NCBI GenBank assembly: GCA_002839185.1
Contig: PGXO01000009.1
Location: 1-64,000 of the forward strand
Direction: 5' to 3'
Length of the DNA stretch: 64,000 nt
Source: Synergistetes bacterium HGW-Synergistetes-1
GTDB taxonomy: Bacteria; Synergistota; Synergistia; Synergistales; Synergistaceae
Part shown: piece by piece, positions 1-64,000 of the stretch
Layout of the letters: the number at the start of each line of letters is the position of its first letter
Position numbering within the stretch: position 1 is the stretch's first letter
Program-made: the position numbers and the translations under genes
The notes under the pieces: model-generated
What the model saw: only the letters and a program-made list of their open reading frames with translations
Database searches by the model: none
Told to the model about the DNA's origin: nothing

Positions 1-2
1 TG

Positions 3-38
3 GTCGGAGAGATCCGCGCCATCAAGGTGGTGTGCTAG
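3..38 (+). CDS. 3' end of an upstream gene (partial)
   Basis: The window opens inside a reading frame whose last residues are VGEIRAIKVVC followed by TAG at 36-38. Only eleven codons are visible, so no domain can be named. The stop lies 2 nt before the ATG of the [2Fe-2S] protein gene, whose ribosome binding site (AAGGTGG) sits inside this tail, so the two are very likely cotranscribed. In operons of the HcnABC / D-hydroxyproline dehydrogenase type this position is held by a pyridine nucleotide-disulfide oxidoreductase subunit; that is inference from context. Confidence 0.5.
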   Translation, partial: VGEIRAIKVVC

Positions 39-40
39 CC

Positions 41-313
41 ATGACAGAGAAAAAGAATGTCATCTGTCGCTGTGAAGAGATAGAGATCGACGAGATCCGC
101 AAGTGGATCGATGCAGGCTATACAAATTTTGAAGAACTTAAGAGGATCCTCCGCGTAGGCATGGGACCCTGCCAGGGCAGAGGCTGCCGCGACATAATCC
201 TTCGCGAGCTCTCCAAGGCAACAGGTAAACCAGTAGCAGAGCTTCTGCCTGGAGTTATCAGGCCTCCGGTGAAACCGGTCAAAGCCAAACTATTGGCCGA
301 AGATAACGAATAG
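41..313 (+). CDS. BFD-like [2Fe-2S]-binding protein, small subunit of an FAD dehydrogenase
   Basis: A 90-residue protein with the BFD-like [2Fe-2S] pattern: ICRCEEI near the N-terminus, then GMGPCQGRGC about 40 residues later, giving four cysteines (CxC and CxxxxC). Such proteins are the small iron-sulfur subunit of HcnABC-like amine, sarcosine or D-hydroxyproline dehydrogenases and carry electrons from the FAD subunit. A GTG at 32 would add three residues, but AAGGTGG at 24-30 is correctly spaced only for the ATG at 41. The FAD oxidoreductase gene starts 13 nt downstream. The substrate cannot be read from the sequence. Confidence 0.85.
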   Translation: MTEKKNVICRCEEIEIDEIRKWIDAGYTNFEELKRILRVGMGPCQGRGCRDIILRELSKATGKPVAELLPGVIRPPVKPVKAKLLAEDNE

Positions 314-326
314 GAGGTAGGGTGCT

Positions 327-1475
327 ATGACTGTAAAAACAGCGGATGTAATTATAGTAGGCGGAGGAGTTCACGGAGCATCCACCGCGTATGAACTGGC
401 AAAAGCCGGTGTAAATGTAGTTCTTTTTGAAAAGGAATATCTTGGTTCCGGCGGTTCAGGCCGCTCAGCGGCCGGTCTTCGCCAGCACTTTGGAACGGAG
501 ACCAACCTCCACATGGCCAAATACAACCTTCAGGTTTTCCCGACACTTGAGGAAGAGCTTGATACAGGTATGTCACTTGAGTTTACTCAGTGGGGATACA
601 TGTGGGTAGCATATGCAGATACAGTTCTTGCTCAGCTTCAGAAGAACGTAGACCTGCAGAGAAGCCTGGATATCCCTTCAGTCATGATGAAGCCTGATGA
701 AGTCAAAGCCCGTTGGCCGTATCTCTGCATGGACGGTATCATCGGCGTTGCATTCTGCGGCGATGACGGACACATCAACCCTCAGACGCTGACTCTCTCA
801 TATGGTCACGCTGCCCGCAGACTGGGCGCAACAGTTAAGACATATTGCCCGGTAGTGAAGCTTCTTGCAGAAAACGGCAAGATAAAGGGTGTAGTTACAG
901 AAGACGGTGAAGAGTGGCATGCTCCTAAAGTCCTTCTCTCTGCAGGACCATGGTCAACACCATTGGCAGCAACTATAGGCGTGGATCTTCCCGTTTATGC
1001 AGAACGTCACAATCTGCTCATAACAGAGCCAGTAGAAGTTTTTGACTGTCCGATGGTCCTCTGTCTTGATGACGGCGCATATTTCAAGCAGTGCCCGAAC
1101 GGAACTTTCATGTTCGGTCGCGATGACCAGGATGAACCGCACACAACAGAGTGCTCAAACAGCGCTAAATTCCTTGAAGGCGTAACAAAGAGCGTTCTTA
1201 AGAGGATCCCTGCACTCAGCGGAGTCAGGGTAGTTCGACAGTGGTCAGGTCCTTACGACAACACCCCCGACCATAATGCGATAATCGACTGGACACCCGT
1301 AGAAGGCCTGCTCGTCAACTGTGGCTGGAGCGGTCACGGACTTCAGTTCGGACCCTCCGGCGGACGAGTCTGCAAAGAACTCCTTATGGGTGAAAAACCA
1401 TTTGTAGACCTTTACCGTTTCCGTCTTTCCAGATTTGCCGAAAACGACCTTTTCTTCGAGCCGGCATTCATCTAA
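327..1475 (+). CDS. FAD-dependent oxidoreductase, DAO (DadA/SoxB) family
   Basis: A 382-residue DAO-fold flavoprotein. The N-terminus carries the Rossmann FAD motif VIIVGGGVHGASTAYELAKA, followed by GSGGSGRSAAGLRQHF, typical of sarcosine oxidase beta-like and glycine/D-amino-acid dehydrogenases. The C-terminus has NCGWSGHGLQFGPSGG, the second FAD/substrate segment. The likely reaction is oxidation of a secondary or D-amino acid, with electrons leaving through the adjacent [2Fe-2S] protein. A GGAGG site precedes the ATG. It is the last gene of its operon and a strong terminator follows. Candidate substrates are D-proline, hydroxyproline, sarcosine or glycine. Confidence 0.85.
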   Translation: MTVKTADVIIVGGGVHGASTAYELAKAGVNVVLFEKEYLGSGGSGRSAAGLRQHFGTETNLHMAKYNLQVFPTLEEELDTGMSLEFTQWGYMWVAYADTVLAQLQKNVDLQRSLDIPSVMMKPDEVKARWPYLCMDGIIGVAFCGDDGHINPQTLTLSYGHAARRLGATVKTYCPVVKLLAENGKIKGVVTEDGEEWHAPKVLLSAGPWSTPLAATIGVDLPVYAERHNLLITEPVEVFDCPMVLCLDDGAYFKQCPNGTFMFGRDDQDEPHTTECSNSAKFLEGVTKSVLKRIPALSGVRVVRQWSGPYDNTPDHNAIIDWTPVEGLLVNCGWSGHGLQFGPSGGRVCKELLMGEKPFVDLYRFRLSRFAENDLFFEPAFI

Positions 1476-1499
1476 TATCAGCACAAAAAATAAATACAT

Positions 1500-1535
1500 C
1501 AAGGGACGGACATCTCGTTGTCCGTCCCTTGTTTT
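1500..1535 (+). terminator. Rho-independent terminator of the FAD oxidoreductase operon
   Basis: A perfect 13-bp stem (1500-1512 with 1519-1531, CAAGGGACGGACA/TGTCCGTCCCTTG) has a 6-nt loop and is followed by TTTT. Confidence 0.93.
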
Positions 1536-1664
1536 CTGTCTTGCATTTTATTTCACAAAGTGGTATAACGTGTCGCGGACTCTCTTGCGCTGAGTCTGAA
1601 GTGACCCTTTTTAGTTATTAAATATGGATATTACATCCTGCTGTATAAGGGGCAAAAATCAGAA

Positions 1665-2111
1665 ATGGACCGTCGCAGCGTTGGTGTTTTTGTTAATAAA
1701 TTAATATTTGCAGTTGTGATAGGCATTTTTGTATTTGCCTCCTACTCTATATCTGCCTCGTTGGCCTTTATGGTCCCTTCAGAATTTGGTCGCGATCAGA
1801 ACTGTTCATCCTTACCTTCGCACTTTATGCCGACTGGCACTCCGAACTTTCCTGACACTCCCTTATCACCGAATCCGGATGAGGATGAACTGCCCGCTGC
1901 TCTGAGAAGCTTCTGCGAAGCGTTCTGCAACACGGGAACATTCAATTTCAGGGCGAGAAATAAAACTGTATCTCAGTTAGAAGCGGTTTTTTTGACGTCC
2001 CCTGACGGCAGTTGTCCACCTCCATCAATTCTTGAACTTAACTTTTACGGGTCAGAACACATTTGCGCAAAAGCCTTTTACAGCGTTAAAACCACACGTA
2101 AATTGGAATAA
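1665..2111 (+). CDS. Hypothetical secreted or membrane-anchored protein (doubtful gene)
   Basis: An open frame of 148 codons in the gap between the first terminator and the sodium-pump pair. AAGGGG at 1647-1652 lies 12 nt before the ATG. The first 35 residues hold basic residues followed by a hydrophobic stretch (LIFAVVIGIFVFASYSISASL), which reads as a signal peptide or anchor. The rest is proline- and serine-rich with five cysteines. I recognise no family. The codon pattern is less regular than in neighbours, so this may be a fast-evolving small protein, a decayed gene or a chance ORF. Confidence 0.35.
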   Translation: MDRRSVGVFVNKLIFAVVIGIFVFASYSISASLAFMVPSEFGRDQNCSSLPSHFMPTGTPNFPDTPLSPNPDEDELPAALRSFCEAFCNTGTFNFRARNKTVSQLEAVFLTSPDGSCPPPSILELNFYGSEHICAKAFYSVKTTRKLE

Positions 2112-2168
2112 ACTACCTCCAACGTTCATTTCTCTTCAAATTGACATGTCTGCTCTGTAGGGGGAGAC

Positions 2169-2276
2169 ATGGATCCTGTGCCGGCCTCCGGAAAGAAAGA
2201 CTATCCTAGCGATGTTTATAGGACAGCCGTTTCATGCCTGCACCTTTCTTTTTATCTGTTTAACGGTTGGAGGTAA
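2169..2276 (+). CDS. Possible 35-codon leader ORF before the sodium-pump pair
   Basis: An ATG at 2169, just after TAGGGGGAGAC, opens a 35-codon frame (begins MDPVPASGKK, ends FNGWR). Its TAA at 2274-2276 overlaps the GGAGGTAA ribosome binding site of the next gene, six bases before that ATG. The arrangement would suit translational coupling or a leader peptide. There is no family match to support it. Confidence 0.25.
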   Translation: MDPVPASGKKDYPSDVYRTAVSCLHLSFYLFNGWR

Positions 2277-2281
2277 TCGAA

Positions 2282-2473
2282 ATGTCCGAAATCGTTTCAA
2301 TGAGTTCCAATTTCACCGGGCCCATAGGGGCCCTGGTGATGTCGTTTATAGCAATGAGTATAGTTTTTCTTGTGATAGTAGGATTGATGCTCGTGATGGT
2401 AGTTACACATAAACTTGTGAATGCCTCGTTGTCGGTAAAATCTTCAAAAAACAGCATCAAGGAGAGCAACTGA
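2282..2473 (+). CDS. Sodium-pump decarboxylase delta (OadG-like) subunit, short form
   Basis: A 63-residue protein with one hydrophobic helix (ALVMSFIAMSIVFLVIVGLM) and a short polar tail. This is the layout of OadG/MmdD subunits, which hold the cytoplasmic carboxyltransferase against the beta membrane subunit. The helix resembles that of the delta subunit at 41724. Compared with that copy, the Ala/Pro-rich linker and C-terminal segment are missing. The start is ATG 2282 with GGAGGT at 2269-2274; a TTG at 2267 would lie inside that site. It is followed after 1 nt by the beta subunit gene. Confidence 0.8.
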   Translation: MSEIVSMSSNFTGPIGALVMSFIAMSIVFLVIVGLMLVMVVTHKLVNASLSVKSSKNSIKESN

Positions 2474-2474
2474 G

Positions 2475-3599
2475 ATGGAACTCTATCTTAGCGCTCTTAA
2501 GGGAGTAGTCGATCAGTCCGGAATCATCGCCCTAAGCGGCGGAAACCTGGTAATGCTTTTTGTCTCATTTGTCCTTCTTTACCTGGCAGTAGCCAAGGGT
2601 TTTGAGCCTCTCCTCCTCCTTCCGATAGCTTTCGGGTGTCTTCTTGTCAACCTGCCGCTCTCAGGAATAATTGACGAAGGAGGTTTCCTTTATTTTGTGA
2701 AATTTGGAATAGATCACGAGCTATACCCCATAATAATTTTTATGGGGATCGGCGCTCTGACAGACTTTGGTCCCCTTCTTGCAAACCCGGTGACATTTAT
2801 GCTGGGTGCTGCAGCTCAACTTGGAGTTTTCGTAGCTGTGATCGGGGCCATGTCCATGGGTTTCACCATCCAGGAAGCTGCAGGTATAGGAATAATTGGA
2901 GGGGCAGACGGCCCCACTGCGATCTACCTCTGTGCCAAACTGGCAAAGGATATCCTGCCTGCTGTTGCAGTAGCTGCATACAGCTATATGTCATTAGTTC
3001 CTCTTATTCAGCCGCCGGTGATAAAACTTCTGACAACAAAAGAAGACCGTGCAATAAAGATGCAGCAGCTTCGCCCTGTTTCACGCAGCGAGAGGATACT
3101 CTTCCCGATAGTATCCACTATGGCCTGCGGGCTTATCCTTCCGGCATCTGTCCCTCTCATAGGTATGCTGATGTTTGGAAACCTGCTTCGCGAGTGCGGA
3201 TGTACAGAAAGATTAAGCCTTGCGGCGCAGAACGAGGTCCTGAACGCCACTACTATCTTCCTTGGAATATCGGTCGGTGCGACTATGAATGCCGAATCCT
3301 TCCTAAGGATCGAGACGATAATGATAATTTGCCTTGGATTGGTAGCTTTTATTTTCAGCACAGCCGGCGGGGTCATCTTTGGACAGGCGATGAAGGTTTT
3401 TACAAAGGGAAAGGTCAACCCGATAATCGGTGCGGCAGGTGTCTCAGCTGTCCCAATGGCGGCCAGGGTCTGCCAGAAGGTCGTTCAGAAAGAATTTCCC
3501 GGATCTTACATCCTTATGCATGCAATGGGACCGAATGTAGCAGGAGTAATTGGTACAGCAGTAGCAGCCGGAGCAATGCTCACATTACTTTCAAGGTAA
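2475..3599 (+). CDS. Na+-translocating decarboxylase beta subunit (orphan second copy)
   Basis: A 374-residue polytopic membrane protein of the OadB/MmdB/GcdB family. The family couples decarboxylation of a carboxybiotin carrier to Na+ export. It has the signature GGADGPTAIY, whose Asp is the proposed Na+/H+ site, plus SAVPMAARVCQK and GPNVAGVIGTAVAAG. Length and most residues match the beta subunit at 42586, so the two are clear paralogues. Only a delta subunit accompanies it; no carboxyltransferase or biotin carrier gene is adjacent. It may borrow those subunits from the second operon or serve another decarboxylase elsewhere. Confidence 0.92.
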   Translation: MELYLSALKGVVDQSGIIALSGGNLVMLFVSFVLLYLAVAKGFEPLLLLPIAFGCLLVNLPLSGIIDEGGFLYFVKFGIDHELYPIIIFMGIGALTDFGPLLANPVTFMLGAAAQLGVFVAVIGAMSMGFTIQEAAGIGIIGGADGPTAIYLCAKLAKDILPAVAVAAYSYMSLVPLIQPPVIKLLTTKEDRAIKMQQLRPVSRSERILFPIVSTMACGLILPASVPLIGMLMFGNLLRECGCTERLSLAAQNEVLNATTIFLGISVGATMNAESFLRIETIMIICLGLVAFIFSTAGGVIFGQAMKVFTKGKVNPIIGAAGVSAVPMAARVCQKVVQKEFPGSYILMHAMGPNVAGVIGTAVAAGAMLTLLSR

Positions 3600-3916
3600 A
3601 ACGGTTTTTCTATGTGCTTAATTGAAATATTGCTTTGCACTGCGACTGCGCTCGCATTGTCTTTTTTTGCATCATGGTCTGTGCATTTGCAGCCTGGTAG
3701 GAAGAAAGACCCAAAATAAGTTCACAAGTGTTGATTAATATTATCCGGCAGGCTTTGTTCCGAATAACGGAAATGAAGATACTGCCGGGTATTTTTATGT
3801 CAAAAACGAGCATGTATAATTAAAGGGAATAAAATAATCTTATAATTACTTGCATAATGCAGTCATTGGAATTATAGTCAAAACGCATTCAAATAATTCT
3901 GTAGAGGTGAGAGCCA
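3600..3916. other. Intergenic region before the LysR gene
   Basis: This 317-nt AT-rich stretch has no convincing gene and no clear terminator for the beta subunit. It ends with a good promoter and the leader of the LysR gene. Confidence 0.5.
3850..3878 (+). promoter_or_regulatory. Sigma-70-like promoter of the LysR gene
   Basis: TTGCAT (3850-3855) and TATAGT (3873-3878) are separated by 17 nt, 38 nt upstream of the LysR start codon. Confidence 0.55.
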
Positions 3917-4807
3917 ATGCATGAAAAAGGGATCGAAACTTTTTTGGCTGTTTCTATGTCCAGGACGCTTGGAAAAGCAGCTGAGCTCTTGAATGTTACA
4001 CAATCTACAGTTAGCTATAATCTTAACGAGCTGGAAAGCGAAATGGGCATGATGCTTGTTGACCGCCAGAAAGGAATGAAATCGATCAGCCTTACACCTG
4101 CAGGGGAGAGTTTTTTGCCACTCGCATTAAAATGGCAGGAGGTCAGCAGGGAGATCGGGAACGCCCGTAATCCAGGCTCTGCCTTTTCACTTGCAATAGG
4201 AGGTTCCGAGACAGTAAACTACAGACTTCTGCCAAAAGTATACAAGGACCTGCTTGAGCATGAGCCTCCTGTTTACCTCAGGTTGTTGACAGACCCCACC
4301 GACAAGATGTACCAGGCAGTTGAAAGTCGCGCCATAGATCTTGCCATTGTCCTCCATGAGGAGACGACAAGGTATGTTCAGATTGTTCCTTTTTTTAAGG
4401 AAAGCCTAGTGGTTGCCCGAATACCGAACGATGATGAAAATGTATCAAATGTCATCCAACCCGAGTTTTTGATGCCGGAGCTTGAATTCTATATCGAATG
4501 GAGCGGCGGATACCGCCTGTGGCACGACCATATCTGGGACCCGATTAGAACTGCCAAGATGAGGCTTGATTCTGTAAATCTTGTAGGTTCGTTCATGGAC
4601 AAGCCGGGCCAGTGGTGTATGGTCCCTTGTTCAGCTATGGAAGAACTTAAAATAGGAAATGAGAGGATAGTATTTCAAAGGATCTCGGAAGATCCGCCCG
4701 AGCTGGTCTATCATAAAATAACACACAGATATCCAAGGGCCAGCGCACTTCCGGGACTGTCGATATTTGATGAAGTCGTTCAAGAACATGGATTTGGATC
4801 AATATAA
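3917..4807 (+). CDS. LysR-family transcriptional regulator
   Basis: A 296-residue protein. Residues 1-60 form the LysR winged helix-turn-helix (FLAVSMSRTLGKAAELLNVT, then QSTVSYNLNELESEMG). The remainder is a divergent periplasmic-binding-like effector domain. A ribosome binding site (GAGGTGAG) precedes the ATG. It lies on the same strand between the orphan sodium-pump pair and deoC, and ends 15 nt before deoC, so it could be cotranscribed with deoC and the TRAP genes. The effector and targets are not visible; nearby carboxylate or nucleoside genes are plausible targets. Confidence 0.88.
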   Translation: MHEKGIETFLAVSMSRTLGKAAELLNVTQSTVSYNLNELESEMGMMLVDRQKGMKSISLTPAGESFLPLALKWQEVSREIGNARNPGSAFSLAIGGSETVNYRLLPKVYKDLLEHEPPVYLRLLTDPTDKMYQAVESRAIDLAIVLHEETTRYVQIVPFFKESLVVARIPNDDENVSNVIQPEFLMPELEFYIEWSGGYRLWHDHIWDPIRTAKMRLDSVNLVGSFMDKPGQWCMVPCSAMEELKIGNERIVFQRISEDPPELVYHKITHRYPRASALPGLSIFDEVVQEHGFGSI

Positions 4808-4822
4808 AACGGAGTGGTATAA

Positions 4823-5506
4823 TTGGATCTCTCATCTTTAATAGATCACACAAATTTGGATCCAGCAGCTAAAACAGATGATATTTTGAGGCTTTGTGAT
4901 GAGGCTTCGGAGTGGAAATTCTCATCAGTCTGTGTCAATCCATGCTATGTGTCTCTTGCTTCAGAAAGACTTAAGGGCAAAGGTGTCAAAGTTTGTTCTG
5001 TCGTCGGTTTTCCTCTCGGAGCGAACACTATGTCATCAAAGGCTTACGAGGCCGAAAGAGCATATCGGGACGGGGCCGCAGAAATTGATATGGTGATGAA
5101 CATCTCACATGCTAAGAACGGATCGTATGATCTGCTCAGAGAAGATATCGCAGGGGTCGTAAGTGCGGTCCCTCACTGTAAGGTCAAAGTTATCCTCGAA
5201 ACCTGCCTTTTGGAAGACGATGAAATAATAAGAGCCTGCAGTGAGGCAGTCAAAGCAGGTGCACATTTCCTCAAAACTTCGACAGGGTTTTCATCCGGAG
5301 GGGCAACAGTCAAACATGTTGAGCTTATCAGGCAAAGCCTTCCCCCTGAAATAGGAGTTAAAGCGTCGGGGGGGATAAGGGACAGAGAAAGCGCAGAGGC
5401 TATGATAGCAGCGGGAGCAAACAGACTGGGTACGTCTCGTTCTGTTTCAATATGTAAAATAATATCAAAACAGAACAACGATAATTTAAATAGTCGGAAA
5501 TCTTAG
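4823..5506 (+). CDS. deoC: Deoxyribose-phosphate aldolase
   Basis: A 227-residue class I aldolase that cleaves 2-deoxyribose 5-phosphate to glyceraldehyde 3-phosphate and acetaldehyde in the cytoplasm. The Schiff-base lysine is in FLKTSTGF (Lys151), the proton-relay lysine in VKASGGIR (Lys180), and the catalytic Asp in EIDMVMN (Asp89). The start is TTG 4823, eight bases after GGAG. Oddity: the C-terminal phosphate-binding motif, normally GTSSG, reads GTSRS here and is followed by a polar tail. No other deoxynucleoside-catabolic gene is adjacent. Confidence 0.92.
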   Translation: MDLSSLIDHTNLDPAAKTDDILRLCDEASEWKFSSVCVNPCYVSLASERLKGKGVKVCSVVGFPLGANTMSSKAYEAERAYRDGAAEIDMVMNISHAKNGSYDLLREDIAGVVSAVPHCKVKVILETCLLEDDEIIRACSEAVKAGAHFLKTSTGFSSGGATVKHVELIRQSLPPEIGVKASGGIRDRESAEAMIAAGANRLGTSRSVSICKIISKQNNDNLNSRKS

Positions 5507-5513
5507 AGATATC

Positions 5514-5542
5514 TTGACAAATAAAATTTAATAAGCGAAAAT
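5514..5542 (+). promoter_or_regulatory. Possible promoter of the first TRAP operon
   Basis: A perfect TTGACA (5514-5519) is followed after 17 nt by GAAAAT, a weak -10. It lies just after deoC and 60 nt before the TRAP start codon. Confidence 0.35.
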
Positions 5543-5602
5543 CAAGGCCGTTTGTGCAAAAAACACAGCATATGCAAAGTCTCCACAAGGGAGGAATTTT
5601 CA

Positions 5603-7594
5603 GTGAGTGAAACAGAAATAAAAACAGCGGAAGTGGCGCAGGAAGTAAATCAGCAGATCGATCTTGACGATCTTATGCGCAAGTATGATACAGAAGCGCG
5701 TTTTAGAACCCTGGAAGGGTGGCAGTCAAAACTTGTAGCTTTGATAGCTATTGGGATGTCGTGTTTCCATTTCTATACATCAGGTTTCGGCCTGCTTCTG
5801 GCTCAAAAGCAGGGAGCGGTACACCTTGCCTTTACTCTATGTCTTGTCTTTCTTCTCTATCCGGCAAGCTCCAAGCAATCAAAGACGAGCGGGATCCCCT
5901 TTTATGACTTTATACTTGGTGCTGTCGGAGTGGCTTCAGCCATGTATCTTGTCGTTTTTTTCAACGAACTGACGACAAGGGCCGGACTTCCTACACAGAC
6001 TGACCTTATTATGGGCTTTCTCCTTATAGTGACACTGCTGGAGGCTACCAGGAGGATATCAAACCCGGTACTGCCATGTCTGGCTATAGTAGCTCTTTTG
6101 TACTGCTACTTTGGCCGTTCACTTCCTGAAATGATAGCCCACAGAGGTTTTTCGGTCCCCCGTATCGTTAACCATATGTTTCTGGGAACAGAAGGGATCT
6201 TTGGCACACCGCTGGAAGTATCTTCGACCTTTGTATTTATGTTCATCCTTTTTGGATCAGTCCTTGAAAAAACTGGTCTGGGCAAATTTATTATTGACCT
6301 ATCAATGGCTTTGGCGGGTTGGTCTACAGGTGGTCCTGCAAAGGTCGCAGTCGTCAGTTCAGGACTAATGGGGACAGTTTCAGGTTCTTCCGTAGCAAAC
6401 GTTTGTACGACTGGTATGTTTACAATACCTCTTATGAAAAGCGTCGGATATGAACCGCACTTTGCGGGAGCAGTTGAAGCAGTAGCTTCAACAGGTGGAC
6501 AGATCATGCCTCCTGTCATGGGAGCAGGTGCATTTATTATGGCGCAGTTCCTGGGAGTCCCGTACATCGAAGTTGCCCTTGCCGCTGTGGTTCCCGCACT
6601 CCTCTATTATTTTGCTGTCATGGTCCAGGTACACTTTGAAGCAACAAGACTCGGGCTTAAAGGAATTCCATGGGCGCAGCTCCCTCCGCTTTGGCCGCTC
6701 CTTAAATCAAAAGGATTCCTTCTTATCCCGCTCATTGCGATCATCTATTTTCTCCTTGCTGGATTTACCCCCCTTAGGGCTGCCTTCAACGGTATTCTTG
6801 TGAGCTTTGCTCTTTCGTGGCTTAACAAGGAAACCAGATTGACACCGGCCCGTATTCTGGAAGCATTCCAATCAGGCGCAAGGGGTGCTATAGGCGTCGC
6901 ATGCGCATGTGCTACTGTCGGAATGGTAGTTGGTATGGGTACGCTGACTGGGCTGGCTCTTCGCATAGCAAACGCGATAGTGACTCTTGCAGGCGGAAGC
7001 AAGATACTTACTCTCTTTTACACCATGCTTGCAAGCATCATTCTGGGAACGGGCCTTCCGACGACCGCAAACTTCATAGTTACGAGTACCATGGCGGCCC
7101 CTGCGTTGTTTAAGCTGGGAGTCCCGCCCATGGCGGCATATATGTTCGTCTTTTACTTTGGTATAGCAGCCGACCTCACTCCTCCGGTCGCTCTTGCTGC
7201 ATACGCAGGATCAGGTATTGCGGGCTCGGATCCGATGAAGACAGGGGTAACTGCCTTCAAGCTTGCTCTGGCAGGATTCCTGGTTCCCTATGTCTATGTC
7301 TATAATCCAATGCTTCTCTTTATTGACGTAGTGCCTTTGCAAATGATCCAGGCAATATTTACGGCTCTTCTTGGGGTATTTCTCCTGGCCATGGCTACGA
7401 TAGGATTCTATAAAGCTCACATGCCTTGGTATCTTAGACTGCTTGCGTTCTGTGGGGCATTGGGACTGCTGATACCTGGTACACTATCCGATCTTGGAGG
7501 AATAGCAGTATTAGTTCTTATATTCTTCATCCAGACAGCAAAGGCAAAGATGATAGCGAAAAAGAAAGAGGCAGAAACTTCTCAATTAATATAG
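5603..7594 (+). CDS. TRAP transporter permease, fused 4TM/12TM (DctQM) type
   Basis: A 663-residue polytopic membrane protein: a short polar N-terminus, a DctQ-like four-helix part and a DctM-like part with repeated ion-transporter motifs (GGPAKVAVVSSGLMGTVSGS, STGGQIMPPVMGAGAF, GTGLPTTANF, DLTPPVALAAYAGSGIAG). This fused form works with TAXI-family binding proteins to import organic acids or amino acids using a Na+ or H+ gradient. The likely start is GTG 5603, after AAGGGAGG at 5587-5593; the frame is open back to 5552. The TAXI gene follows 137 nt downstream with its own promoter signals. Substrate unknown. Confidence 0.92.
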   Translation: MSETEIKTAEVAQEVNQQIDLDDLMRKYDTEARFRTLEGWQSKLVALIAIGMSCFHFYTSGFGLLLAQKQGAVHLAFTLCLVFLLYPASSKQSKTSGIPFYDFILGAVGVASAMYLVVFFNELTTRAGLPTQTDLIMGFLLIVTLLEATRRISNPVLPCLAIVALLYCYFGRSLPEMIAHRGFSVPRIVNHMFLGTEGIFGTPLEVSSTFVFMFILFGSVLEKTGLGKFIIDLSMALAGWSTGGPAKVAVVSSGLMGTVSGSSVANVCTTGMFTIPLMKSVGYEPHFAGAVEAVASTGGQIMPPVMGAGAFIMAQFLGVPYIEVALAAVVPALLYYFAVMVQVHFEATRLGLKGIPWAQLPPLWPLLKSKGFLLIPLIAIIYFLLAGFTPLRAAFNGILVSFALSWLNKETRLTPARILEAFQSGARGAIGVACACATVGMVVGMGTLTGLALRIANAIVTLAGGSKILTLFYTMLASIILGTGLPTTANFIVTSTMAAPALFKLGVPPMAAYMFVFYFGIAADLTPPVALAAYAGSGIAGSDPMKTGVTAFKLALAGFLVPYVYVYNPMLLFIDVVPLQMIQAIFTALLGVFLLAMATIGFYKAHMPWYLRLLAFCGALGLLIPGTLSDLGGIAVLVLIFFIQTAKAKMIAKKKEAETSQLI

Positions 7595-7658
7595 GGAAAA
7601 CTGTCCAAACAGTATAATGATTTGTATTAATACTGATTTTTCAAAAAAATTTTTCTAT

Positions 7659-7693
7659 TATAATTAGGTTGTTTCCGAACTGAACTCAGTTCG
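7659..7693 (+). promoter_or_regulatory. -10 box and palindromic operator before the TAXI gene
   Basis: TATAAT at 7659-7664 is followed 11 nt later by the perfect 8-bp inverted repeat CGAACTGA-AC-TCAGTTCG (7676-7693). The repeat sits about where transcription should start, so a repressor bound there could control the binding-protein gene separately from the permease. No good -35 is visible. Confidence 0.45.
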
Positions 7694-7731
7694 TTCAACG
7701 CACATAAAATCATTATAGGGAGGAACAATTA

Positions 7732-8685
7732 ATGAAGAAAGTATTTATCGTAACACTTGTAGCGCTTCTTGCAGCATTTTCATTTACAGCAGTAGCTTCA
7801 GCAGCAACATACATGTCAGTCGCGACAGGCGGAACCTCCGGCACCTACTACGCAGTAGGCGGAGCACTTGCAGCAGCGGTAACAAAAGATGGGAAGATCC
7901 AGTGCACGGCGGAGACAGGAAACGCGTCAGTTGCTAATGCCAACCTTATCGCCACTAAGGGTATTGAGATCGCGTTTGTACAGAACGACATCACCTTCTG
8001 GGCGGTAAATGGTCAGCTCATGTTCCAGGGCAAACCCCTCAAGAACATTCGCGCGGTCGCTTCCCTCTATCCTGAACATGTACAGGTAGTTATCGCGAAG
8101 GATTCCGGAATCAAATCGATCAATGACCTTAAAGGCAAACGCGTAGGCGTTGGAGCCCCGGGGTCAGGCGTTGAAGGTGACGTTCAGGCGATCTTTGGAG
8201 TTGCAGGACTTACCTACAAAGATCTTAAGCAGGCAAACTTCCTCGACTTCGCAGCGACGGCAAGCCGCTTCAAGGACAACCAGATCGATGCGGGTTTTGT
8301 TGTTGCCGGTTTCCCGACAGCAGCTATCATGGACCTCACAACGACCAAGGACGTAGGTCTTCTCAACTTTGACAAGGCTTTCCTTGACAAACTCCACAAG
8401 CAGTATCCCTTCTTTGTTGCCAGCAAGATCCCCGGCAAGACATACAAGGGTATAGACAGCGACACGGTCACCCCTGCAGTTATGGCTATCCTTATCACCC
8501 ACGCCGATGTTCCCGAACAGCAGATTTATGATTTTGTAAGCTCAATGTTCAAGAACCTCGATGATATCGCAGCAGTACACGCAAAGGGTAAGGAAATCAC
8601 ACTCAAGGGCGCTCTTGACGGACTTACAGCTCCTCTTCACCCCGGCGCAGCGAAGTTCTACAAAGAGAAGGGACTCATTAAGTAA
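7732..8685 (+). CDS. TAXI-family TRAP transporter solute-binding protein
   Basis: A 317-residue periplasmic protein with a signal peptide (MKKVFIVTLVALLAAFSFTA, cleavage near ASA-ATY). The mature start contains SVATGGTSGTYYAVGGALA, the family's ligand-loop signature, and GKRVGVGAPGSGVEGDVQAI follows in the second lobe. It should capture the substrate for the fused permease encoded just upstream. A strong GGGAGG site precedes the ATG and an intrinsic terminator follows. Use of favoured codons suggests high expression. It is paralogous to the TAXI protein at 47167. Confidence 0.93.
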   Translation: MKKVFIVTLVALLAAFSFTAVASAATYMSVATGGTSGTYYAVGGALAAAVTKDGKIQCTAETGNASVANANLIATKGIEIAFVQNDITFWAVNGQLMFQGKPLKNIRAVASLYPEHVQVVIAKDSGIKSINDLKGKRVGVGAPGSGVEGDVQAIFGVAGLTYKDLKQANFLDFAATASRFKDNQIDAGFVVAGFPTAAIMDLTTTKDVGLLNFDKAFLDKLHKQYPFFVASKIPGKTYKGIDSDTVTPAVMAILITHADVPEQQIYDFVSSMFKNLDDIAAVHAKGKEITLKGALDGLTAPLHPGAAKFYKEKGLIK

Positions 8686-8713
8686 GAGTTCTTTCAGCAA
8701 CAGTTCAATAGTA

Positions 8714-8743
8714 AAGGTCCCGCGTTTTTGCGGGGCCTTTTTA
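8714..8743 (+). terminator. Rho-independent terminator after the first TAXI gene
   Basis: The 10-bp stem AAGGTCCCGC/GCGGGGCCTT (8714-8723 with 8730-8739, one G-T pair) is followed by a T-rich run. Confidence 0.9.
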
Positions 8744-8808
8744 TTTTAACCTGTGGCAAAAAGCATCTGGTATACTCTATCCAAGACGTAACCTTGGAGA
8801 GAGAGCAA

Positions 8809-10074
8809 ATGTTGAGCCGGATCTATCAAATGAAGGCTTTTATGGCTCTTGGGGCCATAAACTTTCGAATATTCATTTTTGGACAGTCTGTCTCCCTTGT
8901 CGGCACATGGATGCAGAGGCTTGCGATGAGCTGGCTTGTATTGAGGCTCACAGGTTCTGCCACAGGACTTGGTCTTGTTGAACTTTCAAATCAGGCCCCG
9001 ATACTTGTGACGGGTTTTTTTGCCGGTTCCATCCTGGACCGTTACGACATGAAAAAGATCTTGATAATCACCCAGTCTCTCTGTATGATCCAGGCACTTT
9101 CGCTTGCTTTTCTTGATTTCACAGGAATTATCAGATATTCACAGGTTCTCTTTTTAAGTTTCTTTTTAGGCTTGGTCACTTCGATCGACCTTCCCGCAAG
9201 GCAGTCCTGTGTGGTCCGGATGCTTGACAGGCCTGATCAGCTGAACAGTGCCCTGACGATAAACTCTGCAGTTTTTAACCTTGCCCGCCTTATTGGCCCT
9301 GCTTTTGCAGGTTTTGCACTTCAGGCAGTCGGAGAGACCATGTGCTTCTTCCTGAATGGAATCTCTTATATAGCAGTCATATTCTCGCTTACCCGTCTTA
9401 AAATAAAAAAAATCGAGGTGTCGGTCGGGCAGAGTGGGTGGAAAAGCTTCAGGGAAGGGCTGGATTATACGATGAAATTTGTTGCGCTCAAAAGAATACT
9501 TTTGACATCGGCCCTCTTTTTCTTTCTTTGTTTTCCCTTTACGACACTGCTTCCCTTTTTCGCCAAAAATGTCTTTAACAGTGATGCTTCCATACTGGGG
9601 TTTTTCCTGGGTTCGGTTGGATTAGGTGCTATTTGCGGAGTCATTTACCAGGCCAGCCTGGTTCCGGTGAGCAAACTTCATATAAGGGTCATCTACAGCG
9701 TAGGCATGTTCGGGCTTGGCCTTACAGCCTTTTCGCTTTCCAGATCGATAGAACTCTCCTGTGCGTCACTTACCGTTTTAGGTTTCGGAATGTCAACAGG
9801 CTCGGTATGTTTTAATACTTTAGTCCAAAGCATAATAGAAGAAGAAAAAAGGGGGCGTGTAATGAGTCTCTATACTGTTGGTAACATTGGTATCGGTCCT
9901 TTGGGATCATTGACTGCCGGTGTTTTAGCCGATATTTTTGGAGGTACGTTTTCCGGGCTGGTTTTTGGCGTTGGAGCAATTCTACTTGCTTTTTGGATGA
10001 AATATAAATTGAAAACGATCGAGCCATCTGTTCTTATGAAACTCAGAGAAAAGGGACTTGCCGATGTAGTATAA
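8809..10074 (+). CDS. MFS transporter, EntS-like exporter family
   Basis: A 421-residue major facilitator protein of the EntS / MFS_3 type. The N-terminus reads FGQSVSLVGTWMQRLAMSWL, and the cytoplasmic loop between helices 2 and 3 has FAGSILDRYDMKKIL. Members export siderophores, drugs or metabolites. The start is ATG 8809, preceded by GGAGAG. The open frame reaches back to 8728, but that would start inside the preceding terminator. An extended -10 (TGGTATACT) at 8768-8776 may be its promoter. Substrate unknown. Confidence 0.88.
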   Translation: MLSRIYQMKAFMALGAINFRIFIFGQSVSLVGTWMQRLAMSWLVLRLTGSATGLGLVELSNQAPILVTGFFAGSILDRYDMKKILIITQSLCMIQALSLAFLDFTGIIRYSQVLFLSFFLGLVTSIDLPARQSCVVRMLDRPDQLNSALTINSAVFNLARLIGPAFAGFALQAVGETMCFFLNGISYIAVIFSLTRLKIKKIEVSVGQSGWKSFREGLDYTMKFVALKRILLTSALFFFLCFPFTTLLPFFAKNVFNSDASILGFFLGSVGLGAICGVIYQASLVPVSKLHIRVIYSVGMFGLGLTAFSLSRSIELSCASLTVLGFGMSTGSVCFNTLVQSIIEEEKRGRVMSLYTVGNIGIGPLGSLTAGVLADIFGGTFSGLVFGVGAILLAFWMKYKLKTIEPSVLMKLREKGLADVV

Positions 10075-10119
10075 TTCAACGGTGCAAAAAAATATCCGAT
10101 ACCGCAGAAAGGCTAAAAA

Positions 10120-11031
10120 ATGCTTTTTTCTTTTTTTATCACATTTATTTCCGGCATCTCGTTTTTGGTCCTTGTTTTGATGATATCTTTGCTTTTGATA
10201 GGGGCAGAAAACGTACTCTACGACATCCATGGCACGGATGCTTCCTTGCTTGCCCCTTACAGAAGGTTCCTGGCTGGACGCTGCTCAGATAAGTGCCCGC
10301 CTCCTTTGCTTTATGCATCCTGCCTTTCTCTGCTTATGATATTTCTATTTATACCTATGGGATCCCTTCCCCAGTTCGTGGAAACCGAGGGGGACTTCGT
10401 CATTATGATATTCCTTCTTTTGGCATCACAGGGGTTCTATATCAGGGGGATGAAAATTTTTTCAGGAGAAATATATCAGTCGTTTGACAGCAAAGAGCTC
10501 TTCGTCCTCTCCAAACTGGCGGTGACACTGATAGCCATGGGAGGAACGCTTTCATGGTATGCCTTGAACAGGGGCATGCCCGGCAGTATTTTCAGTCTTG
10601 AAACTTTTACTGCAACTTCTCTCTGGACTGTCACAGGACCATGGGGGAAACTTGGTACTGCGATGTTTCTGCTGCTGCTCGCAGTAGTCTCGCCATCAAG
10701 GGGAGTTACGAAGTCAAGGATCGTGGACAACGTCCAGATACCTGAGATATTTGACGCGATACGTTCAATGCTTGCGCCTGCGATGATAGTCTCGGTCTTT
10801 TTCCCGATGCGCCTGGGAATATTTCTGGGACTGATCGGTTTCAAAATGTATCTTGTTGATTTTGTTCTTTTCTGGATAAAAGTGATGCTTGTGCAGTTAG
10901 TATTGATACCTTTGGCAAGCAAAGCCTTCAGAGGGGCAGCTGAAAAATGGAGGGAAAAACTGGAATCTCTTCCTGAAATAATGATAGGTGCTTCAGGAAT
11001 AGTCTTTTTTATGCTTGACCTTTATATTTGA
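10120..11031 (+). CDS. Orphan complex I / hydrogenase-like membrane subunit (NuoH/HyfC/EchB-like)
   Basis: A 303-residue membrane protein with about eight hydrophobic segments. The stretch LLAPYRRFLAGRCSDKCPPP followed by a helix matches the layout of NuoH/HyfC/EchB subunit 1 (LLQPYxDLxKL...), and a later loop QIPEIFDAIRSM recalls the acidic loop facing the quinone or [NiFe] module. The similarity is weak, so the family call is inference. No other complex I, Ech or Mrp gene is nearby. It ends exactly where the convergent DUF1850 gene ends. It may be a degenerate or repurposed subunit. Confidence 0.5.
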   Translation: MLFSFFITFISGISFLVLVLMISLLLIGAENVLYDIHGTDASLLAPYRRFLAGRCSDKCPPPLLYASCLSLLMIFLFIPMGSLPQFVETEGDFVIMIFLLLASQGFYIRGMKIFSGEIYQSFDSKELFVLSKLAVTLIAMGGTLSWYALNRGMPGSIFSLETFTATSLWTVTGPWGKLGTAMFLLLLAVVSPSRGVTKSRIVDNVQIPEIFDAIRSMLAPAMIVSVFFPMRLGIFLGLIGFKMYLVDFVLFWIKVMLVQLVLIPLASKAFRGAAEKWREKLESLPEIMIGASGIVFFMLDLYI

Positions 11032-11592
11032 TCAGCGTGAGCCGCCTTCCATGGGAGGAACTCCCATCGGAGCCCTTCCCAGGATACCCGTTCTGTAGAA
11101 TCTTGCTGATATCAGAGGCATTTTAAGTATCCGTACGATCAGGCGCTCTCCCTCGAATATTTCAAAAAAATTCCTTCGTCCAAATGGCTCAAGTGTCACC
11201 TGGTTCCGGCCGATATTTTTATTGCCGACCCTGTAGTAGTATTCTTTCCATGACATCCTTCCTCCCTGAAAGACCATCCACTCACCGTTGTCAATGAATC
11301 TGCCGTATTTTGGTCTGTCAAAAGGAAGTCCCGCGTTTGTCGACCTTACCCTTTCTTCCCATGTCCAAAGGAGGCCTTTTGCGACTTTGTATTCGTCCTC
11401 AACAGGTGTCAGTTCGACTGAGTGTATGTAGCGTGTTGTGAATTTGTGTCCAAGGGAGACAGGAGACTGGAAAATGAGTCGACCTTGATGGTCTTCCATT
11501 TGGAAAACATCCACACGCCATCCTGCAGCAGCAGTCAAGAAGAGTATGGGCAAGGATAAAATGAGCAATACGCAGTGTGAAATGTTCTTCAT
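11032..11592 (-). CDS. DUF1850 domain protein
   Basis: A 186-residue protein with an N-terminal signal or anchor (HCVLLILSLPILFLTAAAGW) and the DUF1850 signature around RYIHSVELTPVEDEY. DUF1850 proteins are frequently encoded beside TAXI-TRAP transporters; two such transporters lie in this window, the nearest ending 2.3 kb away. The biochemical role is unknown. Two adjacent ATGs exist; the inner one (11592) is 6 nt from GGAGGT and is preferred. The gene converges on the complex-I-like gene with no spacer. Confidence 0.75.
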   Translation of the reverse strand: MKNISHCVLLILSLPILFLTAAAGWRVDVFQMEDHQGRLIFQSPVSLGHKFTTRYIHSVELTPVEDEYKVAKGLLWTWEERVRSTNAGLPFDRPKYGRFIDNGEWMVFQGGRMSWKEYYYRVGNKNIGRNQVTLEPFGRRNFFEIFEGERLIVRILKMPLISARFYRTGILGRAPMGVPPMEGGSR

Positions 11593-11625
11593 CATCTAAC
11601 CTCCGGAGACTAAGGTAACATCTGT

Positions 11626-11665
11626 GATCAAAGTTGTCGAGCTCTGGTGATCCAGAACTTTGATC
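11626..11665. repeat. Inverted repeat between DUF1850 and the ProRS-like gene
   Basis: GATCAAAGTT (11626-11635) and AACTTTGATC (11656-11665) are perfect 10-bp arms. They enclose a second stem, TCTGG/CCAGA. It lies in the divergent spacer with no T run, so an operator or structured leader is more likely than a terminator. Confidence 0.6.
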
Positions 11666-11780
11666 TTGTGTATGTCAGAAATATGTGGACTTAAGGTAAT
11701 GTTATTATTAAATATAATACAAATGGATATATTGTAAACTATGTAGTATTATATATGTAATCTGCGAAGGAGGTAGACAA

Positions 11781-13055
11781 ATGAGAGAACTTTTTATACC
11801 TGAAACAAAAAATCCCCCGGCAAAGGTAAAGGACCTGGGGCTCATCAGCCTTGTAATGGAAGGCGCAGGTGTTTTTAACGCAAAAAGTGGGGAGATAATA
11901 CTCCTTCCTATTGGCAGGAGTACTCTAAACAGTATTTCTGAAGACCTCGCTGATGCTCTCCTTGAAAAAAACGGGATACAACATATAGACTGCAGCGCTT
12001 CGGATGAATCCGTCCACTCCCTTGCTGAGCGCTATGTAAGGGAATATGGAGACAAAGCGCTCTCCTGGATGGCTATCTCAGGAAGAAAGTTAAAGCTTTG
12101 GGGATGGGCGAGTACAGAAGAAGATGTGAAGATGAAGACAGGGATGGCTGTGGACACTATCCGCTCTATCATGGAGCGTTACATTCCGGATTTTGACTAT
12201 CTTCTTGAGGTAAGCGCAGGTACTATAAACAAAATGGCAGGTGTCTGTTCAACGAACAAAGGGTCGCTTTATGAAATGGAAGGTCTGACTTGCCCCGGAT
12301 CCGGTTATTATTACCATGATGACTCTGCCTTCATATATGCGACTGAACCGGTGAACTCGAATCAGGAAGAGGAAGAGGTAAAAGATGTCCATACTCCGGG
12401 GGCACACACTATTCCCCTTCTTTGTGAACAGCTTTGCCTGGACCCCAAACAGACGCTAAAGGCTATGCTTTACACTGTCATTTTGCCGGATGGGAAAAAG
12501 ACTCTTCTATTTGCAATGATCAGGGGAGACAAGAATATAAGCATAAACAAGCTGACTGCCTATGTAGATTCAAAATTCAAAGGGGCATCCTTCAGAAAGG
12601 CCGAAAACGGGGAAATTGTCTCATCCTTTGGTGAGGTCGCAGGTTTTTGCGGACCTATAGGAGTCCCCGATGGAGTTCAAATGGTCGCTGACAAGTCGCT
12701 CGTGGACGGCAAAAACTTCGTGGTCGGCGGCAACAGGCCGGATTATCACAGGACAGGCTGCTGCTGGGGCAGGGATTTCAAACCTGATGTTGCAGACCTT
12801 TTGCTATTTGAGGAATCAATGCTATGCCCTGAAAACGGAACTCCTTTGACGCCGGTGCAGTTAAGGAAGATCTGTACTGTGGAGTGTTACGGCTCGGAGA
12901 TGAGAGGCGAACCTGTACTCTCATCCAGGGACAGGGACGGAGAACACAAATGGCCATACAGATGGAAGGCTGAGGTGTCTTTGGAATCCCTCATACTCTC
13001 TTTCTACGAAAAAAAAGAAAAACGCATCAATGATGCGATCTTTAACGACAAGTAG
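11781..13055 (+). CDS. Degenerate prolyl-tRNA synthetase paralogue with intact INS (YbaK-like) editing domain
   Basis: A 424-residue protein following bacterial-type ProRS order. An N-terminal remnant (MRELFIPETKNPPA, then GAGVFNAKSGEIILLPIGRS) matches the class II start, but the motif 2 region, the ATP site and the anticodon-binding end are missing. Residues about 200-340 form an INS domain: VHTPGAHTIPLLCEQL, the likely catalytic lysine in QTLKAMLY (Lys227), GFCGPIGVP, and GGNRPDYHRTGCCWGRDF. INS domains deacylate Ala-tRNA(Pro). It cannot charge tRNA itself, so a free-standing editing factor is likely. The ProRS at 52760 lacks this insertion. RBS AGGAGGT; terminator downstream. Confidence 0.8.
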   Translation: MRELFIPETKNPPAKVKDLGLISLVMEGAGVFNAKSGEIILLPIGRSTLNSISEDLADALLEKNGIQHIDCSASDESVHSLAERYVREYGDKALSWMAISGRKLKLWGWASTEEDVKMKTGMAVDTIRSIMERYIPDFDYLLEVSAGTINKMAGVCSTNKGSLYEMEGLTCPGSGYYYHDDSAFIYATEPVNSNQEEEEVKDVHTPGAHTIPLLCEQLCLDPKQTLKAMLYTVILPDGKKTLLFAMIRGDKNISINKLTAYVDSKFKGASFRKAENGEIVSSFGEVAGFCGPIGVPDGVQMVADKSLVDGKNFVVGGNRPDYHRTGCCWGRDFKPDVADLLLFEESMLCPENGTPLTPVQLRKICTVECYGSEMRGEPVLSSRDRDGEHKWPYRWKAEVSLESLILSFYEKKEKRINDAIFNDK

Positions 13056-13095
13056 ATCATAAAGATAAGGCAGTTCATCTCTTCAGGACCGAATG

Positions 13096-13124
13096 CGCAG
13101 GGCCCGGCCGGTCCTGCGTTTTTT
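13096..13124 (+). terminator. Rho-independent terminator after the ProRS-like gene
   Basis: The 9-bp stem CGCAGGGCC/GGTCCTGCG (13096-13104 with 13110-13118), 5-nt loop, is followed by TTTTTT. Confidence 0.9.
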
Positions 13125-13168
13125 GTTCTGCTGGGCAGACATTTTGGGCTTAAGTTTGGAATGATTTA

Positions 13169-13197
13169 TTGCGGACCTGCTCCGGGCAAGTTATACT
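13169..13197 (+). promoter_or_regulatory. Promoter of the anchored binding-protein gene
   Basis: TTGCGG (13169-13174) and TATACT (13192-13197) are 17 nt apart, just before the ribosome binding site at 13207. Confidence 0.6.
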
Positions 13198-13220
13198 CTT
13201 AAGTATGGGGAGTGTTATCT

Positions 13221-14822
13221 TTGGCTGAGGGTATGAAAAAAGTACTGGAAAAACTTATTGAAGATTATGGTCTCTGTATCCTGGAGGATCCGGACAGGCT
13301 CTCTCAGTTCCTCGAAGCGAGGAACCCGGGCGAGAGCGCTCCCAATTTCAGGTTGACATTTGCCCTGCGCTATATGATCAAATCAGGATGGTCTGTAAAC
13401 TCAAAGATCAGCAATAAAATTGAGACGCACTTCAGTGCGAAACTTTCAGAGCATCTCGGTTTTACTCACGAAGAGGCGGAGGATGTATTGCTTACGCTGA
13501 GGCATGTCATAAGGGAAGAGCGTGCAGAGTGCAGATCTGAAGAGGAAGGCTCTGATGATCTGGTTGCAAGGCCTGGAAATCTGAGAAGGATAGCAGGCGG
13601 GATATCGAATAAACCGAGGACGATGTGGATCAGAAAGAAATCATTCTACAACGGCATCGTTCTGATTGCTGCATTATTGGCGATAGTGGTTCTCTTTTTC
13701 CAGATAGGAAGCCAGCGGAACCCCGTTGGGGACGAATTCAGAGTAGCTTTTTTCGCTCCCATGAAAGGCAGCGTGGCACAGTCGAGCCAAAACCAGCTGA
13801 GGGCTGCCCAGCTCGCAGTCGAACAGATAAACAAACAGGGCGGAGTAAGGGGCTACAAGATCAAAATAGTAGGTTACGACCTCCCCCACGGCAGCTCTGA
13901 AGCAGAGGAGAGTATCAGGAAGGTCATGAAGGACGAGAGCATACTTGTCATGATAACACCTGCGTCACAGGAAAAGGCCCAGCTAATGTCAAGAATAGCG
14001 GATGACATAAGCGTTCCGTTGGTGATAACCGCCTCAGACCTGACATCTGGAGCCGTTATGAAGGGTGAAAAACCCTATCTTTATGCTTTTCGCATAGCTA
14101 ATGACACTGATGCCAGAGCAAAAATGCTGGCGTATTTTGCGGTACAGGGGCTTTCAAAGAGGGAGATAGCCTTTCTTTACGATGCTAGTGACGAAACGAC
14201 CCTCATGCTCCATGAATCGGCTCTTAGATGGGTAAAGATCTTTGGGGGGAAGATCACAGCAGATATCAGCGGTCAGATGAATGGAAATGCCGACCACAGA
14301 GCGGCCATGGAAGCGATCGCCAAAAGCGGAGCCGAGGTGCTGATAATTCCCGGAAAACAGATAAACATCAGATCTCTCGTCAGGTTTGCAAGGGATGCCG
14401 GTTACAGAGACACAGTGCTGGCAGAAGGTTACACTGAAAATATGGCTGTGGGAAGTGACAGTGCGTTTTTAGGCAGCTGGTGGGTCAATGAAGTCTCGGA
14501 CCTTGACCCCCAGATACGTTCTGTATTGAAAGATTTCAGGACCCTTTACAATGAGAATTGCCCGCCTTCTGATGTGGAATCAGCCATACTGGCATATGAT
14601 GGAGTCATGTGGATAGCAAATGCGCTCTACAGCGCATCAGGCTACAGGGGAGAGGCAATAAGGCATGCCCTTCTTTCTACCAGGAATTTTCCTGCAGCCC
14701 ACGCTACGCTGACGATAGATCCCAGGACCCACGGTCCGCTCAACAAGGCCATGGCAATAGTCTTCTGCCCTAACGAAAAGGGCATTTTCCAGAGAAGGGT
14801 AAGAACAAAAAATATAGATTGA
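13221..14822 (+). CDS. Membrane-anchored branched-chain amino acid-type ligand-binding protein
   Basis: A 533-residue protein with an unusual plan. Residues 1-135 are a charged, helical, probably cytoplasmic domain (KLIEDYGLCILEDPDRLSQF). One transmembrane helix follows (GIVLIAALLAIVVLFF). The rest is a periplasmic type I receptor fold (Peripla_BP_6): VAFFAPMKGSVAQSSQNQLR, AAQLAVEQINKQGGVRGYKI and VMITPASQEKAQLMS. Classic LivJ proteins are soluble or lipid-anchored; the cytoplasmic domain suggests sensing or docking. The start is TTG 13221, 8 nt after GGGGAG; a GTG at 13212 overlaps that site. No ABC permease genes are adjacent. Confidence 0.8.
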   Translation: MAEGMKKVLEKLIEDYGLCILEDPDRLSQFLEARNPGESAPNFRLTFALRYMIKSGWSVNSKISNKIETHFSAKLSEHLGFTHEEAEDVLLTLRHVIREERAECRSEEEGSDDLVARPGNLRRIAGGISNKPRTMWIRKKSFYNGIVLIAALLAIVVLFFQIGSQRNPVGDEFRVAFFAPMKGSVAQSSQNQLRAAQLAVEQINKQGGVRGYKIKIVGYDLPHGSSEAEESIRKVMKDESILVMITPASQEKAQLMSRIADDISVPLVITASDLTSGAVMKGEKPYLYAFRIANDTDARAKMLAYFAVQGLSKREIAFLYDASDETTLMLHESALRWVKIFGGKITADISGQMNGNADHRAAMEAIAKSGAEVLIIPGKQINIRSLVRFARDAGYRDTVLAEGYTENMAVGSDSAFLGSWWVNEVSDLDPQIRSVLKDFRTLYNENCPPSDVESAILAYDGVMWIANALYSASGYRGEAIRHALLSTRNFPAAHATLTIDPRTHGPLNKAMAIVFCPNEKGIFQRRVRTKNID

Positions 14823-14935
14823 CCATGGAAACAACAAAGTATCATAATAAGAAATCTTGAAATAAGGCAGTAGGTATAATGGTTCTCCTATCCTGAAAAT
14901 TACTTTTATATTTTATATATTTTGGAGTTGGTGTT

Positions 14936-16438
14936 ATGGAGACAAAAAAGCAGGAAAGACTTGAGGAAAGATTCGAGTCTGCGTGGAAAAACAGAGAATC
15001 TGAAGACTGCCTTTGGTGGGATGGCAACTGGTGGTCATGGAACAGGCTTAACAGCCTTGCTATTGACTGCGAGGAAAAATTAAAAGAAGCAGGTTTTCAA
15101 AAAGGACAGAGGATCGCTTTCATCCTGCCCAATTCTCCAATCGTTATTGCACTATCCCTTGCTTGCTGGAAACTGGGAGGGGCTGTTGCTCCTGTCAATG
15201 CCAGAGCCGGTCATGAAAATCTGAGAGGTACCCTGCAGGTACTGGATCCGGCTGCAGTCTTTGTTTCTGATGGAAATGAACTTTCAGGCTACGTCTTTGA
15301 AGGGACGAAGTTCGGCATCTTTACGGTGACTCCCGAGAAACTTATCCACCAATTCAAATGTGTAAAAGGAATACAGGAAAAGGAAGATCACGCGGTCATA
15401 TTTTCAACATCCGGGACATCGGGCAGACCGAAAGCAGTTCCATGTACCCACTCAAATCTGCTTTCAAATATCGATCCGATCAATAAACATGTCCCCGGAC
15501 TTCTGGACAGAGATTCGATAATTCTAAACGTACTTCCTAACTTCCATTCCTTTGGCTTTAACATGTCAGGAATGCTTGCACTCATGAGCGGGTGCAGACA
15601 GACGCTGCTGCCGGGTTTTGTTCCGGTAGACCATACGATCGATGCAATTAAGGCATCTGGAGCGAACTGCATAATTGGTGTTCCGACGATAATGGTATTC
15701 CTTCTGGGGGCACTGTCCAAAAAGGGAGAGCGTCTGAGCGGCATAAAATTCGTGATAACAGGCGGAGACAGACTGAACGTGCAGATGAACTTAAGGAGCA
15801 AAGAATACCTCGGAACAGGAATACTTGAAGGCTATGGACTTACTGAGTGCTCGCCTGTCGTAGCTGTCGGTCACAGCGCCGACGACTGCAGACTTGGAAC
15901 AGTGGGACAATTTTTCGATACTTACGAAGTGCAGATAAGGGACAGGAACGACAGGATACTCGATATGCACGAAGAGGGAGTGCTCTGGGTCAAAGGGCCC
16001 TCTGTGGTATCCGGGTATTTCAGGGACGAGGTCAACACAAGCGAAAGATTCGTGGATGGATGGTTCAACACAGGTGATGTGGTCCGTGTAGATAAAGATG
16101 GCTATGTACAGATAGTCGACAGGGCTACGGACATAATCATAGTAAGCGGTTTCAACGTTTATCCCCAGGAGGTTGAAAACGTCCTGTGCAAACATCCCGT
16201 TGTTCAGTCTGCAGCCGCGGTAGGAGAGAAAAACAGACTGGCTGGAGAGATAGTTAAGGCATTTGTCATACTGAAAGATGGGAAAGATACTACGGAGAAA
16301 GAACTTATCGACTACTGCAAGAAAAACCTTGCTCATTACAAAGTGCCCCGCAGGATAGGTTTTCTTGAAGAATTCCCGATATCTGCAGCAGGAAAAGTTC
16401 TTCGAAGAGAATTAAGGAAAATAGAGATAGATAAATAA
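14936..16438 (+). CDS. AMP-forming acyl-CoA synthetase / ligase
   Basis: A 500-residue ANL-superfamily enzyme that activates a carboxylic acid as acyl-AMP and transfers it to CoA or a carrier. It has the P-loop-like TSGTSGRPKAV, the aromatic A5 motif GYGLTECSPVV, the A7 motif WFNTGDVV, the hinge region DIIIVSGFNVYPQEVE, and the catalytic lysine in PISAAGKVLRREL. It resembles long- or medium-chain fatty acid and dicarboxylate-CoA ligases, but the substrate cannot be fixed. It stands alone on the + strand and converges with the glcD-like gene across a shared terminator. Confidence 0.9.
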   Translation: METKKQERLEERFESAWKNRESEDCLWWDGNWWSWNRLNSLAIDCEEKLKEAGFQKGQRIAFILPNSPIVIALSLACWKLGGAVAPVNARAGHENLRGTLQVLDPAAVFVSDGNELSGYVFEGTKFGIFTVTPEKLIHQFKCVKGIQEKEDHAVIFSTSGTSGRPKAVPCTHSNLLSNIDPINKHVPGLLDRDSIILNVLPNFHSFGFNMSGMLALMSGCRQTLLPGFVPVDHTIDAIKASGANCIIGVPTIMVFLLGALSKKGERLSGIKFVITGGDRLNVQMNLRSKEYLGTGILEGYGLTECSPVVAVGHSADDCRLGTVGQFFDTYEVQIRDRNDRILDMHEEGVLWVKGPSVVSGYFRDEVNTSERFVDGWFNTGDVVRVDKDGYVQIVDRATDIIIVSGFNVYPQEVENVLCKHPVVQSAAAVGEKNRLAGEIVKAFVILKDGKDTTEKELIDYCKKNLAHYKVPRRIGFLEEFPISAAGKVLRRELRKIEIDK

Positions 16439-16440
16439 GA

Positions 16441-16472
16441 GAGAAGGTTTTCGGGTTTCCGAAAACCTTCTC
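16441..16472. terminator. Bidirectional terminator between the CoA ligase and GlcD-like genes
   Basis: A perfect 14-bp stem, GAGAAGGTTTTCGG/CCGAAAACCTTCTC, has loop GTTT. A short T-rich run follows on the + strand; no strong U-run is visible on the minus side. Confidence 0.85.
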
Positions 16473-16475
16473 CCT

Positions 16476-17906
16476 TTATTCGTTCCACTCGACAAGTTTG
16501 CCGGGGTTCAGGATGTTATCAGGGTCGAAAGCAAGCTTGACCCTTTTTATCAGCTCAAGGTGATTTTTGTCGAGGAATAGTTTCATGAATCCTTTTCTTT
16601 TAAATCCAATTCCGTGCTCGCCAGAAAGAGTTCCTCCCATTTTGATAACAGCGGAGTAGATTTCCTCCTGTACTTTGCGGAGGACTTCATGCCAGTCCTC
16701 CGTATCGGGTCCTATTACAGTGCAGTGCATATTGCCGTCACCGGCATGACCGTATGCCACCCATTCCAGATCCCTGTCAAGACAAACTTTTTTTATCTTT
16801 TCCAGAAGGTCTGGGACCTTGTCTATGGGTACAGCCAGGTCCTCTTTTGTATATCTGCTGTAAAAGAATGCAGTTGCCTCCGGTATTGCCTTGCGGGTCT
16901 GCCATATCCTCTCTTTTGTGCTTCTTGTGTCAGCAACATAAACTTCACTTGCCCCGTTTTCCTTTGAAAGAGCACCTATCCTTTCGTACACCCTTTCCAA
17001 AACATCCTGATCATTTTCTTCAAGCTGGATTATGAGAGCTGCTCCGGCATCGCTGGCGGGCACTGGATTGTTCAGGTATCTTTCGACGAGTTCCAGAGCC
17101 TTTTTGTCCATGAATTCTATCGAGGCGGGAACTATGCCTCCCTTTTTGATTATCTGAGGAACAAACGCTATGGCAGTTTCAGGATCCGGGAAGGCCGCAA
17201 GCAGGTCTACGGAATGTCTGGGAAGGGGAAGAAGTTTTAGTACGGCTTTGGTGATTATCGCCAGGACCCCTTCAGATCCGGCCATCAGGTGTGTAAAATC
17301 CAGCCCTGTTACGTCTTTGCGTCTTTTTCCGCCAAACCATGTCGCTGTTCCGTCTGCCATCACTACTTCCAGTGCAAGCACCTGCGCTCCTGTTGCTCCG
17401 TACTTTATAACTTTGTTGCCGCCTGCGTTTTCTGCGATATTTCCGCCAATGAAGGAGGCATCACCGCTGCATGGATCCCCTGCGTAAAGGAGGTCGTGTC
17501 TTGCTGCGAGTTTACTTATCTCTGATGTCACTACTCCGGGTTCAACTGTTACAGTAAGGTTTTTCTCATCGAGCTCGATTATTTTATTCATCTTTTCAAA
17601 GGACATCACTAAACCGCCGAATGCGGGCAGGGCACCTCCCGAAAGTCCGGTCCCAGCACCCCTGGGGGTAACAGGTATCCTGTTGGCTGAAGCTATTTTC
17701 ATTATTTCTGAAACGTGAGCGCTGCATTCAGGAAATACGAGTGCTTCCGCCCTGTATTCGCCCTCGTATGCGGAAGACGGCACCTCATCGTGCGAATATG
17801 AGATCAGTTTTTCTTCATCGGAAGATACGTTCCTATCCCCTATGGCTGATCTCAGCATGGATAATATTTTTATATCGACTTTGTTGTATGAAAATAAAGC
17901 GCTCAT
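16476..17906 (-). CDS. FAD-linked 2-hydroxyacid dehydrogenase (GlcD / D-lactate dehydrogenase family)
   Basis: A 476-residue VAO/PCMH flavoprotein. The FAD-binding half has PRGAGTGLSGGALPAFGG and SGDASFIGGNIAENAGG; the C-terminal cap has YGHAGDGNMHCTV and SGEHGIGFKRKGFM. These enzymes oxidise D-lactate, glycolate or D-2-hydroxyglutarate and feed electrons to ETF or quinone. No glcE/glcF or etfAB partner is adjacent. The start is the ATG at 17906, 6 nt after GGAGGT; an ATG two codons earlier abuts that site. It is divergent from glgB. Confidence 0.9.
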   Translation of the reverse strand: MSALFSYNKVDIKILSMLRSAIGDRNVSSDEEKLISYSHDEVPSSAYEGEYRAEALVFPECSAHVSEIMKIASANRIPVTPRGAGTGLSGGALPAFGGLVMSFEKMNKIIELDEKNLTVTVEPGVVTSEISKLAARHDLLYAGDPCSGDASFIGGNIAENAGGNKVIKYGATGAQVLALEVVMADGTATWFGGKRRKDVTGLDFTHLMAGSEGVLAIITKAVLKLLPLPRHSVDLLAAFPDPETAIAFVPQIIKKGGIVPASIEFMDKKALELVERYLNNPVPASDAGAALIIQLEENDQDVLERVYERIGALSKENGASEVYVADTRSTKERIWQTRKAIPEATAFFYSRYTKEDLAVPIDKVPDLLEKIKKVCLDRDLEWVAYGHAGDGNMHCTVIGPDTEDWHEVLRKVQEEIYSAVIKMGGTLSGEHGIGFKRKGFMKLFLDKNHLELIKRVKLAFDPDNILNPGKLVEWNE

Positions 17907-17999
17907 CAACATACCTCCGAATCACTTAAGTCATGTTAGCCAGGATGCTTAGCTTATCAGCTATAATAGCATCATTATATAGGCAGGGAGGTGCGTCTG

Positions 18000-19931
18000 T
18001 TGAAAAAAGAAAACGAGAGCAGTGTCATCCATGGTCTGAGTCTTGCAGGAGAGACAGACATCTATCTTTTTCGTGAAGGAAGCCATTGCAGACTTTACAA
18101 TTTTCTCGGCGCACACAGGATGGCATACGAAGGAAAAGATGGAGTCCTATTCGCTGTCTGGGCACCTAACGCTGCGGAGGTCTCTGTTATGGGAGACTTC
18201 AATTCATGGAACAGAGACAGTCACAAACTTGCGCCAAGATGGGATTCATCGGGAATATGGGAGGGTTTTGTTCCTGGCGTTCCAAACTGGTCTTCCTACA
18301 AATACTCCATAACGACCGATAAAGGAAAAATACTGGACAAAGGCGATCCTTTTGCCTTTTTGTGGGAAACTCCCCCTGATACGGCTTCAAAGATCTGCCC
18401 TGATCCATCATTCAAGTGGAGCGACAGTGGATGGATATCATCAAGAGGAGAAAAAAACGCCCTTTCATCTCCTCAGTCGATCTATGAGATGCACGCAGGA
18501 TCCTGGAGAAGGACCGAGGAAAACGAATATCTCTCCTGGCTCGGACTTGCGGAGGAACTGCCGCCCTACCTTGTTGAAAACGGTTTTACCCATGTTGAAT
18601 TTCTTCCTGTTATGGAGCACCCTTTTTATGGTTCCTGGGGATACCAGACAACAGGCTATTTTGCTCCGACAGCCCGGTACGGTTCGCCGGACGATTTCAG
18701 AAAACTCATAGATTCTCTACACAAAGCAGGTATAGGAGTAATACTGGACTGGGTGCCGTCTCATTTTCCTGCTGATGCTTTTGCACTTGCAAAATTTGAT
18801 GGAACGGCCCTTTTTGAACACGAAGATCCAAGGAAAGGATTCCATCCGGACTGGAAAAGCTGCATATTCAATTACGGAAGGAACGAGGTAAGGAGCTTCC
18901 TTCTTTCGTCCGCCCACTTCTGGCTGGATAAATACCATGTTGACGGCCTGCGTGTGGATGCTGTTGCCTCAATGCTCTATCTTGACTATTCCAGAAAAGA
19001 GGGAGAATGGATCCCCAACCAATACGGCGGGAATGAGAACATAGAGGCTATTGATTTCCTGAAAAAACTCAACGAGACAATATACATGGAATATCCTGAT
19101 GTGCAGGTGACTGCAGAGGAATCTACATCCTGGCCCATGGTATCGCGGCCTACTTGGCTTGGCGGCCTTGGCTTCGGGTTCAAATGGAACATGGGCTGGA
19201 TGAACGATATCCTGCAGTACATGTCCAAAGACCCTGTCTTCAGACAGTATCATCACAATAAGCTGACGTTCGGCATGTGGTATGCATATTCCGAAAGCTT
19301 TGTTTTGCCCCTTTCCCATGACGAGGTGGTTTATGGCAAGGGATCCCTATGGGGTAAAATGCCGGGTGACAGTTGGCAGAAAGCGGCAAACCTCAGGCTC
19401 CTCTTTGGTTGGATGATGGGACATCCGGGCAAAAAGCTTCTTTTCATGGGAGACGAGTTTGGCCAGGAGAGGGAATGGGACCACAATATCAGTCTGGATT
19501 GGCACATTCTGGGCGACGATCTCCACAAGGGGATACTCCTATGGTTCAAAGATGTAAATAATTTTTACAAAAAAACACCTCAGCTCTGGGAACAGGATTA
19601 TGATCCTGCCGGCTTCGAATGGATAGACAGCGGGGACTTGTCCTCAAGTGTGGTGTCATTCCTCCGCCGATCAAAAAATGGGAACGAAGCAATGTTTATT
19701 GGAAACTTTACTCCCGTAGTAAGGAACGGATACAGGATAGGAGTGCCAAGAAATACTGTCTGGCGCGAAGCTTTGAACAGTGATTCTTCTCTGTACGGCG
19801 GATCAAACATTGGAAATCTGGGCGAAATAAAAGCAGAAAAGATATCGTTCCACGGCCGCCAGTACTCGATAGAAGCGACCCTGCCGCCGCTTTCCTGCCT
19901 GGTGCTTCTGCCTGAAGTGACTGACCAATAG
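18000..19931 (+). CDS. glgB: 1,4-alpha-glucan branching enzyme
   Basis: A 643-residue GH13/CBM48 enzyme that makes alpha-1,6 branches in glycogen-like glucan. The N-terminal CBM48 shows FAVWAPNAAEVSVMGDFNSW. The catalytic barrel has FLPVMEHPFYGSWGYQTTGY, the nucleophile region GLRVDAVASMLYLDYSR, the acid/base glutamate in TAEESTSWP and the third Asp in LPLSHDEVVYGKGS. The start is probably TTG 18000 after AGGGAGG, since an upstream GTG overlaps that site. malQ follows 26 nt downstream. No glgA, glgC or glgP is in the window. Confidence 0.95.
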   Translation: MKKENESSVIHGLSLAGETDIYLFREGSHCRLYNFLGAHRMAYEGKDGVLFAVWAPNAAEVSVMGDFNSWNRDSHKLAPRWDSSGIWEGFVPGVPNWSSYKYSITTDKGKILDKGDPFAFLWETPPDTASKICPDPSFKWSDSGWISSRGEKNALSSPQSIYEMHAGSWRRTEENEYLSWLGLAEELPPYLVENGFTHVEFLPVMEHPFYGSWGYQTTGYFAPTARYGSPDDFRKLIDSLHKAGIGVILDWVPSHFPADAFALAKFDGTALFEHEDPRKGFHPDWKSCIFNYGRNEVRSFLLSSAHFWLDKYHVDGLRVDAVASMLYLDYSRKEGEWIPNQYGGNENIEAIDFLKKLNETIYMEYPDVQVTAEESTSWPMVSRPTWLGGLGFGFKWNMGWMNDILQYMSKDPVFRQYHHNKLTFGMWYAYSESFVLPLSHDEVVYGKGSLWGKMPGDSWQKAANLRLLFGWMMGHPGKKLLFMGDEFGQEREWDHNISLDWHILGDDLHKGILLWFKDVNNFYKKTPQLWEQDYDPAGFEWIDSGDLSSSVVSFLRRSKNGNEAMFIGNFTPVVRNGYRIGVPRNTVWREALNSDSSLYGGSNIGNLGEIKAEKISFHGRQYSIEATLPPLSCLVLLPEVTDQ

Positions 19932-19957
19932 ATAAAGGAAAACCGGAGGTAAGGTTT

Positions 19958-21505
19958 TTGGATAGAAGAAGCGGAGTTTTGATGCATTTATCCTCTTTGC
20001 CCGGACCGTTTGGAACAGGAGGACTTGGAAGCAGCGCCGAACGTTTTGCTGATTTTCTCATGAATTCAGGATTCAGAGTATGGCAGGTTCTTCCGACTTC
20101 GCCGATAGATGGTTCTTCCTGTTATTCCCCTTACAGCAGCAGATCTGCTTTCGCAGGCAGTCACATCTTCATAAGCCCCGAGAAACTGGCTGAAGATGGG
20201 TTTTTAGATGCGGAAGAGATTGAAAAATATCATTGCACCGGTCCGGAATGTATTGCTGACCACGGCTATTCGACTGAACAGCTGAAAAATTTGATCAGAC
20301 TCTCCTGGCTGCGTTTCAAAAATGAGCCGGCCAGATACGTTGCTTTTGCAGAAGACTACCGTCTCTTTGTTGAAAAAGAGGGATACTGGCTCAGGGATCA
20401 TGCCCTTTTCACAGTGCTGAAAAAAGATTTTGAAGACCTGTCATGGAATAAATGGCCGAAAGAATTTGTCCTGAGAGATAAAGATACACTTGAAAACTAC
20501 TCTTCCCAAAAAGAGAAGAGTGAGGAAATTCAGCTGATCTGCTTCGAACAGTTCATTTTTGACAGGCAGTGGAAAGCCTTCCATAGATACTGCCTTGACA
20601 GGGATATCAGATTAGTGGGAGACATCCCTATGTTTGTCGCTTTTGACAGTTCGGACGTATGGTCAAATCAGGAATATTTTGACCTTGATCCTGAGGGGTA
20701 CCCGAATAAAGTTGCTGGGGTACCGCCCGACTATTTCAGCGCCAACGGACAGAGATGGGGGAATCCTCTTTATAACTGGGAGACGATGCGAAGGGACGGC
20801 TTCAGCTGGTGGACAGCCAGATTCAGGAAAGCGATCGAGCATTTTGACCTCATAAGGATAGATCATTTCAGGGGGTTTTCTGCGTGCTGGGCAGTGCCGG
20901 CAGAAGAAGAAACGGCTGTAAACGGGGAGTGGATCGAAACCCCCGGCAGAGAGCTTCTTGAAGCCCTCTCTGAAAATATTAGGAAAGACGGCATGGTTGA
21001 ATTGCCGCTCATAGCAGAGGATCTTGGCATCATTACAGACGATGTCAGAGATCTTATGGCTGACTTCGGGCTTCCGGGAATGAAAGTCCTCCTGTTTGCC
21101 TTTAATGGTGATGTTGGGTCCAGCCCTTATGCACCACATAACCACATTCCCGGGTCTGTCGTTTATACCGGCACCCATGACAACAACACAGTCAGGGGAT
21201 GGTGGGAGAGCGAATCGGATGAGCGGTCAAGATCGCTTATCTCAGAATACACAGGACGTGACATCAACAAAGAGAATGTTTCGGAAGTATTTACCATTAT
21301 GGCGCTTTCATCAACATCGAAGCTTGCGATAATCCCGATGCAGGATATACTTGGACTTGGCGATGCTTGTCGGATGAACGTGCCTGGAGTTGCCCAAGGC
21401 AACTGGCTCTGGCGTATGAGCAGGGCTGATCTCGAAGCATTGACCTGGGCTGATTCGGATACAACGGTCCGTTTTAGAAGACTCAATTCCCTTTTTGGAA
21501 GATAG
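19958..21505 (+). CDS. malQ: 4-alpha-glucanotransferase (amylomaltase)
   Basis: A 515-residue GH77 enzyme that disproportionates alpha-1,4-glucans in the cytoplasm. Diagnostic stretches are LSSLPGPFGTGGLG, WQVLPTSPIDGSSCYSPYSS, GDIPMFVAFDSSDVW, the nucleophile region LIRIDHFRGFSACWAVPAEE, LIAEDLGIITDDV, and the terminal YTGTHDNNTVRGWW. The start is TTG 19958, 7 nt after GGAGGT. It sits between glgB and two phosphoglycerol-transferase-like genes in one apparent operon, the next gene starting 19 nt after its stop. The pairing with glgB suggests glycogen or maltodextrin remodelling. Confidence 0.95.
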   Translation: MDRRSGVLMHLSSLPGPFGTGGLGSSAERFADFLMNSGFRVWQVLPTSPIDGSSCYSPYSSRSAFAGSHIFISPEKLAEDGFLDAEEIEKYHCTGPECIADHGYSTEQLKNLIRLSWLRFKNEPARYVAFAEDYRLFVEKEGYWLRDHALFTVLKKDFEDLSWNKWPKEFVLRDKDTLENYSSQKEKSEEIQLICFEQFIFDRQWKAFHRYCLDRDIRLVGDIPMFVAFDSSDVWSNQEYFDLDPEGYPNKVAGVPPDYFSANGQRWGNPLYNWETMRRDGFSWWTARFRKAIEHFDLIRIDHFRGFSACWAVPAEEETAVNGEWIETPGRELLEALSENIRKDGMVELPLIAEDLGIITDDVRDLMADFGLPGMKVLLFAFNGDVGSSPYAPHNHIPGSVVYTGTHDNNTVRGWWESESDERSRSLISEYTGRDINKENVSEVFTIMALSSTSKLAIIPMQDILGLGDACRMNVPGVAQGNWLWRMSRADLEALTWADSDTTVRFRRLNSLFGR

Positions 21506-21524
21506 CAGAGGAGTTTTTTTAGGT

Positions 21525-23429
21525 ATGGGGTTCTCAGAACAGAGACTTTATTATGCAAAAAAAGATAACGACCGCAGGGAATTCATTTTTTTTCTACTTT
21601 TGTTCGCCGTTATTTTCATCAAGTTTTATTTCCTTGAATATAAAATATCCATGCAGGTAACAAGATATCCTGCCTCTGCTGCTTCGTCTGCAGGAATAGT
21701 CCTCTGTCTCACTGTTGCGGTCTCTCTCTTCTGGAGGAAGCTTAGGGCTTTTTCTGCTCTTACTGTCGATTTTCTGATCTCGCTGCTTGCGGTAACAGAT
21801 CTGCTGCACCTGCGTTATTACTCGGACATGTTCACCTTCATGAACATCGGTCTTTCCGCACAGGTGGGAGAGATCGCAGATTCTGTGGCCGCTCTCATAC
21901 ACCCCTCTGACTTCCTCTATTTTGCTGATATCCCACTATTGATCTTTTATATATATATCTCGCGAAAATTCAGATCAGTTCCCTTTTTTAAAAAAGTTGG
22001 CATAAAGCGCTTTCTTGTCTCTCTGCTGCTGATCATTGTAGGAGCGCTGCCGGTAGTGTACAGGTTCTGGTCTTACGAGAAAAGGATGCCGGACGTGCTG
22101 AGTTCTATGTGGGACAGGCCAGCTGTCAGCAACAATATCGGTGCACTGACATACCATCTTGCGGATGTTAAAAACGCGGCAGGGCACTTTTTTTTCAGGG
22201 AGAAGCTCTCTGATTCACAGATCTCCGAAGTGAAAAATTTTTTTAATGAAAAGAAGAGAGGAAGATCACCTGGATATCTAAACGGTTCCGCGAAGGGCAA
22301 AAACCTTATCATAATCCAGGTCGAATCCCTCCAGCAATTTGTGATAGACCTGCGTATAAACGGAGCAGAAGTGACACCGAACCTCAACAGATTCGTAAGG
22401 GAATCCGCATATTTCAGCGGGATATACAGCCAGACTGCCTCCGGAAACAGTTCTGACGCTGAATTCATAGTCAATACCGGACTCTATCCATCTGCGTCAG
22501 GAGTAGCATATACGAGGTTTGCAGGAAACCGGTATGAGGCTTTGCCAAAGGTTTTGGCTGACATTGGATATATATCGTTAGCGCTTCACGGGGACAGACC
22601 GGGATTCTGGAACAGGCACAGGATGTATCCTTCTATGGGATTCAGCCGTTTTATAAGCAAAAAAGACTTCATAGTTGATGAAAACATCGGAATGGGCCTT
22701 AGTGATGCCAGTTTCTTCAGGCAGAGTCTCGATATTCTTGATAAGACGCAAAAACCTTTTTACGCTTTTCTGATCACCTTGACGAGCCACTACCCATATA
22801 ACTTCGAAGAAATTTTCAAAGAGGCGCAACTTAACACATCGCCGTTTGAGGGAACGCTGATGGGCAACTATCTTACGTCGATGAAGTATTTTGACGACAA
22901 GTTCGGAAGTTTCATTGAAGGGTTGAGGAAAAATGGACTTTTGGACAGCTCTGTTATAGCTTTGTACGGAGACCACACAGCTATTCCTGGCTGGGACAGG
23001 TCGAGCCTCGAAAAACTTCTAGGCAGAAGCCTAAAAAATGACTGGGAATGGAAATACATGCAGCGTATACCTCTTATGATAAAGATCCCGGGTATCCAGG
23101 ACCCCTCGGAAGATAATAAGGAAACAGCAGGTCTCATAGATCTGCCTGAGACTTTTGCAGATCTTATGGGTTTCGAATTCAATGCAGGATTCGGAACGAG
23201 CCTTTTTGATAAAGACAGAAGTGAGCCGGTAATATTCAGGAACGGTTCATTTATAACAGGCAATGTCTTTATAGAGCCCTCGTCAAGAAGTGCAAGAGAG
23301 ATGCCTGAGGGCAAAGTTCTTGATTACGGCAAATATGCTCCAATGGCCGAGGAAGTTAAGAAACGTCTCAGATACAGCGATATGATACTTGAACATGACC
23401 TGGTGCCTGAGATTGTGAGGGAAGATTGA
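21525..23429 (+). CDS. LtaS-like phosphoglycerol transferase / sulfatase-fold membrane protein (copy 1)
   Basis: A 634-residue protein with five predicted membrane helices (to about residue 190) and an extracytoplasmic alkaline-phosphatase-fold domain. Metal and nucleophile motifs are present: VESLQQF, a Ser in SGNSSDAEF where S. aureus LtaS has its catalytic Thr, LHGDRPGFWNRHRMYPSMGF, LTSHYPY and LYGDHTAIPG. Such enzymes transfer glycerol phosphate from phosphatidylglycerol to a polymer or glucan (LtaS, OpgB). The start is ATG 21525 with AGAGGAG upstream; a TTG at 21495 overlaps malQ. A homologous gene follows after 4 nt. Confidence 0.9.
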   Translation: MGFSEQRLYYAKKDNDRREFIFFLLLFAVIFIKFYFLEYKISMQVTRYPASAASSAGIVLCLTVAVSLFWRKLRAFSALTVDFLISLLAVTDLLHLRYYSDMFTFMNIGLSAQVGEIADSVAALIHPSDFLYFADIPLLIFYIYISRKFRSVPFFKKVGIKRFLVSLLLIIVGALPVVYRFWSYEKRMPDVLSSMWDRPAVSNNIGALTYHLADVKNAAGHFFFREKLSDSQISEVKNFFNEKKRGRSPGYLNGSAKGKNLIIIQVESLQQFVIDLRINGAEVTPNLNRFVRESAYFSGIYSQTASGNSSDAEFIVNTGLYPSASGVAYTRFAGNRYEALPKVLADIGYISLALHGDRPGFWNRHRMYPSMGFSRFISKKDFIVDENIGMGLSDASFFRQSLDILDKTQKPFYAFLITLTSHYPYNFEEIFKEAQLNTSPFEGTLMGNYLTSMKYFDDKFGSFIEGLRKNGLLDSSVIALYGDHTAIPGWDRSSLEKLLGRSLKNDWEWKYMQRIPLMIKIPGIQDPSEDNKETAGLIDLPETFADLMGFEFNAGFGTSLFDKDRSEPVIFRNGSFITGNVFIEPSSRSAREMPEGKVLDYGKYAPMAEEVKKRLRYSDMILEHDLVPEIVRED

Positions 23430-23433
23430 AAAA

Positions 23434-25347
23434 ATGCGGATCCTGCCGGTAAAAGAAATGGAATGCCGTGAAAAGGAACTGAGGATCTTGATCCTGATGA
23501 CACTGCTGGTATGGATCAAATTTTTCATTGTAGATTACATGATCGCGGATGTCCTCAACTGGCCCTCTTTCGGGACAATGAAGATCCATCCTGCAAGGCA
23601 CACTCTCAGGGCCCTTGCTGTTGCTGTCCCCTCTCTTGGAGCGATACTTTCGGTAATGATACCTGTTTCCCTGGTTCCGGCTAAATACAGGGGCAGGACT
23701 CTGCTGATCATTGACGCACTCTTTTCGATCCTTGTACTCACAGATGTGCTCTTTATCAGATATTACTCAGATATCTTCATATTCCACGATATACTCCTTC
23801 TTCCGCAGACAGGGCTGATCGCCAAATCCATATGGTCGCTGCTCAAATTGTGGGACGTGCTGATTTTCGCCGACATCCCGATAATGATCTGGCTGCTCAA
23901 AAAAGAACGCATAACTCTATGCTTTGAACAGGTCACGGTGAAAAGGATAGGAGTCTCGCTGCTTATATTTTTTTTTGCGGTCTTTGTGCAGATCGCCGCA
24001 GGGTACAGGCTCAGAGAACAGAGACCAAACATAATGAGTGCTATGTATGACAGACTTTCAGTCTGCGCTTGGGTAAGCGCAGCCTCTTTCCATTGGGGGG
24101 ATGTGATCTCCCTTACCGTCAGGGCATTTGAACCAGGTTATGTCCCGCAGCAGAAGATCGATGAGATGCGCGGATGGTTCAAAGGCAGAGTAAAAACAAA
24201 CATGATTTCACCTGCCAAAGGCAAAAACCTGATCATGATACAATGCGAGGCCCTCCAGCAGTTTATTGTCGGAATGAAGATCAACGGAACAGAAGTCACT
24301 CCTAATTTAAACCGTTTTGCCGAGAACTCCCTATATTTTCCAAAGACCTGGGATCAGACAGCAGGCGGCCTGAGCAGCGATTCGGAATTCATGGCCAACA
24401 CTGGTTTTTTCCCATCCGCATCTGGTGCTGCCTACACTAGGTTTGCAAACAACAGCTACAATTCTCTGGCGAAAACACTTAAAAAAGAGGGTTACAGGAC
24501 TTTTGTTGTCCAGGGAACCTTCAGCTCATTCTGGAATTGCCACAGGATGCATCCAAAGCTCTATTTTGACAGGCAGTACAGCCGCAATACCTTTCCAAAA
24601 GGAGAGGTCCTAGGTCTGGGACTGAGCGACAGGGCCATTTTCACCGAAGCGCTTAACATTTTTAAAATGACCCAAGAACCTTTCTATGGATTCATAGTAA
24701 CGCTGAGCAGTCACCATCCGTACAACTTCGAAGGCCTGGATGACGGAACTTTTCCCTTGCCTGATGAGATGAGAAAGACCCTGCTTGGTGACTACATCAT
24801 TGCAATGAACTACTTTGACAGGGAACTTGGCAGATTTCTGGAGGGTCTGAAGACCTCAGGCCTGGATCAGAAAAGCCTGATAGTGCTGTACGGGGATCAT
24901 CCCGCGGTGCCTATAGCATATAAGGAAGAAATGGAAAAGCTGACAGGAAAGAAGATCGAAGAGTCGATAGAATGGAAGGATACAAGGAGGGTGCCGCTGA
25001 TATTCCATATCCCCGGTGCTAATGGAAAAAAAGGAACCGTATTTACAGATACCGGACAGATGGATATAATGCCGACGGCTGCTGGACTGCTGGGGATAAA
25101 AATAGGTACATATTTTGGAAAGGACCTTTCTCTTGATAACGGTCCGTACCCTGTGATTTTCCGTAACGGTTCATATATTATTGATGGGGTATTTGTAGAG
25201 CCTGCCGTCAATAGAGCCACAAGGACAATTACGCATGAATTAATAGATGCTTCAGAATATGATGAAATTACTAAGGAAGTTGATCTCATACTGAGCTATA
25301 ATGACACTATTCTCGAAAAAAATCTTATAAATGATATTCTTGATTAA
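23434..25347 (+). CDS. LtaS-like phosphoglycerol transferase (copy 2, divergent active site)
   Basis: A 637-residue paralogue of the preceding protein with the same five-helix plus sulfatase-fold plan. It keeps the metal ligands in QCEALQQF and LYGDHPAVP and a Ser nucleophile position in GLSSDSEF. The FWNR motif has become FWNC and LHGD has become VQGT, so residues expected near the substrate phosphate differ. It may use another donor or acceptor, or act as a partner of copy 1. It was produced by tandem duplication or joint transfer and is translated 4 nt after copy 1. Confidence 0.88.
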   Translation: MRILPVKEMECREKELRILILMTLLVWIKFFIVDYMIADVLNWPSFGTMKIHPARHTLRALAVAVPSLGAILSVMIPVSLVPAKYRGRTLLIIDALFSILVLTDVLFIRYYSDIFIFHDILLLPQTGLIAKSIWSLLKLWDVLIFADIPIMIWLLKKERITLCFEQVTVKRIGVSLLIFFFAVFVQIAAGYRLREQRPNIMSAMYDRLSVCAWVSAASFHWGDVISLTVRAFEPGYVPQQKIDEMRGWFKGRVKTNMISPAKGKNLIMIQCEALQQFIVGMKINGTEVTPNLNRFAENSLYFPKTWDQTAGGLSSDSEFMANTGFFPSASGAAYTRFANNSYNSLAKTLKKEGYRTFVVQGTFSSFWNCHRMHPKLYFDRQYSRNTFPKGEVLGLGLSDRAIFTEALNIFKMTQEPFYGFIVTLSSHHPYNFEGLDDGTFPLPDEMRKTLLGDYIIAMNYFDRELGRFLEGLKTSGLDQKSLIVLYGDHPAVPIAYKEEMEKLTGKKIEESIEWKDTRRVPLIFHIPGANGKKGTVFTDTGQMDIMPTAAGLLGIKIGTYFGKDLSLDNGPYPVIFRNGSYIIDGVFVEPAVNRATRTITHELIDASEYDEITKEVDLILSYNDTILEKNLINDILD

Positions 25348-25361
25348 AGGGTAGGTATTTA

Positions 25362-25403
25362 AAGCCTTCACCAAAGACAATAAATTTTTGAAGGTCTTTT
25401 TTT
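25362..25403 (+). terminator. Probable terminator after the LtaS-like pair
   Basis: GCCTTCA/TGAAGGT arms with an 18-nt loop are followed by CTTTTTTT. The loop is long, so efficiency is uncertain; partial read-through into the GT2 gene is likely. Confidence 0.5.
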
Positions 25404-25430
25404 GTGCTCTTTCGCAGGAGGAATGAAATA

Positions 25431-26750
25431 ATGGAAGGTTCACAGGAATTAGTATACTGGTTTATATGGTGGGGATGGTGGATACTGCAGTTTGTCCTCT
25501 ATTCTCTGCTTGCGCTCCTGATGTGCGATGGAGCTTATCAGATAATAGTAAGCATAAGGGGGTTCTGGAACCAGAAAGAAATGTCACGGGCAAAACGCTA
25601 TCGCAGGTTCGTCGTGCTTATTCCGGCACATAACGAAGCCCAGGTCATATCGCCCCTTCTTAAAAGCCTGGCTGAACAGAACTACCCCAAAAACTGCTAT
25701 ACAGTATATGTATCGTGTGACAACTGCCAGGACAATACTGCCGAACTTGCCCGCATGAGCGGTGCGGTAGCCCTGGAGCGTTTTGATAAAGAGCGAAACG
25801 GCAAGACCTGGAATGTCAGGTGGGCACTGGGCCAGCTGCCGATGGATAAAGCGGATGCCCTTGCCATGTTCGATGCTGACAACCTTGTCGATGTCAACTT
25901 CCTTATGAATATGAACAACTACATGGAGCTCCATCCTGAGGCAGAGGCTATACAGGGCGTGTTGGACGTTAAAAATCCGGACGATAACTGGCTGACGAGA
26001 TCTTATGCACTGGCTTACTGGTTTTCAAACAGGTTCTGGCAGCTTGCGAGGGGGCTCTGGGGACTCTCATGCACACTTGGCGGGACAGGTCTCGTTATCA
26101 GGGCTGCGACCCTTGAAAGGATCGGCTGGAACCTCGAAAGCCTGACAGAGGATCTGGAAATGTCCACAAGACTAATCCTATCGGGCAGCAGGGTGCACTG
26201 GAACGACGCAGCGGTAATTTATGATGAAAAACCACAGAGCATGGCTATTTCAAAGCGTCAGCGAACGAGATGGATGCAGGGCCATTACTGGGTGTTTTGG
26301 CACTACGGGAGAGATGCACTGAAGTCTTTCTTCGTAACGAGGAGGCTTCAGTACCTCGATCTCTTCCTCTATCTGCTTGCCCCGGCTAAATCATGTTTGG
26401 GAATAATAATAATGATAGCGGGTATGGCATATACTCTTATAAACAATATGGTCCTTTTTCCGACCGTGTCCGAAAGCACTCCCCAGACGATGATCGACTG
26501 GGTGCTATTTTTCGGACTTCCGATATTTTTCATAATCGCCTTCTGCCTGATATGCGTGATAGTAGGTCCTTCAATGCACGAGAAAAAATTTACGCTGAAA
26601 TATGTGAAGGATACCTTTGCATATTTTTGGTTCGGGCTTACATGGATACCGATAATTTTCAAGGCCGCCTTCCTGGCAAAAGATCAGGGAACATGGGTAA
26701 AGACAGAACATACCAGGGGGATCTCCCTGGAAGATGTGGCAAAGAAATAG
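25431..26750 (+). CDS. Processive GT2 glycosyltransferase (cellulose synthase / PgaC-like)
   Basis: A 439-residue membrane glycosyltransferase: two N-terminal hydrophobic segments, a GT-A catalytic domain and C-terminal membrane helices. The motif set of processive beta-glycan synthases is complete: VVLIPAHNEAQV, AMFDADN, TEDLEMSTRLILSG and QRTRWMQGHYW (QxxRW). The product would be a polysaccharide exported through its own membrane domain. No c-di-GMP PilZ domain is visible. The start is ATG 25431 with AGGAGG upstream. It lies between the phosphoglycerol transferase pair and an LplT-like gene. The sugar donor cannot be predicted. Confidence 0.88.
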   Translation: MEGSQELVYWFIWWGWWILQFVLYSLLALLMCDGAYQIIVSIRGFWNQKEMSRAKRYRRFVVLIPAHNEAQVISPLLKSLAEQNYPKNCYTVYVSCDNCQDNTAELARMSGAVALERFDKERNGKTWNVRWALGQLPMDKADALAMFDADNLVDVNFLMNMNNYMELHPEAEAIQGVLDVKNPDDNWLTRSYALAYWFSNRFWQLARGLWGLSCTLGGTGLVIRAATLERIGWNLESLTEDLEMSTRLILSGSRVHWNDAAVIYDEKPQSMAISKRQRTRWMQGHYWVFWHYGRDALKSFFVTRRLQYLDLFLYLLAPAKSCLGIIIMIAGMAYTLINNMVLFPTVSESTPQTMIDWVLFFGLPIFFIIAFCLICVIVGPSMHEKKFTLKYVKDTFAYFWFGLTWIPIIFKAAFLAKDQGTWVKTEHTRGISLEDVAKK

Positions 26751-26789
26751 AGGATGAAGGATACAAAAGATGTTTAGGGGGACGCCAAG

Positions 26790-28076
26790 ATAAAGACACA
26801 GTTCGAACTATTGACAGTCAGACGATTCCTCCCGCTTTTCCTTACACAGTTTTTCGGGGCATTCAACGACAATTTGTTCAAGAATGCCCTTGTCATACTG
26901 ATCACATTCAGGCTTGCAGATGAATATGGACTGAACGCACAGTTGCTCATAACCTCCATCGCAGGTCTCTTCATACTTCCTTTTTTCCTTTTCTCTTCGA
27001 CAGCCGGACAACTTGCTGACAAGTATGAAAAGTCCTTCCTTATAAGGATCATCAAATTTATAGAGATAGTGCTGATGGTACTCACCGCGGCTGCCTTTAC
27101 CTTTTTGAACCTTTGGGGCCTGATAATACTCCTCTTTTTTATGGGAGCCCAGTCGGCCTTTTTCGGACCGCTGAAATTCAGCATACTTCCCCAGCACCTG
27201 AATGAAAACGAACTTGTTGCAGGCAACGGACTTGTAAGCGCAGGCACATACATAGCAATCCTCTCGGGGACTCTATGCGGTGGCCTCTTTATACTCCATC
27301 CCGCCGGTAGGACATTTATCTCAGCGGGAGTAGTAGGTGTAGCTATCTTGGGTTTTATCTCTAGCCTTCTGATACCAAAGGCAGAACCCTCCGTTCCCCG
27401 AATGAATATAGACTGGAATCCTTTCAGGTCAACGATGGACATAATCTCCTATGTGAGGCCGAACGTGATAGTTTTCAGGTCGATCCTGGGCATCAGCTGG
27501 TTCTGGTTTCTGGGTTCAGTCTTCCTCTCGCAGTTCCCTACTTTTTCAAAGGACATACTGGGAGGCAACGAAGAGGTATCAACGCTCTTCCTTGTCGTAT
27601 TCTCTGTTGGCGTAGGTCTTGGTTCGACCCTTTGCAACAGGCTCCTTAAGGGAAAAATCTCTGCCAGACTGGTCCCATTCGGTTGCATAGGCATGACGGC
27701 TGCCACTCTTCTGCTTTATTTTTTCAGTCTGACAGTGCCAAAGACAGGCGAGCTTGCGGGTGTAATGGAGTTTATATCAGAACCGGGTTCTTGGGGAGTG
27801 ATATTTTCTTTCCTCATGCTTGCAGCTTCGGGAGGCATCTTCAGCGTTCCCATGTATGCTCTGATGCAGTCCAGGAGCTCTGACGAGCACAGGGCAAGGG
27901 TCGTCGCCTGCCTCAACATAACAGACTCTTTTGGAATGGTGCTTTCTGCTGTTTTTGTAGCTTTGATGCTGATGTTTAAGATATCGATAATCAATATTTT
28001 CCTTATAATTGGTATTGTCAATCTTTTGATAACACCTCTACTGAGCAGACTGGCGAGGGATGAAGATGGTCACTGA
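26790..28076 (+). CDS. MFS protein, LplT / Aas-like lysophospholipid transporter family
   Basis: About 428 residues, twelve-helix MFS protein whose N-terminus TVRRFLPLFLTQFFGAFNDN and following FKNAL are the hallmark of LplT and Aas transporter domains, which flip lysophospholipids inward. Start problem: the first canonical codon is TTG 26811, but family homology (QFELL before TVRRF) extends upstream. AUA 26790 is 8 nt after AGGGGG (26776-26781) and would fit. Still further up, an in-frame ATG (26754) is cut off by TAG at 26775-26777. It overlaps the aldolase gene by about 11-17 nt. It may recycle lipids produced around the phosphoglycerol transferases. Confidence 0.82.
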   Translation: MKTQFELLTVRRFLPLFLTQFFGAFNDNLFKNALVILITFRLADEYGLNAQLLITSIAGLFILPFFLFSSTAGQLADKYEKSFLIRIIKFIEIVLMVLTAAAFTFLNLWGLIILLFFMGAQSAFFGPLKFSILPQHLNENELVAGNGLVSAGTYIAILSGTLCGGLFILHPAGRTFISAGVVGVAILGFISSLLIPKAEPSVPRMNIDWNPFRSTMDIISYVRPNVIVFRSILGISWFWFLGSVFLSQFPTFSKDILGGNEEVSTLFLVVFSVGVGLGSTLCNRLLKGKISARLVPFGCIGMTAATLLLYFFSLTVPKTGELAGVMEFISEPGSWGVIFSFLMLAASGGIFSVPMYALMQSRSSDEHRARVVACLNITDSFGMVLSAVFVALMLMFKISIINIFLIIGIVNLLITPLLSRLARDEDGH

Positions 28077-28713
28077 TATTGAAATGCGAAAAGAAATTAT
28101 AAAGACAGGCATCCTCCTTTCAGAAAAGGGCCTGATACAGGGCACAGGAGGCAACATAAGCTGCCGGACAGAAAAAGGTATTCTCATAACACCGAGCGGG
28201 ATGGACTACAGTGCCCTGGTCCCGGAAGATCTGGTGCTTTTGGACCACGAAGGAAAAGTAGTTGAAGGCGCAAGAAAACCGTCCATAGAAAAAGAGATGC
28301 ACATGAAGATATACCAGTTGAGAAAAGACATAAACGCTGTGATACACACGCATTCCGTATACGCCACGGTACTGGCCGCCGCCAGGCAGCCTCTTTGCCC
28401 GATCACGGACAATCAGGTTGCTCTTTTTGGTGGAACTGTACCTGTTGCAGACTATGCTCCGATAGGAACAGAAGAGCTTGCTCAAAGCGCTGCCCGCTCT
28501 CTTGCAGGGGGAAGCGCAGTCCTTCTCTCAAACCATGGCGCCCTGTGTGTTGGTAAGGATCTGGACGAAGCCCTGATGAGATGTGAGATGCTTGAGGTCT
28601 TTTCAAAAATATACATCCTTGCCAAATCTGCAGGGGGTGGAGTAGTGCTATCTGACGAGCAGGTCAGATGCGAAGCTGATGATCTAAGGAAAAGATATGG
28701 ACAGAACAGATGA
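28066..28713 (+). CDS. Class II aldolase / adducin family protein (FucA-like)
   Basis: A 215-residue zinc aldolase of the fuculose-phosphate / ribulose-phosphate epimerase type. Visible motifs are GTGGNISCR, TPSGMDYSAL, the acidic residue in SIEKEMHMKIY, the zinc ligands in VIHTHSVYATV and the third His in LLSNHGALCVG. It would cleave or epimerise a sugar phosphate in the cytoplasm; the exact sugar is unclear, and MtnB-like dehydratases share the fold. The ATG at 28066 is 6 nt from GAGGG; one at 28060 abuts it. It overlaps the end of the LplT-like gene, indicating translational coupling. Confidence 0.85.
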   Translation: MVTDIEMRKEIIKTGILLSEKGLIQGTGGNISCRTEKGILITPSGMDYSALVPEDLVLLDHEGKVVEGARKPSIEKEMHMKIYQLRKDINAVIHTHSVYATVLAAARQPLCPITDNQVALFGGTVPVADYAPIGTEELAQSAARSLAGGSAVLLSNHGALCVGKDLDEALMRCEMLEVFSKIYILAKSAGGGVVLSDEQVRCEADDLRKRYGQNR

Positions 28714-28732
28714 TCTGATGCTGTGACAGCCC

Positions 28733-28762
28733 TTGCAGAAACATTCGCATCGGAGCTATAAT
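28733..28762 (+). promoter_or_regulatory. Promoter of the thiamine operon
   Basis: TTGCAG (28733-28738) and a perfect TATAAT (28757-28762) are 18 nt apart, about 20 nt before the TPP riboswitch. Confidence 0.65.
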
Positions 28763-28779
28763 ACATGGACAATTGAATA

Positions 28780-28866
28780 TTCGGGGAGCTTGCATGGCAG
28801 GCTGAGAGGAAGTAATCGACTTCGACCCTGGACCTGATTTGGATAATGCCAACGTAGGGAACGCAC
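28780..28866 (+). promoter_or_regulatory. TPP riboswitch (THI element)
   Basis: Conserved blocks appear in order: CGGGGAGC, GGCTGAGAGG, CGACCCTGGACCTGATTTGG, ATAATGCCAACGTAGGGAA. These match the TPP aptamer closely. The aptamer lies between a good promoter and an intrinsic terminator, so bound thiamine pyrophosphate should stop transcription of cytX-thiM-thiE-thiD. Confidence 0.96.
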
Positions 28867-28881
28867 TAAATTGCAAAATTT

Positions 28882-28918
28882 AGCGGGAAGCGCGGAGATG
28901 GCGTTTCCCGCTTTTTAT
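28882..28918 (+). terminator. Riboswitch expression-platform terminator
   Basis: AGCGGGAAGCGC (28882-28893) pairs with GCGTTTCCCGCT (28901-28912) with one G-T pair and is followed by TTTTATTTT. The upstream CTAAATTGCAAAATTTAG (28866-28884) overlaps the stem's first bases and could be part of an antiterminator. Confidence 0.92.
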
Positions 28919-28938
28919 TTTGAGATGGGGGAAATGAT

Positions 28939-30129
28939 ATGGAAGATAAACAGGGAACGACAGTATTTGGAAGTGCGCTTATATGGTTCGGAGCGGCTGT
29001 ATCGATTGCGGAGATATTGACGGGGAGCCTTATTGCACCGCTCGGTTTTTCGAAAGGAGCAGCTGCTGTCGTCATAGGTCATATAATCGGCTGCATACCT
29101 CTTTATCTTGCAGGCCGCATAGGGGCAGAAACCGGAAAAAGCGCGATGGAGACTGTTAAAATTTCTTTCGGTCGAAAGGGTTCTATCTTTTTTTCCGTGC
29201 TGAATGTGACTCAACTCGTCGGCTGGACAGCGGTGATGATCATAGGCGGCGGCCGGGCAGTTGCAGTCATTGCAGAAAAGTACACAGGGACATACAATTC
29301 TTCTCTCTGGTGTGTGGTGATAGGATTCCTGATAATAGTATGGATAAAAATAGGAATAAAAAACCTCGGAAAGATAAACACTTTCACTATGGCAGCCCTT
29401 TTTTCTCTTACAGTACTTCTCAGCTTCATAATATTCAAGGGAGACACTGCAACTGCGACTGTTGGCAGCATGAGTTTTGGGAGCGCTGTTGAGTTGTCGG
29501 CGGCGATGCCGCTTTCATGGCTGCCTCTGATCTCAGACTATACGCATAACTCCTCAAACCCACGCAAAGCATCACTGGTAAGCGTGCTGGTATATTTTGC
29601 CGGCAGCACGTGGATGTACATGATAGGTCTGGGAGCCTCGATCTTCACGGGAGAGAGCGATATCGCCAGGATCATGCTGAGCGCCGGCCTTGGAGTGGCC
29701 GCGGTATTCATTATTGTGATCTCGACAGTGACTACCACTTTTCTGGATGTATATTCCGCAGGAGTGAGCTTCAGCAGCATAACGGACAAGGTAAGCAGCA
29801 CGACTACTGCCCTTATTGCATGTATAGCCGGTACTGCTCTCGCAGTTTTTACTCCAATAGAACAGTATGAAAACTTTCTTTTCCTGATAGGGTCTGTTTT
29901 TGCCCCGATGATATCAATACTCATAACAGATTTCTTCATCCTGAAGAAGGATCACTTCAGCGATAGCCTAAATATTTCCAACTTTATCCTTTGGATCGCA
30001 GGATTTGTTCTTTACAGAGGGTTCATGGCGATGGAGACAGTTTTTGGAAACACACTGCCGGTAATGGCAGCAGTAATAGTACTTGCCACTGCGGCAGGCA
30101 AAGCAAGAGAGCTTATTTCAAGAAGCTGA
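28939..30129 (+). CDS. cytX: Putative hydroxymethylpyrimidine transporter CytX
   Basis: A 396-residue NCS1-type membrane transporter. Its N-terminus ALIWFGAAVSIAEILTGSLI and the loop SWLPLISDYTHNSSNP are characteristic of CytX, the NCS1 member found behind TPP riboswitches. It should import the thiamine pyrimidine (HMP) or a degraded form. GGGGGAA precedes the ATG. The gene starts 20 nt after the riboswitch terminator, and thiM follows 20 nt after its stop. The position under a TPP riboswitch with thiM, thiE and thiD supports a salvage role. Confidence 0.93.
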   Translation: MEDKQGTTVFGSALIWFGAAVSIAEILTGSLIAPLGFSKGAAAVVIGHIIGCIPLYLAGRIGAETGKSAMETVKISFGRKGSIFFSVLNVTQLVGWTAVMIIGGGRAVAVIAEKYTGTYNSSLWCVVIGFLIIVWIKIGIKNLGKINTFTMAALFSLTVLLSFIIFKGDTATATVGSMSFGSAVELSAAMPLSWLPLISDYTHNSSNPRKASLVSVLVYFAGSTWMYMIGLGASIFTGESDIARIMLSAGLGVAAVFIIVISTVTTTFLDVYSAGVSFSSITDKVSSTTTALIACIAGTALAVFTPIEQYENFLFLIGSVFAPMISILITDFFILKKDHFSDSLNISNFILWIAGFVLYRGFMAMETVFGNTLPVMAAVIVLATAAGKARELISRS

Positions 30130-30149
30130 AAGCAGAAAGGAGAATAAAT

Positions 30150-30974
30150 ATGTTTGCCGAAATTATAAATAAAGTCAGGCTGGACTGCCCTCTTGTCCAC
30201 TGCATAACCAACTATGTGACTGTAAATGACTGCGCCAATGTACTGCTTGCCTGCGGAGCTTCCCCTGTGATGGCGGATGACGAGCGCGAGGCAGAAGAGA
30301 TCGTATCGATCTCTTCTGCTCTTGTGATAAACATAGGTACTCTTAACAGCAGGACGATCCCCTCCATGTTCAAAGCAGGCAGGAGGGCAAACGAACTCGG
30401 ACGGCCGGTGATCCTTGATCCTGTTGGCGCGGGTGCCTCCTCGCTGCGTACTGCAACGGCAATGGACCTGATAAGGGAAATAGATTTTGCTGTCATCAGG
30501 GGAAATATTTCAGAGATAACCGCCATAGCAGGAGGGGAGTCAAAAACACGCGGAGTTGACGCGTCCGACCCGGAACTTTTGGATGGCGATCTGCCTGCAG
30601 ATGTCATCTCCCTGATCCTGAAGCTCAGAGAAAAAACTGGGGCTGTGATCACTGTAACCGGTCCAAAAGATATAGTCGCCGGGGAAAAAGATCTATGCAT
30701 AGTCAGAAATGGCCATCCCATGATGTCAAAAGTCAGCGGCACAGGGTGCATGCTCTCTGTCATTACAGGTGCCTTTTGCGGGGCAGCCCCTTCAGATATC
30801 GCTGTTGCTGCAGCTTCCGCAGCGGGAATGTTCGGAGTGGCGGGAGAGTTTGCTTTTGAACGGCTCAATTCCGAAGGCGGAGGAACTTCTACCTACAGGT
30901 CATACATCATAGATGAAGTAAGCAAAATGACCCCGGAAAAGATGAGGGAGGCTGTAAAAATTGAGATTAGATAA
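30150..30974 (+). CDS. thiM: Hydroxyethylthiazole kinase
   Basis: A 274-residue ribokinase-fold enzyme that phosphorylates 4-methyl-5-(2-hydroxyethyl)thiazole. It carries PLVHCITNYVTVNDCANVLL near the N-terminus, VILDPVGAGASSLRT, RGNISEITAIAGG and the anion-hole/catalytic motif VSGTGCMLS. The start is ATG 30150 with AAAGGAG; the longer open frame upstream overlaps cytX and is not used. Its stop lies inside thiE, overlapping by 14 nt. With ThiD and ThiE it salvages both halves of thiamine. Confidence 0.96.
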   Translation: MFAEIINKVRLDCPLVHCITNYVTVNDCANVLLACGASPVMADDEREAEEIVSISSALVINIGTLNSRTIPSMFKAGRRANELGRPVILDPVGAGASSLRTATAMDLIREIDFAVIRGNISEITAIAGGESKTRGVDASDPELLDGDLPADVISLILKLREKTGAVITVTGPKDIVAGEKDLCIVRNGHPMMSKVSGTGCMLSVITGAFCGAAPSDIAVAAASAAGMFGVAGEFAFERLNSEGGGTSTYRSYIIDEVSKMTPEKMREAVKIEIR

Positions 30975-31605
30975 AAATTCATTAAAGCTATATGCCGTAA
31001 CTGACAGAAAATGGCTGAAAGGGAGCTCTCTGGAAGAAGAGGTAGAAAAAGCTGTGAGGGCCGGTGTGACTATGGTGCAGCTCAGGGAAAAGCACATGGA
31101 ATTTGCAGAACTGGTAACCCTGGCAAAAAAAATTGGAGCTGTAGTCCATAAATACAATATCCCCCTGATCATCAACGATGACATCGAAGCTGCATTGGCA
31201 TCAGGCGCTGATGGTGTGCACGTCGGGCAGGATGATATTTGCGCATCTGAGGCAAGGCAGAAGATCGGCAGCTCTATGATACTCGGGGTATCCGCCGGAA
31301 CAGCAGAAATGGCTCTTGAAGCGGAAAGATGCGGGGCTGATTACATAGGAGCAGGCGCTGTTTTTTCAACATCAACAAAAGAGGATGCTAAAATAATGTC
31401 CTTCGATGAACTCAAAAGAATTTGCGATTCTGTCTCCATACCGGTGGTAGCAATAGGCGGCATTACTGAAGAAAACATAATGGAGCTTTCGGGTTCAGGG
31501 ATAGCTGGAGCAGCAGTTGTATCGGCGATATTTGCCAAAGAAGATGTCATGGTATCGTCTGCAAGACTGTTGACCCTTATTGAAAAAATGCTGTCGAGCA
31601 AATAA
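30961..31605 (+). CDS. thiE: Thiamine-phosphate synthase
   Basis: A 214-residue TIM-barrel enzyme that joins HMP-PP and thiazole phosphate. Motifs include LYAVTDRKWLKG, VTMVQLREKHMEF, LIINDDIEAALASGADGVHV, GQDD, GVSAGTAEMALEAERCGADY and VVAIGGITEENI. The TTG at 30961 lies inside the end of thiM and follows GGAGG by about ten bases. thiD follows 19 nt after its stop. Confidence 0.96.
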   Translation: MRLDKNSLKLYAVTDRKWLKGSSLEEEVEKAVRAGVTMVQLREKHMEFAELVTLAKKIGAVVHKYNIPLIINDDIEAALASGADGVHVGQDDICASEARQKIGSSMILGVSAGTAEMALEAERCGADYIGAGAVFSTSTKEDAKIMSFDELKRICDSVSIPVVAIGGITEENIMELSGSGIAGAAVVSAIFAKEDVMVSSARLLTLIEKMLSSK

Positions 31606-31624
31606 GGCAAAAGGAGAGATCGAA

Positions 31625-32425
31625 ATGATCAGAAAGGTATTAACGATCGCCGGTTCCGACTGCAGCGGCGGAGCGGGCATTCAGGCAGATCTCAAAACGA
31701 TGACAGCCTTCGGTGTCTACGGAATGAGCGTTATCACTGCACTGACAGCGCAGAATAGTACAGGGGTTTTCGGAATTATGGAGGTCGACCCTGAGTTTAC
31801 GGCAAAACAGATAGACGCGGTTTTTACGGACATCCGGCCAGATGCTGTCAAGATCGGCATGGCAGCGAATTCATCCCTGATAAGGATCATATCAAAGAAA
31901 CTTAAAGAGTATGAGGCTGTGAATATTGTGATCGATCCTGTAATGGTATCGACCAGCGGAAGCAGGCTCTTAAGAGATGACGCGGTGAGATCACTAATAG
32001 AGGAACTGATACCTCTTGCCAGGGTCATAACTCCCAACATATATGAGGCTGAAGTTCTTAGCGGCATCAGGATCAAAGAAAGAGATAGCATGACTGAGGC
32101 GGCACGAATGATCGCAGAAAAAACAGGGACAAGTGTACTTCTGAAGGGGGGACATCTTGTCGACAGGGCGGACGACCTTCTCATAACACGCGAAGGATCA
32201 GAGATCTGGTTTTACTCTGAGAGGATAGACAATCCCAATACTCATGGCACCGGATGTACTTTGTCATCTGCAATAGCATGCGGGCTTGCATCGGGTCTTT
32301 CTTTGGAAGAGAGTGTTCTGGCTGCAAAAGAGTACATCTCGGATGCGTTGAAAAGTGGACTGGATCTGGGCAGGGACAGAGGTCCCCTTGATCATTGCTG
32401 CAGGATCAGAACAGTCAGAGAGTAA
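31625..32425 (+). CDS. thiD: Hydroxymethylpyrimidine/phosphomethylpyrimidine kinase
   Basis: A 266-residue ribokinase-fold kinase that phosphorylates HMP and HMP-P. The N-terminus LTIAGSDCSGGAGIQADLKT, the central VIDPVMVSTSGSRLL, LKGGHLV and the C-terminal NTHGTGCTLSSAIACGLA are diagnostic. The start is ATG 31625 after AAGGAGAG, not the longer frame. It is the last gene of the riboswitch-controlled operon; an intrinsic terminator follows within 10 nt. Confidence 0.96.
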   Translation: MIRKVLTIAGSDCSGGAGIQADLKTMTAFGVYGMSVITALTAQNSTGVFGIMEVDPEFTAKQIDAVFTDIRPDAVKIGMAANSSLIRIISKKLKEYEAVNIVIDPVMVSTSGSRLLRDDAVRSLIEELIPLARVITPNIYEAEVLSGIRIKERDSMTEAARMIAEKTGTSVLLKGGHLVDRADDLLITREGSEIWFYSERIDNPNTHGTGCTLSSAIACGLASGLSLEESVLAAKEYISDALKSGLDLGRDRGPLDHCCRIRTVRE

Positions 32426-32430
32426 ATAAA

Positions 32431-32463
32431 AAAACCGGAAGCGAAGGCCTCCGGTTTTTTTAT
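32431..32463 (+). terminator. Terminator of the thiamine operon
   Basis: AAAACCGGA (32431-32439) pairs with TCCGGTTTT (32450-32458), followed by further Ts. The A run on the left also makes it usable on the minus strand for the ferredoxin gene. Confidence 0.9.
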
Positions 32464-32481
32464 ATCATCGTGATGTAATTA

Positions 32482-32655
32482 TTACTGAGAAATTGCGCTG
32501 ACAGGGCAGGTAGCAACACAGGCCCCGCACTCTACACATGTGTCGGGATCTACCTTTGCTTTGCCATCATTCATACTGATCGCTGATGTCGGGCAAACGC
32601 CTACGCATGCCTCGCAACCTACACAAGCATCCTGATCAACTACTGCTTTAGCCAT
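32482..32655 (-). CDS. 2[4Fe-4S] ferredoxin
   Basis: A 57-residue clostridial-type ferredoxin read on the minus strand from ATG 32655. It has two cluster motifs, CVGCEACVGVCP and CVECGACVATCP, each with the usual fourth cysteine, separated by SAISMNDGKAKVDPDT. GGAGGACTT stands upstream. It is a soluble low-potential electron carrier for anaerobic oxidoreductases. It is encoded alone between thiD and thiT, with its own direction, so no specific partner can be named. Confidence 0.95.
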   Translation of the reverse strand: MAKAVVDQDACVGCEACVGVCPTSAISMNDGKAKVDPDTCVECGACVATCPVSAISQ

Positions 32656-32795
32656 TGTAAGAAGTCCTCCTTAGATTATGTTTCAAAAGTATTTTTGCGG
32701 AAAACTGAAACCCGCACCTGCGTATTCTATATTGAAAAAGAAAATGCATCAACCTTTTTTGTGAAATAAAGAGGTATTTTGTTATATGAAAAAAT

Positions 32796-33299
32796 CTACC
32801 TGCCTATTTTATCAAGCCGCGGCAATATGAAATAAATCAGCGTCATAGAGATGACAGCCTCAGGGATAACAACGCTTGCATTGTAAAGAAGTGAGTAGAG
32901 CCATACGTTCATACCTTCCGGTGCGTACTCGGAAAAAAAGATCGCACCTGAGAGGACTGATGCAGAAAGATTCAAAAATGCAGCAGCAGCTACCCCAAAG
33001 TACCTGTTTGTCCTGAAAAAACCAGCAGCGCCCAAAAGGGCACTTGCTACAGGATAATCCAGCAGCGCTTGTAGAGGATGGACGACGTATCCTCCCAAAA
33101 AGAGTCTCAGGAGTCCTACGGTAAGTCCTGCTGATATTCCTGCCGTTCCTCCTCTTCTTATTGCAAAAATAAAGATCGGGAGCATCCCCAGGCTGACAGA
33201 GCCTCCCTGAGGAAGGGCAAACAATTTTACAAACGAAAGCGCTATAGATAATGCAACACAAAGGGATCCTTCGACCAGGATCTTTATTGGTACATTCAT
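32796..33299 (-). CDS. thiT: Energy-coupled thiamine transporter ThiT (ECF S component)
   Basis: A 167-residue membrane protein with about six helices. Typical ThiT stretches are ALPQGGSVSLGMLPIF, IRRGGTAGISAGLTVGLL and VHPLQALLDYPVASALLGAA. It binds thiamine and works with a shared ECF module, which is not in this window. The start is ATG 33299, 6 nt from GGAGGT; the frame is open much further upstream, but those residues do not belong to the family. A good minus-strand promoter lies about 45-70 nt upstream, and I find no TPP riboswitch there. Confidence 0.92.
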   Translation of the reverse strand: MNVPIKILVEGSLCVALSIALSFVKLFALPQGGSVSLGMLPIFIFAIRRGGTAGISAGLTVGLLRLFLGGYVVHPLQALLDYPVASALLGAAGFFRTNRYFGVAAAAFLNLSASVLSGAIFFSEYAPEGMNVWLYSLLYNASVVIPEAVISMTLIYFILPRLDKIGR

Positions 33300-33795
33300 A
33301 ATCATACCTCCAAGGCGCAACATTGTGCAGCCGGAAACACAGATATTATAATATGGTTTCGATACTGTCAAACAGCCAATGCAGCTGTACATTATAAAAT
33401 AATTACCTATTTTGGATATTTCTGTTTTGTGAACTAAGGAAGAGGTCAATGTCAGGAAAGGTACGTCCTCTCCGGTCCCTTTATACGTAAAGTTCAGCAC
33501 TGTCCAGCTTTTTCTAATTATATACCTTGCAGATATTTGTTCAAAGCAGATCCTTATTGAACGTGCAAGAGTAGACAGATTACTTGTTAAGGTAGTAGAA
33601 TTACTTATACGGGTAAAAATAAAAGTACCCATTTCATTTGCTGCATCATACTTTATGCCAAGCCGCTTTTGACGGTTATTATTTCGAAAGACGGAGGTGG
33701 TTTATCGGTAGTTCTCTTTTCACAAGCTTTTGTTTATTCCTGCGACTGTTTTTTTTATTATTTTTTTCAAAAATTGAAAGGGGAGTTGTCTTATT
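33300..33795. other. Intergenic region between thiT and nhaC
   Basis: Apart from the thiT promoter and the nhaC ribosome binding site I see no gene, riboswitch or strong hairpin in these 496 nt. The minus-strand frame continuing from thiT is open but lacks family similarity. Confidence 0.5.
33343..33371 (-). promoter_or_regulatory. Promoter of thiT
   Basis: On the minus strand a perfect TTGACA (33371-33366) is followed by TAATAT after 17 nt or TATAAT after 15 nt, about 45 nt before the start codon. No THI element lies between. Confidence 0.6.
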
Positions 33796-35313
33796 ATGGA
33801 GCCTCGTAAACCTTCACTGGCGTTGACTCTTGCATTGTTTTTAACAGTAGCGGCAATGATCGCGGCCAGTGTCCTGGTATGGGAAGTCGATATTCACATT
33901 ACACTTATCCTTGGCGCAATGCTTACAATTGCGATCGGAGTTGCAGTTCTCAAGTATGATTACGCCACAATTGAAAAAGGCATTATTGATGGCATAATGA
34001 CAGGCATGCAGGCCTGTCTCATCCTTTATACGGTTGGCCCGCTTATCGGGACCTGGATACTAAGCGGAGTAGTACCAACCATGATTTACTACGGACTGGC
34101 TATTCTTAACCCGTCAATTTTCCTTTTTGCCACACTGCTCATATGCTCTGTCGTATCACTATCTACCGGTACATCATGGGGGACCTCAGGAACTGTCGGT
34201 ATCGCCCTTATGGGGATCGCGCTTGGTCTTGGCATCCCAGCTCCTCTCACGGCAGGCGTAGTTATTTCAGGAGCATACTTCGGCGACAAAATGTCTCCGC
34301 TCTCTGATACGACTAACCTGGCACCGGCTGTTGCCGGAACCGACCTTTTCCAGCACATCAGAGCCATGGTGTGGACCACCGGGCCAACTTACATCATCGT
34401 TGCTGTTATCACGATCGTAATCGGTTTCCGTTATGCAGGCGGAGAACTTGATGCCGCGAAGATCGCTGCCATCCAGGCACTTATGAGAGCTGAATTCTGG
34501 ATCAACCCAGTAACGCTCATTGCGCCTCTTGTTGTTATTGGACTTTCCGCTGCACGTAAACCGGCCCTGCCAAGTCTGTGGGCAGGTATCTTTGTGGCTA
34601 TTGTCATTGCCCTGGTCAATGGTTCAGGAATTGGCGAAATTTTAAATATCATGCAGTACGGCTATGTGCCCACAGTATCAGCCTCTATAGCCGGTGCAGG
34701 AGAAGATGCGGCTGCTCTGGCCAAAGTTCTTGCAGAGAGCAACATCACTGTCGCTCCAGATATTGCTCTGGAAGCAGCGAACGACATCGTTAAACTTATG
34801 GAACGCGGCGGTCTGCAGTCTATGAACTGGACGATCTCACTCATCATCTGCGCATTCACATTTGGTTTCTCTATGGATACATGCGGTTTCCTCAAGGTCA
34901 TGCTTGAAGCTATAATGAAACCTATCAAGTCAGTCGGTGGAATGGTAACGGCGACCATCCTCTCCTGCTTCGTATGCGATATTTTTCTTGGTGACCAGTA
35001 TCTGTCTATAGCGATGCCGGGAACGATGTTCAGATCTGCTTATGAGGAGAAAGGGCTCCACCCTAGGATGCTCTCACGTTCGCTCGAGGACGCAGGTACT
35101 CTCCTGTCTGTTCTTATCCCGTGGAACACTTGCGGTGCATACCATACTACGGTTCTTGGTGTGCCGACGCTTGAATATGCTCCATATGCGTTCCTGAACT
35201 ACCTCAACCCAATAGTAGCAATCCTATTGACCTACATGGGTATTGGTATTGCATGGCGCGGCAAAGAAGGCGAACCTGTAATTTCAAAGACGCGTCCTGC
35301 GAATCTGGTTTAG
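33796..35313 (+). CDS. nhaC: Na+/H+ antiporter, NhaC family
   Basis: A 505-residue polytopic protein. The central NhaC region reads STGTSWGTSGTVGIALMGIA, SGAYFGDKMSPLSDTTNLAP and AGTDLFQHIRAMVWTT; the later part has SVLIPWNTCGAYHTTVLGVP. NhaC proteins exchange Na+ for H+ or for organic ions. GGGGAG lies upstream of the ATG. It may tie proton and sodium gradients to the decarboxylase pump encoded 4-8 kb downstream. A two-helix protein gene follows 20 nt later. Confidence 0.92.
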   Translation: MEPRKPSLALTLALFLTVAAMIAASVLVWEVDIHITLILGAMLTIAIGVAVLKYDYATIEKGIIDGIMTGMQACLILYTVGPLIGTWILSGVVPTMIYYGLAILNPSIFLFATLLICSVVSLSTGTSWGTSGTVGIALMGIALGLGIPAPLTAGVVISGAYFGDKMSPLSDTTNLAPAVAGTDLFQHIRAMVWTTGPTYIIVAVITIVIGFRYAGGELDAAKIAAIQALMRAEFWINPVTLIAPLVVIGLSAARKPALPSLWAGIFVAIVIALVNGSGIGEILNIMQYGYVPTVSASIAGAGEDAAALAKVLAESNITVAPDIALEAANDIVKLMERGGLQSMNWTISLIICAFTFGFSMDTCGFLKVMLEAIMKPIKSVGGMVTATILSCFVCDIFLGDQYLSIAMPGTMFRSAYEEKGLHPRMLSRSLEDAGTLLSVLIPWNTCGAYHTTVLGVPTLEYAPYAFLNYLNPIVAILLTYMGIGIAWRGKEGEPVISKTRPANLV

Positions 35314-35333
35314 CAAGATAAGAGCAGTTTAAA

Positions 35334-35792
35334 TTGCAGGGAAAACTGCCGGAATTTGAAAATCTCCTGGTCTCAAGATCAGGAAGGACCACCAGTAACT
35401 ATAAGACCGCGACCTTTGCAGCAATAGGCATCTATCTTATAGGAGGCACTCTCTGGAGATATTATTCTCTTGGCATTACAGATAAGGTGCTGCCAAACAT
35501 CATTCTGGGTTTTGCAAGTTTCTTTGTTCTCAAGTATCAGAAGCTTGTATACTTATCCCCGATAGGAATGGTAAAGGAGACGCACACCTGGATAACCCAC
35601 CACCGAGAAGTGATGAAGTGGGAAGAAATAAAATTTATCACTTTGATGCACAAAAGGGTAGAGACCATGGTATTTCTGGAGAGGGACAGCTTAGGGTGGA
35701 AAGTGCTTTTTGAGCGGGATCAGGTGGAAGATCTCAAGAGAATTTTTAAGCAGTATATCCCGGATATTGAGATCAACGAGATAGACCGGTAG
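35334..35792 (+). CDS. Hypothetical two-helix membrane protein
   Basis: A 152-residue protein: a short polar N-terminus, two adjacent hydrophobic segments (ATFAAIGIYLIGGTLWRYYS and VLPNIILGFASFFVLKYQ), then a cytoplasmic domain rich in beta-type residues. This resembles bacterial PH-like (YdbS/DUF304) proteins in plan only; no firm family match. TTG 35334 is the first usable start and its ribosome binding site is weak. It follows nhaC by 20 nt and is closed by a strong terminator, so it is probably the second gene of the nhaC operon. Confidence 0.6.
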   Translation: MQGKLPEFENLLVSRSGRTTSNYKTATFAAIGIYLIGGTLWRYYSLGITDKVLPNIILGFASFFVLKYQKLVYLSPIGMVKETHTWITHHREVMKWEEIKFITLMHKRVETMVFLERDSLGWKVLFERDQVEDLKRIFKQYIPDIEINEIDR

Positions 35793-35804
35793 TTTCAAAC
35801 ACAG

Positions 35805-35847
35805 AAGCAGCCCCCCGATAACTAAGGTTTCGGGGGGCTGCTTTTAT
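35805..35847. terminator. Strong terminator between the nhaC operon and the flavodiiron gene
   Basis: A perfect 14-bp stem, AAGCAGCCCCCCGA/TCGGGGGGCTGCTT, with an 11-nt loop is followed by TTATCTT on the + strand. It lies between convergent genes. Confidence 0.9.
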
Positions 35848-35869
35848 CTTGCCATATAAAATCAGCTAT

Positions 35870-37081
35870 TTATTTGAAGTGTTTTTTTACCGCTTCTGCA
35901 ACATTCTTTCCAAGCAGTCTGCACTGATCGAGATCTTCCTCTGTAGGACATGATTTGACTTCGATCGAAGGCTGTATAAGGGTCCAGTCCCCGCTCTGTT
36001 CAGCAAAGAGCTGGAGTTCTGCCAGGGCGCCTTTGCTCCAGCTGTAGGAACCGCATATGCCAAGGATCCTGTTTTTCATCATTTTGTTTGAAAGGGATCT
36101 GCAAAGAGCTGCCATCGGAGGATAAAGTTCCGTATTGTATGTACAGCTGCCCAATACCAAGCCCTTGTACCTCCATATGTCCGCTACCATGAATGAAAGG
36201 TTGTCCCTTGAAACATCATGTACGAATACGTCTTTTATTCCGGCCTCTGATATCGAACGGGCGATGGCGTCGGTCATGAATTTGGTATTTCCATACATGG
36301 AACCGTATACTACCACGACTCCTTCATCGGTATCATGCCTGCTCCATTTGTCATAAAGATCTACTATGTGCTTCGGGTTAGTCCTGTGTATAGGTCCATG
36401 TGCCGGGCAGATTATTCTTGGATCGAGAGTCCGTACCTTTGCTATAGCTTTTTGAGTCGGTGAAGCGTATCTTCCGACTATGTTGGCAAAGTAACGGAGT
36501 ATTTCATATTCATAGTGGATCATATCGAGTTCGTCATCGAATATTCCGCCCTCAAGAGCGCTGAATCCACCAAAGGCGTCCGTTGAAAAGAGGACTTTTT
36601 CAGTTGTATCGTAGGTTACCATGCTCTCAGGCCAGTGTACCATCGGTATCATTGCAAAAGTCACCTTGTGGTGCCCCAGGTCCAGGACATCCCCCTCTTT
36701 GACCTCAATTATGTTTTCAGTGATATTGTAAAAGGCGTCGATCATTTCCACAGTCTTTTTGTTTCCTATGATCTTCATCTCTGGGTAGAGGTGGCGAAGC
36801 ATCCTTATGGAACCGGAGTGGTCTGGTTCCATGTGGTTTACTATTAGGTAATCTATTGTCCTTCCTGCCGGTAGGACGGAGGTGAGCCTTTCTATGTAGT
36901 CGGAAAGGTTGCCACTTTTAATAGTGTCGATTATCGCAATTTTGTCATCGTTGATCAGATAAGCGTTGTAAGATACTCCCTTTGGAAGAGTCCAGAGACC
37001 TTCGAAGAGATCGGTCTCGCGATCGTTCCCGCCTATCCAGTAGATATTTTTTGTTATTTTTATCGCTTTCTGCATAGCCAT
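35870..37081 (-). CDS. Flavodiiron protein (FprA-type oxidase/NO reductase)
   Basis: A 403-residue protein. The metallo-beta-lactamase-like half carries the di-iron ligands in NHMEPDHSGS (His83, Glu85, Asp87, His88), MVHWPESM, LFSTDAFGG and CPAHGPIH. The C-terminal half is a flavodoxin domain (VVVYGSMYGNTKFMTDAIA). It reduces O2 to water or NO to N2O, protecting an anaerobe. The ATG at 37081 abuts AGGT; the ATG two codons in (37075) may be the true start. No rubredoxin gene is next to it. The 440-nt upstream region could hold oxygen- or metal-responsive sites. Confidence 0.94.
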   Translation of the reverse strand: MAMQKAIKITKNIYWIGGNDRETDLFEGLWTLPKGVSYNAYLINDDKIAIIDTIKSGNLSDYIERLTSVLPAGRTIDYLIVNHMEPDHSGSIRMLRHLYPEMKIIGNKKTVEMIDAFYNITENIIEVKEGDVLDLGHHKVTFAMIPMVHWPESMVTYDTTEKVLFSTDAFGGFSALEGGIFDDELDMIHYEYEILRYFANIVGRYASPTQKAIAKVRTLDPRIICPAHGPIHRTNPKHIVDLYDKWSRHDTDEGVVVVYGSMYGNTKFMTDAIARSISEAGIKDVFVHDVSRDNLSFMVADIWRYKGLVLGSCTYNTELYPPMAALCRSLSNKMMKNRILGICGSYSWSKGALAELQLFAEQSGDWTLIQPSIEVKSCPTEEDLDQCRLLGKNVAEAVKKHFK

Positions 37082-37521
37082 ACCTGCCTTTCATGATTAT
37101 TTGTATTTACATGTATTTGATAATGATACAGCAACATCAAGGATAGGATAAGATAGCAAAAAATCAAACTAAAAACATTACAAATAAGACCAAGTAATAA
37201 TTTTCAAACAAGAAAGATTATTCTGACATTTCATGATGCTCATTTTTTAATCAAGGCTTAATCAATTTTTTAGCGCCTAAAAGAAGGTGAAACACTTCAC
37301 GTGAATGCAGGCTTCAAAGTATTTTACGTTTATTTACAAAAAAGCTTCCATAATCGATATATTTTTCCGTTTGATCAATATGTCTGAAATGACCTGTCAA
37401 ATGTTGCAATTTTCGTAAACCTGACTGATAATAGTACGGTGTGATTTTTTACAACCCAAATTAAGTGTGCAGGTGATCTGAAAAAAACGGTCACGAAATG
37501 TTTCATAAGGAGGCGGAGTAA
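37082..37521. other. Divergent regulatory region, flavodiiron gene / mcm operon
   Basis: This AT-rich 440-nt stretch between divergent genes has no ORF of note. It holds the mcm operon promoter and a weak repeat GTGAA-ACAC-TTCAC (37287-37300). Confidence 0.5.
37404..37432 (+). promoter_or_regulatory. Promoter of the methylmalonyl-CoA operon
   Basis: TTGCAA (37404-37409) and GATAAT (37427-37432) are 17 nt apart, 90 nt before the first start codon. Confidence 0.55.
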
Positions 37522-39201
37522 GTGTTTGACCCAAAACAGCTCCAGGAAGTGGCAGAAGGCAGCACGTGCTATGAATCATCAGTAGCTAAGACTTTGGCGA
37601 AAAACCCTGAAAGGAAGGAAAACTTCACAACAGGTGGAGGGATACCCCTCAAGAGAACATATACCCCAGAGGATCTTGAAGGTCTTGATTACTCAAAGGA
37701 CCTTGGCTTTCCAGGACAGTACCCCTATACAAGGGGAGTTCAGCCAACAATGTTCCGCGGCCGTTTCTGGACGATGCGCCAGTATGCCGGCTTTGCAACA
37801 GCAGAAGATTCCAACAGACGCTATCGTTATCTTCTGAGTCAGGGGACGACCGGTCTTTCAGTTGCATTTGACCTTCCCACCCAGATAGGATACGACTCAG
37901 ACGACCCAATGGCGATCGGAGAATGCGGAAAGGTCGGAGTAGCGATCGACAGTCTTGCTGATGCGGAGATCCTTTTTGATCAGATACCGCTCAACAAGGT
38001 CTCAACATCAATGACGATAAACGCACCTGCATCTGTCCTGCTTGCCATGTACATAGCGGTAGCAGAGAAACAGGGCACCCCGATGAATGAACTTTCAGGG
38101 ACCATCCAGAACGACATCCTGAAGGAATACATAGCCAGGGGAACATACATCTTCCCTCCCAAGCCGTCGATGAGACTCATCACGGACATCTTTGAATTCT
38201 GCAGCAACAACATACCCAAGTGGAACACGATCTCGATCTCAGGCTATCATATCAGGGAAGCCGGATCGACAGCCATACAGGAAGTTGCGTTTACTCTTGC
38301 AGACGGTATCGCTTACATTGAAGCAGCCATTAAATCGGGGCAGGATCCGAACGTTTTCGGGAAGCGCCTCTCCTTCTTCTTCAACTCGCACAACGATTTC
38401 CTCGAAGAAGTTGCGAAGTTCCGCGCTGCACGCAAGATCTGGGCGAAGATCATGAAGGAACGTTTCGGCGTAACAGACAAGGGCGCCCAGATGCTCCGCT
38501 TCCACACTCAGACAGCAGGATGCACCCTCACAGCACAGCAGGCGGAGATCAACATCGTTCGCGTAGGCATCCAGACAATGGCAGCCGTATGCGGAGGAAC
38601 ACAGTCCCTCCACACCAACAGCCTCGACGAAGCACTTGCCCTTCCGACAGACAAGTCGGTCCGCATTGCTCTCCGCACTCAGCAGATCGTAGCCTATGAA
38701 TCAGGCATCACCAACACGGTAGATCCTCTTGCAGGCAGCTACGCTGTTGAAGCTCTCACCAAAGAGATCGAAGATGGTGCCTGGGAGTACATCAACAAGA
38801 TAGATGAGATGGGCGGAATGATGACTGCTATTGAAAAAGGATATCCCCAGAAGAACATCCAGGATGCCGCATATCAGTATCAGAAGTCGATCGAATCAGG
38901 CGACCGCATTATCGTCGGCGTCAACAAATTCCAGGTCGAAGAAGACATGTCTGAACGCAAACTCCTTAAAGTTGATGCAAGCGTTGGAGTCAACCAGATA
39001 AAGAAACTCCGTGCAATGAAGGAAAACCGCGACAACGTAAAGGTCAAGGACTGCCTTGAAGCAATACTCAAGGGAGCGCAGGGCGAAGAGAACCTCATGC
39101 CCCTTATCCTTGATGCGGTCCGCCATTATGCAACAGAAGGCGAGATATGCGGAGTTCTTCGCGGAGTGTTTGGCGAATACAAGGAAAACGTGGTTCTTTA
39201 G
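37522..39201 (+). CDS. Methylmalonyl-CoA mutase, catalytic subunit
   Basis: A 559-residue TIM-barrel subunit that isomerises succinyl-CoA and R-methylmalonyl-CoA. Typical stretches are [85 protein letters not shown] and [19 protein letters not shown]. The B12 domain is absent and is encoded by the next gene, the split form common in archaea and Firmicutes. The start is GTG 37522, eight bases after GGAGG. First gene of a seven-gene operon ending with the Na+-pump beta subunit. No meaB chaperone gene is included. Confidence 0.96.
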
Positions 39202-39234
39202 GATCTCTAGAGAGCTGATAAGGAGGAAAAAAAG

Positions 39235-39648
39235 ATGGACCGTAAAATTCGCGTAGTTGTTGCGAAACCTGGACTTGATGGCCATGACCGCGGCGCAAAG
39301 GTCGTTGCCAGAGCATTCAGAGACGCAGGCATGGAAGTAATATATACAGGACTTCGTCAGACCCCAGAGCAGATCGTAGCCACCGCTATCCAGGAAGATG
39401 CAGACGCCATTGGAATAAGCATTCTTTCCGGAGCTCATGAATATTGTTTCAAGACGATCATTGATCTCCTCAAAGAAAAGAATGCAAGTGATATCATAGT
39501 TTTCGGTGGAGGAGTTATCCCAGAGTCAGACTATCCTACGCTTCTGGGATTCGGAGCCGGAGCCATATTCGGTCCCGGCACACCCACAACAGAGACAATA
39601 GCCTGGCTTGAAAAGGCAGTCGCTGAAAAGAGATCGAAAGAGGCATAG
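39235..39648 (+). CDS. Methylmalonyl-CoA mutase, cobalamin-binding subunit
   Basis: A 137-residue B12-binding domain protein: AKPGLDGHDRGAKVVARAF has the DxHxxG motif whose His17 replaces the lower axial ligand of adenosylcobalamin, followed by GISILSGAH and IVFGGGVIPESD. It completes the mutase with the preceding subunit, 33 nt upstream. A GGAGG site precedes the ATG. The epimerase gene starts 3 nt after its stop. Confidence 0.96.
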   Translation: MDRKIRVVVAKPGLDGHDRGAKVVARAFRDAGMEVIYTGLRQTPEQIVATAIQEDADAIGISILSGAHEYCFKTIIDLLKEKNASDIIVFGGGVIPESDYPTLLGFGAGAIFGPGTPTTETIAWLEKAVAEKRSKEA

Positions 39649-39651
39649 GTC

Positions 39652-40053
39652 ATGAAACCAACAGTTATCGACCACATCGGAATAGCAGTAAAAAACATCG
39701 ATGAATCTCTCAAGCTCTGGGAAGCCACTCTGGGTATCAAATGTCATGGTGTGGAAGAAGTTGTCGAACAGAAGGTAAAGACAGCATTTCTGCCCCTAAA
39801 GGATACTGAAGTCGAACTTCTTGAAGCCACAAGCCCCGAAAGCCCCATAGCAAAGTTTATCGAAGCAAAGGGCGAAGGAATTCACCACATGGCTATAAGA
39901 GTAGATGACCTCGAGGCAACACTTGCGGAACTTAAGGAAAAGGGTATTCGCCTTATCGATGAAAAACCGCGCCTTGGCGCTGGCGGTGCAAAAATCGCCT
40001 TCATCCATCCCAAGGCGACCGGAGGCATTCTGCTCGAACTGAGCGAACGCTAA
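39652..40053 (+). CDS. mce: Methylmalonyl-CoA epimerase
   Basis: A 133-residue VOC-fold metalloenzyme that interconverts the S and R forms of methylmalonyl-CoA. Metal ligands are seen in [21 protein letters not shown] and the terminal Glu in GILLELSER. Length and sequence are typical. It links the decarboxylase, which acts on the S isomer, with the mutase. A long hairpin separates it from mmdA. Confidence 0.95.
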
Positions 40054-40065
40054 TATAGGGTTAAG

Positions 40066-40103
40066 AAGGACCCCCGTGTTGTATATGCAGCACGGGAGTC
40101 CTT
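40066..40103 (+). other. Intra-operon hairpin between mce and mmdA
   Basis: AAGGACCCCCGTGT (40066-40079) pairs with GCACGGGAGTCCTT (40090-40103) with one mismatch. No U run follows, so it is not an intrinsic terminator; an mRNA-processing or stability element between the mutase and pump halves is more likely. Confidence 0.7.
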
Positions 40104-40150
40104 GCTAAAAAAGTACCGAAAGTTCCAGAACATCAAGGAGGTTAGTAGTA

Positions 40151-41710
40151 ATGGCGGACAAGACGATTGACGAACTGTGCGCAAGTCTCGTAGAAAAACG
40201 GGAAAAGGCCGCACAGGGCGGTGGAGCAAAGGCCATTGCCAAACAGCACGAGAAGGGCAAGATGACCGCACGTGAGCGGATCGAAGCAATTCTCGACCCA
40301 GGTAGCTTTGTTGAGATCGATGAGTTTGTTGAACACCGTTGTGTAAACTTCGGTCTTCAGGACACAGTTTTTCTCGGAGACGGCGTGGTTACCGGGTATG
40401 GAAACATTGACGGGCGTATCGTATATCTATTTAGCCAGGACTTCACAGTAATGGGCGGTTCCCTTGGCGAAATGCATGCGAAAAAGATCTGTAAAGTACT
40501 CGATCTGGCCCTTACCAACGGAGCTCCCTGCATCGGTATCAACGATTCAGGCGGCGCGCGTATCCAGGAAGCGGTAGATGCCCTTTCCGGATATGGAAAC
40601 ATATTCTTCAAGAACGTCAAGGCAAGCGGCGTTATCCCTCAGTTCTCCATAATAGCCGGTCCATGCGCAGGAGGAGCTGTTTACAGCCCTGCTCTTACCG
40701 ACTTCGTGTTTATGGTCGACAAGATCGGTATCATGCACATCACCGGTCCTCAGGTCATCAAGGCCGTAACAGGAGAAGACGTTACTTCAGAGCAGATCGG
40801 CGGAGCCAGGGCACACAACGGAACCTCGGGCTGCGCACATTTCTTCGCGAAAGATGAAGCCGAGTGCTATGCACAGGCGAGAAAAGTTCTTAGCTATCTG
40901 CCCAGCAACAATATGGAAGAGCCTCCATTCATAGAAACAGCTGATGATCCGGCAAGAATGGATCCAGCCCTTCGTGAGATGGTCCCAACCAACTCCAACA
41001 AAGGGTACGATGTCCGTGATGTCATCAAAAAGATCGTTGACAACGGAGACTTCTGCGAAGTCCAGGAAATGTATGCCCGTAACATCGTTACCGGTTTTGC
41101 GAGAGTAGGCGGAAGATCGATCGGTATCATTGCAAACCAGGCTAAATTCATGGCCGGATGCCTTGACATAGATGCTTCTGACAAAGCAAGCCGTCACATA
41201 CGCATATGCGATGCATTTAACATTCCGATCGTTACATTTGAAGACGTTCCCGGATATCTCCCCGGACTCAACCAGGAAATGGGCGGTATAATACGTCACG
41301 GAGCCAAACTGCTCTATGCTTACAGCGAAGCCACAGCCCCGAAGATCACGATAGTACTTCGCAAGGCTTACGGCGGATCATATCTTGGTATGTGCAGCAA
41401 AGACCTTGGAGCAGATGTTGTCCTTGCATGGCCGCAGGCACAGATAGCAGTCATGGGAGCCGAAGGTGCGGCGAATATCATTTTCCGTAAAGATATCGAA
41501 GCAGCAGAAGACAAAGAGGCTATGAGAGCTCAGATGATAGATGAATACAAAGAAGCCTTTGCGAACCCCTATTGCGCAGCAGCCCGCGGTTTCGTTGACA
41601 GGGTCATTCTTCCGGAAGAGACCAGGCCGGCACTTTATCAGGCTCTTGTAATGACAGAGTCTAAGTGCGAGCTTCGTCCGAAACGCAAACATGGCATCCT
41701 GCCTAACTAA
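40151..41710 (+). CDS. mmdA: Methylmalonyl-CoA decarboxylase alpha subunit (carboxyltransferase)
   Basis: A 519-residue acyl-CoA carboxyltransferase of the PccB/MmdA family. It has the N-terminal half with KGKMTARERIEAILDPGSF, INDSGGARIQEAVDALSGYG and GPCAGGAVYSPAL, and the C-terminal half with VTFEDVPGYLPGLNQEMGGI and AYGGSYLGMCSKDLGADVVL. It moves the carboxyl group from methylmalonyl-CoA to the biotin carrier, giving propionyl-CoA. Genes for delta, gamma and beta subunits follow at once, which makes the decarboxylase role more likely than propionyl-CoA carboxylase. A GGAGG site precedes the ATG. Confidence 0.95.
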   Translation: MADKTIDELCASLVEKREKAAQGGGAKAIAKQHEKGKMTARERIEAILDPGSFVEIDEFVEHRCVNFGLQDTVFLGDGVVTGYGNIDGRIVYLFSQDFTVMGGSLGEMHAKKICKVLDLALTNGAPCIGINDSGGARIQEAVDALSGYGNIFFKNVKASGVIPQFSIIAGPCAGGAVYSPALTDFVFMVDKIGIMHITGPQVIKAVTGEDVTSEQIGGARAHNGTSGCAHFFAKDEAECYAQARKVLSYLPSNNMEEPPFIETADDPARMDPALREMVPTNSNKGYDVRDVIKKIVDNGDFCEVQEMYARNIVTGFARVGGRSIGIIANQAKFMAGCLDIDASDKASRHIRICDAFNIPIVTFEDVPGYLPGLNQEMGGIIRHGAKLLYAYSEATAPKITIVLRKAYGGSYLGMCSKDLGADVVLAWPQAQIAVMGAEGAANIIFRKDIEAAEDKEAMRAQMIDEYKEAFANPYCAAARGFVDRVILPEETRPALYQALVMTESKCELRPKRKHGILPN

Positions 41711-41723
41711 GGGGGAGAATTAA

Positions 41724-42116
41724 ATGACTCAGAGCGCAGTAGCTGCCCATTTTACAGGTGTTGGCGGCGGACTTGTTATGTCTCTGATAGCTTTCAGCAT
41801 CGTGTTCATCGTCATTATGGGTCTCATGTTCATAATGATGGGAATGAAGCATGTCTGCAGAGCTATCGACGGATGCAAAAAAGCACCCGTAAGTGCACCT
41901 GCAGCACCCTCTGCACCGGCATCACCCGCTGCAAAAGCGGTAGCCGTTCCTGCAGTTGGAGATGACGGAGAACTTCTGGCCGTTATTTCAGCAGCAATTG
42001 CAGCTATGTGTGGAAGTGCAGCAAGAGTGGTATCTTTTGCCCCTGCAAAAGCCCCTGCGGGATCCAGCTGGAAATTTATTGGCAGGATCCAGAACGCTGA
42101 AGGTTTTCAGGACTAA
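41724..42116 (+). CDS. mmdD: Methylmalonyl-CoA decarboxylase delta subunit (OadG-like)
   Basis: A 130-residue protein with one N-terminal membrane helix (LVMSLIAFSIVFIVIMGLMF), an Ala/Pro-rich linker (VSAPAAPSAPASPAAKA) and a C-terminal segment ending SSWKFIGRIQNAEGFQD. The delta subunit assembles the pump by binding alpha and beta. It is twice as long as the orphan delta at 2282, which lacks the linker and C-terminal part. It starts 13 nt after mmdA. Confidence 0.9.
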   Translation: MTQSAVAAHFTGVGGGLVMSLIAFSIVFIVIMGLMFIMMGMKHVCRAIDGCKKAPVSAPAAPSAPASPAAKAVAVPAVGDDGELLAVISAAIAAMCGSAARVVSFAPAKAPAGSSWKFIGRIQNAEGFQD

Positions 42117-42156
42117 CAACAAACTTTTACATAATATTTGAGGAGGTTTTTCTCTG

Positions 42157-42549
42157 ATGGCACGCAAGTACAGAGTTACAGTAAATGGTAAGGCATACGA
42201 CGTAGATGTAGAAGAGATGGGAGCAGGAGCACCGGCAGCAGCACCTGCGCCTGCAGCAGCCCCTGCACCGGCTGCCGCCCCAGCACCCGTAGCGGCAGCA
42301 GCACCCGCAGCAGCTCCTGCACCGGTAGCCGGCGGAGCCGGTTCAATCGAAGCTCCGATGCCCGGAAAGGTACTAAAGATCCTTGTTTCGCAGGGAGCTC
42401 CCGTCACAGCCGGCCAGCTTGTTCTTATCCTTGAAGCAATGAAGATGGAGAACGAGATCTATGCGCCTACGGCAGGAACAGTCACTCAGGTTGGCTGTAA
42501 GGAAGGAGATTCTGTCAATACTGGCGATACTCTCCTCGTTATCGGTTAG
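42157..42549 (+). CDS. mmdC: Methylmalonyl-CoA decarboxylase gamma subunit (biotin carrier)
   Basis: A 130-residue biotin carboxyl carrier protein: residues 1-20 form a strand-rich start, about 24-60 a flexible Ala/Pro linker of repeating APAAAP units, and 61-130 the biotinyl domain with EAMKMENEI, biotin on Lys96. The carrier shuttles CO2 from the alpha subunit to the membrane beta subunit. AGGAGGT precedes the ATG. The low-complexity linker DNA is GC-rich and repetitive. Confidence 0.96.
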   Translation: MARKYRVTVNGKAYDVDVEEMGAGAPAAAPAPAAAPAPAAAPAPVAAAAPAAAPAPVAGGAGSIEAPMPGKVLKILVSQGAPVTAGQLVLILEAMKMENEIYAPTAGTVTQVGCKEGDSVNTGDTLLVIG

Positions 42550-42585
42550 TCTGCGTTAGCAGCACTTTCCAAGGAGGGAAATTAA

Positions 42586-43710
42586 ATGGATCTATATATG
42601 ACCGCGCTAAAAGGCGTTATAGAACAGTCAGGGTTTGTAGCCCTTAACACGCCAACATTGATCATGCTGTTGGTCTCGTTTGTACTGCTCTACCTCGCCA
42701 TAGCAAAGGGTTTTGAACCTTTGCTCCTGTTGCCTATTGCTTTTGGATGTCTGCTTGTCAACCTGCCTCTTTCAGGCATCGTTGATCCGGGCGGATTTCT
42801 CTATTTCGTAAAGTTCGGTATCGACCATGAGCTCTACCCAGTTATCATATTTATGGGCATAGGCGCTTTGACTGACTTTGGACCGCTTCTCGCAAACCCG
42901 ATAACATTCCTGCTCGGTGCAGCGGCACAGATAGGCGTATTTTTCGCTGTTATCGGCGCTATGTTTATGGGCTTTACTATTCAGGAAGCAGCAGGTATTG
43001 GTATCATTGGCGGAGCGGACGGACCTACAGCAATTTATCTTTGCGCAAAGCTCGCAAGACATATTCTTCCTGCCGTTGCAGTTGCTGCGTATAGCTATAT
43101 GTCGCTGGTCCCGCTTATTCAGCCGCCTGTCATCAAGCTTCTGACGACTAAGAAGGACCGTGGAATCAAGATGGAACAGCTCCGCCCTGTAACAAGGACA
43201 GAGCGTATTCTTTTCCCGATCGTTTCGACTATGGCCTGCGGACTTATCCTTCCTGCATCAGTTCCTCTTGTTGGGATGCTAATGTTCGGCAACCTTCTTC
43301 GCGAATGCGGATGCACCGAACGCCTTTCGCTTGCGGCACAGAATGAAGTGCTCAATGCCACAACGATATTCCTCGGAATTTCAGTTGGTGCGACAATGAG
43401 CGCGGAATCATTCCTTACTGTCGCGACACTTAAGATAATCGCATTGGGACTTATCGCGTTTATCTTCAGCACAGCAGGAGGAGTACTTTTTGGACAGCTT
43501 ATGAAAGTGCTTTCGGGTGGAAAGATCAACCCGGTAATTGGAGCTGCAGGTGTTTCGGCAGTTCCAATGGCTGCACGCGTCTGCCAGAAGGTCGTATCCA
43601 AGGAGTTCCCCGGAAGCTACGTCCTTATGCACGCAATGGGTCCCAACGTTGCCGGTGTTATTGGAACAGCCGTGGCCGCGGGAGCTATGCTTACCCTACT
43701 TACTAAGTAA
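42586..43710 (+). CDS. mmdB: Methylmalonyl-CoA decarboxylase beta subunit (Na+ pump)
   Basis: A 374-residue polytopic membrane subunit that decarboxylates carboxybiotin and exports Na+. It carries GGADGPTAIY (proposed ion-site Asp), SAVPMAARVCQK and GPNVAGVIGTAVAAG. It is the last gene of the operon; the AGGAGGG site lies 36 nt after mmdC. It matches the beta subunit at 2475 along its full length, with scattered conservative changes clustered near the N-terminus and around residues 280-310. Confidence 0.96.
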   Translation: MDLYMTALKGVIEQSGFVALNTPTLIMLLVSFVLLYLAIAKGFEPLLLLPIAFGCLLVNLPLSGIVDPGGFLYFVKFGIDHELYPVIIFMGIGALTDFGPLLANPITFLLGAAAQIGVFFAVIGAMFMGFTIQEAAGIGIIGGADGPTAIYLCAKLARHILPAVAVAAYSYMSLVPLIQPPVIKLLTTKKDRGIKMEQLRPVTRTERILFPIVSTMACGLILPASVPLVGMLMFGNLLRECGCTERLSLAAQNEVLNATTIFLGISVGATMSAESFLTVATLKIIALGLIAFIFSTAGGVLFGQLMKVLSGGKINPVIGAAGVSAVPMAARVCQKVVSKEFPGSYVLMHAMGPNVAGVIGTAVAAGAMLTLLTK

Positions 43711-43711
43711 G

Positions 43712-43839
43712 CTGAGCACCGGCAATAAGCAACGCTAACTTCACAGCATTCGAAAGAGGCCGCTCGGCGTATTTAAATACGCCTACGCGGCCTCTTCCTT
43801 CATGTTGCATCGTTATCGCCGCTTCTTGCCGGTGCTCAG
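43712..43839. repeat. 128-bp nested palindromic element after mmdB
   Basis: Outer arms CTGAGCACCGGCAA (43712-43725) and TTGCCGGTGCTCAG (43826-43839) are perfect complements. They enclose AAGC/GCTT and AACG/CGTT pairs, then AAGAGGCCGC/GCGGCCTCTT (43754-43763 with 43787-43796), and at the centre the palindrome GGCGTATTTAAATACGCC (43766-43783). No U run follows. It may be a repeat-family or MITE-like element that also closes the operon. Confidence 0.8.
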
Positions 43840-44016
43840 AACGTTATCTCAATAAGCAAGGTTACTTGAACTATCCATTAAGAAACTTGCTTGAATATGA
43901 TCGATCACCGAATAATTATCATATGTTAAATCTGAAATTCATAACAGTATCCGATAAATACTGATATATTTGGTTATAATGTTATAGATTTGATCATTTT
44001 GTCTGGAGTGTTGATT

Positions 44017-45264
44017 TTGCACGATAAAGAAGTTTCGCTGCTCTCTCCTCTATTTTTAAGACTTTTTATCCCGTTTGGTCTGGGTTATTTTATATCGGTC
44101 CTGCTTGGCAGCGGCAACGCTATTATGTCTCCCATACTTGTGGAAACATTCTCGCTCTCTCCTTCTGATCTGGGGTTTATGACATCAATTTACCTCATAT
44201 CTTTTGGAGTGGCCCAGTTTCCTCTTGGGGTCTGGCTCGACCGCTATGGGGCAAGGAAGACCCTGGCGCCCTTCATGCTCTTTGCCGTAGCCGGCGCCCT
44301 GGTATTTGCACTCTCTCAGAATATTGGACACCTCATATTATCCAGGGCCCTTACCGGGATAGGCCTTTCAGGATGCCTGATGGCCGCATTCAAAGCATAT
44401 TCAGACTGGCTTCCCTCAGAACGCCTTCCTCTTGTTTTCAGTCTCGAATGCCTTACAGGCGGGATAGGGGGGATGGTCGCAACGAAACCGATCGGATATG
44501 CAATAAGTCTTTTTTCATGGAGATATACTTTTATATTTCTGGCATTTATTACGTTTCTGATATGCCTGTCCATATGGTTCGTGACTCCAAGGGACGGGCA
44601 TGTTGTACCCGACCGTAAAATATCATTTGGAAGACAGCTCAAAGAGATGCTCTCATTTTTCATGGACTCGCGCTTCTGGTTTGTAGCCCCTGTGGTGATA
44701 GCCGCCCAAAGTGTAATGTTTGCGTATTTATACCTGTGGGTCGGTCCGTGGATGAGGGATGTTGCAATGATGGGGAGCGGCGAGTCAGGCACATATATGA
44801 TGTATGCCTTTACAGGGGCTGCTGCCGGGTATTTTCTGAACGGCATACTTGCGGATCTTTTCATGAAAAAGGGTTGGCTTTCATGGGAAAAGATGTATTT
44901 GTATTCCGGAGTTCTCTTAACACTGGTCCTTGCTTTCATAGCTATTGAAAACGGAAGGGCTTCTGCGATCCTCTGGGGGATCGTTATGTTCCTGTCCACT
45001 ATGACCATGATCTCCTTTCCCCTTATGAGAAAGCTCTACGCGAGCAGTGAAGTGGGCAGGGCACTCTCTCTTCTCAATTTCACGATTTTCCTCATGTCCT
45101 TCATATTCCAGTGGTTCATTGGTGTAGTTCTTGACTTTTACCCCGTTGTTGATGGACGCTTCTCAGCACAGGGCTATCAGACAAGTCTTGCTGTTATTGT
45201 TGTTCTAAATATGGCTGCAGTTACCCACCTGTACTTTGAACTTAGAAAACGCCGTATAATATAA
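44017..45264 (+). CDS. MFS transporter
   Basis: A 415-residue major facilitator protein with twelve predicted helices. The loop motif GVWLDRYGARKTLAP between helices 2 and 3 and ALTGIGLSGCLMAAFKAYSD are typical of the sugar-phosphate / organic anion (NarK-like) branch. The likely start is TTG 44017, 8 nt after GGAG. It lies between mmdB and the fumarase genes, so import of a di- or monocarboxylate is plausible but unproven. Confidence 0.85.
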   Translation: MHDKEVSLLSPLFLRLFIPFGLGYFISVLLGSGNAIMSPILVETFSLSPSDLGFMTSIYLISFGVAQFPLGVWLDRYGARKTLAPFMLFAVAGALVFALSQNIGHLILSRALTGIGLSGCLMAAFKAYSDWLPSERLPLVFSLECLTGGIGGMVATKPIGYAISLFSWRYTFIFLAFITFLICLSIWFVTPRDGHVVPDRKISFGRQLKEMLSFFMDSRFWFVAPVVIAAQSVMFAYLYLWVGPWMRDVAMMGSGESGTYMMYAFTGAAAGYFLNGILADLFMKKGWLSWEKMYLYSGVLLTLVLAFIAIENGRASAILWGIVMFLSTMTMISFPLMRKLYASSEVGRALSLLNFTIFLMSFIFQWFIGVVLDFYPVVDGRFSAQGYQTSLAVIVVLNMAAVTHLYFELRKRRII

Positions 45265-45396
45265 TTAATTTTTTCATCAGTCCTGACCGACATTATTTTT
45301 CGCTATCTCATCTGTATCCCGTTGTGCGATCAAAAGCATGCGGGAATTGTGAGTTATAGTTTTCCTGTCTGACAGAAGTGATAAAGGAGGAGCAAT

Positions 45397-46272
45397 ATGT
45401 GCGAAAGATATGAAATAGAAGCTTCGGAGATAACCCAAATGGTTTATGACTTATCACTTAAGGCGAACAGTATCCTGCCAGAAGGCCTTAAAAAAATTAT
45501 CAGTACCGCAAGTGATAGAGAAAAGATGCCTCTTGCAAAGCAGGCTTTCTCAGATATTCTTGAGAACGCAAAACTGGCAGAGGAAAAAAGCCTGCCAATA
45601 TGTCAGGACTGCGGTCTTGCCGTTGTTTTTGTCGAGATAGGACAGGACCTTTGCGTAAAAGGCGGCAGCATAGAGGATGCGATAAACGAAGGTGTCCGAA
45701 GGGCATATATTGATGGCTGCCTCCGCAAGTCTGTAGTTAAAGATCCATTATTCAGAAGAGAGAACAGCGGAGACAACACGCCCGCCGTCATCCACTGGAA
45801 AGTCTGCTCAGGCAGTGACATCACGATAACAGTGAGCCCAAAGGGCATGGGCAGCGAAAATATGAGCAGGATATATATGCTTAAGCCGGCAGACGGTGCC
45901 GAGGGTGTCATCAGGTCGGTCGTTGAGGCAGTAAAAATCGCAGGGCCCAATCCATGTCCGCCTATTGTCCTTGGTATCGGGATTGGCGGCAACTTTGAAA
46001 CTGTTGCTCTTGCAGCAAAAAAGGCACTTCTGAAGCCGGAAGGTGTCAGGCATAACATACCTGAGTATGCAGAGATAGAAAGGGAGATATTAAAAAGGGT
46101 CAACGCGCTTGGAATCGGTCCGGGCGGATACGGCGGAATGACGACTGCTCTTGATGCTCACATTGAGACACTCCCTACTCACATAGCCGGTATGCCAGTT
46201 GCAGTCAACATCTGCTGTCACGCACTGAGGCACGCAGAAGGAACGATAGAGGGGAGGATCCTCGATGATTAA
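45397..46272 (+). CDS. Fumarate hydratase class I, alpha subunit
   Basis: A 291-residue subunit of the oxygen-sensitive [4Fe-4S] fumarase / L(+)-tartrate dehydratase family. The three cluster cysteines are expected in PICQDCGLAVVF, in NPCPPIVLGIGIGGNFE and in NICCHALRHAEG. It converts fumarate to malate together with the beta subunit, whose start overlaps the end by 8 nt. AAGGAGGAGC precedes the ATG. Fumarase fits a fumarate/succinate to propionate route with the upstream operon; tartrate dehydratase is the alternative. Confidence 0.92.
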   Translation: MCERYEIEASEITQMVYDLSLKANSILPEGLKKIISTASDREKMPLAKQAFSDILENAKLAEEKSLPICQDCGLAVVFVEIGQDLCVKGGSIEDAINEGVRRAYIDGCLRKSVVKDPLFRRENSGDNTPAVIHWKVCSGSDITITVSPKGMGSENMSRIYMLKPADGAEGVIRSVVEAVKIAGPNPCPPIVLGIGIGGNFETVALAAKKALLKPEGVRHNIPEYAEIEREILKRVNALGIGPGGYGGMTTALDAHIETLPTHIAGMPVAVNICCHALRHAEGTIEGRILDD

Positions 46273-46831
46273 GCACCTTAATACACCACTGTCCGAAGAA
46301 GATGTGATGGAACTCAGGGCCGGTGACCTCGTCTCCCTGTCAGGCAGCATTCTTGTTGCGCGCGACGCAGCCCACAAAAGGCTGACAGAGAGCATTTCTA
46401 CGGGCGAAAAAGAGCCCTTTCCTATCAAAGGCGAGATAATCTTCTATGCAGGGCCTGCACCGACGCCTCCGGGTGAAGTAATCGGCCCCATCGGACCGAC
46501 GACCAGCGGCAGAATGGATCCCTACACGCCGTTTCTCCTTGAGAGAGGGCTCAGAGGGATGATCGGGAAAGGCAAAAGAAGTACTGAAGTCCTGGAAGCC
46601 ATAAAAAAACATCATGCTGTGTATTTTGGAGCTACCGGAGGTACTGCGGTGCTTTTGTCCCGTTCGGTCGTCTCAGTTGATAAGGTAGCTTATGAAGAGC
46701 TTGGCCCCGAGGCTGTCCTTCGCCTTGAGATAGATAAGATGCCACTGGTGGTGCTTGCGGACTGTCACGGGGGAGATATATACGTGTCCGGCCCCGAAGC
46801 GGCAGTGAAACTGTTCCAGGCGAATATCTGA
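46265..46831 (+). CDS. Fumarate hydratase class I, beta subunit
   Basis: A 188-residue beta subunit of the two-component fumarase/tartrate dehydratase. The signature region reads FYAGPAPTPPGEVIGPIGPT followed by TSGRMD, then MIGKGKRS and YFGATGGTAVLLSRSVV. It overlaps the alpha gene, indicating translational coupling. No terminator is clear downstream; a 335-nt AT-rich spacer follows before the second TAXI gene. Confidence 0.92.
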   Translation: MIKHLNTPLSEEDVMELRAGDLVSLSGSILVARDAAHKRLTESISTGEKEPFPIKGEIIFYAGPAPTPPGEVIGPIGPTTSGRMDPYTPFLLERGLRGMIGKGKRSTEVLEAIKKHHAVYFGATGGTAVLLSRSVVSVDKVAYEELGPEAVLRLEIDKMPLVVLADCHGGDIYVSGPEAAVKLFQANI

Positions 46832-47166
46832 AGATAAGATAAATGAATATTTGCATGAATTTTAGTAACATGGTTAAATAGAAAATATATTTAAATACAC
46901 TTAAATAATATAATAATTTCAATCTAATATTTCTAAATGGCAATATTTGAGAAATGATTGTAAGGAAAAATCTGTATTGGCATTCAATTATAATGTTTTT
47001 ACTGGTCCGTACCACTGAAATAAATAAGAAAACAATTTTTACCATTGTGTTTATTAAACATGTTTGGTAAAATTGCGTAGCCGTGCTTGAAGGGATAAAA
47101 TTTTTTCATATATATAAAATCATTTCATCTTCATGCTCGGAAAAATATTACGGAGGTGCTTTTTGT
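46832..47166. other. AT-rich intergenic region before the second TAXI gene
   Basis: No gene is seen in these 335 nt. It contains an inverted repeat at 47033-47075 and the GGAGGT ribosome binding site (47152-47157) of the TAXI gene. TATAAT occurs at 46989-46994 without a good -35. Confidence 0.5.
47033..47075. promoter_or_regulatory. Operator-like inverted repeat before the second TAXI gene
   Basis: CAATTTTTACCA and TGGTAAAATTG form 11-bp arms with one bulged base. The spacer holds the smaller palindrome GTTTA-T-TAAAC (47049-47059). Confidence 0.4.
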
Positions 47167-48114
47167 ATGACAAAGACAGCAAGATTCTTTATCGTAATGG
47201 CGATGATCCTTGTATTCGCCGGAGCCGCGTCAGCAGCAACATTCATCAATATCGGTACCGGATCCACAGGCGGAACTTATTATCCAGTCGGTGCAGGTAT
47301 GGCAAAAGTTTGGAACAGCGCTATCCCCGGGATGAAGGCAAACGCTCAGTCAACGGGCGGAACAGCACAGAACCTTGCTCTCCTTGGCAAGGGAGAAGCA
47401 GAAGTTATCTTTGCAGACGGTCTCTATTTCTTTGCATATGAAGGCAAGGGCACATTTGCAGGCAAACCCATGAAGGAACTCCGCGGACTTGTACCTCTCT
47501 ACGCCGAACCTATCCATTTCCTCGTAGCTAAGGGCAGCAACATCAAGTCTATCCAGGATCTTAAGGGAAAGAGAGTCTCTGTCGGAGCAGTCGGAAGCGG
47601 TACCGAAGTAACCGTACGCACACTTCTGAAAGTTGCTGGACTTGACCCCGACAAGGACATCAAGCCTGAGAACCTTGGACTTTCAGACACAGCCGGAGCA
47701 TTTGCTGACAAGAACATCGATGCAGCACTCACAGTCGGAGCCCTCGGCATCGCTGGAGTAGTTGAGATCACAACCCTTGGCACAGCAGAATTCCGCGACA
47801 TTCCTGCAGACGTTATTGCCAAGCTGGGCAAAGAGCTTCCTTATTACCTGCCATTTGATATCCCCGCAAACACATACAAAGGCCAGACCAAGCCCGTTAA
47901 GGCTCTCGCAAGCTGGAACGTCCTCATCACAACCGAAAAGCTCGGCGATGAAGATGCTTACAAAATGACGAAGGCACTCTACGAGCACAAGCAGGATATC
48001 CTCAACATCTCGACAAGACTTGCTTCCATGTCTCCTGAGAACCTCAAGTATATCCAGGTCCCCCTCCACAAGGGAGCACTGAAGTACTACAAAGAAATTG
48101 GAGCAGTAAAATAG
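47167..48114 (+). CDS. TAXI-family TRAP transporter solute-binding protein (second copy)
   Basis: A 315-residue periplasmic protein. The signal peptide ends near ASA-ATF; the mature start INIGTGSTGGTYYPVGAGMA is the TAXI ligand-loop signature, and GKRVSVGAVGSGTEVTVRTL follows. ATG 47167 is 9 nt after GGAGGT; the frame is open further up but without a ribosome binding site. It precedes its permease gene, unlike the first locus, where the permease comes first. A stable hairpin lies between the two genes. Close to fumarase genes, but the substrate is unknown. Confidence 0.93.
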   Translation: MTKTARFFIVMAMILVFAGAASAATFINIGTGSTGGTYYPVGAGMAKVWNSAIPGMKANAQSTGGTAQNLALLGKGEAEVIFADGLYFFAYEGKGTFAGKPMKELRGLVPLYAEPIHFLVAKGSNIKSIQDLKGKRVSVGAVGSGTEVTVRTLLKVAGLDPDKDIKPENLGLSDTAGAFADKNIDAALTVGALGIAGVVEITTLGTAEFRDIPADVIAKLGKELPYYLPFDIPANTYKGQTKPVKALASWNVLITTEKLGDEDAYKMTKALYEHKQDILNISTRLASMSPENLKYIQVPLHKGALKYYKEIGAVK

Positions 48115-48158
48115 AACGCTCTGAGATTGTCAGTTGATCATAATCTTTTAATAATTTC

Positions 48159-48186
48159 ATACGGGGGAAGGAAACTTCCCCCGTAT
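48159..48186 (+). other. GAAA-capped hairpin between TAXI and TRAP permease genes
   Basis: A perfect 12-bp stem, ATACGGGGGAAG/CTTCCCCCGTAT, is closed by a GAAA tetraloop with no U run. Such hairpins often protect the mRNA of abundant binding proteins from 3' decay. Confidence 0.75.
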
Positions 48187-48209
48187 ATCACGACCAGGAG
48201 GCAATATAT

Positions 48210-50180
48210 ATGAGCACTATTGAAAAAGATCAGAATCATAGTCTTCTAGACGAAGTTTCTATTGATGAATCGAAGATAAACGAACTGATAGAAAAATACG
48301 ACGCAGAGAGCCGTTACAGAAAACTTACCGGACTGCAGGGCAAATTCATCACAGCATGGCTTTGTGCCATGTCCCTTTTTCACCTTTACACTGCAGGAAT
48401 CGCAACGATGCCTATCACAATACAGCGTGCGATCCACCTTACTTTTGCTATCGTTGCAGTCTACATTCTTTTTCCTGCAGGAAGAAAAGGATCGAAAACA
48501 TCGACTCCGATATACGACTGGATACTTGCAGCCTTAGCCGGAGGAGTTATCGGATACATAATCTTCTTTTTTAACGATATCGCTAGGCGCGGAGCGGAAC
48601 CGCTTCCATATGAAATATGGCTGGGCATAGCAGCAATAATATTGGTCCTTGAAGCAGGCAGAAGGGTAGTTGGAAACGTTTTGCCCTGCATGAGTATTTT
48701 GTTTCTTCTATACTGCCACTTTGGCTATATGGTCCCTGGAATGTTCCAGATAAGGGGATATACTCTCAGCAGGATCATTCAGCACATGTACCTGACCCCG
48801 GAAGGAATATTTGGATTAGCCCTTGGGGTTTCCGCCACATTTGTGATCGTCTTCATAATCTTTGGGGCCTTTCTCTCTCAGAGCGGTGGTGCAAGGTTCT
48901 TTAATGAGCTTGCGCTGGCTGTTGCAGGAGGGACGCCAGGCGGTCCCGCTAAAGTTGCGGTAGTAGCATCAGGCCTTCTAGGGACGATCAACGGTTCCTC
49001 GGTAGCCAACGTAGCAACGACCGGCACATTTACTATCCCTCTTATGAAAAGGGTAGGATATCCGCCGCACTATGCAGGAGCCGTCGAAGCATGCGCATCA
49101 ACAGGAGGTCAGCTTATGCCCCCGATCATGGGAGCGGGTGCATTCATAATGAGCGAGTTCCTTGGCATCCCTTACCTGACCATTGCAGCGGCTGCGATAA
49201 TTCCCGCTTTTATATACTACACTGCAATATTCACAAATGTACATATAAGGGCCCGTAAAGAGAACTTTAAGGGACTGCCAAAAGATCAGCTTCCGGTAGT
49301 GAGAGAGGTAATGAGACGTGACGGCCACCTTCTCGTACCTGTCATAGTAATAATCATCACGCTGCTGATGAAATATACTCCGCTTCGCGCAGGATTTATC
49401 GGTGTCGTATCTGTAATTATAGTAAGCTCGCTTAAACAGAACACGAGGATGAGCATAAAAGACCTTGTCAAAGCTCTTGAAGAAGGTGCCCGCGGCGCAC
49501 TTGGCGTTGCACTTGCCTGTGCTTTGGTGGGTTTCGTTGTAGGAACATCTTCGCTGACATCGCTTGGGCTTACGATTTCCAACAACATAATCGACATCTC
49601 AGGAGGCAATCTGCTTCTGACGCTTATCATGGCCATGGTTGCATGTCTGGTGCTCGGAATGGGACTTCCTACGACCGCGAACTATATCGTCTGCAGTACG
49701 ATAATAGCTCCTGCCCTTATAGGCATGAATGTGCTTCCTCTTTCAGCGCACCTCTTTGTCTTCTACTTCGGCATAATGGCTGACCTTACTCCGCCTGTCT
49801 GTCTTGCGGCGTTCACTGGAGCGGGCATAGCTGGGGCAAGCCCTGCAAAAACAGGATTTACCGCCACAAAAATTGCGCTTTGCTCATACATAATGCCATA
49901 CATGTTTGTTTACAATCCAATGATACTGCTGCATAACGTAGTTGTTTACGAACTGGTAATACTTGTAGTATCGGCGACACTTGGTGTAATAGTGCTTGCC
50001 GGGGCTCTTGAAGGCTGGTTCTACCGTACTCTTAAGGTTTATGAACGTCTCGTTATGGCAATATGCGCTCTTGCCGCTATCCACCACAGTATGACGCTGA
50101 GCCTGATCGGCACAGCGGGGATCATCCTTGCCATGTTTTATCTGAGGCAGACTAAGCCCAAAGAAGTTTTGACGGTGTAG
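48210..50180 (+). CDS. TRAP transporter permease, fused 4TM/12TM type (second copy)
   Basis: A 656-residue paralogue of the permease at 5603, with the same order: polar start, DctQ-like part, DctM-like part (GGPAKVAVVASGLLGTINGS, STGGQLMPPIMGAGAF, GMGLPTTANYIV, DLTPPVCLAAFTGAGIAGA). It should work with the TAXI protein encoded just upstream. AGGAGG precedes the ATG. Sequence differences from the first copy are spread over the whole protein, so the two systems probably carry different substrates. An intrinsic terminator follows. Confidence 0.93.
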   Translation: MSTIEKDQNHSLLDEVSIDESKINELIEKYDAESRYRKLTGLQGKFITAWLCAMSLFHLYTAGIATMPITIQRAIHLTFAIVAVYILFPAGRKGSKTSTPIYDWILAALAGGVIGYIIFFFNDIARRGAEPLPYEIWLGIAAIILVLEAGRRVVGNVLPCMSILFLLYCHFGYMVPGMFQIRGYTLSRIIQHMYLTPEGIFGLALGVSATFVIVFIIFGAFLSQSGGARFFNELALAVAGGTPGGPAKVAVVASGLLGTINGSSVANVATTGTFTIPLMKRVGYPPHYAGAVEACASTGGQLMPPIMGAGAFIMSEFLGIPYLTIAAAAIIPAFIYYTAIFTNVHIRARKENFKGLPKDQLPVVREVMRRDGHLLVPVIVIIITLLMKYTPLRAGFIGVVSVIIVSSLKQNTRMSIKDLVKALEEGARGALGVALACALVGFVVGTSSLTSLGLTISNNIIDISGGNLLLTLIMAMVACLVLGMGLPTTANYIVCSTIIAPALIGMNVLPLSAHLFVFYFGIMADLTPPVCLAAFTGAGIAGASPAKTGFTATKIALCSYIMPYMFVYNPMILLHNVVVYELVILVVSATLGVIVLAGALEGWFYRTLKVYERLVMAICALAAIHHSMTLSLIGTAGIILAMFYLRQTKPKEVLTV

Positions 50181-50205
50181 TTTTAACTAACTTATCAACT
50201 GTATT

Positions 50206-50238
50206 GGCGCTCCCTGTTCATGGGGGCGCTTTTTTATT
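50206..50238 (+). terminator. Terminator after the second TRAP operon
   Basis: GGCGCTCCC and GGGGGCGC arms with a short loop are followed by TTTTTTATT, 25-30 nt after the permease stop. Confidence 0.85.
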
Positions 50239-50270
50239 GTATACTTGGCGGTAGAAACGGGGGGAAGTCT

Positions 50271-50765
50271 GTGAATCCAAATTACATGGTACTTTTTGCT
50301 GTCCTTGGCGGAAGCGCCATCGGCCATAAGTCAGGGTTCCCCGCTGGAGCACTGGTTGGCGGTCTTCTTGTGGGGCTTGTCATCAAAGCGGTCATGCACA
50401 TGGGGCTCGACCCTAAAATAGATTGGCTCTCGTGGGTATCACAGGCACTTGTAGCTTATGTCCTTGTGAGGGGCAGCGACTTCTCTTCCATTGCTGAAAT
50501 ACCAAGATATCTGCCGGCAGCTATCGCTTACAGCTTTTCCCTTCTAATATTCACCCTGGGACTTGCATGGATCTTTTCAAGACTGTGCAAAATGGATTTT
50601 CTGACCTCTCTTTTTGCAACGACCCCCGGGGGGCTTACAGGAATTGCAATAGTAGCGGTAGACATCGGAGCAGACCCGACTATTTCGATACTTTTCAACA
50701 TATGCAGGATAGTGACAATACTTATCGTGGTGCCAATAATTGCCAATATTATCGTCAGATATTGA
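50271..50765 (+). CDS. AbrB-family membrane protein, single-repeat form
   Basis: A 164-residue hydrophobic protein of the AbrB / putative ammonia monooxygenase membrane family (not the AbrB DNA-binding regulator). GHKSGFPAGALVGGLLVGLV and ATTPGGLTGIAIVAVDIGAD are the family signature. Usual members are about 350 residues with two such repeats; this one has a single repeat. The start is GTG 50271 after GGGGGAAG; the ATG at 50220 lies within the preceding terminator. Function unknown; an efflux or membrane-integrity role has been suggested for relatives. Confidence 0.8.
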   Translation: MNPNYMVLFAVLGGSAIGHKSGFPAGALVGGLLVGLVIKAVMHMGLDPKIDWLSWVSQALVAYVLVRGSDFSSIAEIPRYLPAAIAYSFSLLIFTLGLAWIFSRLCKMDFLTSLFATTPGGLTGIAIVAVDIGADPTISILFNICRIVTILIVVPIIANIIVRY

Positions 50766-50820
50766 TAATAATATATAAATGATCCGCGCAAAAGTGTGAT
50801 CTTTCGGGAGAGGTAAGAGT

Positions 50821-51711
50821 ATGAATAATAAACAGTCCTTTATCTGGTCCGTACTATCGGCGTTCAGAAAAATAGTTATGATACTTCCTCATAATGCAGC
50901 AGTCATGCTTGGTGGTTTTGTTGGTTCCCTCATACCACTATTCACGCGAAATAAACTGAAGGAAGCAACTGACCGTTGTGCCAGGGTGCTGGGCATACCT
51001 CGCAAAGATGCTTCCAGGATAGTAAAAAGAGCGTATAGAAATTTTGGTAAATCAACAGCGGAATTTATAAGGATCCCGGTAATGGCTTTAAAACTCGATG
51101 ATATAGTCACAGTTAACGGAGAAGAGAACCTTCGTGAGGCCTATGATGCCGGAAAGGGAGTATTTGTAGTTACCGCCCACATTGGGAACTGGGAATACGC
51201 CGGGGCCTGGTGTGCACAGCACGGATACCCGATGAATGGCCTGGGAACAGATCAAAGGGATGGAAGGATCACCGAACTGATAACAGAATTAAGAAAGGCC
51301 GGGGGGATGAAGGCACTTGGCAAGGCTTCAGATCTTAAGGCTATGATAAAGGCGCTCCAGTCAGGCGAAATAATTGCTGTACCTGTGGATCAGGATGCTA
51401 AAAAAGCAGGCATAGTTTCTCCGTTCCTTGGATATCCTGCAAGTACTCCGATAGGAATGGCAAAACTAGCCGACAAGCTCGGGTGCGCTGTCGTCCCGGC
51501 ATACTGTGTCAGATGGCTTGACACGCAAAAGCTTGAACTCCACTTTCTTCCTGCCCTCAAAGGCAGTGATGGGAAACCCTATGGCAAGGATCTTCAGAGC
51601 AGCATAGACGACTGCAATCAGATCATCTCCGAGTGGATAAGAAAATATCCTGACCAGTGGATGTGGATGTATCCAAGATGGGAATCTGTCGAAAGGGGTG
51701 ATTTCGATTAA
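50821..51711 (+). CDS. Lipid A biosynthesis-type acyltransferase (LpxL/HtrB family)
   Basis: A 296-residue membrane-associated acyltransferase. The catalytic HxxxxE is in VVTAHIGNWEYAG, followed by LGTDQRDGRITELI, IIAVPVDQDAKKAG and the C-terminal YPDQWMWMYPRWES. It would add a secondary acyl chain to lipid A, which implies an outer membrane with LPS. GAGAGGT precedes the ATG. Its 3' end overlaps the YqgF-like gene by 14 nt. Confidence 0.9.
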   Translation: MNNKQSFIWSVLSAFRKIVMILPHNAAVMLGGFVGSLIPLFTRNKLKEATDRCARVLGIPRKDASRIVKRAYRNFGKSTAEFIRIPVMALKLDDIVTVNGEENLREAYDAGKGVFVVTAHIGNWEYAGAWCAQHGYPMNGLGTDQRDGRITELITELRKAGGMKALGKASDLKAMIKALQSGEIIAVPVDQDAKKAGIVSPFLGYPASTPIGMAKLADKLGCAVVPAYCVRWLDTQKLELHFLPALKGSDGKPYGKDLQSSIDDCNQIISEWIRKYPDQWMWMYPRWESVERGDFD

Positions 51712-52126
51712 GTGCGGGATAGATCCGGGTCGCCATAAGATAGGAGTAGCATTTACGGAAGGTGACAGACTGCTTTTTTCAGCGATAATACCCAAATTAT
51801 CAGAGGAAGTTTTATTGTTGTCGCTTAAAGAGGGAAGCTGGGATGTTCTTGCCCCATGGAAAAAAGAGGGTGACCTGAGATCTTTGGAAGGCAGAAAGCT
51901 TGAAAAGATCTGCCTTGGTAACGGCACATCTTCAGAAGATTTGAATAAACTCCTTAGCAGTATCTGCAAGCTTGAGATAACAGACGAATACGGCACCACT
52001 CTTAAAGGACGCGAGCTCTACTGGAAACTCCACCCGCCAAAAGGGTTATGGAAGCTGGTACCTACATCACTTAGAACTCCTCCCAGAGATATTGATGACC
52101 TTGCTGCCTGGGCGATAATAAAATAA
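51698..52126 (+). CDS. RuvC/YqgF-like RNase H-fold nuclease
   Basis: A 142-residue protein with a RuvC-type layout: the first acidic residue in KCGIDPGRHKIGVAFTEG, a glutamate in the ITDEYGTTLKGRELYWKL region and a C-terminal Asp in RDIDDLAAWAI. This suggests a Holliday-junction resolvase or related nuclease; a genome normally also has a true YqgF, so its exact role is open. The GTG at 51698 lies inside the acyltransferase gene directly after AAAGGG, so translation probably depends on coupling, and the true start may be a few codons later. Confidence 0.7.
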   Translation: MISIKCGIDPGRHKIGVAFTEGDRLLFSAIIPKLSEEVLLLSLKEGSWDVLAPWKKEGDLRSLEGRKLEKICLGNGTSSEDLNKLLSSICKLEITDEYGTTLKGRELYWKLHPPKGLWKLVPTSLRTPPRDIDDLAAWAIIK

Positions 52127-52162
52127 GACCGTAAGCTTTACGCTGTCTCCGGTCCCATCAAA

Positions 52163-52212
52163 GAAAAACCCGCAAATCCTGTGTCTGATTTATTGACACA
52201 AAAAATGCGGGC
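52163..52212 (-). terminator. Terminator of the YerC-like gene
   Basis: Read on the minus strand, GCCCGCA pairs with TGCGGGT around an inner GTGTC/GACAC stem and is followed by TTTTTC. It can also act on the + strand for the nuclease gene, more weakly. Confidence 0.7.
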
Positions 52213-52237
52213 TGTTTGTCATGAAGATCCGTCTTGA

Positions 52238-52561
52238 TTATTTTTTCTTCTTCTTTTCTACTTCTTCTTTTTTGTTCCCAGACAGCTTCGCAAGGACATC
52301 CCTGTAACCGTCTGAACCGTACTCAACAAATTTTTTGACCCTGCTGATGGTTGCAGTGCTTGCTCCCGTGGCCTGAACTATCTGCGGATATGACATTCCT
52401 TTCAGAAGCAGGCTAGCCACCTGAAGTCTCTGTGCAAATGCTCTAATCTCTGAAAAAGTGGCGACATCCTCCAGGAAACGATAAGCTTCTTCCCTGTCAG
52501 TAATGGCCACAATCGAGTCACAAAGCTGGTCGGTAAACTCATCTTTCCACTCTAAAGCCAT
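52238..52561 (-). CDS. TrpR/YerC/YecD-family DNA-binding protein
   Basis: A 107-residue all-helical protein of the TrpR-like YerC/YecD family. Residues 40-85 hold the helix-turn-helix: AFAQRLQVASLLLKGMSYPQ, then IVQATGASTATISRVKKF. The C-terminus is a lysine-rich tail (EEVEKKKKK). Members are repressors of mostly unknown regulons. It is divergent from proS; a perfect 14-bp palindrome in the shared 198-nt spacer is a candidate operator for autoregulation and for proS. Confidence 0.9.
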   Translation of the reverse strand: MALEWKDEFTDQLCDSIVAITDREEAYRFLEDVATFSEIRAFAQRLQVASLLLKGMSYPQIVQATGASTATISRVKKFVEYGSDGYRDVLAKLSGNKKEEVEKKKKK

Positions 52562-52655
52562 GATTATGCCCTCCCTATAGTAATGTGCTAAATACTTGCA
52601 ATGTACGCTCTAAGAATACGATAAAATGGTAAATTGTCAAGAGAAGTAAAACATT

Positions 52656-52669
52656 GCAAATTAATTTGC
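52656..52669. promoter_or_regulatory. Palindrome between yerC-like and proS genes
   Basis: GCAAATT-AATTTGC is a perfect 14-bp palindrome that overlaps the possible proS -35 (TTGCTC, 52666-52671), with TACAAT 19 nt further. A repressor there could block proS transcription. Confidence 0.45.
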
Positions 52670-52759
52670 TCTAAATGTAGAGATAAATGTTACAATAACC
52701 TGCACAGCAAAGCGCTGAGTGATGATATTTATCAAAGTATCAACGATGGAGGTAACCGG

Positions 52760-54202
52760 ATGGCTAAGAACATTACACCCAAGGAACAGGATTTTTCACA
52801 GTGGTATCTTGACGTAATACGTGTTGCAGAACTGGCGGATTATGCGCCGGTCCGCGGATGTATGGTCGTCCGACCTACCGGTTACTCAGTATGGGAACTC
52901 ATCCAGAAACATTTTGACGAGGCTTTCAAAGAGACCGGACATGTAAATGCATCGTTCCCTCTCTTGATCCCTAAATCTTTCCTGGAGAAGGAAGCAGAGC
53001 ATGTTGAGGGTTTTGCTCCCGAGTGTGCAGTAGTTACCCACGCAGGGGGAGAAGAGCTTGAAGAACCGCTGATAATAAGGCCTACCTCGGAAACAGTCAT
53101 AGGGTATATGTACAGCAAGTGGGTCCAGTCATGGCGCGACCTGCCCATCCTGATCAACCAGTGGTGCAACGTTATGCGCTGGGAGAAAAGGCCCAGGCTC
53201 TTCCTTCGTACTTCTGAGTTCCTCTGGCAGGAAGGCCATACAGCACATGCGACAAAAGAAGAGGCAGTCGAAGAAACGCTTCTGATGCTCGAGGTATATA
53301 GAAAGATCATGGTAGATGAACTCGCCCTCCCTGTACTCCCCGGAGAAAAAACAGAGGGAGAGCGTTTTCCGGGTGCAGACAACACATATACCTGTGAGAC
53401 GATGATGAGCGACAAAAAAGCGCTTCAGGCCGGGACGAGCCACTATCTGGGGCAGAATTTCGCCAAAGCTTTTGACATTAAGTTCCAGAATAAAAACGGG
53501 GAAATGGATTTCGCCCATACGACAAGCTGGGGAGTATCGATGCGTCTCATCGGAGCACTTATAATGACCCACTCGGACAACGACGGGCTGGTTCTGCCTC
53601 CAAGAGTAGCTCCGACAAAAGCTGTCATAATACCGATCTCAACCGACTCAGCCAAATTTGATGAAGAAATAGTGCCGAAGGCAAAAGAGCTTCAGGCAAT
53701 ACTGAACAAGACACTCTGCGGACGTTTCGTACAGGTGGACACACAGCAGCACCTTCGCCCGGGCGATAGGTTCTTCTTCCATCTTCAGAAGGGAGTCCCG
53801 CTTCGCCTTGAACTTGGAGAAAAGGAATTTGCAGCCGGCAAGGTCAAAGTCGTGAGAAGAGACACCGGGGAAAAGATGGAGATAGGCTGGGAAGACCTCG
53901 AAAAACGCATCCCTGAACTTCTTGTCGAGATACAGAAGAACCTATTTGACAGAGCGCTGAAATTCAGGAAAGAGAACACATACCAGGCTGCAGACATGGC
54001 TCAGTTCAGGGAAGTTCTTGAGAGCAAAGGCGGATTTGTTGAAGTCTTCTTCGACGGAAGCAAAGAAGATGAAAAAGCCATCAAGGAAGCAACAGGGGCC
54101 ACTCCCAGATGCTATCCGCTAGAATACTCCGAAGAGCGGGGCAAATGCTTCTACACCGGAAAAGAGGGAGCCCGTAAAGCCATCTTTGCAAAGGCTTACT
54201 GA
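52760..54202 (+). CDS. proS: Prolyl-tRNA synthetase, archaeal/eukaryotic type
   Basis: A 480-residue class II synthetase. Family marks are DFSQWYLDVIRVAELADYAP, GCMVVRPTGYSVWELIQ, LIIRPTSETVIG, motif 2 in RWEKRPRLFLRTSEFLWQEG, GTSHYLGQNFAKAFDI and motif 3 in TTSWGVSMRLIGALIMTHSD. The length and sequence are those of the short archaeal-type enzyme, which has no INS editing insertion. The start is ATG 52760 after GGAGGT; the longer open frame is not used. The lack of editing makes the INS protein at 11781 relevant. Confidence 0.96.
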   Translation: MAKNITPKEQDFSQWYLDVIRVAELADYAPVRGCMVVRPTGYSVWELIQKHFDEAFKETGHVNASFPLLIPKSFLEKEAEHVEGFAPECAVVTHAGGEELEEPLIIRPTSETVIGYMYSKWVQSWRDLPILINQWCNVMRWEKRPRLFLRTSEFLWQEGHTAHATKEEAVEETLLMLEVYRKIMVDELALPVLPGEKTEGERFPGADNTYTCETMMSDKKALQAGTSHYLGQNFAKAFDIKFQNKNGEMDFAHTTSWGVSMRLIGALIMTHSDNDGLVLPPRVAPTKAVIIPISTDSAKFDEEIVPKAKELQAILNKTLCGRFVQVDTQQHLRPGDRFFFHLQKGVPLRLELGEKEFAAGKVKVVRRDTGEKMEIGWEDLEKRIPELLVEIQKNLFDRALKFRKENTYQAADMAQFREVLESKGGFVEVFFDGSKEDEKAIKEATGATPRCYPLEYSEERGKCFYTGKEGARKAIFAKAY

Positions 54203-54240
54203 TCCGGGAGAAACAGCAGATCTGATACTAATGCATACGA

Positions 54241-54272
54241 AATGGGAGGCTCAGTTAGCCTCCCATTTTTAG
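54241..54272. terminator. Terminator between proS and mnmE
   Basis: AATGGGAGGCT (54241-54251) pairs with AGCCTCCCATT, loop CAGTT, followed by TTT on the + strand. It may also serve convergent mnmE. Confidence 0.9.
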
Positions 54273-54313
54273 TCTAAAAATTCTCTCATTTATAGATATT
54301 TTTTGACTCAGTA

Positions 54314-55678
54314 CTATTTGCCAACACAGAATTGTGAAAAGATCGTATCCAGCAGGTTTTCCGTGGCATCGATGCCAAGCAGCTTTGCGAGCTCTGACCT
54401 TGAATCTGAAAGACAGGTTATTGCAAGATCATTTCCAAGACCTTCCGAGACAATTTTTAGCGTTTCCCGCAGGGAAGTCAGAGCAGCAGAGAGGCACTCT
54501 ATTTGTCTGGAAGTGACTCCGTATCCTCCTGTGACCTTTATGCCCCCCGTGATCTCGTTGACCATTATGTCCTTCAGTTCTTCTATCCCGTCAGACTTAA
54601 GGGCTGAAACAGATACTATCCGGCTTAAAGGAAAGCTCATTTTCAACTGATCAAGGGATATTTTCTGCGGCATGTCACTTTTGTTGAGCACGACAATGTG
54701 CTTCATTGAAGAGACTCGCCTGCCGAGTTCCATGTCTTCCGCAGTCAGTTCATCTCCCGCGTCTATGACCCACACACGGAGGTCCGCTTCTGTCATCGAC
54801 TTTATCGACTGGTTCACACCGATGCACTCGACCTCGTCCATGGTCTCACGTATGCCGGCAGTGTCAATAATCCTGATAGGGATTCCTTTGTGGGTGAATG
54901 TCTCTTCTATTCTGTCTCTCGTTGTGCCGGGTACGGAGGTCACGATCGCCCGGTCTTCCTTCAGAAGAGCATTGAGAAGGGATGATTTGCCGACGTTTGG
55001 GCGTCCAATGATGGCTGTCTTTATACCTTCCCTCAATATAAGTCCGGAACGGCAGTCTGCAAGCAGCGCTTCTCCCGCTGAGATCAGATCTTCCAGTCGT
55101 TTCTCTGAGTCTGTTTTTGTTATGTATCCTTCGTCTTCCTCCGGGAAATCGAGATCTACTTCCAGGAATGCGGCAAGTCCTGTAATATCGTCAAGAAAAG
55201 ACCTGAGTTTTTCTGCGAACGATCCCTGCAGGGTCCGTGAAGAGGCGTAGAGTGCTTCGTCGCTCTCAGCCCTTATCACACCAAGCACTGCTTCTGCCTG
55301 CGGAAGGTCGATCCGTCCGTTCACAAAAGCCCTCCGTGTAAATTCTCCGGGCTGTGCAAGCCTTGCTCCCATTGAGCAGAGCTCTTCCATGCATTTCTGA
55401 GCGGGCAGCAGACCGCCGTGGCAATGGATCTCAACACTTTCTTCCGCTGTATAGCTTGCCCCTTTATCAAACCTTACGGTAAGCACCTCGTCAAAGAACT
55501 CCCCTTTGGATGAACGAAGTCTGCCAAGGGTGAGGAAGCGTGCCGGCTGTTCGGCAAGTTTCTTTTGTCCGGTAAATATTTTATCGGCGAGCAAGACTGA
55601 GCCTTCTCCAGAAAGCCTTACGACCGCTATCCCGCCTTCGCCCCATGCTGTGGCCAGCGCTGTGATTATATCCTCCAT
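54314..55678 (-). CDS. mnmE: tRNA uridine-5-carboxymethylaminomethyl modification GTPase
   Basis: A 454-residue MnmE (TrmE). The N-terminal folate-binding domain starts EDIITALATAWGEGGIAVVR. The G domain shows GRPNVGKSSLLNALL, TTRDRIEE, DTAGIRET and NKSD. The protein ends FSQFCVGK, where the Cys of the CxGK end is conserved. With MnmG it modifies U34 of several tRNAs. ATG 55678 aligns with the family N-terminus; a GTG four codons earlier (55690) is possible. mnmG is not adjacent. Confidence 0.95.
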   Translation of the reverse strand: MEDIITALATAWGEGGIAVVRLSGEGSVLLADKIFTGQKKLAEQPARFLTLGRLRSSKGEFFDEVLTVRFDKGASYTAEESVEIHCHGGLLPAQKCMEELCSMGARLAQPGEFTRRAFVNGRIDLPQAEAVLGVIRAESDEALYASSRTLQGSFAEKLRSFLDDITGLAAFLEVDLDFPEEDEGYITKTDSEKRLEDLISAGEALLADCRSGLILREGIKTAIIGRPNVGKSSLLNALLKEDRAIVTSVPGTTRDRIEETFTHKGIPIRIIDTAGIRETMDEVECIGVNQSIKSMTEADLRVWVIDAGDELTAEDMELGRRVSSMKHIVVLNKSDMPQKISLDQLKMSFPLSRIVSVSALKSDGIEELKDIMVNEITGGIKVTGGYGVTSRQIECLSAALTSLRETLKIVSEGLGNDLAITCLSDSRSELAKLLGIDATENLLDTIFSQFCVGK

Positions 55679-55819
55679 GAGATCACTCACTCTCTGCGAC
55701 CTGTTCCTGTTTTAACTTTACAGTGACGTCCTTTTGTTATCTTTGCATTATCACCATTATAATCTTCGATCAACGATTCTATCAATGATTGCCAAATTTC
55801 GGAATGAAGGTCTTTGGGA

Positions 55820-55850
55820 AAGAAAAAAGCGGCCTCTGATGAGGCCGCCC
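55820..55850 (-). terminator. Terminator of the aminotransferase gene
   Basis: Read on the minus strand, GCGGCCTC-ATCA-GAGGCCGC is followed by TTTTTTCT. Stem at 55829-55848. Confidence 0.9.
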
Positions 55851-55874
55851 AATATTTATTGCCGGAGTTTTCTG

Positions 55875-57083
55875 CTAAAGTGCTTTTATTGCTGCGCCTA
55901 GACGTTTTGCGCCCTCTTCGAGTTCTTCCGGCTGTGCGAAGGTGAAGCATGTACGCATGAAGTCAAGTCCTGAACCGTCAACGAAGAAGGAGGGACCTGT
56001 TACGAAGGCAACTCCATGCTCTATCGCCTTCATGAAGAGTGCAGTTGAATCGATGCCGGGTACCTGCAGCCAGAAGAAGAAACCACCTTCCGGTGTATGG
56101 TAAAAGGTATTGGATGGCAGGTATTTTTTAAAGCCGGCTTCCATCGCATCGCGTTTTTTGCCGTAGTGGGCGATTATCTTGGGGAGGAATCCGTCAAGAT
56201 GGCCAAGCCTGCAGTACTCATAGACCAGTGCCTGAGCGACTACGCTTGAGCAGAGGTTCGTTCCTTGCTTGATCATGACCATTTTCTGCATTAGTTCGGG
56301 GTCTCCGACGATCCATGCGACTCGTGTCCCGGGTGCCAGTATTTTGGAGAAGGAACAAGCGTAAACGACTCTTCCGCTCTGTTTTTTATCCATCGAGAAA
56401 ATGGTCGGTACGTGATTTCCTGTGTAACGAAGGTGACCGTATGGGTCGTCTTCGAATATGATCAGGTCATATTTTTCAGCTATATCAAGAAGTTTAGCCC
56501 TGCGGTCCTCAGAGAGTGTTGATCCGGATGGGTTCTGGAAGTTGACGATAGTGTAGATGAACTTGATCCTGTGTCCATCCTTGCGTCCCTGTTCGATAAT
56601 TGCCGGTAGCATGTCAACGCATAATCCGTCTTTATCACACGGGACTGAGAGGAATCGCGCGCCGCGGTTTCTCATGGCGTGGATCGCTCCTGGATACGTG
56701 GGGCCCTCTACTATGATCGTGTCTCCGTCATTTAGGAGAACGCTGCAGAGGAGGTCCATTCCTTCCTGTGAACCTGTGCTGATGAGCATCTCTTCAGGTT
56801 TTGTTTCACGGCCCATCCTTGGGGCCATCCATTTTGCGATGTATTCTTTGAGCGGCATATATCCGTCCGTAGCACCGTATTGAAGGACATCTTTGCCTTC
56901 GCGGGCCAGGATCGCAGAGGCTTCAGAAAACTCCGCTACAGGGAAAACTGCAGGGTCAGGGTTGCCGCCTGCAAAAGAGATCATACCGGGGGTCTTGGTA
57001 TACTTCATTAGTGCCCTTATCGGCGAAGGTTTGACATTAAGCGCTATATCCGACAGCCTTGCATTCCAGTTTACTGAACTCAT
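55875..57083 (-). CDS. PLP-dependent aminotransferase, class I/II (LysN / 2-aminoadipate-like)
   Basis: A 402-residue fold-type I aminotransferase. It has MISFAGGNPDPAVFP at the start, YGATDGYMPLKEYIA, STGSQEGMDLLCSVLLNDGD, VNFQNPSGSTLS, IFEDDPYGHLRY and the PLP lysine in YACSFSKILAPGTRVAW. It resembles the aminotransferases related to MocR C-terminal domains that act on 2-aminoadipate, aromatic or branched amino acids. The start is ATG 57083 after GGAGGG; a longer frame exists. In an amino-acid fermenter it probably provides 2-oxo acids. Confidence 0.92.
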   Translation of the reverse strand: MSSVNWNARLSDIALNVKPSPIRALMKYTKTPGMISFAGGNPDPAVFPVAEFSEASAILAREGKDVLQYGATDGYMPLKEYIAKWMAPRMGRETKPEEMLISTGSQEGMDLLCSVLLNDGDTIIVEGPTYPGAIHAMRNRGARFLSVPCDKDGLCVDMLPAIIEQGRKDGHRIKFIYTIVNFQNPSGSTLSEDRRAKLLDIAEKYDLIIFEDDPYGHLRYTGNHVPTIFSMDKKQSGRVVYACSFSKILAPGTRVAWIVGDPELMQKMVMIKQGTNLCSSVVAQALVYEYCRLGHLDGFLPKIIAHYGKKRDAMEAGFKKYLPSNTFYHTPEGGFFFWLQVPGIDSTALFMKAIEHGVAFVTGPSFFVDGSGLDFMRTCFTFAQPEELEEGAKRLGAAIKAL

Positions 57084-57303
57084 AGCAAAAATCCCTCCAA
57101 ATAAATATTCATAACACATATATAGCCTTTCTTTCATGTGAAAGAGGCCACATTGTCATTATACACAAATAATCCAGATTGTCACCGATAAAAATGATAT
57201 ATCAGCGGTACGAACAACGTTTTGCCCCTTTTAATAGTTCGCCTGAACGTCTATTATTGGAGTGTTGATTTTTAAGCGAACATGCTTCGGAAGGAAGATA
57301 AAT

Positions 57304-58329
57304 ATGTCAGATGCACAATCCATACTAAAAAACAGCCAGGAGATCCGCAAACTTGCCCCTGGGAGCTCGTTCAAGGCGATCTTTGTCGTATCCTCATTCT
57401 TTCAGAAAAACGACAAAAACGGGAAACCTTATTATGAGATGGCTGTAACCGACTCATTCGGTACGCTTGAGGCTAAGATATGGTCCGATGCAAGTTGGTT
57501 CAACAGATCTGACTCCAACATGGAGGCATCATCGACCGCACAGAAGCTTGAAGATGAAAAGCTGAGATCTGTTGCAGGTTGCACGGTAGGAGTAGACGGT
57601 AAAACGACAGAATTCAGGGGGCAGACACAGTTCAACTTTAACAAGGTCACACTCCTTGACCAGGATAAATTTCCCCCGTCGCAGTACCTGCCGAGATCAC
57701 CGATACCCATGGAGGACCTTGTCAAGAGGTACGAAGAACTGGTCTCATCATGCCGCGCGGAAGTCGCTGATTTTATAAGATTTGTCTATGATGGTGAGAC
57801 ATGGAAGCAGTTTCGCGACTGGCCTGCTGCAGTGAGCCATCACCACGCATACGCAAACGGCCTGCTTGAGCATACTCTTTCGGTCACTGACTGTGCAAGG
57901 TCGATGGCTGAGTCACTGAGGATATCCGGGTATGACATTGATGTTGACATAGTTGTCGCCGGAGGGCTCCTTCACGACCTTGGCAAGCTTGGATCATACA
58001 GGATGGGCTCGATCCCCGAGATGACCCTCGAGGGAGCAGTTCTTGACCACATAGCGATAGGATATTCAAAGTTTATGGAGCTTGCGGAAAAAAGCGGACT
58101 TGACAACTCACTAAAACTCCAGATCGCGCATATCCTTCTGAGCCACCACGGGCAGCGGGAGTTCGGCTCGCCAGTAGTCCCGGCTACCCCGGAGGCAATG
58201 GTAGTTTCTTCTGCTGATGAACTGGACTTCAGGGTCTTTTGCTGGAAGGATTCCGTCAAAGACCTTACGGAAGACCAGCCAATATCCCAGTGGCATCAAG
58301 CCACAGGCCGCCGTTTCTGGAACAGGTGA
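57304..58329 (+). CDS. YhaM-like 3'-5' exoribonuclease / HD-domain protein with OB fold
   Basis: A 341-residue protein. Residues 10-115 form an OB-fold nucleic-acid binding domain (GSSFKAIFVVSSFFQKNDKN, then GKPYYEMAVTDSFGTLEAKIW). Residues 160-320 form an HD phosphohydrolase domain with SHHHAYANGLLEHTLSVTDC, GGLLHDLGKLG and HILLSHHGQREFGSP. YhaM in Firmicutes degrades RNA and ssDNA 3'-5'. Start ATG 57304 after AAGGAAG. It precedes an RluA-family gene by 62 nt; both act on RNA. Confidence 0.9.
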   Translation: MSDAQSILKNSQEIRKLAPGSSFKAIFVVSSFFQKNDKNGKPYYEMAVTDSFGTLEAKIWSDASWFNRSDSNMEASSTAQKLEDEKLRSVAGCTVGVDGKTTEFRGQTQFNFNKVTLLDQDKFPPSQYLPRSPIPMEDLVKRYEELVSSCRAEVADFIRFVYDGETWKQFRDWPAAVSHHHAYANGLLEHTLSVTDCARSMAESLRISGYDIDVDIVVAGGLLHDLGKLGSYRMGSIPEMTLEGAVLDHIAIGYSKFMELAEKSGLDNSLKLQIAHILLSHHGQREFGSPVVPATPEAMVVSSADELDFRVFCWKDSVKDLTEDQPISQWHQATGRRFWNR

Positions 58330-58391
58330 CCTGTATTTCTGTTACCGTCCAGGATAGTGCCGAGCACATGAGTTGAGACAGGGGAGAAAAA

Positions 58392-59300
58392 ATGTCAAAG
58401 GAGTTTTATATAACCAGCGACCAGGCGGACAGGCGGATCGACAGGCTTTTAAGAAACATGTGGCCCCAAGTCCCTCTTGGCACCCTCATGAAAGCTATCC
58501 GCACAGGAGAGGTTAGGCTGGATGCAAAAAAAGTCAGGCCGGACACCCGGGTAGAGGAGGGACAGTTCCTGCAGGTCCTTTGGAATGACGATATGCCGGT
58601 CGAAAGAAACACAAAGGAGAACACATCGTCCATCAGGCATGAGAGACTGGAAACAATATACAAGGACGACTATCTCTGGATAATAAACAAGCCTGCAGGG
58701 CTTCTGACACAGCCGGATATAAAAAACGGGGACTCTCTCATTACGAGGGTGTTGGAGGAACTCAAATGGACCAGGACCGATTTTCGGCCATCAACAGTCC
58801 AGCGCCTGGATCGCAACACGTCCGGAGCGGTAATAGTGGCGTTGACAGGACCTTCCCTGAGGTACCTTTCAGAACTGATAAGGGAACGGAAGATAAAAAA
58901 AATTTACAGGGCAGTCGTTGCAGGCGATATAATCGAATCAGGCAATATTGACTTTCCTCTGCTTAAGGATCAGGACGGTAATACTGTAAAAGTAGATGAG
59001 AGCGGACAGAGTGCCCTCACAAGATACAGGAAAATATCATCTTTCAAAAAAATCAGTACAGTGGAAGCAGAGCTCGTAACAGGAAGGCCGCACCAGGCAA
59101 GGGTCCATTTTGCGGCAATAGGCCATCCGATAATTGGAGACAGGAAATACGGCGGAGACACGGGATGGGCAAAACGGCCACTGCTTCACGCGTACTCAGT
59201 TACCTTACCTGACGACATTGGATTGCCGGAAGCAATAAGGGGTAAGGAATTCAAGGCGCCCCTTCCCGGAGATATGGAGGAGTACTTCAATGAGATGTGA
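58392..59300 (+). CDS. RluA-family rRNA/tRNA pseudouridine synthase
   Basis: A 302-residue protein: an S4-like RNA-binding domain (residues 5-65, DQADRRIDRLLRNMWPQVPL) and the RluA catalytic domain, whose active-site Asp lies in VQRLDRNTSGAVIV, with LLTQPDIKNG and TGRPHQARVHFAAIGHPIIG. RluC or RluD type cannot be told apart here. Its end overlaps the DUF1847 gene by 11 nt. Confidence 0.93.
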   Translation: MSKEFYITSDQADRRIDRLLRNMWPQVPLGTLMKAIRTGEVRLDAKKVRPDTRVEEGQFLQVLWNDDMPVERNTKENTSSIRHERLETIYKDDYLWIINKPAGLLTQPDIKNGDSLITRVLEELKWTRTDFRPSTVQRLDRNTSGAVIVALTGPSLRYLSELIRERKIKKIYRAVVAGDIIESGNIDFPLLKDQDGNTVKVDESGQSALTRYRKISSFKKISTVEAELVTGRPHQARVHFAAIGHPIIGDRKYGGDTGWAKRPLLHAYSVTLPDDIGLPEAIRGKEFKAPLPGDMEEYFNEM

Positions 59301-59877
59301 TCTTTGCGATGAAAAGAAATGCAAAGAGGGAGATCCTTGCATAGTGAGAGACAGCATCCGACTATATTCAGACCCACAGGAAAAAAAGATGATGGAGACT
59401 GCGGCGTTTGTTGAGTCAGAGTTCTATGGTGACCTAAACAGGATAGAGGAAGTGGTCGAGTTTGCTTCCCGAATGGGATACAAAAAACTTGGGATCGCTT
59501 TCTGTGTTGGCCTTAACGATGAAGCTGCGAAAATTGCAGATTATCTCTCAGGTTTTTTTGAAATAGAAGCCATATGCTGCAAGGTCTGCGGGATACCTAA
59601 GTCAGAGATGGGTGCGCCCACGAGTGACAGGGTCGGCCCTGTAAGCTGCAACCCTATAGAACAGGCAAGGATGCTCGAAGAAAAAAAGACAGATCTGAAC
59701 CTGATCATCGGACTCTGTGTTGGTCACGACGCACTATTTATAAAACATTCACACACTTACGTGGTGCCTCTTGTCGTCAAAGACAGGGCGCTTGGACACA
59801 ATCCACTCGCCGCAGTCTACTGCTCGGCTGTGAACAAAAGAATGAAGAAAAGAGCGGATGAACGGAAGCAAAAATAA
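59290..59877 (+). CDS. DUF1847 cysteine-rich (probable metal-binding) protein
   Basis: A 195-residue protein with nine cysteines, including MRCDLCDEKKCKEGDPC at the start and AICCKVCGIPKSEMG in the middle, and LIIGLCVGHDALFIKHS towards the end. These match DUF1847, found in anaerobes and methanogens, in which the cysteines are thought to bind a metal. The role is unknown. Its ATG lies inside the end of the RluA-family gene. Confidence 0.85.
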   Translation: MRCDLCDEKKCKEGDPCIVRDSIRLYSDPQEKKMMETAAFVESEFYGDLNRIEEVVEFASRMGYKKLGIAFCVGLNDEAAKIADYLSGFFEIEAICCKVCGIPKSEMGAPTSDRVGPVSCNPIEQARMLEEKKTDLNLIIGLCVGHDALFIKHSHTYVVPLVVKDRALGHNPLAAVYCSAVNKRMKKRADERKQK

Positions 59878-59887
59878 GTGCGAATAG

Positions 59888-59933
59888 GACAAGCCCCATC
59901 TCATTAATAATGTTATTGCAGAGCAGGCTTGTC
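59888..59933. repeat. Inverted repeat after DUF1847
   Basis: GACAAGCC (59888-59895) and GGCTTGTC (59926-59933) flank an AT-rich 30-nt loop that itself can pair (AATAA/TTATT). There is no U run, and the right arm overlaps the rpsO -35 box. Confidence 0.45.
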
Positions 59934-59957
59934 ATATCGGAGACTCTCTGCTATTAT
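59929..59957 (+). promoter_or_regulatory. Promoter of rpsO
   Basis: TTGTCA (59929-59934) and TATTAT (59952-59957) are 17 nt apart, each one mismatch from consensus. They give a leader of about 85 nt that may hold an S15 autoregulatory structure. Confidence 0.65.
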
Positions 59958-60049
59958 TTCCATTGCCCTTCACACGGACCGGCGCATAGAGACGCTGGCC
60001 TGAGTCTTGGGAATATCGAGCGTAATAGGCTCAGACAGGAGTGATCATT

Positions 60050-60316
60050 ATGATCCAGAAAGAAAAGAAACAGCAGCTCATCGAAGAGTTCAAAGTGCAC
60101 GGAGCCGATACAGGCTCAACAGAGGTACAGGTGGCCATACTCACAACACGTATCCGTGAACTCACTGACCACATGAGGATCCACAAGAAGGACTTCCACT
60201 CACGCCGCGGACTCCTTATCATGGTAGGTAAGCGCCGCAAGCTTCTCCAGTACCTCAAAGACCGCGACTTCAACCGCTACCAGTCGCTCATCCAGCGTCT
60301 CGGACTGCGCCACTAA
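60050..60316 (+). CDS. rpsO: 30S ribosomal protein S15
   Basis: An 88-residue protein, the normal S15 length. It contains [20 protein letters not shown] and [20 protein letters not shown], the 16S rRNA-binding helices. ATG 60050 is 8 nt from AGGAG; a GTG at 60041 overlaps that site. The order rpsO-pnp is widely conserved, and S15 and PNPase usually share an operon in which processing of the intergenic RNA controls pnp. Confidence 0.97.
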
Positions 60317-60358
60317 TAGCAATCTGACAAATAGAAGCAAAAAATAGGCAACTTACGC

Positions 60359-60389
60359 ATGGCGAAGGGTCATTACCTTCGCCATTTTT
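60359..60389 (+). terminator. Hairpin/terminator between rpsO and pnp
   Basis: ATGGCGAAGG (60359-60368) pairs with CCTTCGCCAT (60376-60385), followed by TTTT. It could end the rpsO message or be partly read through into pnp. Confidence 0.85.
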
Positions 60390-60444
60390 GCTATTTTGTG
60401 TTATTCTTCAACAGTTGAAGACATAAAATGGGAGGAAAAGAAAA

Positions 60445-62757
<2,313 letters not shown>

Positions 62758-62766
62758 GAAATATAA

Positions 62767-63204
62767 ATGTCAAAAATGAAAGTCAAAATAAAGGCAGATG
62801 CCGGGATATCCCTTCCCGGCTACGCGACTCCTGGATCTTCAGGACTGGATCTGCGCGCTGCCGAAGCAGCTGTTATCCCTGCCGGGGAACGAGGCTGTGT
62901 AGGAACGGGACTCTTCTTTGAAATGCCCTTGGGCTGCGAAGCCCAGGTAAGGCCAAGGAGCGGCCTGGCACTGAAACACGGAGTCACTGTCCTTAATACA
63001 CCGGGAACGATCGATTCAGACTACCGCGGAGAAATAAAGGTCATACTCATCAACCACGGCAGGGAAGATTTCAGGATAGAGCCGGGAGACAGGATAGCTC
63101 AGATAGTTTTTGCAGAAGTTACGCAGGTGGATCTCGAAAAGGCTGAGGAACTGGATGAGACAGAACGTTCTTCAGGCGGGTTCGGGAGCACAGGCAGAAA
63201 ATAG
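62767..63204 (+). CDS. dut: dUTP diphosphatase
   Basis: A 145-residue trimeric dUTPase with all five motifs: SGLDLRAAE, RPRSGLALKHGV, NTPGTIDSDYRGEIKV, PGDRIAQIVFAEV and SSGGFGSTG. It hydrolyses dUTP to dUMP, preventing uracil incorporation. It starts 9 nt after pnp and is probably cotranscribed. thrS begins 46 nt downstream. Confidence 0.96.
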   Translation: MSKMKVKIKADAGISLPGYATPGSSGLDLRAAEAAVIPAGERGCVGTGLFFEMPLGCEAQVRPRSGLALKHGVTVLNTPGTIDSDYRGEIKVILINHGREDFRIEPGDRIAQIVFAEVTQVDLEKAEELDETERSSGGFGSTGRK

Positions 63205-63250
63205 ATAAACTGCAGGAATTTGCCCAGAGGCAAATTAGGAGGCGATACTA

Positions 63251-64000
63251 ATGGCACGTTTTTCAACACCTGAAGGCAAAGTTTATGAAGCTGACGGCGC
63301 GTCGATACGTCAGCTTCTTGAAATCTGGCATCTTAAAAAAGCTATCGGAGCGAAAGTCGATGGCAAGCTGGTTGACTGTGACAAGGTATTTACTGAAGAC
63401 ACTGAATTCATCCCTCTCTTCCCTGATTCAGAGGAGGGACTGGACCTTCTGCGTCACTCGACTGCGCATCTCATGGCCCATGCTGTCCTGAGACTCTGGC
63501 CGGAAGCTAAATTCGGCATAGGACCTTCTATAAAAGATGGTTTCTACTACGATATCAGATTCCCAAAACCTATCTCTGATGAGGATCTTCCGAAGATCGA
63601 ATCAGAAATGAGGAAAATAGCGCAGGAAAAGATCCCCCTTGTGAGGGAGGAACATACAAAAGAGCAGGCCAGAGAGCTCTTCTCGAAGCTTGGTGAAGAT
63701 CTGAAGGTGGAGATGATCGACAGCCTTGAGGGAGAGATCCTTTCGACCTACCGCGAGGGCGATTTCATAGATTTCTGCCGCGGTCCACACGTTCCCCACA
63801 CAGGATGCTGCAAATTCTTCAGGCTTCTCTCACTCGCCGGTGCCTACTGGCACGGCGATGAGAAGAACGAAATGCTGACACGCATATACGGGACAGCATT
63901 CGGATCTGAAGAAGAGCTCAAGGAATATCTTCGCCGTATGGAAGAAGCCAAGGCAAGAGATCACAGGAAACTGGGAAAAGAGCTTGACCTCTTCAGCGTT
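63251..64000 (+). CDS. thrS: Threonyl-tRNA synthetase (N-terminal part, cut by window end)
   Basis: The first 250 codons of a ThrRS, read from ATG 63251, 8 nt after AGGAGG. Residues 1-65 are a TGS domain. The editing (SAD) domain follows, with LLRHSTAHLMAHAVLRLWP, IGPSIKDGFYYDI, DFCRGPHVPHTG and AYWHGDEKNEMLTRIYGTAF; its His and Cys zinc-site residues are present. The linker into the catalytic core is reached at the window edge. No T-box leader is visible between dut and thrS. Confidence 0.95.
   Translation, partial: MARFSTPEGKVYEADGASIRQLLEIWHLKKAIGAKVDGKLVDCDKVFTEDTEFIPLFPDSEEGLDLLRHSTAHLMAHAVLRLWPEAKFGIGPSIKDGFYYDIRFPKPISDEDLPKIESEMRKIAQEKIPLVREEHTKEQARELFSKLGEDLKVEMIDSLEGEILSTYREGDFIDFCRGPHVPHTGCCKFFRLLSLAGAYWHGDEKNEMLTRIYGTAFGSEEELKEYLRRMEEAKARDHRKLGKELDLFSV

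Follow-up and report, generated by a model that had tools for sequence, protein, structure and literature searches.

YbaK is a Cys-tRNA(Pro) deacylase, and archaeal ThrRS-ed consists of the free-standing editing and anticodon-binding domains of a ThrRS. In general, ProRSs misactivate Ala, and species without the INS editing domain rely on the trans-acting protein ProXp-ala against Ala-tRNA(Pro) (PMC11286415; PMC9425024). When INS acts in cis, it depends on the anticodon-binding domain (PMC11295145). Several multi-domain INS proteins have been described in eukaryotes, including T. brucei MCP3, plant ProXp-ala with a C-terminal domain, and a ProXp-ala–ProRS fusion (PMC11286415; PMC9425024; PMC11295145). 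These proteins carry extra parts, as does the protein described here, but none of these parts corresponds to the core of a dead P-type ProRS. A search of the open-licence literature for an inactive bacterial ProRS, or a bacterial ProRS paralogue, that carries INS found no match, in agreement with the original prediction, which knew of no described family with this architecture.

The gene in question lies at positions 11781–13055 of the window, i.e., the whole 64,000-nucleotide stretch of DNA that was analysed. All features given below are on the plus strand. The gene starts with ATG and encodes a degenerate P-type ProRS paralogue of 424 amino acids, the short form of its family, as defined by its open reading frame, HHalign, a structure model, and alignment. 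A strong ribosome-binding site, AAGGAGG, was read from the sequence at 11767–11773, and the gene has its own hairpin resembling an intrinsic terminator at 13095–13119. The host genome is 2.17 Mb in size and 99.9% complete. An assembly artefact was ruled out as the source of the gene by the presence of an 80–95% identical gene in six further genomes of the genus.

Compared to the known systems, we infer by analogy that the degenerate ProRS acts like ProXp-ala and is built like archaeal ThrRS-ed, being a member of neither. ProXp-ala (PDB 5VXB) is a single-domain INS-superfamily hydrolase that, like the degenerate ProRS, would be expected to act in trans beside an INS-less ProRS; the degenerate ProRS belongs to another subfamily, which the ProXp-ala profile A2 does not recover, and carries a ProRS scaffold. 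ThrRS-ed is likewise a synthetase derivative for trans-editing beside a separate aminoacylating enzyme, and the long form of the degenerate family shares with it an editing and an anticodon-binding domain, the latter being absent from the short form. This likeness is an analogy only, since the degenerate protein is derived from a ProRS with INS and, compared to ThrRS-ed, still has a degenerate but apparently folded catalytic core. YbaK and ProXp-x (2CX5) have INS-superfamily folds, but they are single-domain proteins with other substrates and are encoded by separate genes in the same genome. We consider the 424-residue protein to be a putative ProRS-derived multi-domain trans-editing factor ("ProRS-ed") that clears Ala-tRNA(Pro), a reading to which we assign a probability of about 70%.

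P-type ProRSs with INS (TIGR00409/NF006625; PDB 2J3L, 5UCM, and 5ZNJ) share with the degenerate family the domain order, the core fold, and the Lys, Asp, and His residues of INS. In contrast to them, the degenerate family has a deletion in place of motif 2, no longer has motif 3, scores far below both cut-offs, and, in the short form only, is missing the anticodon-binding domain. The profile of 35 family members was collinear end to end with that of P-type ProRS (HHalign probability 100, E = 1.3e-68, 500 columns). An AlphaFold model of the 424-residue protein (pLDDT 92.6, pTM 0.87) gave a P-type ProRS as the top-ranked Foldseek match (2j3l, E = 2.8e-29), and VIA-align of the model with E. faecalis ProRS yielded Z = 24 with 390–401 aligned residues spanning positions 1–420, bearing out the proposed resemblance to bacterial ProRS. 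The only Pfam match was PF04073 (62.3 bits against a cut-off of 25.5, residues 205–323), with none to tRNA-synt_2b. NCBIfam models returned a partial P-type ProRS, at 90.5 bits for NF006625 (cut-off 558) and 41.2 bits for TIGR00409 (cut-off 306.7). Judged by these comparisons, the protein is by descent a relative of P-type ProRS and fails the tests of a functional one. Proline--tRNA ligase is the best NCBIfam match for 35/35 members, and the family genes are likely annotated with this name, an activity they cannot have.

The losses were defined by aligning the 35 family members with 12 P-type ProRSs in E. coli numbering. The N-terminal remnant of the class II catalytic core (residues 1–160; 11781–12260), assigned from its HHalign and structural matches to P-type ProRS, contains at residues 98/99 (12074–12075) the junction left by a clean deletion, found in all 35 members, of the motif 2 strand-loop with E. 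coli R140 and E142 (FRDE, 139–142). The motif 3 glycines G445 and G447 of E. coli are retained in none of the 35, and THEE, FxMKD, and GIEVGH have disappeared or degenerated in the family. In the alignment, the remnant of the motif 3 region occupies residues 346–424 (12816–13052) and has no anticodon-binding domain after it; Pfam likewise found no such C-terminal domain in the window protein, as the original prediction had read from the sequence. The class II core is nevertheless predicted from the model to fold as a whole, though unable to be catalytic, which suggests that catalysis was lost and the domain was not.

The INS editing domain (residues 200–345; 12378–12815) was assigned by PF04073 and by matches to the INS of ProRS structures and to single-domain INS homologues, and its description as intact in an otherwise degenerate P-type ProRS held in all 35 members. 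Lys227 (12459–12461; E. coli ProRS K279) and His323 (12747–12749; E. coli H369) are each present in 35/35, as is Asp304 (12690–12692; E. coli D350), with His in its place in the g3 lineage. G288, G291, and P292 of the glycine-proline loop GFCGPIGVP (residues 288–296; 12642–12668) are invariant in the family. Of the residues that line the E. coli INS pocket, I263 is matched in 33/35 members and L266 in 35/35. Most relatives also have all four cysteines of two CxxC pairs. The zinc site has probably been lost in the window member, since the second Cys of both pairs is replaced (CPGSG, residue 174, 12300–12302; CPENG, residue 352, 12834–12836); 41/43 and 39/43 relatives, respectively, retain these two cysteines.

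Homologues with the same deletion, which the original prediction had proposed to look for, form a conserved Synergistota family, and none of the 35 aligned members retains motifs 2 and 3. The gene was found in 8/8 genomes searched in the genus, in one of them only as a fragment, and the family in 41 of the 119 genomes of the order with at least 90% completeness. A scan of 84,980 GTDB species genomes yielded 40 family loci, all from Synergistota and all with open frames; its remaining 24 matches look like ordinary P-type ProRS (motif 3 in 24, motif 2 in 22). As the scan patterns were derived from Synergistota members, remote relatives outside this phylum could be missed. Relatives in a plasmid collection were all partial, below 60% identity, and, where annotated, ordinary proline--tRNA ligases. 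In a tree of INS domains, the family formed a single clade separate from P-type ProRS (support 100/100). The long form, of about 505–515 amino acids, is found in other families of the order and retains a recognisable anticodon-binding domain, assigned by Pfam and HHalign (HGTP_anticodon in 10 members). The short form, of about 390–425 amino acids, is found in the family that contains the window's genome and branches from within the long forms (support 95/65), which fits one loss of the domain. No partner gene was conserved in the gene neighbourhood across families. In a Thermovirga-like lineage only (L135–L142), the long form lies just upstream of a gene for a small exported protein and of dnaK and dnaJ.

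Values of dN/dS were 0.04–0.14 overall and low in every part of the protein. INS gave about 0.03–0.06 in divergent pairs and 0.22 in the closest pair, where changes are few, and the N-terminal remnant gave 0.06–0.18. The INS active site is the slowest-evolving part, and of the 48 columns with at least 90% conservation, 33 fall within residues 200–345. By these substitution rates, all parts of the degenerate ProRS are under purifying selection. A pseudogene was ruled out by dN/dS, the open frames, the invariant INS residues, the strong ribosome-binding site, and the gene's own terminator-like site.

The sole ProRS of the genome is an archaeal-type (A-type) enzyme at 52760–54202, assigned by Pfam and by TIGR00408 (560.6 bits, cut-off 437). 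It has no editing domain, as the original prediction had stated. No second full P-type ProRS was found in the genome, in which the best match to NF006625 is the 424-residue gene itself (88 bits, cut-off 558). Among the 119 genomes of the order, TIGR00408 was above its cut-off in 110, the remainder being draft assemblies in which the gene is partial or missing, and a P-type ProRS above cut-off was present in no genome. In the sister lineage f11, 3/3 genomes have a P-type ProRS and no A-type enzyme. The order in which the family occurs uses A-type ProRS, and the sister lineage uses P-type. With respect to tRNA(Pro), two genes were found with Rfam and ARAGORN, and both retain the bacterial C1:G72 pair and A73; a scan of the window itself for tRNA genes found none.

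The degenerate ProRS and ProXp-ala are nearly complementary in distribution within the order. Profile A2, which recovers C. crescentus ProXp-ala (5VXB) at 110 bits when checked on the PDB, found no ProXp-ala in the window genome; two further editing-fold proteins of that genome are nearest ProXp-x and YbaK, respectively. Of the 119 genomes, 6 have both factors, 35 the degenerate ProRS only, 39 ProXp-ala only, and 39 neither (Fisher p = 1e-4). The corresponding counts were 0, 16, 9, and 6 in the window's own family (p = 2.5e-4) and, for the same family at the genus level, 0, 7, 7, and 2 (p = 0.003). Phylogenetic pairing on the ProRS tree gave 2.0 opposite versus 0.1 same among 6 independent pairs, which is in the expected direction and not significant, as the independent events are few. 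We regard the exclusion between the two factors as suggestive. They are not strictly incompatible, since the examined members from genomes with both retain the Lys, Asp, and His of INS, and Ala editing would not be essential in those genomes of the order with neither. The ProXp-x-like gene is near-universal in the order, occurs in most genomes of both kinds, and shows no covariation. One genome of family f8 (G043; C3 and C4, L301 and L289) combines ProXp-ala with two degenerate ProRS genes that have diverged from each other.

Since the charging parts are lost and an intact proofreading domain is kept, the degenerate ProRS probably removes Ala from tRNA(Pro). In the mechanism that we propose, the A-type ProRS would mischarge tRNA(Pro) with Ala, as established for ProRSs generally, and the released Ala-tRNA(Pro) would be bound by the degenerate ProRS, with the CCA-Ala end of the tRNA entering the pocket of INS. 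There, the ester would be positioned by Lys227 and the glycine-proline loop and then hydrolysed, and His323 would help to exclude proline. The long form would choose tRNA(Pro) by means of its anticodon-binding domain, which has this function for INS in intact ProRSs. For the short form, tRNA selection, the least understood step of the mechanism, might rely on acceptor-stem contacts, on the remnant, or on docking to the A-type ProRS. The degenerate ProRS would thus fill the role that ProXp-ala has in sister genera. Counted in favour of Ala-tRNA(Pro) editing were the collinearity with P-type ProRS, the conserved INS residues, the low dN/dS, a ProRS complement of A-type only, the absence of ProXp-ala together with the negative association, and the C1:G72 and A73 identity of tRNA(Pro). 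Counted against it were the short form, which is without the domain on which INS depends in cis, the loss of significance of the exclusion after pairing, the six genomes with both factors, the genomes with neither, and the ProXp-x-like protein of the same genome, which could be an alternative hydrolase of Ala-tRNA(Pro).

The same features bear on three other explanations. The protein may be a trans-editing deacylase with another main substrate, such as Cys-tRNA(Pro), tRNA(Pro) charged with a non-protein amino acid, or more than one tRNA, its range having been broadened by loss of the anticodon-binding domain. We regard this as unlikely, though the best of the alternatives. Substrates in the INS superfamily are varied (PMC11295145), the short form is without the domain that gives INS its choice of tRNA, and residues near the site differ in places from those of P-type INS; the specificity residues, however, match those of Ala-editing ProRS, the negative association is specifically with ProXp-ala, and Cys and Abu would already be covered in the same genome by the YbaK-like and ProXp-x-like proteins, the latter near-universal in the order.

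A mainly non-catalytic role, in which the protein would serve the A-type ProRS as a structural subunit or would sense tRNA or aminoacyl-tRNA, with INS used for binding only, appears less probable still. Dead class II synthetase paralogues provide a precedent, the mitochondrial DNA polymerase accessory subunit being among the structure matches, and a complete core fold is predicted with its N-terminal remnant under purifying selection. Against such a role, the INS active site, including residues needed for hydrolysis, evolves most slowly, and no conserved neighbour points to a partner. That the gene is a functionless, decaying remnant is very improbable: the step-wise losses (the anticodon-binding domain in the window's family, two cysteines in the window member) and the absence of the gene from many genomes of the order would fit decay, but the frames are open at 40 loci, dN/dS is low throughout, and the active site is invariant even in members that share only 25% identity with the window protein. 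Compared to these alternatives, editing of Ala-tRNA(Pro) remains the preferred reading.

For the origin of the family, descent from the lineage's own displaced P-type ProRS is plausible. The original prediction held that an archaeal-type enzyme had replaced the bacterial one. The contrast between A-type ProRS in the order and P-type in f11 favours this, but the trees did not recover a grouping of the family with f11 P-type ProRS, nor did AU tests reject one (p = 0.44 for INS, p = 0.22 for full length). Taken as a whole, the earlier interpretation is partly supported; the long form with its anticodon-binding domain, the purifying selection, and the near-exclusive distribution with ProXp-ala are new. 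A tentative scenario, to which we give somewhat less than even odds, is that Synergistales gained the archaeal-type ProRS and that the old P-type enzyme was stripped into a conserved, dedicated trans-editor of Ala-tRNA(Pro) that initially retained the anticodon-binding domain and later lost it, the short form selecting its tRNA unlike INS in cis or ProXp-ala. If true, the family would provide the first example of a "ProRS-ed", one that is exchangeable with ProXp-ala, and a family with a ProRS scaffold but editing activity alone would illustrate how a cis-editing domain is turned into a trans factor upon displacement of its synthetase. The natural long and short forms permit a direct test of how INS chooses tRNA(Pro) with and without the anticodon-binding domain.

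Several further observations were made. In two genomes without the degenerate ProRS (G038:C2:306404-308339, L078; G095:C9:5868-7834, L075), ProXp-ala lies directly downstream of A-type proS on the same strand. Six near-complete genomes of genus g24 (G090, G091, G093, G099, G103, and G104) have no PF04073 gene above threshold and are apparently without INS, ProXp, or YbaK. C. difficile plasmids of about 100 kb, e.g., NZ_CP149664.1 (65451-68349) and NZ_CP033217.1 (59731-62626), carry adjacent proline--tRNA ligase genes; for one neighbour, the annotation names only the C-terminal domain of a class II synthetase. Elsewhere in the window, positions 21495–25347 encode two tandem membrane proteins resembling lipoteichoic-acid-synthase-type sulfatases, directly preceded by two glycogen-metabolism-like genes, both assignments having been made by eye only.
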